Origin: Bryum argenteum
Lineage: Eukaryota; Streptophyta; Bryopsida; Bryales; Bryaceae
Reading direction: 5' to 3'
Length of the DNA: 64,000 nt
Assembly: GCA_037043015.1 (NCBI GenBank)
Contig: CM073329.1
Span: 9,874,648-9,938,647 of the forward strand
Shown: positions 1 to 64,000 of the stretch, one piece after another
Layout of the letters: each line of letters starts with the position of its first letter
Numbering within the stretch: the stretch's first letter is position 1
Notes under the pieces: model-generated
Told to the model about the DNA's origin: nothing
What the model saw: the letters and a program-made list of their open reading frames with translations, nothing else
The model's database searches: none
Made by a program: the position numbers and the translations under genes

Positions 1-1921
1 TAAGACGTCCTACTCTGAAGGGAGCTCACTTCCCGTGACTTGAGTTTCTCACCTGGTGGATTGTCGCAGGAAGAAAAGAGAAGTTAGTTGCCGGCTGGCA
101 ACTGGATTTCTGATGAACATCTCTTCGCATGCGTGTCGTTTCGAGCTTCGTTGTTGAAACCTATTGAAGCTCCTGTGGTCATCCTCGTCCACTGTTCCCA
201 CTAGTAGATCTTACCAACATAGATTTTTGTCACCAAATTGAATTCCAACACCGTTAGCATGAGTTGATATATCTGACGGAATACCCACAATACCCTCAAG
301 ATTGACCTAAACATGACTATTGCATAGCAGACTTTGCATTGACGACCCCAGCTCTCAGTACGGCAACAACTACCATTCCTGACATCTTAATGAAGTGCAC
401 GAAATCAATAGTTGTAGAAATATTAAAGATGTAAGTAGAAAATGAAGAAATATAGTCCATAGCAAAATAGAACCTCAAAACTCGCAGCAAAAGACAACCA
501 AGATCATGGAGTAACAGAACAAAGAAGTTCATACTTATAGCTGGAAGGAAAACAGTGATGACTATTATAATCTGGACTAAGATACCAGCTTGGCTGAATA
601 TACTACACCCCTCTTTATTTCTGTTAATAAAGAGCTGTGACAGCACACTCGGAATTCGCTCTGCCAAAGTCAGGTGTGGTCTCCGTGATTTTCTTCACAG
701 CTTCAGATGCAGCAAAATTGGGGCTAATCTGTAGCTGTTAGCTATTTCCGCAACGAAGCATCACAAAGTATCATCATTACCGTGACTGAGGTCCTAAATA
801 AATAAGAGAATACCTCTAATACTAAGACCTACTCCTAATTGACTCTAGTTTGGGCTCCTCCCGATAAGTGAGTAGGATTTCCCAAAGTTTTAGAGCCATA
901 TCTTGGCGAGCACTGCATCGAAACAATGTAAAAATCATCAATGGGTGACTCTTCCATCTCGTGGAGCTGCCAAATTTCTCCGGGCTCCTTGTGCTGAGAG
1001 ATGAGCATGAAGAAGCACATGAGCATATCAACTTCAAATTGTGGGACCTTCACCAGCAATGCGACAACTTGCAGAAGAAGCTTTCTTGGGAGATCCATGA
1101 ATTGCATGAACACGCTCTTTCACCTGATATGATTTATACATTGATTAACTGGTTGTTAACCAATGCAACAAGCAGGAGACAAACGAAGTCAAAACGCTTG
1201 AAACATGCTGAGCATCAATGATATGATTCAGATACATGAAGAAGATGTGCTCAAGTACTGAATATTCAACGACGATATTGACATTAGTGTACCAAAAGTA
1301 AGCTTAGAAAATTAACGAAGTTTTAATAGGTTAAAACAGTGTGGTGTACGAAAGGGATGTAAAGAAAATCCTTCCCGTAACGACGAAGCACGAAGATATA
1401 CTCCGTACTCACACCACATATTATAGGAGTCACGACATAGTACACATGGTACAAAAGACTTCCTCACTTTCCCCATTCAAGTTGAAATATTTAAAACCTG
1501 CACGATGAGATTTCCGTGACAATGTACACTGAGGACGAAAGGCACATCTATAATTAGACTTTAGTGAGGCTTAAGTAAAGTTCGGTGTTGTCAAGATGCT
1601 CTCAACCGGCACTGGCGGAAATGACACCTCACATCCTAGACAGAAATGTTCTGTGAAGTCAAATGTGTAATTATCGAGCAGAATCAATGGCTTACACGGC
1701 ACCAACACAGCTATTGCATATCGTATAGATCACTCGAATGTGTCAAAAAGAATCCACCACTCTTAAAATATATGAGTCAACATTCGAAAGAAGCTAAAAA
1801 TGCAAAAATAAGAAGGTAAATTTTAGAGACTCACCGAAATTGAAAACGAACAATAGATCAACTGGAGTAGACAATACTGCCACAACTTCCAAATCGATCT
1901 CGAACCTACGAGTAGTAACAC

Positions 1922-2579
1922 CATTATAAACCGAAGTAATGCTTCATCAAAGCCTCCATATAAATGCTGTTTCAGATGCTGGAGAGTCGCTAGCTGAGTA
2001 GATGTGGCACAATCGTCCGCAAATGATATCAACGATTGAGCATCATGTACCTTCAGTGCACAACGAAAAAACATCAACATATATCACAATATAAATCGAC
2101 TTCCGCAAAATCAGCCTATCCGATCCTCTAAACAAATGATAGGCAACCAGAACCTCATATGCGACAGCTAAGTATTGATATTTCAAAGAGCAACCAGGCG
2201 AAAGACATAAAACCTGCCAAGGTAATTGAGAGTAAGAGGAAAATTAGCACATCTTCATCATCATTCGGGTGAAAGTAGTCACCTGCTTCTCCGAAGTAGC
2301 TGAGTGTATCTTAGAATCGTAACGACGATCTCGCCCAACTCTGCTTTCGAATATCAGCATCAAAAAGAATGATCTACTAATTTTACGCTGCAAACTAACT
2401 GCTCTAACAAATGCTTCCTCTTCCATAGCTGCTCTCTGCCGTTCAGGTCCGGCAAGTACATATTTAAGGATTGCAGAGGAGCATAAAAGGGTGACATCAT
2501 TTCCATGATAACATAGATCTGTCACGTAGCGCTCCTTAATCAGGTCCGCCATATTCTCAAGGTCTGCCTTCGATATCAT
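1922..2579 (-). CDS. Unrecognised spliced gene fragment, two phase-matched exons
   Basis: Two minus-strand exons join in phase 0. The first is 2283-2579 (99 codons, beginning MISKADLENMADLIKERY after an AG acceptor, ending SATSEKQ before a GT donor). The second is 1922-2050 (43 codons, VHDAQSLISFADDC to LLRFIM). The text is helix-rich and looks HEAT/ARM-like, but I do not recognise the family. A further stretch at about 961-1113 on the same strand (MDLPRKLLLQVVALLVKVPQ) has similar hydrophobic helical character and may be another exon, though I could not connect it cleanly. The Met at 2579 directly follows an acceptor, so it may be internal and the true start may lie upstream. A tandem array on the other strand begins about 200 bp upstream. 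The region may be a decaying gene. Function unknown. Confidence 0.35.
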
Positions 2580-2759
2580 CTGCTCACAGAAGAAAAAAGA
2601 GACTAAAATTCAGTACATAAAACCATCTAAAATCATTTGGTGTCCAATAATACAAGGAAGAATGAGTAAAATGCATTGACATGAAGTAAAAACTTTCACT
2701 TTACACCTTTAACAACTAAATCCCGGACAACTAAATCCCGGACAGATGCGCAGCAATAT

Positions 2760-4080
2760 TGAATTCCTAACAAGACTTCTAACAACTACTATCGAAACAT
2801 CATAGGCGGACTTCATTAGTCCAACTCCAGCCTTAGATTGAGATACTACCTTACAGTCTCGGTAGCTTATTGATATCGACCTCCATCACTGAGAACAAAC
2901 TAGTGTCAACAAAATTCGTGAACAATCCAACCAAGGAGATTCCTGAACTATCCAGTCTCAATGTACTTACATCTGCTACAGGCATAAATTTCAACACTCA
3001 AATGCCGAGAATCTCTGCGACACAACCGCTAGAAGTGGAGGAAGACTACTGCGGACAAGGAATGTAAGTGCACTCGTGCTACTAGAAGCATCCTGCTCTT
3101 TAATGCGTATCACAATGCACTTGTTACATTACTGATGCACCAGAGAAGGATCAAGGAGTCTGGACTTTACAGCTGAGGGAATCTTCTCAACCATCCAGCC
3201 TCGTCTAATACAAAAAGCTAAAGAAGCCTTCCTGAAAGGTATAATAACAACAGTCGAGTCTCTGCGACATCTCAAAGGCCCGAAGAAGAAGAAGATTATG
3301 AAGTTTCTACGGACCAGAAACGTGATTGCATTAGCGCTGTCAGAAGCATCATGCTCTAAAATGCGCATCAGGCTGCACTCATCACTGATGCTCCAGGAAA
3401 GGATCGACATTACAACCGAGTAAATCTCCTAAACCTTCTTCAAGAGCTGGAAAGCCTCACCGGAAGGTATGAGGTCAACGCTCAAACGCCTAGAATCTCT
3501 GCTACGTCTCAAACGCTACAAGAAGAGGACGACTTCGAACAAGAAGCGTGAATGTCCTATCGCAACTAGAAGCATCCTACTTTTTAATACGAAATAGACT
3601 ACACTAAATTACTGATGCTCCACGGAAGGATCGACAAATACTCAGCAACACCACACCTTGGAGTAGGAGAATCTTAAAACGCTAGAAGAAGCGGAAGCTT
3701 TGAGAACCAAAAACGTGAATGCACTACAGTACCGCTACTAGAAGCATCCTGCTCTTAAATACTGCTCTCAGAATGCGCTCATTACTAATGCTCCATGGAA
3801 TGATCGAGGAGCCTCAACATTTGATCACGTCACGCTCCCTGGGAACGGTGTAAATATCAAAGCTCCTGGAATCTCTGCTACATCTCAAACGCTACAAGAA
3901 GAAGAGGAAGACTCCGAACAAGAAACGCGAATGCACTGGCGCAGGACGCTACAAGAAGAGGAAGGCTCCGAACAAGAACTGGCGCATTCCTGTAAGTATT
4001 AGAATGCACTCGTTAACGATGCACCGGAAAAGAATCAAATCAAGCGCACAGACCTTCGTGAAGGAGGAGATCCCCGTCCG
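2760..4080 (+). repeat. Diverged tandem array, about 5-6 units of ~200-250 bp, coding-like
   Basis: Recurring blocks include CTAGAAGCATCCTGCTCTT (about 3086, 3341, 3564, 3738) and ACTGATGCTCCACGGAAGGA. A block translating on the plus strand as PRISATSQTLQEEEE-like text occurs near 3008, 3255, 3491, 3667 and 3868, with a partial echo at 3942. The third unit stays open for about 190 bases (ends EEDDFEQEA then stop). Others carry frameshifts or stops. Units differ by many substitutions, so the array is old. No family recognised. Confidence 0.6.
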
Positions 4081-4249
4081 ACACGCGAAATTCTCAATCA
4101 AGGCATCTTCTCCCTTGTCCACCAAAACACTGTTCCAGTTCCACATTGTCCAAAGCTGATAATACTCCACCATGATCCTCACTCACTCCTCTCAAACTCA
4201 GAATCCACCATGATCCTACATTATGATTCTCCTCGGCAGCAGAAGCTGC

Positions 4250-4625
4250 GGCAACGCATTGCCGGAGCTTCTGGCAGGGCCATGGAAAGGCAGGGGGGAG
4301 GGGGCCAAGGGGAAGGTGAAAGGGACGGGGACGGGGAGGGGGGCAGTAAATGAGGCGTTGCACGCCCTTGCGACGTGAGGACGGAAACCCTACGAGAGTG
4401 ACGCCCCGCTGAATTTGTATGCAACGGAAAGGACGACGACAGATTCCGCCTGGAATCGGGCCTCCACAATGGGCACGCCCGCCATTACTACAGGACAACC
4501 AGAGAGTCCCGGGTGGAGGGGGTGGGCCCCTTCCTTCCCCGGGGGGGGGGGAGTTGCAGCATCTCCGGGGGGGTTAGAGGGGCTTGGAGCTTCCTCATCA
4601 TTCCCCCCTTGGCTGGGTGCCCCCA
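4250..4625. other. GC-rich island with long G runs
   Basis: The plus strand has repeated G runs of four to seven at about 4291-4346 and an 11-G run near 4540-4552, in otherwise AT-rich surroundings. Several overlapping open frames exist on both strands, but their lengths are what GC-rich DNA gives by chance and none looks like a known protein. Confidence 0.6.
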
Positions 4626-4679
4626 TGCCTGCCCCTTTGGATTCTAGTCAAACCTCTTGAGCCCAGAATTAGACTACTA

Positions 4680-5820
4680 GAAATTACTTGGTTGCTTCAG
4701 TGTGGTTATCGTAAAAGTCAATTTTTCTTTTAGAGAAACAATGTTACCTTCTATTACTATGGTTACACTATAGTAGAAATATTGATTTAACAAAGTTGGT
4801 TTGAACCAAGTATGGTTAATTTAGGTACAGCCCATGCTATCAAATCTCTATGCAATCTCTAAGTAAGATTGGTGTAATAGGTTGCTTGGAAAATGCCTTT
4901 AAAAACTTAGTACTGAGGGGGTTGATTCTTTCGTATATTAAGCCCTTCAGGTTGCTTTGGAAAAGAATAATGGAGACCGATTTGTTATTTCAGCTACATT
5001 CTATGCTTCCCGTAAAATATTAAAGTGAGAGGATAGTTTTCCAATCGAATGTAACTATTATTGTTGGACAATGAATCTGCCTTTCATTCTTTTGGCTCCC
5101 AATCTTTTTAGTGTAGGTGGTATCATAGCTTGTCCTTTGATAGTTCATATAAGTTTTCAATAAATTGGCCTTAACTTCCCATGGAAGGCCCTTGGGATCA
5201 ATTTTGAAAAGTAAACCAATGATATAAGAGGATTTTGCCCATCAAAGGCTTGACACCTTAGGTAAATGAACCCTTAGATTTGTAATTCTTGGGGAAGCTT
5301 TACATGGGTAGTTGAGGTGAACAAATCTTTAAGCAAAATTATTCAAAAATTAGCCCAATTGACTCAATGAACTTAGTGGAGGGTGAATCCCTCCTGCCTT
5401 GGACAAGAAGATACAAGATCACCGGAGGCCAATTCAATTTTTAGCTACATCCCATATTATTGAGTTGTTTAATATATTTTCTTAGAAACGAAGTAATATC
5501 CTTGCAGTCAAATTAGGCAAAGCCCCCCAAGGCCATGAATTGGCCTTCCATTCTTGTTACTACCAAATTTTGGAGCATGGGCCATGTCATAATCTTTAAA
5601 AAATTAGCCTTGATCCCCTACATGTCAGAAATTTGATTTTTAAGATTTGACATACACACAAAATCACACGATCACATACTTTAAAATACATCAAAAATTG
5701 AAAATTTGCACCATGCATTGAAAAAGAGTATTTTTGAAGTTCTTCTAGAGCTTTGAGGCCTTTCAATGTTAGGGGTTACACAAGGTATCAACATTTCCAC
5801 ACCCTCTCATCTACAATAGG
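4680..5820. other. AT-rich intergenic DNA
   Basis: No gene, RNA or clear repeat boundary is visible. There are frequent stops in all frames and short A/T runs. Confidence 0.5.
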
Positions 5821-5826
5821 GTAACA

Positions 5827-6047
5827 TAAACCCACAAACCCGCAAATCCACAAACCCACAAACCCGCAAATCCACAAACCCACAAATCCCTAAACCCACA
5901 AACTCACAAACCATCAAACCCACAAACCCACAAACCCACAAACCCACAACAAATCCAAGTACCCACAAACCCACAAACCCACAACAAATCCACGTACCCA
6001 CAAACCCACAAACCCACAACAAATCCACGTACCCACAAACCCACAAA
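5827..6047. repeat. CCCACAAA minisatellite
   Basis: About 220 bp of tandem ACCCACAA and ACCCGCAAATCC variants, with a higher-order unit ending in ACAACAAATCCACGTA repeated three times. A short outlying block (CCCACATACCCACAAA) lies at about 6100-6125. The three overlapping minus-strand frames that look like Cys/Gly/Val-rich proteins are artefacts of the repeat. Confidence 0.9.
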
Positions 6048-6129
6048 TTGTTCCATCTCTACAAACATTACCATTTGTGAGATTGTATTGTTCAAAGTTA
6101 CCCACATACCCACAAACCCACAAACGTTA

Positions 6130-7030
6130 GATTCAAACAAAAGATCATGTTCCCTATATTCTTTCAATGAATCATTCCATCCCTACAACATCCTAGTGGC
6201 ATCAAAGAAAGAATGTTGCAATAGTTCTAAAATTTAAAAAAAAAGGAAGATGCACATGATCGACTACCGTAGCCCCCAACCATGTGGGGCTAGCTATACA
6301 TAGCCAAAATACTTTTTTCTCATTTATTCCCTTTATTCAATTACCACCCCTGCCATTAATTTTAACTACCCACTGTCTGGTCATTTTCCCCATCATGCCA
6401 TAATTTCATTAAATGCTTGTCCCTCACAATGCCCTTCATGGGGAGCAAGTAATAAAATTAGGTGCTGCCATTTGTTAGCCCTCAGCAAATGAGAGCGCTC
6501 ATGTGATCTATCCCAACATGGGCCAACATTTTGTAAGGTACATACATGCCTTATAAGGAGAAAAAAAAAGATCTAAAAAAAAAATTGAGTGAAAAGCAAG
6601 TGTTTGAAAAAAAGGGTAGGGTGTTTTTTTTAAATTGATTAGTACATTGATTGTTTAAAGAAAAAAAGTGAAAAGAGAAAAGAGAAAGAAAAGGTATGGT
6701 GAATGAACCAAGTTGTTGTTGTCCTCTTTAGGAAAATTAAGCCTTTTGTTTACTTATTTGGGTTCAATTGTATTTATGAGTCTCTTGACATTTTTCATCT
6801 AGTGTTGGAATGCAACTTGTACTTGATTCAAAAGTTTTTAGGTGGTTGAGAGATGGAACATCTTGAAGTCTTGAATCAAAAGAGAAATATCAACTCAACT
6901 ACATTATGAATGAAGTGATTGAGAGTTTTGCATTTTTTTTAGGGCTCGGTCTATCATGAACATATTTGATATTTTTGCAACAAGACAGCTTAATTTTTGA
7001 ATGTCTAAAGGGGGTCTCGAGTCTGAAAAC
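6130..7030. other. AT-rich intergenic DNA
   Basis: Only A/T homopolymer tracts and short direct echoes. No supported gene. Confidence 0.5.
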
Positions 7031-7680
7031 ATAATGTTTTGCAAAGTGTCATAGATTAAAATGAAGGGAAGCTATCTAGATCTCAATGTGCAATGTTGTA
7101 ATGTACTTGTTGTAGGTCACATGGATCAGATTTGGAGTCATGGGGCCTAAGAGATTGCAAGATCATAACATACAAGTATTCTAAGAAGATCAGAGAATTT
7201 CAGCATTCTCACTTTGAAGTGAAAATGCACTCAACAAATATACTGCAATGACGTATCACTAACTACAAAGTTGTCCAACCTCATCTTGACAACAGTCTTG
7301 TACCAAAAAAATTCATCAAAAAAGTTTCTTTGCTTGAATAATAGCCTTGCAAGGGTGAAAACTGCCAAAATATTTACAAAAGAAAAAGGGTCCAAATCTA
7401 CACCCCTTATACTCAAATTCTTGCCTTGTTTTCAAATTACCTTCAACTGGGTAAAGGTTTTTACCACTTAAAGGATACTCTATTTGGAACTCATCCCAAG
7501 AAATTGAGTTGAAATCCAACGGTGGACGAAGGAGATACAACTACTTAAAAAATCATCCACTTTTTCATTTTTTCATTGTAGAAACATCATTGAAAATTCA
7601 ATAACAAAAACATTTGAACAAAAAACTTCCAACTACAAATTTGTAATTTTTCATCTTAATATCGTGATTATGTAAAAATA
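7030..7680 (-). repeat. Copy of long dispersed TTAA-family element (partial)
   Basis: Aligns by eye with 27845-28500 in the same orientation and with 14190-14690 and 40320-40930 in the opposite one. Shared landmarks are AAAGTGTCATAGATKAAAATGAAG, the pair CACTTTGAAGTGAAAATG, AACTACAAAGTTGTCCA, AATAGCCTTGCAAGGGTGAA and TCATCCACTTTT. It encodes no convincing protein. Short open frames here are shadows. Confidence 0.7.
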
Positions 7681-7822
7681 AAATTTAAAAAATCATGACA
7701 ATTTAACCACAAAATTAAACTTTCCAACTACCTCATCCAAATTGAAATATATACTGAGTATCATCAAGTTCTTTTGGAGTCATTCATCTCATTTTGGTAC
7801 TATAACGGTGGACCTCATGCCA

Positions 7823-8090
7823 TTAACCCCTAAATTTCCGTGTTGCAAAACGGTGTACGTCACAAAATTTGACCTTTCTTTAGATTCAGCTCAAAAAATC
7901 TTAATCTAAGCATTACTTAAAGGATTCAACTGTAAGATCTCAAAGTTCACTTGACATTCTTCTCACATATCAAATTTGAACCATTCATTCTTCCTCATTT
8001 GTGAAATTGTAATGGTCAAAGTTGACTCAATTTTTCTCCTTCGAGAACCTCCAAAACCCGTTTCGGGTTTTAAGCAAAGTTAGGAGTTAA
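7823..8090. mobile_element. TTAA-ended MITE, copy 1
   Basis: 268 bp bounded by TTAA. The left end is TTAACCCCTAAATTT and the reverse complement of the right end is TTAACTCCTAACTTT. The interior shares order and landmarks with the neighbouring copy at 8191-8450 (ACCTTTC, CTCAATCTAAG-like block, TTTGAACC, TTGTGARATTRTAATGGTCAAAGTT). Too short to encode a transposase. Confidence 0.7.
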
Positions 8091-8190
8091 GGCAATACAT
8101 CTCACAAAATTCAACCATACCAACTCAAAGTTAGTATCTAGGAGTTTTATTACAAAAACAAAACTTTCAAATATATACTTCATTACCACA

Positions 8191-8450
8191 TTAACCCCTA
8201 AAGATCCTTGATTCAAAATTGCTTAAATTACAAAAAATAACCTTTCCTTACTCTGGGCCAAAAAAAGCTCAATCTAAGTATCAATTAGAAAATCCAACCG
8301 TAGGATCCTAAAGTGAACTTGCCTTATCATTTGCACGTATAATTTGAACCGTCGATTCCTTTTCATTTGTGAGATTATAATGGTCAAAGTTAGCCGATTT
8401 TAGCTAACCCCAAAAAACCATTTCGGCTTTCTTGGATCTTTAGGGGTTAA
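8191..8450. mobile_element. TTAA-ended MITE, copy 2, perfect terminal inverted repeats
   Basis: 260 bp. The left terminus TTAACCCCTAAAGATCC (8191-8207) is the exact reverse complement of the right terminus (8434-8450). TTAA at each end is the expected target duplication of piggyBac-type elements, and the next bases CCC(C/T)TA resemble piggyBac ends. Same interior as the copy at 7823-8090. Confidence 0.8.
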
Positions 8451-8812
8451 ACACAAAACCAAGAAAAATATCAACCCACTATTTTTTTTTCCCCGTATAC
8501 CAAAATGAATGCAAAGTTAGGGCACGTTCATGTATGGGGAACAATTCCAACACCTACCAAAACATTGTCATCTGGACACACATGCTACAACATTTGTCTC
8601 ATTCTATTTGTCATCTTCTTAAAAAACTGACATGGTGACATCCATTTCCGAGTCGAAGACCCCCTCTCCAATGCGGCATTGTGTCTCGTCTAACTTAAGC
8701 TTTCGCACAAACAACCAATGATGATGATGGGTGGGTTCGCAAATACCAAGTAAACATGCATGCATGACCTCCCTCCCTAGCTAACTAGCTAGCTTGCCTA
8801 TTTGGATACCAT

Positions 8813-9249
8813 CATGCAAGCCTTAATTTGGCTATGGTAAATTACATCACAACACCAACATTCTTCATCATGCTTTGGACAAGGTGCTAGCTTGTCTCTT
8901 TTGCATTGGGTGAATTGTTTGAAAATTAGGGTTGGTTTTTGAAATTTGGGCCAAACCCCCCCAACATGCAAGCCTTAATTTGGCTATGGTAAATTACATT
9001 CACAACACCAACATTCTTCTTCATGCTTTGGACAAGGTGCTTGCTTGTCTCTTTTGCATTGTGTGAATTGTTTATAAATTAGGGTTGGTTTTTGAAATTT
9101 GAGCCAAACCCCCCAACATGCAAGCCTTAATTTGGCTATGGTAAATTACATTACAACACCAACATTCTTCTTCATGCTTTGGACAAGGTGCTAGCTTGTC
9201 TCTTTTGCATTGAGTGAATTGTTTGTAAATTAGGGTTGGTTTTTGAAAC
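8813..9249. repeat. 152-bp tandem triplication
   Basis: Three head-to-tail copies starting CATGCAAGCCTTAATTTGG at 8813, 8965 and 9117, exactly 152 bp apart. They differ by only a few bases each, so the event is recent relative to the rest of the region. The third copy fades just after 9249. Each unit holds TTCATGCTTTGGACAAGGTG and GTGAATTGTTT. No open frame runs through it. Confidence 0.95.
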
Positions 9250-9295
9250 TTATTGTTTGGTGGGAAGTTGCTATGGATGGTAGCTGTAGCATTTT

Positions 9296-9352
9296 TAAAT
9301 TTTTAATTTTTTTTTTTAAAAAAAAAAATAATTTTTTTTTCTTTTTTTTTCG
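9296..9352. repeat. Poly(A/T) low-complexity tract
   Basis: Runs of T, then A, then T, each about nine or more bases. Confidence 0.9.
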
Positions 9353-9552
9353 AGTTGTCCACTTGGCAAATTTCGCTCAAAGTAAAAGTAGGGTGTGCTT
9401 GAACACAATTCTAGGGCTAAATCTGAAGTTGTAGTTAGCATTTGTGTGCATGGGCAAAGTAAGTGAAGGTTATGTTACTAGAGTTAAGAGAATATGTCCT
9501 ATTTGTTTCAAGAATTTTTTACGTACATGCACATTTTTCGTACTTCTAACTC

Positions 9553-9823
9553 TTAACCTCTAAACGACCACGGCCACCGATTTGGCTTTTACCGTCAAGG
9601 CAAAAAAAAATTATAGTCAACTTCAAATGTTATGATCTCACATCCAGTGATGATCCAAGGGTTGAAAATTTTCATACTATTATCGATGGTAGTCTACTTT
9701 AAGATCCCACGGTTGAAATTATCAAAAATTTCCAAAAATATTGGACGTACCCCATTATTTAGTACATAGTGGTCAGTGTTGGGATTTCAATCTCCCAAAA
9801 CATCGTGGATCTTTAGGGGTTAA
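9553..9823. mobile_element. TTAA-ended MITE, copy 3, opposite orientation
   Basis: 271 bp from TTAACCTCTAAACGACCACG to a right end whose reverse complement is TTAACCCCTAAAGATCCACG, 16 of 20 matching. The interior is the family read backwards (GTCAACTTCAAATGTTATGA then CTCAC, and AGGGTTGAAAA). Confidence 0.7.
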
Positions 9824-12480
9824 TAACTCATAAGCCGTCCAAATGTTGAAAAACAACATTATGGATGGAAGGCAAGAGCTTTGAAGAGCTATATCTTCTT
9901 CAGCTTGATTTTGTTAGTACGTGTAAATCTAGCCAAAATTCAAAAATACAAAAATACCTCCATACTCCGATAACCATAGTGGAGGTTTAGACCAATTGGA
10001 ATCATTGTTTTTGAATCCATCTCGAAGAACTTATTATTTTTTGAAGATCAAATTGTAGGTATATCAAGAGTGTATGTTCACGGTGACTATATTGAAAACT
10101 AAAATTAGCTTCTTGGCTAGTTGATTTTAGTGCAACATTACGATCTAGTGTCATGATTTAGTTAGTTACCTCAAGGGCTGCATCAATAATTATATGAAGG
10201 AACTAGACTAATTCAGAGTAAGTATTGCAATTGGAGTTACATCTAACATGTTCTATCTATATTTTAGGAATTTAAAATCTAAGGAATTTTTTAAACATTC
10301 TTGAAGTTAGGATTTTCAAATGTTCTAGAAACATTCCGCTCGTTGAAAGTACTCTCTATGGACAAAGAGAAATTGAAATGTTGTTGTTTTTTGTTGGTGT
10401 TTCATAAAAATACTATTGGATTGATACAACCCAACATAGTGCTATAACAAGTACAAAATTCGGGTCAAAATGTCGTCATTTTGATATATATAGAAAAGAA
10501 GGGGGTCTTGCATATGAGTTAATCAACTGATTACTTCACAAATAGTTTAGAAGGTGAGGTCATCCTCCATTAGAATGGCAACAACCTCCATTACTGCAAC
10601 TTGGAAGGCAAGGCTAATATTTCATGATCCAAGCATCTAACCAAGGCTTCCATCACCTCACAAAACTCATTGTCTTGCTAAGTATTCATGTGTTGTCGAG
10701 AGGAGGAAGCTTTTGTTAAAATGCAATCAATACTAAAGAGCGTAGCTTTTGGATTATTCATGTTGTATGCAAGTTTTTAAGCACTTCTTGGCTTGCGGAG
10801 AGGGAGGACCTTCCTTATTATGGGCGCTTTCGACCTTTCAGCCTCAAAAGCTAGAAGTGTCAAGCTATTCGCATGTTTGATTAGTCTTCATTATGGTTCT
10901 AACAATATTCTTATCATAGTTTTGGAACATTCAACAAGAAAATTCAACTTCCAACATCTCATTTAATTCTTTGACGCAAAACAAAGTGTGTTTCATTGCA
11001 AAGAATAGTGACATGCCCTCATCGACACAACCAAGGTAAAATAACTAGTCAACTCTCAACAATTCATTCCATTCTATTTTCTAGCACACAAGTTTATAAG
11101 AACTAACACATGTCAGGGCCACATTGCATAGCAAACCGGAACAACAGACATCTCATATCATGATATACTAACTTAGATTTTTAAAGACCACAAGGACAAG
11201 CTACTATAGACACATTGTAGACGAGGTTACTTCACAATTTAACAACGACGCTCACTCTCAAACTCAAAAACCCAACTGCCGTTTGAGTAAATGACACAAC
11301 TACCAATCAAAAAAAAAAAAAACTTTTCAACTACAAGAGACTATTTTGAGAAAACCCTTTTATACAACCTCTCTATTCCTAAGTTCATTTGTTCATTCGT
11401 AATAACTAATAGGTTTGCATCAAATGGTAAAAGAATTCACCAAACTACAACTTCTAAAGACAAAAACTCCCAACAACTTTTTGCATGCAATATTCACTTC
11501 ACACGTCCTTTGGTGAGTTGGAATCCTCACATTTCAAATAATTGGAGATCCTTTTAGGAAATTAAAGATCCATGCAAAAATTGAAATTAAACAAAAATTG
11601 AATGTCAGATTAGGATAATAGAATATCCTGCATGTAAGTTGGTTATTGCAATTTGTTTAATATTTTTAGGGGGACATGGTTGACCAAGTCTTTCAATAGG
11701 GAGACATGAGCCTTTATTAGTTTCACTCCGTCATTGACATGTGACAATTTAAGTGCCTTTTTTTGGGGGATTGTGTAAATAATCTTAACATTTTTTTCTT
11801 TTTAATTTCATAAAATCCGCACTAACCAACTTTGACTCGTGTTTTGTAGACTAATTTTTGTGTATTTTTGAATATTTGAGCTTGAAAATTTATTCCCTTT
11901 AGGAGGGGAAAGGCGTTTGATTCTATGCTTTACCTTCAAAAGTGCCGTTTTTCTTTAGTAAGGTGCTCAATAATGGCTCATTTTCACGAGGGTAAATCTA
12001 TAGGGATGTTAGGAGTTTAAGTAATTTTTGTGGATGGGGAAAATTCAGTAGAAAGATAGAGCATGTGGAATTATCCTTTTTGGACTCTTTTACAATGAGT
12101 TATGAATTTCTAAAGTTGGAAATATAAAGTGGTGCTCTAAAGTGACACCCTGTAATGTCTGGAGTGAGTACATGGTAATGTTGAATGGGGAAGCTATCAT
12201 GAACTTACGAGTAAAGATTACTAGAGCTTTATTATAGGATGTGCTCCATTTTAGACCACTCTACTATAAGGTGACATTTTATAATGTGTTTTTGAGGTCT
12301 GGAATCGAATGGTGGATTACCTAACTTGTACACTAGAACTTATATTTGAAGATCCTTAGGAATTTGGAAGATTGTAGTGTTAAAAGTTGTATGAAGGGAT
12401 TGAAGTGTTTTGCGAGCGAGAAAAATCACTTTTGGAAGTAAATTCGACTTCACTAGTAAATGTCCTTGATGTTGAAAATG
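9824..12480. other. Intergenic DNA with decayed repeat fragments
   Basis: At 9824-9910 a block (AATGTTGAAAAACAACATTA, GGATGGAAGGCAAGAGCTTT) matches the 5' part of the 1-kb TTAA element. The remainder to 12480 shows no supported gene; the 88-codon frame at 11291 has a poly-Lys/Phe composition typical of AT-rich noncoding DNA. Confidence 0.5.
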
Positions 12481-12489
12481 ACATTTTGA

Positions 12490-12900
12490 ATGACCCGATT
12501 ATAAAGGGCCGTAACTTCTTCATCCACACTATAAAGGGGGTCGTAAGATCTTCATCTAGACTTTATTTTTCAACAAAATCACATGGGTTGGATCTTAAAT
12601 CAAGTTGGTAAAAATCTCACACCTATCAAAAGGCTATTATTTGAGCTAAGAACTTTTGCTTAATGTATTTTTTGGTACAAGGGTGTCACTGGAATGAAGG
12701 TGAACAACTTTCTAATTGATGAATATTTCATTGCTACTTCAAAGTGAAAATAATATTTTTTTGTAGCCTACTACATTATGATCTTGCAAATTATGAGGCC
12801 CCATGACTTAAATTATGGTCCACATGACCTTCAATAAGTTTACTACAAGTTTGTATGGTTGGGATCTTATCTTCATTATCACCCCTGCAACTTTTAAAAA
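12490..12900 (+). repeat. Fragment of long TTAA-family element
   Basis: Matches 14450-14690 and 40690-40960 in the same orientation: TTTTTTGGTACAAGGGTGT, GAAGGTGAACAACTTTCTA, CTTCAAAGTGAAAAT, TGAGGCCCCATGA and CAAGTTTGTATGGTTG. Both termini are missing. Confidence 0.65.
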
Positions 12901-13185
12901 AATAAAAAAATTAAGATTATTATTATTTTTTGGCTAAAATACCCTGGGACGTTCAAGTGTCAATTATTTGCCAGGACATCTTTCTCATGGAAAACTGTAT
13001 CAATTATAGTTCAGTAACTTTCTTAATTGCTAAATTGAAATAATGGACTTGCAATAACTGATGTGTTCATAAATGTCTTTGTAATTATTCATTTCTTTAT
13101 CAATTTTTGAGACTCTTGATATGGTTCATTAGAGCTCTAGGATTGTTGAACCATTGGAATTAGTGTAGGCTTGATATGATTATTT

Positions 13186-13190
13186 TATTA

Positions 13191-13227
<37 letters not shown>

Positions 13228-13400
13228 TTTTAAAATTTTGTTTTTTTAAATTTTTTGAACAAGTGGTGGATTTCCATTGCATGAAGAGAGATACACCGAT
13301 GCAGAACGAGGCTCGAGTATGATTCGGGCCGGCGGATACCTATTTTTGGAGATTGCTACCTGATAAGAACTCAATACCCTGTTAGGACCTAGTACCCTGA
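13186..13400 (-). mobile_element. Possible LINE-like 3' tail (reverse orientation)
   Basis: A T-rich tract of about 70 bases (13186-13256) is followed by GGATTTCCATTGCATGAAGA. A second poly-T at 26640 is followed by the similar AACTTTCATTGCATGAGATA. Two poly-T tracts joined to the same short sequence suggest the 3' ends of a retroposon in reverse. No reverse transcriptase is present. Confidence 0.4.
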
Positions 13401-13899
13401 TGGAAGGCCAATCGATTTATCAAACATTTGGTGGGGTTGACCTCTTGAGATTTGGTAAAAAAAGACATTGCTCTGAGATGATAGTCTTTTACAAAAGGAT
13501 ACCAAGAAATTTTTAATGTGCGTAGAAGCATCAATCAAAAGGTGGTTTATTCATAGCTCTTTTAGCATTTCAACGTTAACCCCTATAGTAGCAGTGCCAA
13601 AAATGGCGCAATGCCGAAAATGGAGCCCTAGTAATCTTGAGTCAGAGGTACATAATAGATTCCCCACGCAATAGTATCATGTACTCAGTGCAGACATTAT
13701 AGGGTGTCTTTTTAGGGCACCATTTTAAGAACACCTATACTTTCAACTTCAAAAATTCATAACTCATTGTAGAAGAGTCCAAAAATGATGATTCCACTTG
13801 CTCTATTCTTCTACTAGTTTTCCCCATGCACGAAAATTGCTTGTACTGGTGACATTCCTGTAGATTTCTCGTGCTGAAAATTGAGCCATTATAGAGCAC

Positions 13900-14700
13900 C
13901 ATACCATAGACGTCCTTGCAGTTGTTTTGATACACTTTGGATGAAGGGCAGAAACTTTGAGGAGTCATAACTTCGTCATCTAAAGTCGGTTTATGACGAA
14001 GTCACTTAGGTTGGGTTCAAATCAAGTCTAGTCTAGTTTGTGTGGTAAAAAATACAGATTCATGCAATGAAGTATGAATTCATGACATGCATATTAGTGA
14101 CAACAACTTTTGGTTTTGAGATTTTCAACAATGGGCATGTTTTACCATTGCAAGCCGATTATGAGAAAGCAAAATTAGTCTTTTATGAATTTTTTAGAAC
14201 ATAAGTATGATCTTAAGATGAATTTCAATAACTGAATAGTTGAGAGCTTTTCGATCCAAATACATTTAGTATTGGATTTGACATGATGTTTCTTCAAAGA
14301 ATAAAGTGAAAGTTTGAGGAGCTTTGTCTTTTTTATTCACCGTTATATTTCAACTTTTATTTTTTGGGTTGGATTCCAATAAGAGTCAAGTTTTAGTTGT
14401 AGGTATCCTAAATTGGTTGAAGATGTTTTGAGGATAAGGCGTAGGTTTAAGTATTGCAAGGCTACGTATTTTTGTGATAATTTTTTTGGTACAAGTGTGT
14501 TATTTAGATGAAGGTCAACAACTTTCTAGTTGGTGATTTCTTGATTGCAATTTTTTTGTAAGTAGAATTTCCACATTAAAGTGAAAATGACGAAATTTTC
14601 AGTTTGTTTTAGTACGTTATGATCTCTCAATCTATGAGGGTTCCTAACTCAAAATTTGGTCCACATGATCAATTCTTTATTAAATGTTTATTTTTGGCAA
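13900..14700 (+). repeat. Copy of long TTAA-family element, both modules
   Basis: The first module (about 13930-14180: GGGCAGAAACTTTGAGGAG, TTGGGTTCAAATCAAGTCTA, CAATGAAGTATGAA) and the second (14190-14690) are in the same order as at 39973-41030. A second decayed copy of the first module follows at 14725-14860. Clean terminal TTAACCC ends are not visible here. Confidence 0.7.
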
Positions 14701-14869
14701 AATTTGTTAAACAACATATAAAAACAAGTCTAGTTTGAGTGATAAAAATTGCATGTCCTATCAATATTATGGTATAAATTCATTGCATGCAATTTGGTGA
14801 GGCAGGTTCTTTTTTGAGGTTTTTAAACATGAGGTATGTTTTAGCATTGCAAGCCAAATATGTAAATTC

Positions 14870-17610
14870 AAAATTAGTTCTTCATAATAATAGTAAAAAA
14901 CACTTGGTTCTTGAGAAGCTATATCTTTTCCATCATTGTTGAAATTTGAATATATCTGGTACAATAAACTCCATAATTAATCTAGTTTTTGTCATAAGAA
15001 TCTTTGCTGCAATCCAAGATGTGAGGAGTATATGACATTCATTCTAATTTTAGGAGTTTGGTTTTAGGCTCTTTATCTTTCGTAAAATCCGGGGAAATTT
15101 TCACCATCGCAAGGCAGATATCTTGGCCACAAACCTCTAGTTTTAACCACATGAACTACAACAACTTTATTACAAGACTGCTTGTTTGAGGTACAAACAA
15201 CTTACATTCATTTTCATCTATGACACTTTTTCATGAAATATATTTTAAAGTTGCAATAAGCCTGAGACATCTAGAGGTTAAAAAATCTTAATAAGCATAG
15301 AAAAGTATCTAGAAATTATGAAATATATTGTATTTTTGGGCAAAATTAACTTAACGTCGATGCACAATTAGCATGATACTAAATATATACGTGTATAGAT
15401 AATTTAGGAGTCATCTTGCCACACTTTACACACTCCTACTTGGCGTGATGATTTTATTTTTATTTCTCAAAGTTGAAAGGTAATTTCCAATTCATTTATC
15501 GAAGGAAGTTGAAATAAAGTAATAGGTTACATGGCCTAGGGCATGTGAATAGTAAGTAGTAAGGAGTAGGGAGAGGGAACCGCCTACCAAGTTTGTAATT
15601 AAAAAAGTGCTTGACTGTGTGATTTAGGTATAGGCTAAGTGAATTGTTTGCTTGTTTAGAGACACTTTGTCATATATATATATATACTACTAACTTCCGT
15701 TTGGCAAGGAATTGTCTTGATTCTTGATGTATTCATCGATGTTTAAAACATTGTTTGGTTCAAAAGAAGAAAAATAGAAAACTGCTTGTGTGGCCAAATC
15801 TCCGTATGATTAACCATTAAAGTTTTAAGAGGCTCGTCGAACTCGCTTTGGCCACCCTCTAACTTACTATTTTTAGATTGCATAAAGATGAAACCTTTTG
15901 GAGGTTGTAGATTTATTCCATAGCTTTTTGCAAAAGCCATATCATGCTCCAGATTTCCTTGTACTTTGGGAGATATTTGCAAAGAGAGTTTGAAAATAAG
16001 AGTTGAAATCTGCCAAAAATTGCCGAAATTGCGATATATGCTCATTTATACTCAAAATCTGCCCTAAAAAGCAGTAACTTCAAAAATTCACCAAAAATTG
16101 AGATTTTGTATATTTTCTAGTTGTTTTTATTCGATTTTCAGCATACATCCATGTGAATAATCAAGCAACTATAGGTAGTATGAGGGTAGAAACTGCATAG
16201 AAATGACCCTAACTCCCCTAGAAACAAGGCTTCGTAGTGCCTCAAACCAAATTTTCTATGGAAAATGGGTTATGTTTGGCCCCCAAAACATTACTTTGCC
16301 ATGGAGAAAAACTTAACTTTCATGGAAAAAAAACTTTTCTTTCAACTTTGTACGTTACGATCTCACAAATGGTGAGGGATTCAAATCTAAGATTTGGTAT
16401 ATATGAAAATGTACCAGTTTGGTACCAGACCCTACAATTAAATACTTCAAAATTTGTCAAAATTCAAAAATTTGCATCTTGCATGTCAAAATAGCAATTT
16501 TGACGGTAAAGATGGCAGATTCACTTGGAGTGGGAGGCGGCGAGGCGAAGTGGGCTGGCTGTTGTTGGTCATATGTAGCTCTGCGGTTTCTAATGTAGTT
16601 TCCAATTAATTCAAGATTGTGATGTATTTTTTATCATTTATTTTTCAATTGAAAAGCTTATTTTTCAATTGATTCAAAACTATGCACAATAGATTTCCTT
16701 AAATTGAAAATATTCATAGTTGTAAAAGGAGGTACAACATAAATAATTCCATGTACTTGTTTTAAAATACAACATTAATATTGAATCACATGCATGAAGT
16801 TATTAAATTTTGTCTTGCCTTTGCTTTGTCCAAACATATAATAGTTTTTCAACAAAATTTGTAGTAACTAGAATATATATGACTCAATCAGCCATGCCCC
16901 ACTCGTTGTTTCTAGCTTGTAGAGCATCCTATAGTTTCTTGTTACTTTTTGAAAGCTTTTCATGATGCGTTCTAGCTTTGGATGAAATTATGACTAGAAA
17001 TGTTTTTAGATTACCTTGAATAAATTGTGGTTGCCAATGGTCTAATGAAAGATTTTGGAATATGACTTTGGTGCCACCTCAATTGCCAACAGAACTTAGT
17101 GTAGAGAGACAAATTATTACAACGAATGAGATGCACCCAATTAAATGCGATGAAGAAAATGGGTTTTAGCTAGTTTATGCTTTCTTTGTTATAAAGATGC
17201 CCATAAGATTTCATGCTATGGACAAGGCCAATGTAACTTGATCATTGGCATAGACATGTCCACCCATGTGAAGAATATAATAGATGTATTTTCCAAGAGC
17301 ATCACTTTCAACAGATTCTTGAGCCAACGACCTTTTTACTAGATTTATGTCTATCATGAGCATTTTGTTCACCCTAGCTACACGACAAAGTGTCCAACAA
17401 TTATCCCTAAGTCATTGTCGTGAAAAAACTTGTAGCAAATAATGATTTTCCCACGTTCAACAACTCTACTATCATGCCCTCGCAAAGTCACGTGAACACA
17501 AAGTAATGACCTTAGTGATATAAAGAGATACTTGAAATGCAACAATCTCCTTAAATCTCATTCACATAGGAGTTCCGACTCTTCATGGCGAGGCCCCGAC
17601 ATAGCATCAC
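14870..17610. other. AT-rich intergenic DNA
   Basis: Short TA repeat near 15672-15686. Open frames of 60-100 codons (for example 15743-16045, minus) lack any recognisable domain or splice support. No gene called. Confidence 0.5.
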
Positions 17611-17616
17611 TCACAA

Positions 17617-17909
17617 CAGATAGATAGATAAATAGAACTCCGGTCCCTTTCTAAGGGGCCGACGTAAAATGAAGTGTCCGTTCGTAATGTTGATAACCCG
17701 ATGCCCACTAGACAAGGGGAAATTTGGACAATAATACTTCTCCCATTCGAGGGTGGATAAACAGATAGATAGAAACTCCGGTCCTTTCTAAGGGGCCGGC
17801 GTAAATGAAGTGTCCGTTCGTAATGCTTATATCCCGATGGCCACCGGACAAGGGGAAATTAGAACTGTGATCCCGTGAGTTTGAGAACCCTGGGCCGATC
17901 AAGGGTGGA
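17617..17909. repeat. 145-bp tandem duplication beginning in GATA repeats
   Basis: Copy 1 starts at 17617 and copy 2 at 17762, each beginning CAGATAGATAG. Both continue with ACTCCGGTCC, TTTCTAAGGGGCCG, GAAGTGTCCGTTCGTAATG, CCCGATG, GACAAGGGGAAATT and AGGGTGGA. The composition is markedly richer in GC than the flanks. Confidence 0.9.
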
Positions 17910-20770
17910 CACTATAAATACACTAGTTACTAGTGCTTTGAAGCTACTTGACATAGTATCCCCCAAAGGACTTTGAGCACTCACAACATCTCTAACAGTT
18001 TTTGAGAAGATGCTCTCAATCATTCACACTTTATTTGGTCACAACTTTGTTGTAAAGCCCTTCAAGACCAATTTCAAAATCTTCACCAATAGAAATGCTC
18101 ATTCCATTCTCTTTAGAATCACCATGAAAATAAGTGATAATACGGAGACACCCACACTATTTGTTTACCGTGCAAGGCTGGGTCTCTCAGTCCACGCAAG
18201 TAACTGTTCATGCAACACATGAATCTTGCGAGAGCCTGGTCCACACCCAAGTGACTATTAATTAGTGTAGCTGCTGCCTGCCTGCCTGGGTCTACTTCCC
18301 CTTAATGAGTTGACTAATTCAAATCTAATCCAATGCTAAAATAAGCAACAATTTTTACAACAGATTACGAGCCAGTCAGTCGACTCTGACCAGCCGCGGA
18401 ACTTAATCAATTCCTGAACTTGACAAACCACAGCCTCTGCATCACACAATTCAAACTCATGAATAAATGTCAAGCAAGTTGACAAATTCCATGCGTTGAC
18501 CTCAGCTTGCAGTTGATTAAGTAAATTGGGGCTCTGCAGTAAACAATCGTCTGTCGACATATAATCTGGAGTCAGTTCAAAGATCTTGTCAAATTGCTAA
18601 TTCTAATCCTCAAAATCTGAAAAGGATTTGCAGTGGCGATCGAGCTTGCAGAATTGCGATTCTTCTCGTAAGAGTTCGAAATGGGTAAAACCGTTCAAAT
18701 GAAGCATGCATGGTGACTCTTGTCTCAAGATGCTTGTCGAACGTGTGGTGTTTCTGGCTGACTCATTCCATCAGTATGTCCACCAAGCATAAAAGACTCA
18801 TTCCACAAGACATTCTTGTCATTCCTCCCGAAATTCCGAAATTGTTGATTGTTGAGACATTCTTGGTGGATATAGTGGTGGAAAGCCTATCACACTTTTT
18901 TCACCGTACTAAGTGGAAAATTTCAATAAGGAAGAGAATCTTGAGGCCGGAGTGAATAGAGTGTTCCTTGGATGTATGCCCGGAGGTCATCACACCAATG
19001 GCTGGACTACTAACTCCTCTTAGGGTGAACACGAAGCTAGTTCCAGAAAATTTCAACGATTATGTGGAACATCAATCTTGTGCAAAACCTGGCATGGAGG
19101 AAAAAGATCATGGATTTAGGATTAGAAAGTGAGCAAAGTAAAGAAAGGTACTATGTGACATGATGCATTGAAAGAAAGGAAAGATGGATGATGAAGTGAG
19201 CAATATAATAGAAAATGCCGTAGTGAAAGAAAAGAGAAGATGGTGAACTTTGGAGTAGAAAGTGAGTATAGCAAAGGAAGTTACCATGAAGGAATCATGA
19301 CAAGAGTGAGTGAGAAATAACATCTGACACCGAAAATGAGTAACTCACCTCACTCTCCACATGATTCCATGTCGAGGTTGTTCTTGATCACAGACGGAGG
19401 TTTTCGGTTTTCGGGACGTCGGTAAAACAAGGTACTACGGTGAAACAGCAGCTGTCTGTCTGTTTTCGTATTTCAAGAGTACATGCATGACCTCGGACTC
19501 CACGCTCGAGAATATCTGTAACAACAACAACAACGTCGAATGTGGTGCACTTTCACACACTTGGAAGGGTGGTGGTGGTCGTGCAAGGGATCGTTGACTG
19601 GGATGATGAATCAGACTTCCTGTTTTTACCCTGCAAGAATACAAACAAAAAGCGAACACAGCGTTCGAGGCAACAATCAACTTGATCGATCGAGATTGCA
19701 AAGAAACAAACAAAGAGCGCCAATGGAATAATTCAAACCCGCACGCACACACTCAGCCCAGGTTTTAATTTGAAATCAATCGATCGCCAAGCAAGCATCA
19801 ATCCCACCCAACAGGCAAAGTAATCATCGATAATGCAGGCATCTACCACTTTCGCGAATCTCGAGGCCTGTCTATCACCGACTCCACTCTCCATTTAGCA
19901 TTCGACGTGGCTGCTTACCCTTACTTCTGCTTGACTGTTGGGTGGATTCTAACGGTGTGATGGTATATACTATTTAACAATCATCATCTTATTTGTCCTG
20001 TTCCAACCTCTATCGACTCACGATCCATCATGACCATGCGAGTGACTATTAAAAGTGCACTTCTCTTTTCTTCTTTCTGTTTTTCTGAGAGAAAAACAAC
20101 AGCTGCGAAGATTCAATCAGGTTTTAGGGTTTCGAACGTGGCAGATTCTTCGCAGATTCTCAAGAGATATGAACGGAATTGAGAAGGGAATTGGTACATG
20201 CACAACATGTGTCTGGTGGAAAGCACAGCACTCTGATTGATCCACGGCCTTCATGATGTAGAAGTAGATGGCCTCTTAACCGATCCATGAGAATCAGTTT
20301 CAGGCAGCCTTAAGTATTGAATCCTAGATAGGGGAAAACAATCGACCTTTCAAGCATGATCTTACTAAAGGTCCCGAGAATTCATTCAGTGGAGCTGCAA
20401 ATCGGATGCCAACACTCGGCAACGACTGGCAATGTCCCGAAACTTTTCAAGCTTAAGATCTGATAAACAGGAAAACTAAACCTCCAAGTGAGAAAAACAC
20501 AAAAATATACGCCTATGACTCAAGAAGGAAGGATACACTGCAGACTTCTACGCTTGATCTGTTATAATCACTCAAAGAGCCGAAGGCTCAAATTACAAGA
20601 GGCCTCTTCTTCACAGCCTATATTGATCAGGATGTGAATCCAAATTCCTAAGGAAGCTCCACTTCGGGAGCTGCAATGTTGAGCGAGGGATAGAACCCTA
20701 CAAAACCCTAATTCTGCAAAAAAAAGGATGAAGCTCGCCGTGCAAATTGCGATAAAACTTTCGCTGCAAG
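17910..20770. other. Intergenic DNA without a supported gene
   Basis: Several short frames occur (18010, 18336 minus, 18710, 19435 minus), none with a recognisable domain. AAACCCTA-type telo-box motifs occur near 20124 and 20700. A short block at 20243-20272 resembles part of the small gene at 20771 (described separately). Confidence 0.45.
20243..20275 (-). pseudogene. Short echo of the neighbouring COA3-like gene
   Basis: About 30 bp matches the segment of the downstream gene near 20873 at roughly 26 of 30 positions. On the minus strand it reads AIYFYIMKAV against AVYFYTMKAV. It has no start, and the flanks do not align. It may be a remnant of a local duplication, or chance. Confidence 0.3.
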
Positions 20771-20989
20771 CTAAGAAGTGGCCGTGGAAGGAGACGCAGC
20801 AGCTTGCGTCTCCTGCTTCTTCTCCTGCTCCAAGATTTGGACAGCCTCTTCAAGGTCGTCGCCAGAGCCTACGGCCTTCATGGTGTAGAAGTAAACAGCA
20901 CCCACGAAGGAAGTCAAGCCTCCCGCCACGAGAAGATTCTGCGCTTTCAGCTTGTCCATCCCCAGGAGCTTGCCTGCTTGACCCGCCAT
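20771..20989 (-). CDS. Small COA3/CCDC56-like mitochondrial membrane protein
   Basis: A single-exon frame of 72 residues from the first in-frame ATG (20989). The frame is open a further 29 codons upstream but with no ATG. A single predicted membrane span sits around residues 19-39 (NLLVAGGLTSFVGAVYFYTM), followed by an acidic and then Glu/Lys/Gln-rich tail. This layout of short N-terminus, one span ending in a VYFYT-like motif and a charged C-terminal helix is that of COA3 (CCDC56), an inner-membrane factor that stabilises newly made COX1 during cytochrome c oxidase assembly. The assignment comes from the pattern only, as the family diverges strongly. An upstream exon supplying more N-terminus is possible. 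It is divergent to the ALKBH6 remnant at 21193. Confidence 0.55.
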   Translation of the reverse strand: MAGQAGKLLGMDKLKAQNLLVAGGLTSFVGAVYFYTMKAVGSGDDLEEAVQILEQEKKQETQAAASPSTATS

Positions 20990-21192
20990 CGCCACCAACG
21001 CTCTGCAAATGCTTCCGAAATTGTTCGCAACGCAACCTGTCAAGGGTCTCGCATCTAGCTCTTTCGTAGATATCAAGAGTCTTCGATCGGTTCAAATTTG
21101 ACGATTACCTAGATTTTGAGATACCCCTCCTTAGAGTTGCATTGTCCTGAGAGCTACCTTTTTGGCAGACGACCGCAAGCTAAAATTCGATC

Positions 21193-22129
21193 ATGGTAGG
21201 ATCCTCAACGTCGTCATCGTCATCGACGTGGTTGGAGCCCTTTCGCGTTAGCTCCTTGCCCACCATTTTCGACGTGCCCGATTTCGCTTCCGAAGCTCAG
21301 GAATCGTCTCTTCTCCAGCAGGGGCGTCCTCGACAAGAAAGTTAACCAAATTACGCGATCATTAAGCAGCCAGCTGAATTGCCTTCTCAATCACGTTTTG
21401 ATGAAGCTGCATTGCTTGCATGTCTATTATTCTCACAATCGTCCATCTCTTCGAGATTGGAAATCATCCCGGATCTATGATTTAAAAACTGATCTCAAAC
21501 CAGCTGATCGTTTGCAATTTCGGAGAATCGAGTTTCTTTTTCAACGGAGCCGCATACACCTTGATTCCTTTTTTGCCTCTTGCTTCCCCTCTTTACGTGC
21601 CCGATTCTACGGCGCATTCATGAATCTCCTATCTTACAGCCATTGGGGTGCTCTAACCCAATCGAAGTTGTGCAAAATTTGGTTGTATTTCAGCAATTTT
21701 TGTAGGAACATCTTCACACTGATTTCACTTCTTCTTCAAGTCAATGCATGCAATATTTTCATGAATGCTGGTGATGCGGGGTTTGGGTCACAATGCAGGA
21801 CGATCCAATTGCGAAGTGGAAGACTCGAAAGAATCGCTGACTCCAGAACTGGAGTTAGTCTTCACAATAATCCAACGAGCATCAGCCATTGCAAAGGAAA
21901 CTCATCTATTTCCAGCTTCACTTGAATGAGTATCTGCCTGGCCAAAGAATCACGGTATGTACATTACAATAGCATAGTCAGAATGAGGAATTTCTTATTG
22001 GCATCGAATGGATCGTGTTTGACGAAGTGGAAATCATGAATGCCAATGCAGTCGCATCGGGATGGTCCAGTGTATCATGCAGTGGTGGCAATTCTTTCAC
22101 TTGGAGCTCCAACCATGATGCACTTTCAG
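21193..22129 (+). pseudogene. ALKBH6-like dioxygenase, broken and truncated
   Basis: Four pieces of the AlkB-homologue 6 fold are in order. 21193-21321 encodes LEPFRVSSLPTIFDVPDF after a Ser-rich start, like the family N-terminus. 21799-21857 reads DDPIAKWKTRKNR, then an in-frame TGA at 21838 where the family has a basic residue, then LQNW. 21916-21954, with good splice sites, reads LHLNEYLPGQRIT. 22052-22129 reads SHRDGPVYHAVVAILSLGAP. The HxD iron-binding pair of the Fe(II)/2-oxoglutarate site (SHRD) survives, but the distal His and the Arg that binds 2-oxoglutarate are absent because nothing homologous follows 22129. The first exon lacks a clear GT donor after LLQQ, and the last ends in CAG followed by GA, not GT. 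Stop, lost donors and missing C-terminus indicate a pseudogene. The 175-codon frame over this locus is in another frame and is a shadow. Confidence 0.8.
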
Positions 22130-23214
22130 GAATGGGCGACTGACATGAATACGATGGGATATAACATTTAGAGGCTTAAATAATTGCCTTGGAATGAAAA
22201 ATGTCAAAATCTCATAAAGAAGAAATAGTTCAAAACTAAATCGTTTGCATTTAATTAGTTGCCTTACCTCAAAAATGCTTTGATGGAGTCAAAGTTTCTA
22301 TTGTTATAGTTGGACTTTAACCCTTAAAGGTCCAAACGGTTTTTGGTCCTCCAAAACCAAAAACTGCAAAAACCTTGTACGAATTGTGGTGTAGGTCAAT
22401 TTAGTTTACTTTTTTTTTTAATCTTCTCACGTAAGATCTTGAACCTCGGTACTTGCACTAATACCTAGTAAATCTTTAACCATTGAATCTTTACCAATTG
22501 TAAGATTATAATATTCAAAATTGATTGAAAGTTTTTTTGGGTTTTGCGTGACTGTCTAGTGACTGAGCATACCAAGATAAGATACCAAAAAGTTGCCTAG
22601 AAAACCAATGTTTCACACTATTACTACACGGGTGCATTATGTGTTGAAATATGACTTTTGATTCATCTAAATTATATTTTTGAATTGCACCATTGTACTT
22701 GTCAACTTCCGTGGTCTACCTTCAACTAAAAGCTTTGTATGTATCGGGATAATGTATCTTACAAAGCCTCTGTACACTTGATTTACCAACATGCAAAAAC
22801 TTTGGTATCTCTCACATTACAACCTTTCTGAAGCAAAGAGAGTACATCTTGTTGCTTCCCCTTGAACAATGGTCTCACCATTTTCACATGTGAATCTACA
22901 CACTAAAAGAACAAATATATGACATAAGAAGAACATATGCATAGAACAGAAGACAAACCAATCAATTCACAATGCATGCGCACTTCACTTGCTATGCACA
23001 CAAGATTCACTCATATGTACTTTCATGTAGAGGCAAGTGTTAAGACTTGCTCCTTGAATACCTTAGTACTCATAATTGAATGTAACTAAATTGATGTCAT
23101 GTCAGTCTAGCATGCAATCACTATTTGGTGACTCACAGAACTTCCATATTAGACATCGGGACAGTTTTGAAGGTCACTGTATAAACCAATTGGTCGAAAG
23201 TACTCTCAGTGTGG
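22130..23214. other. Intergenic DNA, repeat fragment
   Basis: A block at about 22316-22545 begins TTTAACCCTTAAAGGTCC and includes TTAACCATTGAATCTTTACC and TGTAAGATTATAATATTCAA. It is a decayed relative of the MITEs at 7823-8450. The rest shows nothing supportable. Confidence 0.5.
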
Positions 23215-26071
23215 TTACATCACCAATTCGTCAACATCATCCATGTAGCCAAACAGAGACCAGTCGAGTATCTTGAAGGTAGAAAGCACTTGTTTGAAGA
23301 CATCATAAGCTGGCACATCATTGGCTGGTAACTCCGGACCTGCGTCCACTGTTGCTGCACTTTCACTTTGCTTACTGAAACATTACACCACAGGGTTAAA
23401 TTGAGTCGCAAGGAACTATCACCGTATACACACAAAGGAGTTTCGCATCGTACACATGCCTTTACCTGTCAATAACATGAGGTTTAGAAACAGTAATTAC
23501 GATGTCTGTTTCCACTCGATGCAGCCGGATGTTTGCTAATTGCACCTGTGCAGATGAGGGAGAGAACTTTCTCAACAAATAACCCAACTATGGAAGTCTC
23601 GCGAATAAGAGGATTCATCAGCAATTAGCATTGTCTTTCTAGAAACGCACAATGTTTATCATGGCCTGACGAGGCATTCATGGCTGAATTATACCCGCAC
23701 GAGTTTAGCAGCTTCAGAACCTTGGCTACCCTTGGCAATTGCCTGTATGTAAAGCAGAGGATCAGTTCCATAAGAATGTGGAGCTACAAGTGATATAGAA
23801 GGGATAATGACATTAATACCATAGTGCCAGTAACAGCATTCGCCAAGGTGGATGGGTCCAAGTTGGGAATGGCGGTTGCAGGTACTCTGCTCTCTTCTTC
23901 CACAACCTGTTTTCAACCCCTTCGAAACAACAGTTCAAAACAAGGAAGCAATGGCGAAAAGCTTGAATCAGCCCGTTCACAAAGAATGTGCCGTGAGTCC
24001 CTACATGTCCTAATTCAGATGTTGTAGAGCCCACTAGCTTCTGTTCAAGCACTTCAAGTATTTCACTACAAAATTCATCTGTATGTTATTTCGCGCCCTT
24101 CAACGAACCGCTCACCCTCCCACTACCACCAAGAATCAAAAGCGGTCTTAACATAATTATAAGGGTAGCGTTTTCTAAGGTGACATACCAGGCTGTTTTC
24201 AGTTCCCTGTTTAGCAGCTAGGTCTTGTAAGAACCAACGAGCGCTACCCGCATTAGTGACATGTTCCTTGAGTTCGTGAAGCTCGATGGTGAAGCTCTCA
24301 TCCCGGTCAGGGTCCTCGAGAATTTCCTGAAAATTGGAAATCAAACAATATAGGAAATTTGCATCGCCAATCACACTCAAACTGCAACTGCGCAAATGAG
24401 CCATGTATTCAGAAGGAGTACCTGATTGGCTGGCACTTTCCGAGCACCGCACATGTCCTGCAAGGATCATCATATGCCACTTGCAATGAATGCACTTTGT
24501 GCATTACATTCGAATTCTAGAGTCTATGTGCAATGTACAGAAGAGAAATTCGAGCGTCCACGAATTCCACAATTTGAACTTGATCAAATACATCACCATA
24601 ACTGATGGGAAGATAAAGGAGACAGACGACTTACTCTGTATCTGGAGGGAAGGCTACATAAGATTGCTGTACCAAATAACTTCACTTCCGCTGATTTCTC
24701 TGATTAACAGAAGCTGAAAACGATTAGAAAAGTGTGTTGTCTAGTGATTTGATGGTTAAATAGACAACAACGATGATTAGGTCCCAAATGTTTAAAACTA
24801 GTGCAATCCAGAAGAAGGAGCACGATCCTCAATTACATGAGCTATATCAATCACTTCTGAAGAGGAAGTTCTTGACAGGATCTGCCACGTTAACTAACCA
24901 AAAGGCTCTCAAAGAAGATGTGTAGCACTTACTGCTGTTCTTTCTAGAACATCTAGTCGTGGTCACCATACTTGAGTCTGTGGTGCGATCCATCTACGCG
25001 GACATCAATTATAGCCGGAGTGTATCTAATTAGAATTTCGAATCGAACGAATAACGACAGCAATCAGGAGGTGAGATGAAAGTAAGAAAGAGCATGATCC
25101 TCATTACATAAGCTGAATCAATCACCTGTAAGACAATAAAGTTCTTAAGGTGAATCTGCGACTTCACGTAATCGGAAGGTTCTGACTTCTGCAGATACGT
25201 AGCTTTCATTAAAGACATTTCTAAAACATCTACTCACATCTACTTAAGATCATCGGAATTATATCCATTGTGCATTCCGATCCATCTACAAGAACATTGA
25301 TGACTCTAAATGCTTCGAGAGAAAGCATCCGGTGGCGTTATCAGTGGCGTTACCGGTGGCTTTATCTGAAGCTAAATCCATGGCCGGGGTGCGACGAATC
25401 ATAATTTTGATTCACACAAACAATTACAGCAATCAGGAGGTGAGATAGAAGTAAGAAGGAGCACGATCCTCTGTATATTAGCTAATTCGATCACTTAGAA
25501 ATTCTGCCACGTTTCTTAATCGGTAGGCTCTAATCTCGAACTTGTAGCTCTCTTTCAGACGTTTCTAAATGAATCTAGTCAAGACCGAGTCAGTAGTGCG
25601 CTCCTATTCATCTGCACAGACATTGAACATTGCAATGCTTCGAGAGGAAGGGTACGGTGGAGTCGTCTGAAGCCAATTGCATAGCCGGAGTGTACCGAAT
25701 CAGAATTTTGGTATAAACGAATGGTCACAGCAATCAGGAGGTGAGATGGACTTAATTAATAGCCTGATCCTAATTCATACTAGCTAATTCAGTCATTGTG
25801 AAGGGAAAGTTCTTAAGAGCAATATGCAACGTCGTTAAACCGGAAGGCTCTGACCTTAGATATGCAGAATCTTCTAAATTATTCAAGTCAGGATCATCAT
25901 CAGACTGTAGTGCGTTTCGGACTTGAACACTTTGAATGCTTGAAGCCATTTCCATAGCAGCGGTGTAATTATGCAGAATTTTCAAATTAACGAACGGATA
26001 TAACAATCAAGGAGTTGCATACCTGCGTCAGGCACCTGCGCCGTGGCGCTAGAACCCTGCGGATCGTCCAT
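23215..26071 (-). CDS. MOG1: MOG1/RANGRF-like Ran-binding protein
   Basis: Eight exons: 26023-26071, 24635-24699, 24422-24457, 24189-24326, 23820-23906, 23695-23742, 23466-23545 and 23215-23374. They join with consistent phase to 220 residues. The start MDDPQGSSATAQVPD is the only ATG preceding the first donor. MOG1 family hallmarks appear in order: KLFGTAI, then a P-x-R segment, RKVPANQE, DPDRDESFTIELHEL, GSARWFLQDLA, AKGSQGSEAAKLVRV, RLHRVETDIVITVSKP, and a C-terminus around ILDWSLFG. MOG1 binds the GTPase Ran and helps release its nucleotide, supporting nuclear transport. The usual family length is about 190-220, so the gene looks complete. Intron 1 (1.3 kb) contains a diverged tandem array. 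A telo-box-like AAACCCTA lies about 130 bp upstream of the ATG. Identification is by motif order, not by database search. Confidence 0.88.
24830..26020. repeat. Diverged tandem array inside MOG1 intron 1
   Basis: The landmark CAATCAGGAGGTGAGAT occurs at 25061, 25430 and 25731, with a degraded form at 26004, giving spacings of 369, 301 and 273. Each unit also carries ATAGCCGGAGTGTA, a block like AGCACGATCCTCATTACAT followed by AGCTAATTCAATCAC, and AAGGCTCTGA. On the minus strand two units keep similar translated text (SEPSGLTTLHIALKNF versus SEPSDYVKSQIHLKNF), so the unit may once have included an exon-like segment. It is not part of the MOG1 coding sequence as modelled. Confidence 0.75.
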
Positions 26072-26630
26072 CTTCGGCAAACAATTGCTGATTGTCTAAG
26101 AAAGACAAGAAGAACAAGAAGCAGATCAGTCTGCTTGGCTGCTAGTGAGCTCCCGATGACAGGGAAAAAGTGAAAATTGCGATGATTTGCACTGTCAGAA
26201 ACCCTAGCGGAAAGCTGGATCAGCAAGCAGCACAGCAATCGATCTGGTGGCTGATGGCTGGCGGACACTTGGTGAAGCTCATGAAGGTGCCGATGTCGCC
26301 GCGCGCATGCCTATTTTCGAAGCTTTCATTCCAGCCAGTGCCTAAAGCGTGCATTTAAGGCTTTTATATGATTTGCCAAATTTCCACACACCTGCAAGAA
26401 TCGCTTTAGAATGTGTGCACACATGTTTACCAAGAGTCCTCAGGAAGTGCTTTGAGGCTAATGTTTCTGACCATACTTTCCATTACTAAATGGAATGAGA
26501 TTTTTACACACATGTACTTCAATTTAAATATAAGTACTTATATACAACAAATACTGCATTACTTAGATAGTGCATGCAGATTCAAAGTTCTTATGGAAAT
26601 GCATTGAATTGAAATTATCATGACAATTTG
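26072..26630. other. Upstream region of MOG1
   Basis: Nearest the gene it is GC-richer and includes AAACCCTAGCGG at about 26202. Beyond 26350 it is AT-rich with no visible gene. The frame at 26170-26358 lies in the presumed promoter and leader and is not supported. Confidence 0.4.
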
Positions 26631-26639
26631 ATATTTGGA

Positions 26640-26800
26640 TTTTTTTTTTTTTTTTTTTTTGACACAAATGAAAGAACTTTCATTGCATGAGATAATATAC
26701 ATCCCCAGCCACAAGTGGCCTGGGCACAAGACTACAAGAAATCTAGAAAAAAGAAAAAGGACTCAAGGACGCTAGGACAGGCTAAAGCTCAGTGTGGGAA
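26640..26800 (-). mobile_element. Possible LINE-like 3' tail (reverse orientation)
   Basis: A run of about 20 T is followed by GACACAAATGAAAGAACTTT and CATTGCATGAGATAATATAC, similar to the sequence after the poly-T at 13186. It reads as a retroposon 3' end with poly(A) tail on the minus strand. No coding sequence remains. Confidence 0.45.
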
Positions 26801-27162
26801 AGCGCGAGATACTTGGATTATGAAACAAGTCGCTGCCGCACTGAATTCGACACTGGAAAAGACCTTGATACTTTGAATATGCACGAGTCACTACCTCACT
26901 GACTTTGACATTGGAATAAGACCTTGATACTTGGAATTTGCACAATCTTACTGAATTTGATATTAGGAAGGATCACGGTACCTGGAATATGCACAATTCA
27001 CAATCGTGCAGAATTTGATATTGGAAAGGATGACACTGGTACATGGAATGTGTACAAGGTACAATCTTACTAATGTTAGAAAGGACCTTCATACCTAGAA
27101 GTCACTATTTTACTAGTTGGCATTAAAAGGAACGTGGACGCACTAGAATACACACAATACCA
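26800..27162. repeat. ~70-bp minisatellite, part 1
   Basis: Diverged tandem units of the form TTTGACATTGGAAAGGACC, TTGATACTTGGAATATGCAC, then a short ACAA/TCACTACC block. Clear units begin near 26845, 26909, 26948 and 27008. The array is interrupted at about 27163 and resumes at about 27590 and again at 28828. Confidence 0.8.
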
Positions 27163-27215
27163 ATGATTGGGAAGAACCAAAGGCTAGTTCATTATCAGCA
27201 GATGGATTTAGCACA

Positions 27216-27438
27216 CTACACTAAATTTGATAATTAGTGTTAGATACACTAATTTACATAAACATGTTATAAGTTTTTACCGTTGTTCAATAATTTTACC
27301 CACTATATTGGCCAAGATGGGGGTCCTTATATAGTATCAGAATCAATGCTCTTGGTAATTTTTTTTAAACAAAAGTAAAAACTTATAGCATTTTCAAATC
27401 TTATAATAATCTAACACTAATTATCAAATTTAGTGTAG
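27216..27438. mobile_element. Hairpin MITE with perfect 29-bp terminal inverted repeats
   Basis: 27216-27244 is the exact reverse complement of 27410-27438 (core CTACACTAAATTTGATAATT, then AGTGTTAGA). A second inner pair, GTTATAAGTTTTTAC near 27266 and GTAAAAACTTATAGC near 27376, is also inverted, so most of the 223 bp can fold into a stem. No coding capacity. Confidence 0.85.
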
Positions 27439-27589
27439 CCGGTCCATTCATGAAACCAGTGTCTACAAACCCATGAAAACTACAAATAAATTTCTTTTCT
27501 TAGTATAAAATAAGGCAATTGTCAGAAGAGATCTGTGAAAATCCGATTGGATGGGGAAAAGCCGGTTATTAGTCAATTAAAGTCAAAAA

Positions 27590-27810
27590 AATTCCCAAAC
27601 CTTGCAATACACTACCCCCTTGAATATGACATTAGAAAGAACCTTGATACTGTACTTGGAGAATGCACAAGTTACTACCCTCTTGAATGTGATATTAAAA
27701 AGGACCTTGATACCTGAAATATGCACAACTCACTACCCTTCTGAATTTGACATTAGAAAGGACCTTGATATGTGAAATATGCACAATCTACAACCTTATT
27801 GAATTTGACA
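27590..27810. repeat. ~70-bp minisatellite, part 2
   Basis: Three to four units with the same text as part 1, for example GATATTAAAAAGGACCTTGA and GACATTAGAAAGGACCTTGA. These units preserve the uninterrupted target into which the adjacent 1-kb element inserted. Confidence 0.85.
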
Positions 27811-28827
27811 TTAAACCCCTAAACGCTCACCCTCTTTTTAGCCAAAAAACATATTTTCAAAAAAAGTGTCATAGATGAAATGAAGATAGGATATTAAGAT
27901 ATCAACCGTGAAAACTTGTAATAGGCTTGTTTTAGTTCATGTGGACCAAGATTTGAATTATAAGGCCACATAGATTGGGAGATCATAACGTATTACTACT
28001 GAAGACTAAGTGTTGGATTTCATCATTTTCACTTCAGAGTGGAAATTCTACCAACAAACCAATCGCAATAAAAAAAACACCGACTACAAAGTTGTTCACC
28101 TTCATCTCAATAATATTTTATGAAAGCTATGAGAGTCATCAAAACAATCATTGGCTCAAATAATAGCCTTGCAATGGTGAATAGTGCCAAATATTTATAG
28201 AGAAGAAATAGTCCAAACTAGACCCTTCGCACTCAAATTCATGCCTTATCTTCAGAATTTCTTCGATCTTGTCAAGGTTTCTATCACTAAAACAAACTCT
28301 AATTGGAAGTCATCCCGAGAAATAAAGTTGAAATTCAATGGTGGATGAAGGTGATATGACTCCTAAAATATCATCCACTTTTCCACTATTTTCATTGACT
28401 GAACGTCATTGCAAATCTTGTAGCAAAATTATTTGATTCAAAAAGCTTCCAACTAGAAAGTTGTTAGGAATCACCTTAGTATTATGATGATAAAAATAAA
28501 ATATATAAAAATAAAATAAATGAAAAGATAAAAACAAAATACCATGATAAACCATTTTTTATTGTTAATAATTGGCTTATAATAGTAAAACATGTCCCAT
28601 ACTTGGAAACCCAAAACAAGAGTTGTTTTCACCAAAATGCATGCCATTAATTCATAATTTATTTCATGAGTTTTCAATATGTATCACACAAACTAGACTT
28701 GATTTGGGACCCAACCCAAGTGATTTCATTCAAAATAGACCTTAAATGAAGAAGCTATGGCTCTTCAAAGTTGTTGCCTTCTATCCAGAATGTCGTTTTT
28801 CGACATTCAACATGTTTAAGGGATTAA
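27811..28827 (-). mobile_element. 1.0-kb non-autonomous TTAA element (piggyBac-like ends)
   Basis: The left boundary is GACATTAA followed by ACCCCTAAACG, and the right boundary is TTTAAGGGA followed by TTAAAAGGACCC. Removing the insert and one TTAA regenerates GACATTAAAAGGACC, which is the text of neighbouring minisatellite units. So the empty site is visible in the same window, with TTAA (or ATTAA) duplicated. The interior aligns in reverse with 39973-41030. It has no open frame of note and encodes no transposase. Internal frames such as 28471-28677 are shadows. Confidence 0.82.
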
Positions 28828-28990
28828 AAGGACCCAAATACTTGGAATGCGCACAAGTTACAACCTTACTTGATTTGACGTTGCAAAGGACCATGATATT
28901 TGAAAATTTGAAAAAGCCACAATCTCGTTGAACTTTGAATTAAAAACAACCCTACCACTTGGAATATGTGATATCACATTAAACTCTAGG
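28828..28990. repeat. ~70-bp minisatellite, part 3
   Basis: Resumes immediately after the insertion with AAAAGGACCCAAATACTTGG, AATGCGCACAAGTTACAACC and a further decayed unit. Confidence 0.75.
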
Positions 28991-30526
28991 AAATAATCTA
29001 CATTCCATGAAATAAATATATATAAGGTATAGTGCAATATAATCTTGAATGCTCGGAATCTTCTAAAAGTTGCTTTTTAAGAATTGGTTGTTTGAATGTA
29101 CGCCACTTCTCAAAGAGGTGTCAATGCAAGCTTCTAGGCAAGATTATATAATTGCAATAGGCCAAACTCAATCCAATGATAACGACAATCATTCATTTAA
29201 TGATGATATCAGAAATTATCCATGGTGGTATACACGTGCATTCATGGTCGTTTACAAAAATTGCCAATATACACTTAATTTTTGTGAAAGTTGTGACATA
29301 AGTGAATTGCATAGTGTAAAGTTTATTAATAAAAATCAAAATTCATAGACTATGGTACATTTAGACTTTATTTATAGAGACAAGGTTCAAATTGCAAATT
29401 ATTCAAGCTTCAAATCTACTCTCTTTGATATCTCTTGGCAAAAAATAAGTTGCGTTGGTTCTTGATATATTTGTCATACAATTTTAACAAACGTTGTTTG
29501 ATTCAACAATGAATTCAAAAAGAAAGAAATTCTTCAAAGTAGGATAAGATTTAAACTCAATAAAATATATATAGTTGGTTGAGTTTTCAAATCACAAACA
29601 AATGTTAATTGCAATACTAGTAAATTGTGAGTGAAACTTACAGAGGTAATTGTTGCCAAAATTCACTAGAAAGACAAGCTTCAACATATTTAAAAATAAA
29701 AATAAAAAATCTCTTCCATCATCCACTCTAACACTAAATAAAATACACAACTTATTCAATAATCCTTATTTGACATCACTCATCCGCCACTTTCGGACTT
29801 CCTTTGAGATTGTTCACTTTTTGCAATTTCTTGCCACTTATACAAAGAACAATCTTATGATAATAAAGATGTTTTTCCGACGAAAGTATAAGGTATTTAT
29901 AGAATCATGATTTCAATATTAAAAAAAAAGAGTAAAACTTCACAAGCAAAGCAAAATTTTTCGATTGGAAATAGGTCCTCAACGCAATTCCCATCAGGGT
30001 TCGGGAAATATTTTCGTCCTCATTGGCTAATATCCAATAGTTCCCTTCTTCAACCAGATTTAGGTGAAACTATCCCAGTAATATTCTCAATTTATACTGA
30101 ATAAATAGATTTTTTTTTTGTAATTTTTATCCGTTTTTAGCTACACAAAGAATTATATTAAGTGTTGGATGACAATTGTTGTAGTTCCCACCATCATGCT
30201 CCAACACTATTAATCAACTTGTGAACAATTGGTGTATAAGGGGGCCACCATTTCGTAATGGCAACCTCCTTTTTAACCGCCAAAGTTGCAAGTTGGACAA
30301 TTAAGGCTAACACTAAATCAAAATCTAACACTAAATGTCAGCTTCTTTATTTTTCAATTCTTTAATTCTTACTATTGTTCACAATTGGTGTTGCAATTGA
30401 CAATTAGAGTTGCTACAATTCTACCCTTGTAGACAATTGGTGTTGTTGTTCGGGTTCAGTGTCGCCAACACTAAATATAATTTTTAGTGTAGTGTTTTTA
30501 AGAATTAACCGGTTAATGGGTTATTT
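28991..30526. other. AT-rich interior of the inverted-repeat segment
   Basis: Contains several frames of 65-92 codons without recognisable domains. Repeated CTAACACTAAA motifs at about 30310-30335 and 30470 echo the hairpin MITE ends. Confidence 0.45.
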
Positions 30527-30759
30527 CCATCTGCTGATAATGAACTAGCCGTCGGTTTTTCCCGATCATTTGTTCCAATCACGTTCCCCTGAGGTTCCCA
30601 TGAAGGGCGGGCTTTATCAGCGGAGAGGGCGGGGTTTACCGAGCCGACTACTCTGTTGCTGGTTCTGTCGGACAGGGCTTTCACTGCGTGGGATCTTGCG
30701 CTTGCCCCCCGATCGTCCGTTTATTGCTTCCTTCCATGTCGTTGCGACTCCCTCAGCCC

Positions 30760-32095
30760 CTCCTCAGTCGGTAGGCAATTTTTTAAACCAGAAAATTTTG
30801 CTTCCTCGATCACTGCTATTCAATTTTTTAGGGTTTCGCTCCCGTCTCTGTACCTCGCTGATTGTGTCAGGAAACGTTGAGTAGGAGCTCGAAACGTAGC
30901 TGGATTATCACCCAGTGTAGCATTCGAAAACAGTCGACTTCGCATCGGTTTCTCGCTCTTGAGTGCTGTTTCGGTCTCCGATTCGCTCGCTTCCTTGGTG
31001 ACTCCACTCAGTCGGTAGGTGTTTTTCCAAACAAAGAAAATACCTGAAATTCAAAGTTTTGAATCTATTAGGTTATATTCTAGTGTCATAACCTCATTGA
31101 TTGTGTAGAAGCTCGTAACGTAGCTGCATTCGAGAACAGTCAAATTGAATCAGTTTCCCCTTTTTTTGTAAAAAGGTGATATCGCTACTGAAAACATTAG
31201 AGTGTTGCGGGGGTGACTTTCAATTTTTAAATTTTTGTACTTGTCGATCAGCTGTAACCTGACTTTCGTAAGTAGGTGTTACATGAGCGAGTTCAGTTTT
31301 TTTGAAACTGGTATTTAAATTTGAACCTTTTAGGGTTTCATATCAGTGTTGATTCTCAAGAAACGTTGTGTAGTAGCTTAATATGTTAGCTGGATCAACA
31401 CCACCTTGCACTTGAGAGCAATTAACTTGAATCGGTTTTTCCTTCGGTTGTGCTGTTGCTACGACAATGGTACTCTCTTTGATGGGAACTGAAAGTTTTC
31501 GAGTATTGCGGAGGTGGCTTTCGTTGTTTATTCGTACTTGTCGATCAGTTGTACGAGTGTGCACCTTGTGTTTCGTATGTATCAGCGAGTACAAATTTTC
31601 TGAGACTTTGAACAGGACGAAATTAGCGGAGAGTTTGTTAGTGTCTGACGGAGGTGTTGAGCCCTCCTCAGTCAGTAGGCGTTCTTTACAGGAAAAAAAC
31701 TCCTTTGACCACTGGCATTCAAGTTTTTGAACCTTTTAGGTTTCACCGCAGTATCAAGTCCTCATTTATTTCTTTGACTGTGCATTGAACCTCAAGAAAT
31801 ACTCCTCATAATGTAGCTGGATTCTAACTAACAGTTGGATTGAACTCATTCAATCCACAACCTAACAATCGAATTGAACGAATTTCACCTTCTTTTCTGC
31901 TGTTTCTACCAACGGCAACAATGCAACTTCTTTGATGAGAACTGAAAACTTCAGAGTGTTGCGGGTGTGGCTTTCATACAAGTGTTTCACTTACCGATCA
32001 GCTGTATGAGTGTACGCCTTGATATCAGCGAGTTTGACATTCTTGAGACTTGGAAGAGGACGAGATTGCCGCACGGTATGAGAGTGGTGTTTTGA
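30760..32095 (+). repeat. Diverged tandem array in the WAV2-like gene leader
   Basis: Three clear copies of a block starting GAGTGTTGCGGGGGTGACTT (31190), GAGTATTGCGGAGGTGGCTT (31499) and AGTGTTGCGGGTGTGGCTTT (31953) continue through TTGTCGATCAGTTGTA-like text and TCAGCGAG. Companion landmarks AACGTAGCTGGATT (30893, 31115, 31383, 31813) and CTCAGTCGGTAGG (30764, 31007, 31669) show the unit is about 300-450 bp. The array ends just before the last leader intron. Confidence 0.75.
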
Positions 32096-32174
32096 GGGTG
32101 AGTTGTTAGACTGCTTAAGGCTGAATATTTATTTTGTTTGTGCAGCAACCTGGGTTAGGGTGGGCTCCGACAAA

Positions 32175-34319
32175 ATGGGGAACTGGTGGACGTGGTTGAA
32201 TGGTCTTATGTATGGGGTCGGAGGACTTGCTTGTGCCAGTGTGGCGATGCTAGTCGCATTTCAGGAGAAGCTTGTCTATGTGCCGGTAATTCCTGGAATG
32301 AAGCGTGGTTACCCGATTCTTCCCTCTCGGCTTCATCTCCGTTATGAGGACGTGTGGCTTACAGCTAAGGATGGAGTTCGTCTGCACAGTTGGTACATTG
32401 AAGCGCATCCCAAGAATCCAGGTATTTTTACGAGTGGCCTGAGAAGCTCCCAAGTCTTTTGTCGCTCCAAAAAAAGAGATCAAAGAGCCTTGTCTTTGCA
32501 CTACATTGGCGGCCGAGCTCGTAAATCGAGACTTACGTGCTAGAGTGCTTCCTTTTATTTCTACTTTGCAATCGTTGTGTAATAATGGCATGATCGTTTT
32601 GTTGGGTCATCTTTTCAAGTTTCTAGCTGGACTTGAATCTAGCGTATTGCTGACTTGTTTCTATGGGTTGCTCTTGCAGGACCGACAGTATTATTTTTTC
32701 AAGAAAATGCTGGCAGTATCCTACCTTGAAATAACCTGTGATTGCTTCATTTCGATGATTTTGTTTGTCTTTCGCTTCCTCTCTTCGCCTTCCTGCATGT
32801 GTGCAGACCTTCTATATTGCTCTCATAGAGGGCTCTTGTCGCATTGTAATCCTCCATTGAACTCAGACCACCGGATCGGAGGCCTCATTCGTCTTGAAAT
32901 CCGCAGACGAATTTTCATGGTCCCTTTTGTGATAACGTTTAGGGTGATTCTTACATTCCTTGTTAAATAGACATAGCGCACCGTCTGCAGTTTGTGGAAC
33001 CGATGGTGCGGCGGTTGCAGTGCAACGTGTTCATGCTTTCATATCGTGGGTAAGTTGTCATTCTTTCTGTAGCGTCTTACAGAGCTCAGCCGCATTAAGT
33101 GTAGAAGAGTAATCTGTCGAATGTTTAAACATAGATATACATACGAGAGATATATGGTGCAGCTTGCACTTGCTTAGCTGTTCGTTTGGGAGGACATCCT
33201 AGGTGTATTAGTTGCAAGTTTCCAGGTTACAAGATCAATCTTGTACGACCGTTAGAATTCGCGCATGTTCGTGTAGTTTCTTAGGCAGGTTACTTCTGTC
33301 CAAATCCTGACCAGTAATTCTTGCTCATTTAGGTATGGAGACAGTGAGGGCTTCCCTTCTCAGCAGGGCCTCAAAATGGATGCTCAGGTATGAATCACGT
33401 TCATTACATCAATAGACGCTTTTTGTTGTTTAATGGAGGATATGCAGAGGATATTTATCCTCTGTATTACCTTCGTTCTGTGTGAACGACATAGCTTAAA
33501 GTGGTAATGTTTACAGATTCGTGGATGTGCACTAGGATCTGTGTTTGTAGAAATGCAAGATAGGAGTACCCCATTAAAACGTGTGCCCATGTACATTCGT
33601 AACCAATGTAGTTCATGCCTGGCAGGCAGCACTGGACTACTTGTACTCACGGTCAAGTGTTGATTCAAGAAGGATCGTAGTGTTTGGAAGATCGCTCGGT
33701 GGAGCTGTAGGGGCTGCTCTTGTGCGGGAAAATCCTGGAAAGGTTGGTGTTTATATCTGTAGTGCTGGATTTTAGACCAAGATTCATATGCTAATCACCT
33801 CCTTAACTGGTTGCAGGTAGCTGGTTTGATACTGGAGAACACATTCACTTCAGTTCTTGATATGGCAGGGGTTATGCTTCCAGGTTTAAGGTACATTGTG
33901 GGTGGGAAAGGAGGTTTGTTGAACTGGTTCGTGAAGTCACCTTGGAAAACCATCGAACTCATAAAACATGTAAGTTACTTCGTCCTATCCTTCCCTTCAA
34001 GTCCATATCTGGTAATCAACGTCGGGTACAAGGATATTAACTGTGTTAATCCCTACAGATTGACGCCCCTATTTTATTTTTGGCTGGCCAATTGGACGAG
34101 ATGGTGCCTCCAGCGCACATGCAACGGCTATACGAAGCAGCTCAGGAAACATCTAGTGCACAGCATACATTTGTAGAGTTTCCAGATGGTATGCATATGG
34201 ACACATGGATGCAAGGTGGAGAGCGCTACTGGCGCAGCCTTGAGGTTTTTTTGCAACGCAATGCAGCTGGTGGCAGATCCTTATCTCGTGGTAGATCCAT
34301 GTCTCAGGACAGTGATTAA
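32175..34319 (+). CDS. WAV2/ABHD13 (Bem46)-family alpha/beta hydrolase
   Basis: Seven exons: 32175-32421, 32680-32715, 32971-33049, 33333-33387, 33626-33742, 33817-33969 and 34059-34319. They join in phase to 315 residues, close to the family's ~310. An N-terminal membrane anchor lies at about residues 10-30 (GLMYGVGGLACASVAMLVAF), followed by EKLVYVPVIPG. The fold motifs are FFQENAGNIAHR (oxyanion region), SYRGYG, and the nucleophile elbow GRSLGG with Ser162, with Asp242 in GQLDEMVPP and His275 in GMHMD completing a Ser-Asp-His triad. The Arabidopsis relative WAV2 modulates root bending and sits in membranes; the substrate is unknown. The ATG at 32175 is 30 bases after an acceptor near 32145, so an intron probably splits the 5' leader. 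The C-terminus is Ser/Arg-rich. It converges on the GH3 gene. Confidence 0.93.
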
Positions 34320-35311
34320 AAGGTAGCTAACGTGCTCGGCTCACCTCCTAATGATATTGTAAAGTAGTTACTGAAATTGTTCAGGGATCGTTCTGCTCTT
34401 GTGAGAGTGGATCAGCTAAGCTCTGTCGGAAGTTTTGAGCAGTAGTACCCTTGCGTGGACTCTCCTTTTAGAAACCTGTGTACTTGCATCTTGTCATTTG
34501 ACCTCTGCTTTTACGATCAAGTAGACGTCCACCTTGTCAGTGATGCATTTTCTTGGAGGGCTGGTATATATTGGATAGAGCGTGAATAAAACGTTACGTA
34601 GATATGCTGTGAGGTCAATTTTAATCCTCTACGTTCTTCTGTTTGTCGGGGATTTTAAGGTGTAAATCAAGGCAAACTACAGATCTCTCTGTGACTTCTA
34701 CCAGTTTATTTCAGTTAGATCGTAGCTTTGTTTTATTTTGACCATTGTATCCTGTCTTCGATTCCAATCTGATGTGAAAATCCTCACATGCCGATATTTC
34801 ACAAATTTTGATTACTAGCAGTAGCCTATTTGTGAGCCTTTACTTGTGCACCAATTCACCAATTCTATCCTACAGTCTATCTTATTTCTGAAGTTCATAT
34901 GATGTATCCATCCAGTTGCTATGAATGTTAACAAGAGCATCATGAACTAGTCCCTCTGATTTGATGAATCAGTCTCATTTACCTTTTTGCCTTTGTTCCA
35001 CATGGTTTATGCCATTGGCTCCTGCCTTATTGCCTTTCGATTGGCTTTTCACATCTCCTATTAACCCTTTACTGCCGGGAAGGCCCTTCTGATATGGTCA
35101 AGAAATGTCCCAGGCCTGAACATTCGTACACATTTCAGAAGTTCGTAGTGGACCAGTCAAAATCTACTCATAATATCCTTTCAAGACGTAAATTATCAAT
35201 ACATTTTTGTACATAAGCCTCTTAGGCAACACATTCAATGTTCACATCGGTAACAAAGGCCTTGCCATCAACTTCTTTCGAGTTCTGGCGATGGCAGGCG
35301 TCGATCGACTC
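34320..35311. other. Intergenic between convergent genes
   Basis: Presumed 3' untranslated regions of the WAV2-like and GH3 genes. No other gene or repeat seen. Confidence 0.5.
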
Positions 35312-38300
35312 TCATGCAGAAAGTCGAGGGTCAGGAGTGACGGCGCTCACAAACGAGGCCACAGATCCTTGGTTCAAGATCTCCAGCGCCTGCGGATGGT
35401 TCACACATCGAGGAGGTTTGAACTGCGATGGCGAGGCGCCTCGTGACACGGCTGATTTCATCACCTTGTGGAACGTGCCCTCCCTCACAATGTCCAGCTT
35501 CAGAGGGGAGATTATGTTGCCGCTTCGCCATCTTCGGTACTCACTGTTGAAGCTCTCGTCCAGCTTGTTTGCGCATTCTTGAAGTACGTCGTTGTCCAAG
35601 TCGCTGCCATACAACAAAGGTTTCAAAATAAAAGAAAGCTTAGAAACTGAACTGGTGTTGTTAAATTGTTCAATCAATCTCGTGTTTGTGCATTCTAAAG
35701 AAAAGTGCATGCAAGTGATAAGGATCTTCTTCTTGATTGTTTAAGGAGCAACATCTCGATGTTAAGGTGTAATTTCTCGTTATTAATGTGTTCGCAATTG
35801 CATACAAAAAGCTCAGAAATTGAATAGCATGAAAAGAAGAAAAATGAATTCGTGTATTTTCTGTGCAATTTTGTAGCCGTAGATACGCAATTGTGAAATT
35901 TAGAGGACTGCATGCACTACCTGGAAAAAGTGTTTATATGTTAAAGTGTCAAAATTGCATACATACTTGATTAGGTGTAATGCTGTCGTGAATGAGACGT
36001 TCACCGAGGTTTTCATAACAGGGTTTAGAAATTGAACAGCATTCAGGCTCTAAAAGAACGTTTTTTGTAGTCGAAGATACGCAGTTTTGCAAACAATGTG
36101 TTCGTCGTGCTTTTGTGTGGTGTCGCAATTGCTTACTTATCTTGATTAGGTGTATTCATCTCGAGTTGCTGTCACGAATTGTTTACTGCGGGTTTGTATC
36201 TAGCACGCAAATTGGAGTGTTTGTAAGAACAGAATTATGTGTTGTTGTAAGAGGTTCAGGCAAGTTTGTTCGCGCATTTGAGTTGTAGTGGATGTTCGAG
36301 AGATTTTCTCCTACCGCAAGAGCGTTCGATTATTGTGAGTTTGGGTGACAGTGTGTGACAAGACTACTGTACCTGGAATTGGTCAACTCCCAGAAGATGC
36401 GGTAGCGGCCAGGCAAGGTGGTAACGTCGGAAGTGCTGGTGTAATCTGAAAGCTCCATGGATGTTCCTTTGAGAAGCTTACAGGCTTTGTCCACAACGGC
36501 TTGAAGCTCCTCCTCGTCTGTTTTGTCGGTGTGCACACTAAGAATCACGTTCTTGCGTCGCACAAACTCATACAAGGGACAGGTTTTGCGGAAGCTTTTC
36601 ACTCTGATCACGTCGCCTAAGCGGTACCTGTACAAACCTGAGATTCAAATTCCAAGCTTAGGTCAGTAACTACTCTCCATGTGCTAAAAATCTCGTATTA
36701 GGTGACATGAAAGCGAAAGCCTTGTGCTTTCCACAACGAGGCTGGACATTCACACTTCTGGCCATAGCCTCAATTGTGCACTTCTGGCCATATGCTCATC
36801 CTAGGGTCTGAGCCAGACACCATGAAATTAACATAGGACAAAAATGAAACGGTATAATCATATCCAGTGTGATTGCTCCACCGCTCTAAAGATGGAGTTA
36901 CCTGCGACATTTGTTACCACGAGCTCGTAAACTTTGCCGATTTCGAGCTCACTGGCTTCCAGAATCTTCATTCTTTCACCTTCGTATAGTTCCATACCGT
37001 CCTCAGTCAGGGGAATGAACTCGTAGTAGGCCGTTTCCGGCCACAACATATACGTAATGTCCTCTGAGAGCATGTTAGGATTGAGACCGATAAGCGAGCA
37101 CTCGCAGGCCGCATGAGCACCGGACATGATTGGGACATGACCTGAAAAATGCTTCATAGCTGAGGTATACTGCGCCATACTTCCAGACATGATACAGGAA
37201 ACAAAACGGGCATTCGGAAAAAGCCGTGGGATGATGCCCTCCCAATCCTCCTTCGAGCATTCTTTCTCGATTGCGCTTGCAAGGTCCGGGTTGGGTTGTA
37301 GAGTCTTCTCCACTGCTGCTCTCATTTCGGGCTCTGTGATCTTTTCACTCAGAGTGCCTGTTCTGATGTCCTCCACGATCTCTGGCCATTGCTTTTGCAG
37401 TACACGAATTGCGGCTACGATAGTGGCTGCAACAACATTGACGAGCTCAAGATGCTACCGCAAGCCAGAATGTTCACTACAGTGAAGGTTTGACTCAGAA
37501 TCTAAATCAGTACATTTTTGCAAAAATCACTCTGATCCCAAATTTGCTTTGCCATCCGTTCATAATGTGTGATTTGCAAGTTGTCCAGTTGCTAGACATA
37601 TTCGGAGAGTCGATTTCAAAAAATCCGATCATTCTACACAGCAATTTGGTTTTGCAGGAAATGGCTGGGCCGCAAGTACCTGCAAATAGAGTGTGCACTT
37701 TGACGACCTCGGGTGCTTGAGCTAGCGCGCAAAGGAGGTGACAGTACATGCCCTGACCAGAGTCCTCGCAAAGAATTACCTCATCCGGGACACAGTAATC
37801 CCCATTTATATTCTTGATCCGATTTCGAAAACGTTCACTTCTGAAATAGTTTGTACTCAAGGCTCCTGCCTTGATTCCTGAAGGTGTGTCTTGCTGCTTC
37901 CCGGCAAATGCAATGTTTAGTCCCTTGCCATCCTTGTAACCTGGAAAATACCTGTCTCACAGCAATGAAGAACATCAACCACAACATTCTTCGCCAGGTA
38001 TGCATCTCTACAAGCCCATCAAACAAAAGTTTGAAACTGTACCTGCGGTACATCGATCCCACATAGACCGAAACAAACGCATGAAGCTCAGCTGCTCTTG
38101 GGGTCGAGGGAATGAACTTTGATTGCCCGGCAGTGGTTCCTGAGCTGCAATGGCGAGCTTAGCGAGAGAGGAGAAACAACAAATTGAAAACAGCGCAAAC
38201 ATTGAGAGTGAGCTCAACCTAAGATTGAAATCGGTGATAGGATCCACAGTGAAGATGTGAGTCTTCTCTCCGTTGACCAACCGCATCATGTCATCTTGAA

Positions 38301-38616
38301 TGTCAGCGTAAGTCACCACGGGCAGGCACTTCCTAAAGCTCTCGGCGTCCGTGCGTCCGTTCAGTCCGTGACGCTGCAAATACTCCACGTTGCCCTGCAC
38401 CTCCAGAATTTCCCGCAGCTTCTCGTGCTGAATCAACATCACATCCTCAGACACCAGGTCGAGGTAAGTTTCATAATCAAAATCAGGTGCAGTCGTATCA
38501 ATCCCTCGCCTGTGAGGCATGATGAATGGAATGCCATCTCGTTGCAGTTGTAGCAGCTCCACTTGGTCCAATTTAGGTCTTGTCGCAGCTGGGGCGTCAG
38601 CTACTGCGGCCGCCAT
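35312..38616 (-). CDS. GH3: GH3-family acyl-acid amido synthetase
   Basis: Six exons: 38219-38616, 38043-38144, 37680-37951, 36902-37426, 36373-36637 and 35312-35603. They join in phase to 617 residues, the normal GH3 length (~580-620). Start MAAAVADAPAATRPK. GH3 enzymes adenylate a carboxylic hormone and transfer it to an amino acid, controlling levels of active auxin or jasmonate in the cytosol. Signature regions are present: the ATP loop SSGTTAGQSKFIP (residues 133-145), PVVTYADI before it, MSGAHAACECSLIG, and YRYRLGDVIRV (435-445) followed by RRKNVILSVHTDKTDE. The C-terminal domain ends SPSQFKPPRCVNHPQ. The usual ASSEC-like motif reads AACEC. Which hormone is used cannot be told from sequence. 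The longest intron (739 bp) is the last. A paired auxin-response-type motif lies 285 bp upstream. Confidence 0.95.
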
Positions 38617-38900
38617 ACCCCCTGCTCAAGTCTTGCGAACGAGCTCACAAGAACACCGACGATTCGCCACAACAGAGACCTGGTACGGAAGCTGACACTT
38701 TAGATCACCAATTCAGAAAGCTTCCTATTTGGCATTCCTGCTTGAGTGGTAAGACTTGAGAGTCACTTCTGATGCAGATTCTAAGCTACTGTAGCGCGAC
38801 TACCCACGACTTTGCAGTCAATGAAGAAGCTTGCAAGCAAGTCTGCGGGCTCGTGATTTCTTGCTTCACGCAATGGATGTCGTTGCTAAGGAATCCAGCT

Positions 38901-38920
38901 GAGACAGATACCGACACGTG
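38901..38920 (-). promoter_or_regulatory. Composite auxin response element plus G-box
   Basis: Read toward GH3, the strand is CACGTGTCGGTATCTGTCTC: a G-box CACGTG overlapping a high-affinity ARF site TGTCGG, then four bases, then the classical AuxRE TGTCTC in the same orientation. It lies 285-305 bp upstream of the GH3 start codon. GH3 genes are classical auxin-induced genes, and bZIP/bHLH G-boxes beside AuxREs are a known promoter arrangement. Function here is inferred. Confidence 0.6.
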
Positions 38921-38984
38921 CTTCTCACCGCAAGTCTCCATGAGACTGCGGAAGCCACGCCGCAGAAAATGGCAGTGCCAGGAG

Positions 38985-39000
38985 TGTACTGTACAGTACA
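38985..39000. promoter_or_regulatory. 16-bp perfect palindrome upstream of GH3
   Basis: TGTACTGTACAGTACA is its own reverse complement and lies about 370 bp upstream of the GH3 start. It contains GTAC cores of the kind bound by SBP-domain factors. Any role is speculative. Confidence 0.35.
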
Positions 39001-39059
39001 GCACCCATCAGCACCGAGGGACAGCTTTTCTATCAACTTTGAACATTGCCTGTGCACTC

Positions 39060-39972
39060 AAAAATGATTGGAATTCAAAATCGTAAAGTGCATTGCAACC
39101 ACAATGAGGATTACTACACCTTCAATACAATTTTACAAATACATCAATAAAAAGAATATCAACGAATACAAAGTCTTTATACAGTATTTCAAACAAGAGT
39201 AACCATTCTTAGTTTGCTTCAATTTGAATGTTCATTTTAACTTGCAAATTTGAAATGAGCTTGCAAGTTTGTTCTTTAGATATTGTTGCTTATTCGTGAT
39301 GCATGATCTCAATTGTGGAGCAATTTTAAAAAGAGGTCGTGTAGCATTTATTGTTGATTCCTAAGTCATCTCTTAAAATTGGCAAGAATAGTAAACAAAC
39401 TTGAGCTTCAGTAACTAGCCCATGAGAGATATCATTGAGTTTTTTATGAACCACCCTTTACTTTCTAGTGCGGCATTGTAAAGGTGTAGGGAGGGCTTTT
39501 ACAAGCTTTGATAAAGATTTTTCAAACATCAAGACTATTCAAAACTTACTTAGATTGTAGCATGAAGTGGAAGTGATACAAATCATGCATCGAGAATGAG
39601 CTATAGTATGAAGTATTTGTAATCGTTTATATTCATTTCATTGATGAATATTTACAATTGCACTAAAGATGTAGTAGTCTTCATTGTGGACACAATTCAC
39701 TTTACGGTTTTGAAATCTAATCATTTTTGAGTGGGCACGCACTGTTTGTAGTTGATAGGAATATTGTCTCTTAGTGCTGAATTCATAAATCATTTGGAGG
39801 GTACTGTACACTGGTTACAAGTATATCCATTGCAGGCCTGTAAGAGTCGGATTTGTTACTATTGAAAATATTATGAAATTTTGAGGTTGAAACAATAATT
39901 GTTCTAAGATGGTTCCCTTTCTAAATGTACCCGATTTGTACATAATTCTGCACCAAAACTTGCGGAATGTAC
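39060..39972. other. AT-rich intergenic DNA
   Basis: No gene or repeat recognised between the GH3 promoter and the TTAA element. Confidence 0.5.
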
Positions 39973-41030
39973 TTAACCCTTAAACACGTCGAATGTTGAA
40001 AAACGACATAAATTGTGGATGAAAGGCAGAAACTTTGTAAAGCCATAATTTCTTCCTCCGTAGTCTGTTTTGGATGAAATCACTTGCGTTGGGTCCCAAA
40101 TCAAGTCTAGTTTGTGTGATGAAAATTACACACCCATACAATGAAGTATGAACAAGTAGCATGCATTCTAGTGAAGGCAGCTCTTGCTTTTGAGTTTTCA
40201 AACATGGGGCATGTTTACCTTTGCATGGGCAATTATGATGTTGTTTTTTAATTCAAAATGATTTATAATATATATATATATATAATTTTTCATTATTTAT
40301 TTATTTTTTTATTTTTTTATTTTTTAAAGATTTTATTACAGAATCATGATCTTAAGATGATGGCTAACAAATTTCTAGTTTGAAGATTTTTGATCCAAAT
40401 AACTTTGGTATTGGCTTTGCAATGATGTTTCTTCAATGAAAAAAGTATATAAATGGATGATTTTTGAAGAGCTATATCTCCTTCATCCACCATTGGATTT
40501 TCACTTTGTTATTTGGGGTGGGTTCCAATTTGACTCTAGTTCATGTCGTAGAAACCTTGAAAAATTTGAAAATGTATCGAAGATAAGGCATAGATTTGAG
40601 TGCAAAGGGTTAAGTTTTGAACTATTTTTCCTTAATTTGCACGTTTTGGCAGTTTTCATCATTGCAAGTCCATTATTTGCACCAAAGAGATTTTGTCATA
40701 GATTTTGTTTTTGTTCAAGGGTGTTATTGAGATGAAGGTGAATATCTTTGTAGTTGGTGGTTTTTTCATTGCAATAAGTCTATTGGTAGCATTTTTACTT
40801 CAAAGTGAAAATGCTGAGATTTTGTGATGTTTTTTTGAGTACTAATATGTTACAATCTCGCAATTTATGAGGCCTCATGAGTCAATTTTTAAGTCACTTG
40901 ATGTAGAATATGTTTAATACAAGATTGTATGGTTCACATTTGAATAACTTACCTTTTGTTTCCATTTATGTTACGTTTTTTGAGGATGTGTTTGTTTTTG
41001 TATAAATGAGTCAATCCAATAAGGGGTTAA
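39973..41030 (+). mobile_element. 1.06-kb non-autonomous TTAA element
   Basis: Starts TTAACCCTTAAACACGTCG and ends AAGGGGTTAA. Its 5' end matches the reverse complement of the right end of the 27811-28827 element (TTAATCCCTTAAACATG, GAATGTCGAAAAACGACAT). The two modules are in the same order as at 13900-14700. A TA microsatellite and T-rich tract at about 40267-40325 sit between modules. The 99-codon frame at 40436 spans a noncoding module shared by other copies and is not a gene. Confidence 0.75.
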
Positions 41031-42113
41031 GGTGGACTACTTGATATTGAGGCAGGGTTCAGTAATGGCTCACTAAACTTGATTGCTTGTATGTTCATGA
41101 TAGCAGCAAAGTTGGACTTTTCATAGTGAACATTTTAGGTGTCACTCTAAGACATCATTTTAGAAATACCGACAAGTTAGTTTCATAACAACTTGTAAAA
41201 AAAATCCAAACTGATAATTCTACTTGGTTCAATCTTCCACTTACTTTGCCCATCTTCAGCTCCTATCAACCCCTAAGGACCGGGGATTTGAAAAAAACAG
41301 ACACAAAAAACAAGCAAGTCATTGATAAATCTCATGGTAGGTGAGCAAAGCAAGAGCGAGGTCCCTAAGGGTAGTACAAATTGGTAGATGATCAAAATTG
41401 GTTCACTAAGGTGGGATGCTCAAAAATCGTATAAGATCAAAAAAGGCATATTCGAGGCATCAAGTAGGAAGTATCATTAGTAAAAAAACGGGTTCTCAAG
41501 AGCCATATGAAATCTGCTTTTCTCTATTAGGCTCTTCTTGTACCCTAGTCACTTTGGGATGTTATTGCAACCGATGTCCCTTGTCTTTTCTTGAAGCCAC
41601 CAATTCCAATGGATTCTTCCACTTGTAAGAAAGTTTGCATGTTCTCACATTTAGTGCTATGGTTTGACGCTTAGTGTTGTAAAACTATGGTGACGTGTGA
41701 CATTTAGTGTCAACGTTTGAACAACTTCTGTACCTAGGAGGTACATGATGGGGCAACTTTGAAGTTTGATTACAATATTAATCATAATAAACATTCAAGT
41801 GTGCCTCATTTTTTGAGACATCTCCAAGTCCATTCTCAAAAAATTTAACAAATCTTACAAGAGTCCAAACTAAGATGATGATTTTTCATAGGTTCAATCT
41901 TCCTTTTTCGTGAAAATCCCTATATAGGTAGTATTAAAACAAAAGAAACCAATACAAAGCCCGAGAGCGACAAGTTTTCAGCATTGGGGAGATTTCTGCT
42001 AACACTTGCATCAATTTTCCACTTCCATTGCCCATACACTCAAATTGTTCACAAGAAATTTGCTATACTAAAATTTGTGCCATTGTTGAGCAATCCACCT
42101 CAAATACTTGAGA
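41031..42113. other. Intergenic DNA
   Basis: A repeat-like edge CAACCCCTAAGGACC lies near 41266. TTTAGTGT motifs near 41640-41725 recall the MITE ends at 27216. The last ~150 bp should hold the phosphatase promoter; no firm element identified. Confidence 0.4.
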
Positions 42114-45100
42114 ATGAATGACAGAGGCGTTGCTGCAACGATGGCAAGTGCGATCTTCTTCCTTGCAGTCTTGTTGTTGTTGATGAATTCTTCTCCACTT
42201 GTGAGGTCAAACCAATTTCTTGGCGAGCTCATGAGCTCCAAGGCTCGCGGCCGGAAGCTCACAGAATGTGTCTCTTTGAATCCGTTGTTGCGATTGGAAG
42301 TGGACGCTAGTGCGCCTCTTGCGGATGTGCAAAACTTGACCGTCACAGTGAGCGGCGTGCTTGTCCCGGACCCTGATGATTGGATTGCCGTTGTCTCTCT
42401 TTCCCAAGCCAACAAGTGAGCACTTACACCAAATTCAACGGTAAAGAATCATCGAGTCTTTACCCCAATTCGTCAAGTTGGCTATGTATAAATGTGCCAT
42501 TATGGTTTTGAAGTTAGCAATTCCATTTCCAACAAATTGGCGACATTGTACGTATGTCAACATGAAATGTAAGGATCTACAAGAAGTGAGCAACCTCCGA
42601 ATGTTGTTGTACTATTTGTTGTTTCTTGGATTGATTGAGCGAGGAAAGGAGTAAAATGACTCAATTTGACATTGCTGGACTCATGATTGAGATTGTGGAA
42701 CTTGACTACTTCCGAAGAGCTCTCACATTTTAGGTCGTGGGACCTGCTCGCGTCGAACTCGTAATTCTAAATTCTTGTTGTGTGCCCTAGGATTGCTCAT
42801 TTTCTACTCCTCAACCTACCCACTTTGCCTTTCTTTCAAACCGCTCATTTCCGTTATGAACCACCAATTCCCCGAAAAAAATCAACGCTGACAGAATCGA
42901 GAGTTTTATTGAGTGGAGGATGCAGCTATACAGATGAATGCCTCTATGCGAAGTTGTTGTATCTGGAGACTGGCGACACTCAGCAGCTGCCTCTGCTTTG
43001 CCACTATCCTATCAAGGTCAGTAACCACCACTTCGTGCCTTCCATGCACACAAGTACAAGGTTTAGTTAGTTTCTACCTCAATCAGCAGTCTATGATAAG
43101 GAATGGCACGGTTAGGAAAGATGATGGTTTAAGGAGTGGACCTGCAAGCGAAGTCGAAGAATTTGTTATAGACAGTGTAGCCTATGGCAAGAGTGATCGA
43201 AGTGGCCAAGGTTTGACATAAGCCCATGTCAAAATGGCACTAATAATTATTTTGCCAGTGTTTAACAAATTTGAAAGTGTCTTGTGGGTGAGCATTGCAG
43301 TTTCAGTACATGAAGGCGGATGCTGGATACTTGAGCTGTGAGAGATGGGAATGTGCGTTTGGTGCGAGGAGTTGCTTGGTGAGGACATGCAGTGCATCGC
43401 TCACGTTCCGGTTGATCAACATCCGGAGTGATGTGGTGGTGATGTACATGAGCCATGGCCTCGTGAAACCATGTCTGCTGTTGGCGTCTGCCCCGCTCTC
43501 GTTTGCTAACCCCGCGGCCCCTCTTTACGGCCACCTCTCCTCTCTCACCTCCTCCGCAACTTCGGTACTTCCATCGCAAGCAGCTCCCTCTCATTCCTTG
43601 TACTTGACACAAAGCTACCACACTATACACTTGGCTATTAAGGAAGGAGAATCGATTATAAATTAGGGATATGTCATGTTTGTTTGTTTGTTGACTTGGG
43701 TCCAGTTTTACTATCTTGACATATTGCATACAAATGAGTCTTAATAACTTGAATGTCCTTGCAAGCAGATGAGGTTAACTTGGGTGAGTGGAGACCAGCA
43801 GCCTCAGTATGTTGTATACGGCGAGGCTAATACCTCAGCCACTTCATTTGTGACCACCTTTCAACAAAGTAACATGTGTGGTAAGCATCCACACAGTATC
43901 ATTGTCAATATTAAATGATTATGAAATCTGCTGCCAATATTCAAAGAGATGCTTCTGTGGAGGGGTAATACTCTTTACTTTAAATGCACCATATGCTTTA
44001 CAGGCGTGGAGATTGCACCAGCAACAGGCTATGGGTGGCACGACCCTGGCTTCATTCACTCGGCCATTCTCACCGGGCTTTTACCTTCATCATGGCACCA
44101 GTATCAATATGGCAGGTACCATTTCAAAGCTCTATCTATGGCAATTCTCCCTTTTATGGAACGTAGCGCAAGAGAGTGTGAAGGTTACTGAGGGTATTCC
44201 CCACGTAAGATGAGCTCCACGAAATTGGAATCGGAATTTAGATAGTAAGCTTCTGTCACGAGGCCGCTCTCCAAGGGAGTAAGTTGAGTTGCAGCAATTT
44301 GAGTCTAGTTATTAAGTAGGTGTTAAATATGTTGTTGAGGAAAACAGTGACAAGGTAGGGTGGAGCAAAAGAAGTAGCTTCCGCACTCCTCCGGCAGCAG
44401 GTGCCCGCTCTGTGAACCTGATCATGTATGCAGACATGGGGAAGAAAGAACGCGATGGGAGTGATGAACATTTTCTTCAGGTCAGATCTCATTCACCCCA
44501 CAAAACACCAACCGCAGACAAAATGAGAAAACATTCACCAAACCTTCTTTAGGTTTAAAAAAATCAAAATACAAGGATAAACATAACAACTTTATGCAGG
44601 AAGGGGCTCTGGATGTGATCGATGCTGTTACAAAAGCAGTGGACGCTGGAGATATTGATGTTGTGTTTCACATTGGAGACATCAGCTATGCTACAGGTTT
44701 GTTATTTCTTTTCTTTCTTATGTTGTTTTCGTGAAGCAAAGTGAATCATGTTTTTCAAATTCATATTTATATATGCCTCCCTTCGTAAGTAAGAAAGGGC
44801 TTGAAGTAATGATCGTCTCTTCTATGCTACTGACAGGTTTTCTGGTGGAGTGGGATGTGTTTTTGGAGATGATAAGTCCGGTTGCTTCTCGTGTGCCCTA
44901 CATGACAGCTTCTGGAAATCATGAAAGGTAAGTTTAATACTCTCCTCAACAGAGATTCCGATGATTGTCTCTAAAACGATATGTAAATGGTGGTCTTAAT
45001 TTGAAGGTGTGTGTGGTGCTTTTAGAGATTTTCAGTTACAGCATCAATTGATGTTATTGCATACATTGCATGCGCAATTCTCGTCATGGTCTTCATTTGA

Positions 45101-46930
45101 AGGTGTGTGTGGTGCTTTTAGAGATTTTCCAGGATCCGGGTCGGTGTACGAGACTCCAGACTCAGGAGGCGAGTGTGGTGTCCCTTACGAGACGTATTTT
45201 CAAATGCCATCTCAGGGTGTGGATAAGCCATGGTACTCCATAGAGTATGGGCCCATTCACTTCACAGTCATGAGCACAGAAATGGCATGGCTTCCCGGAA
45301 GTGAACAAGTAAGCCACAAGTAATAACTGTGAATTATAATAAAATTATAACTGAGTTACAGATTAGATTATAATAGTAGTTCTGCAATAACATCAATTGA
45401 TGCTGTAACTGAAAATTTTAAGGTTCTTTTGATGAATCTCTATTTCAATAACTTCTGCCAACAATAGTCAAAGTACACATTCTTTAGCGGAATGGAATCC
45501 TCTTACACTTGTCTATAGAAACATAGAAATTTTTATAAAAAGATAATAACAACTGCAGGTTCAATTGACATGTTTATTTTGGGTTTTAGTATGCATGGTT
45601 AGATGAAGACCTGGCATCTGTGAATCGCTTACAAACACCTTGGGTCATTTTCTGTGGGTAAGCCCGTGCATAACTTTCCTTTTATGTGTTGTTTTGTTGG
45701 TTTTAAGTTGCCATGTCTATTCACTTTATCTATTCCAAGAAGTGTTAGAATGTGGGCTAGTTTGGAGGAGACAAGGAGCATGTAAGTAAGCAAAGTGAAA
45801 ACATAGTGATATTTCTGAAATCCGTGTTAGGAAAATCCATCAATCCTTCACAACCACCTAAATGTTGGTTAAGTCAAGCTATCACTACTCTATGCATTAT
45901 CATATGACATGGATGCATGATCACATGCAGACATAGGCCATTGTACTCTTCTGCACATGATGACATTATTACCGCAAAGCTCCTCCCTTCAGTAGACTCA
46001 AGAATGACCGAAGCAATTGAGCCTTTATTGGTGCAACACAAGGTAACATCAATCCGCAACCATTCATATGCGATAACTTAGTGATTTATATATCAACCAT
46101 CCATTGTTGTAGTCATTTCATCTACATTACTTCTAAGTGTGTTGACCACAAACTTTTGTAAAATTTTGTGAAATTTTGTTTACTTGGACTAGAAAAAAGG
46201 CTTAAAAAATTTAGTAACATCATGATTTATAATTGCAAAGATATTTGAATATGATTCATTTCTAATTACAAGAGCTAATATATTCACATGCGTATGTGTA
46301 TATTTTTTTTAGGTAGATCTTGCCACATGGGGTCATGTGCATCAATATGAACGCACGTGTGCCACATATAAAAACCAATGTGTTTTCAAGCCCTTCAAGA
46401 ATAGCCATGGCATTGATACCTATAATTCATCTTCCTATGGTGGCCCTGTTCATCTTATTATTGGCAACGCCGGTTTCCACCTCGATCACTTTGTTGAAAA
46501 TGTATGTTCTACTACTCCAATTCAGAAAGTCATGCTAATAGTAGGTGGTAGTTAGAATTCTATTTTATTTCGATACTGATGTGTGTGCTGACAGCCACTA
46601 GATTGGAGTCTTGTACGTATTTCAGAATTTGGTTACACACACCTACATGCAACACAAAGACGCCTCCAAATCCAGGTATTGAATCTAGGAGGACAAAGTG
46701 TTTATCCACCAAATATACCAAGTTTCAAAGATGACCCATCTTATGTGTTAAATCTAATCTATTGATGTGTTTTTGAAGTTCAAAAAGGAAGAAGAGGTAT
46801 ATTTGATATCCATGGCTTACATTACATTGACAGCAATTTTGGTATTGTGTTGGTATTTCAGTTGATATTAGCAAACACCGGAGCAATTGGAGACCAATTT
46901 GAGCTTTTGAAATCACCTCCAACCATTTAG
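42114..46930 (+). CDS. PAP: Purple acid phosphatase, large plant type
   Basis: Fourteen exons: 42114-42415, 42926-43016, 43301-43564, 43769-43880, 44004-44115, 44348-44480, 44600-44696, 44837-44927, 45122-45308, 45590-45657, 45931-46042, 46313-46501, 46595-46675 and 46862-46930. They join in phase to 635 residues, typical of the large PAP1/PAP27-like group. A hydrophobic signal-like segment (about residues 10-27) suggests secretion or vacuolar sorting. An N-terminal fibronectin-like domain includes LPLLCHYPIK and MRLTWVSGD. The metallophosphoesterase core carries all five ligand motifs: ADMG (Asp323), GDISY (Asp365, Tyr368), GNHE (Asn398, His399), GHRPLY (His487) and GHVH (His531, His533). 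The first motif has Ala where most members have Gly, but the ligand Asp is kept. It hydrolyses phosphate monoesters at a dinuclear Fe-metal site. Exon 9 has a duplicated acceptor 96 nt upstream (see findings). Confidence 0.94.
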
Positions 46931-47596
46931 ACTGGAAGAAATCCATGATGAACAATCTGAGAATTCATGAACTTCATGAATCCTAATCTATCACTCAAAT
47001 ACCTCCAGAAAGCTTACTGTTGGATTGAGGCAATGCTAAGGGTTCAAAAATCAGTAATACGAAAGGTTTGAATGGAAGCCACATACAAACCCTCTGACTT
47101 TGGTAAAATCAATGTGAACATGAATCAATAACAAGGTTGATTACCGTAACCTTGAAGTTCAGAATAACATGGATAAAATCTGGCGCAGAACATGATTCAC
47201 ACTCCACGATGGGCGCAACCACTAAGATTCTCTGAACTAAAATTGGAAGATTTATCGCCAATTCATCAACTGATTCATCCAACAACAATTCACGCCACCT
47301 TTTATACATACAATGAGTTCACAGAATTTAACAATGCCCTCACAAATTAGTTAAATTATTGACCAAGAACTGTAACTCTCTATTTGTAACCTTGACGATC
47401 GCTGATTCATTTGTTCAAAAATAAAAGCAGGTAGAAGCCATTGGACAAAACAAATATTTCCACATGAACTCAAAAATAAATCTTCACTGGGCTTACGAGC
47501 AGGAAAAGGATAGGCCCTCGTGTCATCTGTCTTCATCAACTTTAATTTATTCCATATCAATAACTGATAGAAAATTGTATACCACCAACACTGTCA
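46931..47596. other. Intergenic between convergent genes
   Basis: The 666 bp between the phosphatase and DHODH stop codons. No gene seen; frames on the minus strand (47109-47309, 47351-47560) have no recognisable domain. Confidence 0.5.
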
Positions 47597-50500
47597 TCAT
47601 GCTGCTACCGGTACTACGCGGTGGTCTGCACCAACTGCTTCCTGTAAAGATTTGAATCCATCCCGCTCCAAGCATGCAGCTAACTCTGACTGCAAAAGCA
47701 ATTATACATGCATCAGTAGACACCAAAGATAATCAAGGTATAGCAATCTGGCAGTCGGAATGGCATACCTTAAGTCGAGGTATGACGGCTGGGCCTTCGT
47801 AGGCGAAGGCCGTGTAAAGCTGCACTAAAGTGGCACCAGCTCGAATCTTCTTGTAAGCTTCTTCACCACTACAAAGATAAAATTATCACACTGTTTAAGT
47901 ATATGCAGCATTCGAGGGCTGATTCAAAATGAATATACTGATTGAAAGATAGTGTGCATCTCACCTGCTTATGCCGCCACAGCCCACAAGAGGAATTTTT
48001 CCCTGCTCACAAAACCCACACGTGTTGATTGAAGGTTAATCATAACTAAACATTTTGGGTATGGTGTGTCAAATGCAAAAAACCGCAGCAAAAGGCAATG
48101 CGATATTGACTCATTCGAGCACATTGAAAAATTCAATTTTGGGAGAAAACTAAGGAACTTTAAGTTTCTCGAAATCGTCCAGGCAACATGAAAGCATGAC
48201 AACATACCTTTGTGAGGATGTACATGTCCCTAAGCACTTCAGTGGCCATGTTGTATAGAGGTTTCCCACTTAAGCCTCCAGTTTCTTCTGCGTGAAGTAA
48301 GCCAAGAATAGAGTCTGGTCGTGATACTGTTGTGTTGGAGATGACCTGCGAAACCAGTCTCCCCGCTCAAAAAAGCGAAACACACACTATTTCTGTATAA
48401 ACTCTAAACACTCAAAGTATTACGAAGTAAACCCATGAGGATTGAGACTTACCAAACCGTCCAATCTCAAAGCAAGCGCCACCTGATAACAAACAGAAAG
48501 AAACACATGAACAAAGATCAGAAGTACATCTATGAGACTAACAAAGTGAATTCACAATGAGTACAGTATGGAAGAGGTTGTACATACCGCTGCAATGTCG
48601 GATAAGTCCTGGTTTGAGAGATCAGGTGCAATTTTCACGAGTAGTGGGGGCGGCCCTGCCTCTCCCCATTGCATCTCATCACGGGCTGCTAGAACCTTCC
48701 CAGTCAGCACATTATTACGTCAGTTCAGCCGTCCCCACACCAATATTGCTTTTATATGAATGCAGTGAGGTATTTTTTTACCTTTTTGATGAGGTCCTGA
48801 AGTTGTTTCCTTCCTTGGAGTTTGCGCAATCCAGGGGTATTAGGAGACGATATGTTGATAACCAAGTAATCAGCATATTGCGACAAAGTATGCACGCCTT
48901 GTACATAATCAGCCGCAGCATCCTCACTAGTCTTATTCTTTCCGAGGTTGACTCCTAAAATGCCAGTACCCACACTTCCTGATGGTCGACTGTCTGAACC
49001 GAACGGGTCGCCCCTGGTTGTCTCTGCCAGCCTTCTCTTGCCATGCTGGGCTCCAAGCCGCTTCGCTACCGCCACAATCCCTTCGCTGTTGAATCCGTAC
49101 CGATTTATGATGGCCCTGCTCAACTCCCAAAAACGAAAGTCAACTCCCCAAGACAACAGAAGTCACAACACCGACGACATCAACGTGAATACCCAGACCT
49201 TATACTGCAACTCTACAGCTAATGAATACTTTGCATACCTGGAATTGAATGCCGACTTTGATCGAGAAAACACACAAACTGAGTAATTCCAAATGTAAAG
49301 TTTATAAGCTAATTTCCATAAATCTGACTCCAAGTAGTTGTGATAATGCTGTACGAAGTAGAAGAATACTTCTCAACAACTTCTCCATGTTTACCGCGTA
49401 AGCACACAATAGCCATATCTGCGTCGAAAAAGATTGACGGATTTCGAAGACAGGTCACTAAAGGAGTGATCACATCCTATAACATAACGATTAGAGTGTT
49501 GCTAAGTCTGTTAGAATGACAGACACATTTTCTCAGCAGGTGACATGCACAGCATGAGAAAGAAAGTAAAGCAGAGACATACTTGCTTACCCCTGTTCCC
49601 GAATACGAAATACTCGAGGCCTGGGGTTGCCCTCCTGAGGAATTGGTGTCACCGATCCGACCTCCACAAACCCAAATCCCATCCCCAACAAACCCTCCAC
49701 AGCCTCGGCATTCTTGTCAAAGCCTGCTGCCAGGCCAACAGGGTTCACGAATGTACGCCCCCACACTGTTATTTCCAACACCGGGTGATCAGGTCGATTC
49801 TCCTTGGGAACCAGTCCATGCGAAGCTGCCCAGATTGCTAATCTATGAGCATCCTCTGGGTCGAAAAACCTGAACAATGGGTTCAGCAGACTGGCTCCCT
49901 GAAACGCCCAATTGCTGCACACAAAAACGCCCATTCATCAGATACACATACCAATCATAGTTACAGTAGATCGAAGATTCATATAGAAGATACACAATAA
50001 CAAAAATAATCACAAAATGGCATACCTGATTGTAGCTTCATCAGAGGTGCCAACATAAGCTCCTCCACCAATTATAGACCCGAGGACAGTCCCTGTCAAC
50101 AATCGCCGCTGCAAAAGAGAGTGTCAATCAACTCATTACCGCAACAATTTCAATCAACAGTGCCGAAGGCTCTTTGATTCCTGAACAGAGATACTGGAAA
50201 AGAATACTGCTTCGCGAGATGATAGGCTATTTTCAAACTAGAAGTACCATGAGCGTGCTCACTGTAACCAAGAGCTCTTACAAATTCTATTGATAATTGC
50301 GTAAAAGTCCACTTCGAGAGCTAAACTGCTGGGTGTTGGTTTGATAAGTGTCCATGACACTCATGATAATGAACATTTGATATCTGTGTGAGTTTCAAGG
50401 CAGATATGTGGTAAAAATTCCATGTAAAGTGAAGCCACTGTTTGTAAGTCTGGTATCTGACCAAGTCTTGTTCAGACCTTCCTACAGAAAACCTCGACAC

Positions 50501-51288
50501 TTTCATGTTCCTGTTGTAAATTGGACACTACTTCCTGAGGGACACTAGTTAGACTCAGCAGTAGTAGTGTAGTCGTGTTTTGTACTGACTTCATATCAAA
50601 CCCGTAAAGTTTCTTCAATTTCCTAGCACATCACAAAAATTTAGTAGAGAAAGGAGTGGCCCCTAGGCACTTAGTGTTCTACACATTCTCTCTGTAAAAA
50701 TCCCGTTGCTTACAAAACATACGACCTGTTCCCTCATGATGTTGCCTAGAATTCTACAGAGAACAGCTTTTCTGAAGAAACGCAAAACACAAAAAGATCT
50801 CAAAACCTCTAAGCAGAGTAGTGATACGTATTGACAGAAATAAGCAATATTAGGATTTGCAGTAAAACCCTAAACCCTGAGTGAAACCTCACGGTTAAAC
50901 TAAAGGTACAGTTCAAGGAAAAGATGGCGAGTACGCTCACACTCACGTCCGTTCACCAGAAACCCTAAAAATTGTGCAAAATTCTCAGTCCCGCCTAAAC
51001 CCTAAACACTTAAAAACATTCGGAATTGACATACCGGCGGGAGAATTTGAATTTGAAGGAAGTGCGTACCCAGGTGAGACGGGATCTGGGCGGCAAAATG
51101 CGCGCGGAGGAAGAAGACGAAGACGACGAAGAAGAGGAGGACGAAGACGGCTCAGCAGCAGAGGACGATGCTTCTGTGTGAATGGCAGAGGATGAGTTGG
51201 AGTAGCTTGTGGCGCGACGAGCTGCCAATTGCTGCCACACGAGGCGACCGTTGCGCCATGGCTGCAACGATCCACCACCACCTCCCAT
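47597..51288 (-). CDS. PYRD: Dihydroorotate dehydrogenase, class 2, mitochondrial
   Basis: Ten exons: 51070-51288, 50026-50108, 49591-49914, 49115-48782 (read downward), 48588-48695, 48453-48482, 48208-48345, 47965-48002, 47769-47868 and 47597-47689. They join in phase to 488 residues, near the plant enzyme length. The N-terminus is Arg/Ser-rich with a 14-Ser run, suiting a mitochondrial presequence. A membrane span follows ([18 protein letters not shown], residues 76-93). The FMN barrel shows [78 protein letters not shown] (catalytic Ser loop), [27 protein letters not shown], and GCGGISSGEEAY with [11 protein letters not shown]. It oxidises dihydroorotate to orotate, passing electrons to ubiquinone in the inner membrane (pyrimidine synthesis). 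ATG 51288 was chosen because an Arg/Ser presequence follows. An in-frame extension to 51444 has no upstream ATG evidence I trust. Confidence 0.95.
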
Positions 51289-51649
51289 TGCTGGCTCGCG
51301 CGATCCCTCTCTCTCTTCGGTTCGGTTTCGGAGATCGCTATCGAGGCATTTGAGATTGCAGTGAGTGCAGTGCGTGGAATTTGAGTGACTAGAAGGTGAT
51401 GATGATGCAGTGGTGCGGCATGGCAATGGCGCAATGCGGCACACAATCAGGCCCCAGTGGCCCGCCCCCCGTGAATGAGTTCTCTGCGCCCGTGAGGGGC
51501 TCTTGTCGCTCTTGACTGCACTCGGGCGTTCTTAACTAGGGTTAGTGGTGGCTTGTGGTTTAGTGCATCTCCACCGAGACTCTCCAAAGTTGGCACGCCA
51601 TAATAAGGTATCTGCTCAATAATGGCACAAACTTCACCATAGTGAACTT
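51289..51649. other. Upstream region of DHODH
   Basis: GC-rich to about 51550 and then AT-rich. Contains CTAGGGTTAG near 51536, a telo-box-like motif common in promoters of plant housekeeping genes. Confidence 0.4.
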
Positions 51650-53725
51650 AACCCTTAAACGCCCATGGGGTCTGAAACGGGCAGCCCAAAATTGGATCAT
51701 AGCATCTTTTGGACTTGGGCATCATGAATAGTGCACTTTTTGAACTTGGGCATCATGAATGGACCAATCAATGATGAGCTTGCAACCTCCTACAAGGTTA
51801 TGTACAACTCCAACCTACCACAATTCTTTCAAAGCACAAAATCATTCATACAAATTGTGATTTGAATTGTGAAATTTCACTTTTTGAATGCATCAAAAGA
51901 AGGTGACCGATTTGACATCAATATATAAGTGAAATGTTGAATACAGTGAGAGCTACAGGGAAGATTCTGTTGGAATCATGCCCCTCGGGCTTGCTTGGGC
52001 GTTTGAGAGTTAAGGTACGTTCCCACTTGGCCTTAGAGGTGGTGTTAGAAGGTGGTCTTATCTCTTTAAAAGAGTGTATCTTCCCACCTGCATTCATTAA
52101 TAATTATCAATCCTACATAGATGCCCACATAGCAAACTCTAAAACAGATTTTAAAAAACTAGATAATTTTTGGAGGACAAAAGATAATTGAGCATTAGTA
52201 GGCAATTGTCAAGGAAGCATCACAATTAGATATATTCCCAAGTTTTGAACACTTAAGAGTGGCCTTGGAGGATCCATTATGTAAATGAGGTTGCTACACA
52301 GGACACTTTTCCAAGCCTCCTTGATGACACCTCCTTAAAGAAAAGGGTTTCTCCGAAAATTATGGAGGTGTTAAATTTTAATGTACACTCTTAGCAAAGG
52401 CTAGGTGGGAAGGGGCCTTTAGGCCTACTTTATACAACTACATGGGTTGGCCGGAACTTTGGCCTGATTCAGGAGTTTGCCAATCCCCATTCGGACAAGA
52501 GTTTCAGGATCCAGCCCTATGGCATATAAAGCCCTGGGCCCCATTACTGGATTTTTTTTTTCTTTAAAAATTAATATCAATTTATGTATTTACCAATTGA
52601 GGGATACATATGAACTATGGTAAAATGTCGAGTTTAGTATTTCTTCATCACGGTATTCAGCCTTTTTGCTTAGAACTTATGTCAATAAATTATATCTTTA
52701 GCTTCATTTATTAACGTAGTTATTGAATATGAAAAAATTTACAATGACATAGGCTTTAGGAGTAATTTCATATGAGTAAACGCTTTTGTAAATATTTTCA
52801 AAGAAGTGAACGCTTGCAAAATATTGAATTTTCTTGTTTATAACTTATGAATATTTATTCAAGTTATAGACTTTTGGTCACAACATGCATTTGCATACAT
52901 AACTTGTGAATTGTACTTGAAGATTGCTTAATTGGCTTCAGGAAAAAGAAGCAGAAACACATATCAAAGATGCGTCTAATAGGCACTTTGGGAACTTGGA
53001 GAATGCTCGACACAAGGCCATGGAGCTTAATATTGCAAAAGAATTCATAAAATAAATGCAATTAATGTTGTTGCATCCACAAGCGGCTCTTTAATTTGTA
53101 CAATACGATGAAGAGGATCCATAAAGTTTTGGAGACATTGCTCAAGAAAAACTAGTTACTTCTAAAAGGGAAAAAGAATAAATTACTAAAAAATGTTACA
53201 GCAAGCTACCACACAACACGAGATGATGGTAGAAAAATTTCTGGAAGTTGCACCTAGCTACAGAAAGCGGTATTACATTTGATGAGGCTATGGGTGTATG
53301 AACCGAATTGGAATAAATATTATTATTTTTAAATAACATGTACATTATTTTAGAAATAATGCAAATAAAAATTTGATATTCTAGATTCTTACCTATTCAA
53401 ATACATATTTTGATAACATCAAATTACTGCAAATCTCTGACAATACAAAAAATTCTTACAAATACTATACATATACTATGTTATATTTCTGTTGTTTGAA
53501 AGTTTCTTATTTTATAATTTCTATTTTGGAATGTGTTTTTCAATTCAAGTTTTAGTATTTATGTATCTACTATGACCTTAATCAATGTACAACCTGCCCG
53601 ACAACAAGAGTATTACAAGTTTGTACAGTTGAGATCTATATATAGCTTATCTTCATTTCATCTATGACACTTTCTTTGAGAATGTGTTTTTTGGCTGAAA
53701 ATAGGTTGTGACGTTAAGGGGTTAA
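51650..53725. mobile_element. Possible 2.1-kb TTAA-ended element
   Basis: Left edge TTAACCCTTAAACGCCC (51650). The reverse complement of the right edge is TTAACCCCTTAACGTC (53725). The last ~130 bp (ATCTTCATTTCATCTATGAC, GAATGTGTTTTTTGGCTGAA) match the 3' end of the 1-kb elements. The interior does not otherwise match them and carries no recognised gene, so it may be two separate fragments. Confidence 0.35.
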
Positions 53726-56626
53726 AGTTACACACAATCAAATCATAATTTTGAGCGTACACTACACAATTCAAAGCCATCATCAAACTATTTTAACATA
53801 TTATAAAAAGATATGTTTTAGTAAAAAATATATAAAGGGTAATAATACATCAAGAAATGAAGAAAAGACAACCAATCACTTATCAAATAATGAAAATGAC
53901 ATTATGAAGAGTCCAAGAGGACTATACACAAAGGATTGATCAATCACACTAGTTGTTATAAGAAATCCAAAATCCACAAACTCAAAGTGTCACACTCAAA
54001 CCTACTGTGACACTCAAACTCAATGTAACAAACAATGTCACACAATTAAGCTGATTGTCACACACTCAAACTCAAAGTGATTAAAACTTCTCAATTGGCT
54101 TCTCCGTGTCCTTGTCCAAATTTTCCATGAACCCATTAGCCACATCCATATTATGAGTGATGTTTTTACTATTGTCTACCAGTTGTGAAGTAAATTTTAG
54201 AGTTTTTTCCATGTACTTAATTCTTGGTGTTACATTTTATACTTTCTTTGATAACGAAGACACTTCCTCTTCATCTTTTTTGTTCACTTGTATTGTGCAC
54301 TCCCCATGTCGCTAGTAAAAGTGAAGATTTGTTTCACCACTGCTCCACTAGAATGATACTAAGTATCTATGGAGTCGTAGAATTTGCACGTGTAACATGC
54401 TTCTCCATAAATGTTATTTGCTCGTTTATCTTCCTTGTATGCCTTGAGTACGTCACCAAATTTACTTTTGTAACCCTTAGGTGACTTCTTGAAATTTGGA
54501 GGGGGGCATAAAAGCCTTGAATGAAGCTTGAGTCACATGTTCACACCTACACCACAACAAGAAGTTCATAAAATTAGGAACAAGTACAATTAATACTCAT
54601 TAAGAAATTCATTAAAAATTGATTAAAAAATTCCTCCTCTACATTTATCAACATTTTGTGATATTGTAAACATATATTAAACCACACTTTTTATGAGTGT
54701 AGAGGACATTTAAGAGTGCACCAAAAATTTAGTTCAAAGAACATAACACATAATAATGTTTTTTGAGATGCTCTAAAAAAGCTCATTATACCTTAAAAAA
54801 ACTTCACGACGCTTTAAAACAAAAAAATTAGAATCACTTATTGAGCTTTTTAAGGGAAATTCAAGTAAAAAATGTAGATATAATTTCAAGAAAAACATGA
54901 TGATGGAGTTCAACATTAGTAGCAACAGTCTATCACATAAGAACAAGAAGAAATTGAAGGAAGAAGGGCTCTCAAAAGCATGGAATAAACCAAGTTGTCG
55001 GTACAAGCGTTGTGTCGTTAGCTGCAACTCCTCTTGTCCAAAAACTTAGAGCCCAAAACCCTTGCAATACCAAAATATTATGTTAGAATGACCTTAAACC
55101 GCGCGGCCCCCAGAAGTGCAGGGTAGACCGCCCCTATAGCCGCCCATGGCGTGGACCTTATTGCACGCACAACACTTGTGAAATCTGAGGGTACATAGTG
55201 ACTCGATATGGAATTGTGTAGGGAGGTCGTTATGTCAGGACATCATGTAGCGGCGCGTTTATGAGGTTTTTTAGTACTAAAAATAGGAGGGCCGTAAGCA
55301 ATAAAATGGTACTAAGTGCGCAATTTTAAGAATCTTGATTTATTGGTATATATATATATTTGAAATGACTGCGTCTATGATTGGGTGTGCTCTATTTCAT
55401 GTCGACTACAATCCCATTATTACATTGTCGGCATGACGGCTACAACTTCAATAGTGTTACGGTTCATGTTCATGAGTAACTTAGAGTTCTAAGCTTAACA
55501 ACTGCATTCACTTAGCAGTGTACAATGGAATCTTTCGAAATTGTGCTTGAGCACTGCCGATTCGTTACACAAGCATGCTGAACGACATGGAGCAATAGTA
55601 GGAATTATTGGAGTTCATGTGACGTATTAGTGAGTGGCAGATCGTCGATACCTCATACGTGCATGGTGAGGTACAATTACACAATTCAAAACTTTAAAAC
55701 TTATAATCAGAGAATCGGGGTTCATGCTTAAATCAGCTAGCACCTGCGTACAACGTAAATATGATAAAATGTAAACTTGAAAACGTAATGCGTATAGCAA
55801 CTGCTGATAGCAAGTGCCGAAAGCAACTGCTGCGAAAGAATTCATGACACGATCTAAATTTCATGAACAGTCAACATCGGATTGCTGAACTGATTAACTT
55901 CGATTCAGTGTTTCAGGAGAAGCGGCAGTTTTTGACCGACGTTCGCGATCAGGTAGACTTACTCAGTCTCGATCTTGTAGATCTAATTGTCATGAACTGC
56001 GAGGTAAATTGGAGCTGATGAACTGACGAGTGTTTCAGATTCCTCGCGACACTTGGCATATGGAACTCATAAGAAGCGACACTTGGCATAGAGAACTCAT
56101 AAGAAGTGGCACTTGTGGACCCTCGCGGTAGTAGCCATAATCTGCAAGCTCATTCCACCGTCATCTGCACATGAACAACATTCCTGCGATTCACCTTGGG
56201 GACGTCGGGAACGCAGACTGGAGCGATGACGTTGATCAGAATGCCAACGACGACTATAACAGTAGAGGAAGTGACGACGTTGGGGAGATCTGTCCAGTCG
56301 ATTACACTCCGCCGGAGTTGTTTCAGAGGCATCGGATGAAGCACGCTGGGACATTTTGTACTGGCACACAGTCATGTCGTCCTGCTCTCTCCTTCGAGGT
56401 TGTCAGCGGTAGAGAAGTCCAATATCATGAAAGTGATTTGCACTCCCGCGCCTTTCGTCGTCTGCATGGCAGGTCCGGGGCTGAAGTCCTGACATGCACA
56501 AATCCTACGCGACTGCAGTTCTTGCGACCCACGCCTGCAAAGAATTCTACACGTGACAGTGAAAACCGCCGGGGTGGGAGGAGACATGCAACGCAGAAGA
56601 AGAGAATTCGCAAAAACGGCAACTAG
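53726..56626. other. AT-rich intergenic DNA, then a GC-richer block
   Basis: Short TGTCACAC/CTCAAACTCAAAGTG repeats lie at 53985-54080. A TA run is near 55350. From about 55900 composition rises. Overlapping frames on both strands at 56097-56638 are probably chance; the plus-strand 151-codon frame stops just before the transposase remnant. Confidence 0.4.
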
Positions 56627-57132
56627 ATGGATGACCAACTCAGCTCTGTCATTTCAGCTATGAACGACGGTGTAAGCATATGAAAGGCTGCGAAGGAGAA
56701 CAACATACCTGAGAGTACTCTCAGAGGCTGGTACCAGGGCCGCACAAGAAGCCACAGCAGAGGTAGACATGGCGTCCTTACAGCTGATGAGGAGTCACAA
56801 CTAGTGTTGTACTTGGTAAAGATGTGCAACGCTGGGTACAGTCTCTCACCAAATGCTCTTAAGATGATAGTTTATGAAATAACGAAAACCAGTGCACTCC
56901 ATTTCGGGATAGGATTCCTGGAAGTAGATGGATGCGTTGGTTTAGAATTCGGCATCTTGAACTTACAATCCCAGCTGCACAAACACTTGAGACAACAAGA
57001 GGAAAGTCCTTGTGTCTAGAGAATACTTCAACGCTATGCAACAATCTACAAGAATTGTACGATATGCACCAATACCCACCTCATCGCATTTGGAATTGCT
57101 ATGAGTCTGGAGCCCAAGCAGGTGCTTTCTAA
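56627..57132 (+). pseudogene. Broken pogo/Tigger-like DDE transposase
   Basis: From ATG 56627 the text MDDQLSSVISAMNDGVSI, a TGA at 56681, then KAAKENNIPESTLRGWY is the helix-turn-helix of pogo/CENP-B-like transposases. It continues LTADEESQLVLYLVKMCNAG and NALKMIVYEITK. After a frameshift near 56885 it goes on as TPFRDRIPGSRWMRWFRIRH, NNLQELYDMHQYPPHRIWNC and YESGAQAG, the entry to the DDE domain. The first catalytic Asp, expected where WNCDESG is usual, is Tyr. The frame stops at 57130, and the remaining DDE domain is gone. No terminal repeats were found. Dead copy. Confidence 0.75.
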
Positions 57133-57993
57133 CTTTCTCATACTTTCACATTGCACTTTCAATACTTATGCATATGAAGTAAAACAAATAACGAAACAAT
57201 GCGAATTTAAACGACTTCAATATCTCCACTTCAAACCTAGTTTGGTATGCCATATTACAGTGATGGCACTTGTAGCTCGTTTCAGACCTTGTCTGCTATG
57301 CAACATTGTAGTGGAACCTTAATGTCCATTTATGTTACTTGATGTAGAGTACAGTCAAGGTTAAACAATATAGGTTCATCAAACAAGAATAAAGATATCT
57401 ATTATGGAGAATTTAATGCAAGTTGCTTCTATTCGTTTTCAAAAAAATTAACTTTCACAGCTGACAAGTATGGTTGGTCTGATTTACAGAAGCGATTGAC
57501 TTTTTTTTTAAAAAACATGTATAGTAGAGAGGTAGTAGTACATTGACTTCAATGATGGGATGCTTTGCCAAAGCTTTTGTCAAATTTGAGCTCAGGATAA
57601 CCGAACATAGATTAGTCAAGCCAAAACATTCCCACAAAGCTTCAGATAACCGATCAGCCAAGGATAACCAAACAGGCATGCATTGTGAGTAGAAAAGAGT
57701 ACCTTTAGTAATGAAGATAAGCATACAGCCAAGGATAACCGAACAGCCATCACTCAGAAATAGATTGGAATGCACGTGAACACGAAACGTTAATTAGCAT
57801 TTCTATGATGACTACTTTCTTTAGAAGAAAATCAAAATATCCATGGTTGTGAGCTTGAGTAGGCGCATGTTTCCAGAACAGAGAGACATACGTAGCGAAT
57901 ATGCAAATATGGCTTACATGCTTATCCATAAGTACATCGTACAACGAGGAATTTGTGAACCTGAATAGAAAGAGGAAAGAGATCGTATTGCAC
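57133..57993. other. Intergenic with GGATAACCGAACAGGCAT echoes
   Basis: The motif GGATAACCGAACA or close variants occurs at about 57593, 57662, 57731 and again at 58214. No kinase sequence continues downstream of the CK2 fragment here. Confidence 0.5.
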
Positions 57994-58388
57994 CTTGAAG
58001 CAACTCGCACATTGTACTCTTTCTCATGATGATAGGACTCACCAAGATCCCAATCGATAAGCGTCAACTTTCTCTGCTCCTGATCAATCATAACGTTGTG
58101 TGGCTTGATGTTTCGGTGCATTATACTTTGCGAGTGACAGTAGTCAAAGGCCTGAAAAGACCAATAATCATACCTTGATTAGCCTTTAGTGATGAGGACA
58201 TCCAAACAGTCAAGGGTAACCGAACAGGCATCGAAGTCCATAATTATCACTTCCCGTCAATATATGGAGGCAGCTGCAGAAGTGAAGGAATGTAAAGAGC
58301 GAGACAAGAAAGAAAAAGAAAAAGCAAAGTAAAAGGTTCACTACCTGACATAGGAGTTGTCCAAAACCGTTCAATATGCATCGTTGAG
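57994..58388 (-). pseudogene. Casein kinase 2 alpha fragment, catalytic Asp lost
   Basis: Two exons with proper splice sites: 58345-58388 (QRCILNGFGQLLCQ) and 57994-58151 ([20 protein letters not shown], then [20 protein letters not shown] and [11 protein letters not shown]). They match the centre of the CK2 alpha kinase domain, the DYCHS to VRVASR region. The catalytic-loop HRD is HRN, removing the catalytic base. The metal-binding DWG has become DWD. The upstream glycine-rich lobe and the downstream YFKGPELL region are missing on both sides. A kinase pseudogene is likeliest; an expressed fragment cannot be excluded. Confidence 0.75.
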
Positions 58389-59900
58389 CTGAAAATAGTA
58401 GATGGTGACAAAAATCACATGTGTTGACACAATCGTGCATGGTGACATGAAACCGCCATTCCACCCACAAAGAGTCAATTAATCCACCAAGTTCATGACG
58501 TGAACCGACCTCAAATGTTCCCAAAACCGGCCAATTTACCATGAATTTTTTAAACTTTGGTTTTTTACGAATCACATCGGACGGTTCTACAGACCCTACC
58601 CATAAACCTACTATTCGGTTTTTGGGGCTGTTTGGTTTTCTCCACTCCTACCTCATCACTCATTATCTCCTTAAACCAATGAAATACAAATAATTGCATT
58701 CTATCTATCGGTTATCAACCAAATAATTGGATTTCCACCAAATTATTGTAACTACTAACATTATATAAGAAACTCAACATCAACTTCAATCATAACGCAA
58801 TTATATGAAATTCCACTAAAATTATTTCGCCCCACCACGTCTTTGGGCTCGTAGTTCTTGCGATGGTTGAATAAATCCGCCGCTGCTCGAAATACAGTCG
58901 CCAAGTCGCGGACTTGGTTGGTTGGCTGGAAAGTCGATGCTGCGTTCTGTCGGTCCAGGTTCGAGCCCCGCTGGACCCATTGAGCGATTTAACCAGCTCG
59001 TGACTTGGCCCTGCTGGCAAGACTAAACGGCAGGAAATAACGCCACCAATGAGCGCCCCTACCTCCTGATTGTGACAAGATGCGGTATTTCCAAGATATA
59101 GGCTTGTACGAAGAATTTATTGTCCAATCCTTCAAGCCTATACTGTGGTTCTCACCACAAACACATTTTTAATCTAATAATACACTCATATATTTACCAT
59201 GTAATAAGTACATGAAAAACTATAAAGTTATCAACTTATATTTAGTTTTTACAACATGTATCTCATATCATGACGACAATGGTGAGTGCGGAAGGACGCC
59301 AAACCAAATTGAGTACCGTGGCTGCAACAAATCCCGTGACTCCAAATTTTAGCCAACTCCACCACGTTCCACCCTACGTACCTCAAGCAACACTCCCACC
59401 ATTCACACAATATCAACTACCAGGCCAACTCTTCTTCTTCTCTTCTTCAAATGTGCCTCAATTCTCACAGTCTAACGTCCATCCGCTACCCCAAGTACAA
59501 CACAACAGAAATTTCGATGTTCCAAGATTTCCAAGCTACACAACGTATCCATGGACAATAGAGGAAGATGACAGAACGTGAAAAACATTGGTTCATCGAA
59601 GAAGGGTAGCTGTTGACGTTCATGTTTCAAAACGTTGACACTGCAGCCTCAGAACGTGGCAGGGGGTCTCGAAGACAGAACGCGGGAAGGCAACAAAGAA
59701 TGCGAGAACTTGGCGGCACGCTAGGGTTTGGCGGGATGAGAAGCTGAGGAGTGGTGTTATGCACTAGCGGGAGAGGCGTACAAGGCGCTAGCCTAGCCAC
59801 AAGGATCCATCGCCTTGCACCTTACCTTTGGAACATAGGGACTTATGGTTCCAAATATTTCTCATTTGTTATTTATTTTGATGGTTCGCATTCCTAGCAT
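58389..59900. other. Intergenic; tRNA-like block and a Pro/Gln-rich frame
   Basis: The block at about 58885-58980 contains GGTTCGAGCCC, a perfect pol III B-box, and a weaker A-box-like GCCAAGTCGCGG 66 bases upstream. It does not fold as a tRNA by eye. A 103-codon plus frame at 59270-59581 is Pro, Gln and Phe-rich and ends TTYPWTIEEDDRT; its origin is unknown. Confidence 0.4.
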
Positions 59901-59901
59901 G

Positions 59902-59909
59902 CTGTGGAT

Positions 59910-59949
<40 letters not shown>

Positions 59950-59968
59950 ATTATTTTTTTTTTTTTTG
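59902..59968. repeat. (TA)n microsatellite and T tract
   Basis: About 18 TA units are followed by TTA repeats and a run of T. Confidence 0.95.
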
Positions 59969-61540
59969 AAACATCACAGTGCTCTCCAAATTAGGGCAGT
60001 CATCTGCAGATTCCCCTCCATAGTCAATTTGGGTCCCTCCTTTTTATTGTCAATCAATTTTTTTGACAACTTCAATTTCAACTTCTCCAACTCAAGAAGA
60101 CCGGAAATAATAGCAGAAATAGCAGTGGCTATGGCATCATCACCTTCAAAATTCTTGCGCTTCTTTTTGTTAGCGCTACGACACCCATGAGCTCTAGTAG
60201 CTTTAGAGCGGGGAGTGAGATTTGAAGTCACATAGGAAGAAAGAGGAAGCTCTTAGATTGCCATTGACTTTAGAGGTTCCGGAATACATATCATCAAAAG
60301 GGCAAACCATGGAGTTCATATTAAAGGTGTCGCTCTAGTTGCCAATTACTTCTTATTCTTCTCATTCTATGAGCCAACTTTCCACCTCAGAAACTACACC
60401 ATACCATAAAAAGTACAAAAGCATAGTAAGAGAAAAGAAAACAACAAAAGTTAGAAGAAAAGAAAACCAATAAAAGGAATAAAAGTTTCAAAAAGTAATA
60501 AGCAACAAAAGTTTCAAAAAAATTCTTAAAAGTTTTCTGAATATTAGGTTTTTTAAAAAGAAAAACAAAAAATTAAACAAAATTTACAAATATGCCAAGC
60601 CGCCAAACAACCCTTCTTCGCCACACGGCAACAGCGCAGACCTCTGGGGGCGCGGACGGGTGGAAGCTTGCGAGCGGCTGGAGGCCTGCCGGGGCTAGCC
60701 CGCCGCCGAGGCTCTTTTGTAGAGCTGGGTCGTCGCCCGCCTTCTACAGTCGCCAGCCTTGCCGGAACGACGAGGCGTCAAAGGGAAGATATAAGTATCC
60801 CTCCTCGCATTTTATTTTGATTGGTTGCAAATTTTCACATACCTTGAAGGTGAGTATTTTTTGGAACAACAAGAAAAGATGACTACTTCAATATTTTATA
60901 CGAAATAAAATAGGGTTTTATTGCCAAGAATCTCAATTTTACATAAGTTGACAAGTTCTTGGAAACTTTCTTTTGCAATTCTAGGTTTTTATTGCAAATT
61001 TATTTTTTTGTATACATAATTTATTTTATAGTTTATTGTGTTTATATAAATTTTTCATAGGATACTAGGGTTTCATTGCAAATTTATTTTGTAGCTTTAA
61101 GGATTTATATAGTTTGAGATGTTTTGTTGTTCTATACTATAATGTGGTTTTATAGGTTTTTGTAGTTTATTTTGGAGTTTTAAAATTTCATTGCAATGCT
61201 TTTATGTAGTTATAGGATTTTGTGTTGTTTGTAGTTTTTGAACTTTTTATGATGTTCATAGTTTTCTTTTGTAATTCAAGAATTTTATTGCATCAACATT
61301 TTGAAGTTCTAGATTTTTGGTATTCATTGTTGTATTTGAGCTTTAAAGTTTGTTTCAGATTTTATTTTTTATCAAAATAAAGCGTTATGTAATTCATGAG
61401 TTTCATTGCAAAATCACTTTTTAAATTTATTTATAAATATATCACATTGATAAATGTAAAAATATCACTTATTACTTGAGAACTTCATTATTTATACCTA
61501 AACCAATTATTATTTGTTTATTACATATATCTGCACAGTA
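59969..61540. other. AT-rich DNA with one GC-rich patch
   Basis: The 60600-60790 patch is GC-rich and has an open frame of 96 codons, but no domain. The rest is strongly AT-rich. Confidence 0.45.
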
Positions 61541-63750
61541 AACATGGCACCTCAAAGCCATTATAGTGAGCACGAGTGGATGATATTGGCTCCAAACAAG
61601 GACTATGGATTGGACACTACCCGTTAGTAGGAGACCAAGAGATTTGTGCAATCAACAAGGAGATTGAGCAAATTGGGAAAATTGTAGCGAATTCGGAGGA
61701 GATGCTCCAAGTGTAAGTCCAAACTCGTCTACATATAGTGACTATATTCAAGATTGAGAAGGAGAATATGCTGACAAAAATTCTCGAGTTGTTGTTTGAA
61801 GCTACAAATCAGCTCCGAACATTGCGCTATCTAATTTATTTTTTTGAAGGGTTTGACCGAAGAAGTGGGGATGAAACGTACTGGTTCCGTCATGAAAGCT
61901 AAGTAATGCAATCGTAAGGAGAAACTGAAAATGATAAATTGATATATTCAGCACATAAGTGATATAATTGTGCAGCAAGAACAAGCCAATGTAGCAGATT
62001 TCACAGTGTAGGAAGCAACATTAAGTGGATCTAACACTAGTCTTGATCGATCGTATGCAGATTGTGGTCAACAATAGTATAGGATATCATATTCCATCAC
62101 AAACAGAGCATGTCACACCTCCGATGCTACAGGCAGAGTCAATAGAAACATCTCCTTCACAATCACAACCTTCAAGTGCCACAAGACCAACTCTTATACA
62201 ACGAGCCATGGAAGTAGGTCCGTCTAGTAGCGTATAGAGGGCAGCGGATCGACTCGAGGACGTGGAAGAGGATCATCTGTATCAAGAGGTCTACAAACTC
62301 AAACACTTGCAGCTAGAGTGGAAGTACACACTATACAACAATACATGATAAATCCCAAACAAAGCATGAGGGCGGACTATGAGAAGATTTGCACAAACGT
62401 TCTTCCAATGAGGAAAAACCAAGAGTATTAGTGAAAACTACCAAAGGCCCTACAGTTGCATTTTCAACAGGTGAAGAATTTAAATTTGGATATGTGTGGG
62501 GATGGACGCGGTGTTTAAGGTTCGCACGGAGAATGTAGAACATGTAGTTAGTTCATAAACCAACCATCGGACATTGTCGGAGAAGCGGATGGCTGAAATA
62601 TAGAAATGGCTACGGGGAGATGATGAAGACCTTGTGTCCCCATTACACTTTAGTCAGTTACATTTCTTGAAAAGAGAGTGGATAATAATGACAATACAAT
62701 AAAAAAAGAGGTTTCGTTCAGTAAGGATATATAGTGGACCACTTTAAAAATTGTATTTGAGAAGTATAAAAGGCAACAAGACTATGAAATGAGCATTTTA
62801 AAATCGAAGTGGTTACAAAATGCAAGAATATGAGAACCGGTGGATGGGCGGCGCATCATAGAAGCGTGCGAATTTTGAAAACAATAATTGGCCGCCCAAA
62901 AAATATTTCAGGAATAATATCCAAGTATATATGCAGAAGGGGCAGCAAAATTTGTTGAATACAAGAACTCCCAGTTTTACATTGAGGCTTGTGTGTGGAT
63001 CTATGCAAAACAATTTGAGAGAAAGTTCTAGATGTCATTACATGACCAATTGGTGAAGCTCAAGGAGATCTGAGAATCTTGTAGGAAAAACAATGCGGAA
63101 GTGAGAGCTCACGACGCCAATCGGACGAAAACATTAGCTATGGCAGCAAGTGCGTTGCATCTTAGCGTGCAAATGACTTCAGGGGAGCTTTTGGGACTGG
63201 TGGCGAAACAAATGTTGAATTGGATTAGGCACGCTTGAAACCAGAATAAAGCATGCTACAAAGTTGTTTTGAATGTGTGCAAAGATTACAATGATGGTTG
63301 GTTATAATATAATAAAGCAGATGAGAAAAGGTGAAAGAATTACGCTAATGAGAAGGGGTTGGATAGTACAAAGAATCTTAAACCAAAAAGACTGAAAATG
63401 AAGAAAATGTGGTTGAAGACTTTAAGAAAGGTACTGCATGAGGAGTACATACAATTGGCTAAGGAGATGGTAGCTACACCTATAGTAGATGGAAAGTGGA
63501 ATTCTTAAAAGTACTATTTAATACAAGTTGTAAGGGATGTATGGAAAAACAAACTCTTGCATGGATAGAAGATCGACTACAACGTCGACGAGCAGTTCAA
63601 AATCTATTGCGGTGGTTGATGGTAACTGAAGGAATGGAACGCCCAAAATCTATCGAAGAATCCTACAACATGATGTTAAGCAGTACGGTGGATAGAAGAA
63701 GGCAAGAGAGTTTCAAGCACTTACAGAGGAAATGGACAAGGACATGAATA
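61541..63750 (+). other. Decayed plus-strand coding remnants, possibly transposon-derived
   Basis: Short coding-like stretches interrupted by stops: MAPQSHYSEHEWMILAP at 61541, a Ser/Pro/Gln-rich stretch at 62025-62237, an RGRGRGSSVSR patch near 62253, KTLAMAASALHLSVQMTSGE near 63128, and an Arg-rich 83-codon frame at 63496-63747. Their spacing and the in-frame stops suggest one old gene or element, but no family is recognised. Confidence 0.3.
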
Positions 63751-64000
63751 ATACTTGGTCAATGTCATCCGTGAAAATTGCGGGGACATTGGTTAAATTT
63801 GGGGAAAAAATCAATGGCTATGTGAAATATCATATTGAAGACGTGAATGTCTGTAGTAGAGGATATGAAGGTTTGGGAATAAGAGAGAGATCATGAGGAA
63901 ATTTCCATTGGGATTGAAGAGTTGATGTTAAACAAGGAGAAGAAGAGCACAACGTGGCTACGGTTCCAATCAGAGACAATTCTAAATTCTTTAGCGATGA
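63751..64000. other. Window end, unassigned
   Basis: No gene supported in the final 250 bases. Confidence 0.4.

Follow-up and report, generated by a model that had tools for sequence, protein, structure and literature searches.

The window, by which we mean the whole stretch of 64,000 nucleotides analysed here, corresponds to C9:9874648-9938647 of the host genome. The host is a plant and probably a moss: rbcL, whose best PDB match is a Rubisco large subunit, was located on a contig of 114,600 bases (C12) next to an accD-like frame, and eleven contigs of 7-44 Mb (C1-C11) account for about 258.4 of the 258.8 Mb, which suggests 11 large chromosomes, a number that is found in mosses but not in them alone. 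Its genes include GH3 and dihydroorotate dehydrogenase, and a tandem array of a 153-bp unit (2.9 copies, 95% matches) lies at 8809-9251. The subject of this analysis is a 1-kb element that interrupts a minisatellite at 27811-28827. The window also contains several fragments of the same family, which we call the 1-kb family. The features that the following text refers to are these:

27605..27810, no strand: left part of the interrupted 58-bp minisatellite, preceded by further units at 26808-27057
27811..28827, plus strand: very probable non-autonomous piggyBac-superfamily element, including both TTAA copies; apparently an old copy, without an open reading frame of at least 110 amino acids
27811..27814, no strand: left TTAA, target-site duplication
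27816..27825, plus strand: left terminal repeat CCCCTAAACG, with an extra A at 27815 between the repeat and TTAA
28790..28806, no strand: subterminal palindrome ATGTCGTTTTTCGACAT; many young copies have the palindrome at the same end
28814..28822, minus strand: right terminal repeat, reading GTTTAAGGG in plus-strand letters
28824..28827, no strand: right TTAA, target-site duplication
28828..28960, no strand: 58-bp minisatellite continued, right of the insertion
39973..41030, minus strand: second copy of the same 1-kb family, with TTAA at both ends
53603..53726, minus strand: 5′ fragment of the same 1-kb family, beginning TTAACCCCTTAACG

The first-pass annotation had placed the insertion exactly at a TTAA within a tandem unit and had proposed that this TTAA was duplicated. 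The coordinates turned out to be exact: TTAA stands at both ends, and removing the element in silico together with one TTAA yields GAATTTGACATTAAAAGGACC and restores a 58-bp register. In the joined stretch, the unit motif starts at 142, 200 and 258, i.e., with a spacing of 58 bp on either side of the restored unit. The unit length of about 70 bp given earlier has to be corrected, since the measured period is 58-59 bp. What had been said of the intact neighbouring units stands in part: the wording GATATTAAAAAGGACC is present in the unit at 27685, but the other units mostly lack ATTAA. Specifically, ATTAA is found near the insertion place in two of the nine other listed units (27685 and 28930), the rest reading ATTAG, ATTGG or other forms, so that TTAA is not fixed in the array. 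The local array thus supplies a convincing empty site, albeit a paralogous rather than an allelic one.

As compared to the family, the window copy has decayed ends. An extra A follows the left TTAA and an A replaces the G before the right TTAA; at both ends, one additional base separates TTAA from CCC. TTAA occurs 664 times in the 64-kb window, counting both strands and including the element's own ends and those of other family copies. In two of these 664 cases, the stretch that follows TTAA resembles the family terminus no less than the left end of the element, and in 14 cases no less than its right end. The right end alone thus makes a weak case, and the case for real boundaries comes from dispersed copies with the same boundaries.

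Such copies were sought by searching the host genome (258.8 Mb in 25 contigs) with the window element as query, which gave 51 matches from the best 40 of 6,891 candidates scored; because scoring was limited to these, the copies studied are biased to young ones. Full-length matches besides the element itself are 74-77% identical to it. From the 39 regions taken, 40 matches covering at least 900 query bases were counted, and shorter ones, including L047, were dropped. Aligning genome copies to define their boundaries had been suggested in the first-pass annotation, and 37 of these 40 near-full-length copies indeed end at TTAA on both sides. The three exceptions are L028, L046, where the right side reads TTGA in place of TTAA, and L041_-1369, whose right end is broken by another copy. 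At L028 (C2:26081582-26083352), the 1-kb copy has TTAT, not TTAA, on both sides, as would result if it had inserted at a non-standard target. The pattern used for trimming the copies before alignment itself included TTAA, with three substitutions allowed. A recount with TTAA excluded from the pattern gave 38/40 on the left and 36/40 on the right; the misfits of L025 and L039 in this recount are slips of the pattern, as their printed ends read TTAA, and both are counted among the 37.

The family ends read TTAA-CCC[C/T]TAAACG, such that the terminal inverted repeats start with CCC right after TTAA. The termini are mostly CCCCTAAACG and CGTTTAGGGG, with CCCTTAAACG in some copies. For alignment, 39 trimmed copies with a length of 975-983 bp were used, L041_-1369 being left out on account of its broken right end. 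When two mismatches are allowed, the left end of the family has 837 matches in the genome as compared to 0 in the control, where what is counted are ends and not intact elements.

Further empty sites come from within the family itself. At L034, L036 and L041, a copy is nested within a copy of the same family, and taking out the inner copy with one TTAA leaves an outer copy that can be aligned in full to the young copy L011 (94.7%, 96.3% and 93.9% identity, respectively). The junctions at L034 and L036 show a single TTAA in both sequences, and the nested site at L041 is a TTAA in the right terminal repeat of the outer copy. At L019, a single TTAA lies between two copies arranged head-to-head.

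With respect to age, 36 of the 39 other aligned copies have an identity of 78-80% to the window copy and the remaining three one of 76-77%; among these copies, which were the best-scored ones, the window copy thus has no close relative. Among these 39 other copies, 31 have a nearest relative that is at least 98% identical, and L011 and L022 are identical in all 979 aligned bases despite different flanks, which argues for recent movement of the family. One of these close pairs, L035 and L040, shares its flanks and is therefore attributed to the duplication of a larger segment rather than to transposition. An ORF scan of the window copy found no frame of at least 110 codons, and this, together with the distance of about 21% from its relatives, points to an old, inert and non-autonomous copy. 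Thus, the 1-kb family has moved recently, but the window copy itself is old. Being non-coding and damaged at its ends, it is very likely inert now.

The first-pass annotation had further advised a search for a DDE_Tnp_1_7 transposase with matching terminal repeats, and one was found. We searched the host genome with the piggyBac domain PF13843 (DDE_Tnp_1_7). The profile gave 775 candidates, of which 116 were scored, all 116 lying above the curated cut-off, and many of the loci have long open frames. No match to PF13843 was obtained in 14 control genomes, which are seemingly prokaryotes and make for a weak control. The terminal pattern TTAACCCYTAAACGYCC has 5,636 exact matches in the genome as compared to 0 for the reversed pattern. 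The first 100 matches listed all lie on C1; of the pairs of neighbours within 6 kb among them, 26 face inward, none face outward and two point in the same direction. These inward pairs span 270-1151 bp and, in one case, 5,199 bp; 16 of them fall at 978-985 bp and five at 370 bp.

The 5,199-bp pair delimits L068 (C1:23339974-23345172), which carries TTAACCCTTAAACGCCC at both termini and a stop-to-stop frame of 897 aa with a PF13843 match of 1.4e-82. A search with its 886-aa product gave T. ni piggyBac at 2e-29 (6x67) and piggyBat at 7.4e-24 (9c0f), and two further copies are 97-98% alike to L068 over 4.5 kb and 96-97% over the right end. When the product is aligned to 6x67, CVDEMM, TCDNFFTS and VDVHDQ pair with the chain's own motifs; we take these three motifs to hold the catalytic Asp residues. 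When the third motif was sought with a strict pattern, 4 of 12 transposase loci fitted; this pattern is too narrow, given that L051 reads VDVADQ. When the 12 transposase loci were inspected with 1.5 kb of flank, a 3′ terminus of the family type was present in L048, L049, L052 and L057, a different one in L055 (CCCCTCAAGGCCCATG) and a doubtful one in L054, and six had none. The left end was found for L048 and L049, and it was not found for L052 and L057 in the 2 kb added. Besides L068, a complete element with these ends was found for L048 only. Four further 3′ flanks gave two termini reading CGTTTAAGGGTTA[A/G] and two variants. In L049, L050, L055, L056 and L058, the DDE domain begins 417-501 residues into the stop-to-stop frame, some of these frames extending beyond the fetched locus, and no Pfam match was found ahead of the DDE domain in these five. 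A scan of viral contigs with the 886-aa product, which reaches close relatives only, found no relatives.

L068 resembles T. ni piggyBac in having a DDE_Tnp_1_7 domain, Asp-bearing motifs and a Cys-rich C-terminal segment. However, its frame is longer, such that the match to 6x67 runs from residue 406 of 886 as compared to residue 121 of 594 in the chain, and the front part is without a Pfam match. Likewise, residues 414-884 of L068 match piggyBat from Myotis lucifugus (9c0f), from which it differs in the host and in the length of the front part. The 1-kb family shares with T. ni piggyBac (6x67, 6x68; PF13843) the TTAA at both ends and terminal repeats beginning with CCC, whereas the window element, unlike T. 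ni piggyBac, codes for nothing of at least 110 aa.

What connects the 1-kb family to L068 are the outermost bases. The right end of the 1-kb copy L014 is identical to L068 over the 17 terminal bases. Among about 100 left ends listed for the 1-kb family, three, not necessarily of full-length copies, start with TTAACCCTTAAACGCCCGAGC, which equals the 21 bases of the L068 left end including TTAA. The terminal 17 bases of L011 differ from those of L068 at 2 positions. Further inward, the first 600 and last 800 bases of L068 share no 10-mer with the 200 terminal bases of L011, which was the single young copy used for this comparison, and the palindrome ATGTCGTTTTTCGACAT, with 3 substitutions allowed, is absent from five transposase-bearing stretches and from four further 3′ flanks. 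Since only the terminal 13-21 bases are common to the 1-kb family and a transposase-bearing element, the exact partner of the family is an inferred one. The piggyBac reading of the first-pass annotation is nonetheless borne out by the TTAA ends of 37 of the 40 copies, by termini starting with CCC and by a DDE_Tnp_1_7 transposase inside an element with matching ends. Among the copies and PF13843 loci analysed, neither of the outcomes named beforehand as speaking against this reading came up, i.e., family boundaries away from TTAA or an autonomous partner of another superfamily with the same ends. Membership of the 1-kb family in piggyBac is well supported on these grounds, and we consider the window element, with high confidence, to be a defective non-autonomous DNA transposon of the piggyBac superfamily. 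In its proposed history, a DDE_Tnp_1_7 transposase encoded elsewhere in the genome would have bound the short terminal repeats and excised the element from its donor site, upon which the element would have inserted at the TTAA of a 58-bp minisatellite unit with duplication of that TTAA. We infer cut-and-paste movement, as in known piggyBac, and the transposase lineage of the L068 type, rather than a relative of it, is the one that we suppose to have moved the family.

Several other readings of these data have to be weighed. That the flanking TTAA is a mere coincidence in A+T-rich DNA, where an unrelated insertion took place or the array diverged, might be suggested by the frequency of TTAA in the window (664, both strands) and by the 14 that match the right end equally well. 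But the scattered copies that share these boundaries, the nested empty sites and the exact restoration of the 58-bp register make its probability negligible. An assignment to PIF/Harbinger or Tc1/mariner, which duplicate TTA/TAA or TA, was likewise rejected: young copies read TTAA-CCCC...GGGG-TTAA with differing flanks, and the nested sites keep one TTAA. Kolobok and Sola3 also use TTAA targets, and TTAA alone does not fix the superfamily. A non-autonomous element of one of these, with ends that came to resemble piggyBac by convergence, would also fit the fact that the transposase-bearing element shares terminal bases only with the 1-kb family. Yet an element with an open piggyBac frame agrees at both ends with members of the 1-kb family in the 13 bases that follow TTAA, and with some left ends of that family in 21 bases when TTAA is counted. 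Moreover, piggyBac transposases are abundant in the host genome, and such convergence is therefore highly improbable.

Within the piggyBac explanation, the question of which lineage moved the 1-kb family is much less settled. A lineage other than that of L068, be it another one in this genome or an extinct one, would account for the subterminal sequence that differs from L068, and for the fact that most young 1-kb copies have CCCCTAAACG as compared to CCCTTAAACG in L068; moreover, another lineage with other ends does exist here, as seen at L055. On the other hand, CCCTTAAACG is borne by the 1-kb family at the right end of L014 and at the left end of L045, and the agreement of L014 with L068 extends to all 17 terminal bases. 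We regard movement by such another lineage as a serious possibility, somewhat short of an even chance. It would be a sub-case of the assignment of the window element to piggyBac, which we continue to prefer.

piggyBac is best known from animals, and the kind of element described here is in itself already known; the moderately interesting part is the host lineage together with the recent movement of the family. As for what has been published on plants, the parts of the literature available to us mention piggyBac-like elements in fungi, plants and animals (PMC8086355, PMC10813416), and PiggyBac as one of seven groups of angiosperm MITEs (PMC10004981). A repeat annotation of a fern lists, in the portion available, 1,230 piggyBac fragments (PMC6890710), and for a grass one piggyBac match of 75 bp is given in the corresponding portion (PMC8319324). 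In the available text of a moss genome paper (PMC10619864), only the word "piggybacking" occurs. A literature search on bryophytes and land plants, comprising titles, abstract openings and partial texts, yielded no account of moss piggyBac elements, which is no proof of their absence. Within this partial literature, the statement of the first-pass annotation that such elements are little described in land plants agrees with what is in print. The window element resembles the plant PiggyBac MITEs (PMC10004981, as far as its text was available) in being a short non-coding plant element with terminal repeats. In contrast to that account, where in the available text the group is merely named, a transposase-bearing element with matching ends is found here in the same genome.

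Taken at their widest, the open, long-fronted transposase frames and the near-identical short passengers might mean that a land plant, probably a moss, has a large, recently mobile native piggyBac system that is perhaps still active, to which we give nearly, though not quite, an even chance. If a native system is indeed still active, plant piggyBac would be open to direct test. A plant genome with open piggyBac frames and near-identical passengers would also make it easier to place the superfamily among land plants. Animal piggyBac is already in use for marker excision in rice, and as of 2017 it had yet to be tried in the moss P. patens (PMC5505980), so a native plant piggyBac might be a useful tool.

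Two further classes of structure deserve mention. The pattern of the 1-kb right end has 142 matches in the genome, and among about 100 listed there are three outward-facing pairs, spanning 4.1-8.5 kb. Two of these, L075 (C9:6374332-6378676) and L076 (C7:11079658-11084443), were considered as an autonomous partner and rejected, as they have no frame of more than 102 codons and no transposase. Each is bounded on either side by the 1-kb right end, and both are inverted duplications with a truncated 1-kb copy and flanks in each arm; in L075, the arms are about 1,560 bp long and 99.6% alike. Both have the look of fold-back elements carrying a captured piggyBac passenger. Lastly, the five inward pairs of 370 bp among the 100 matches listed form a class on C1 (e.g., 20376515-20376884 and 24109021-24109390) with TTAACCCTTAAACGCCC at both ends, perhaps representing shorter passengers of the same transposase.
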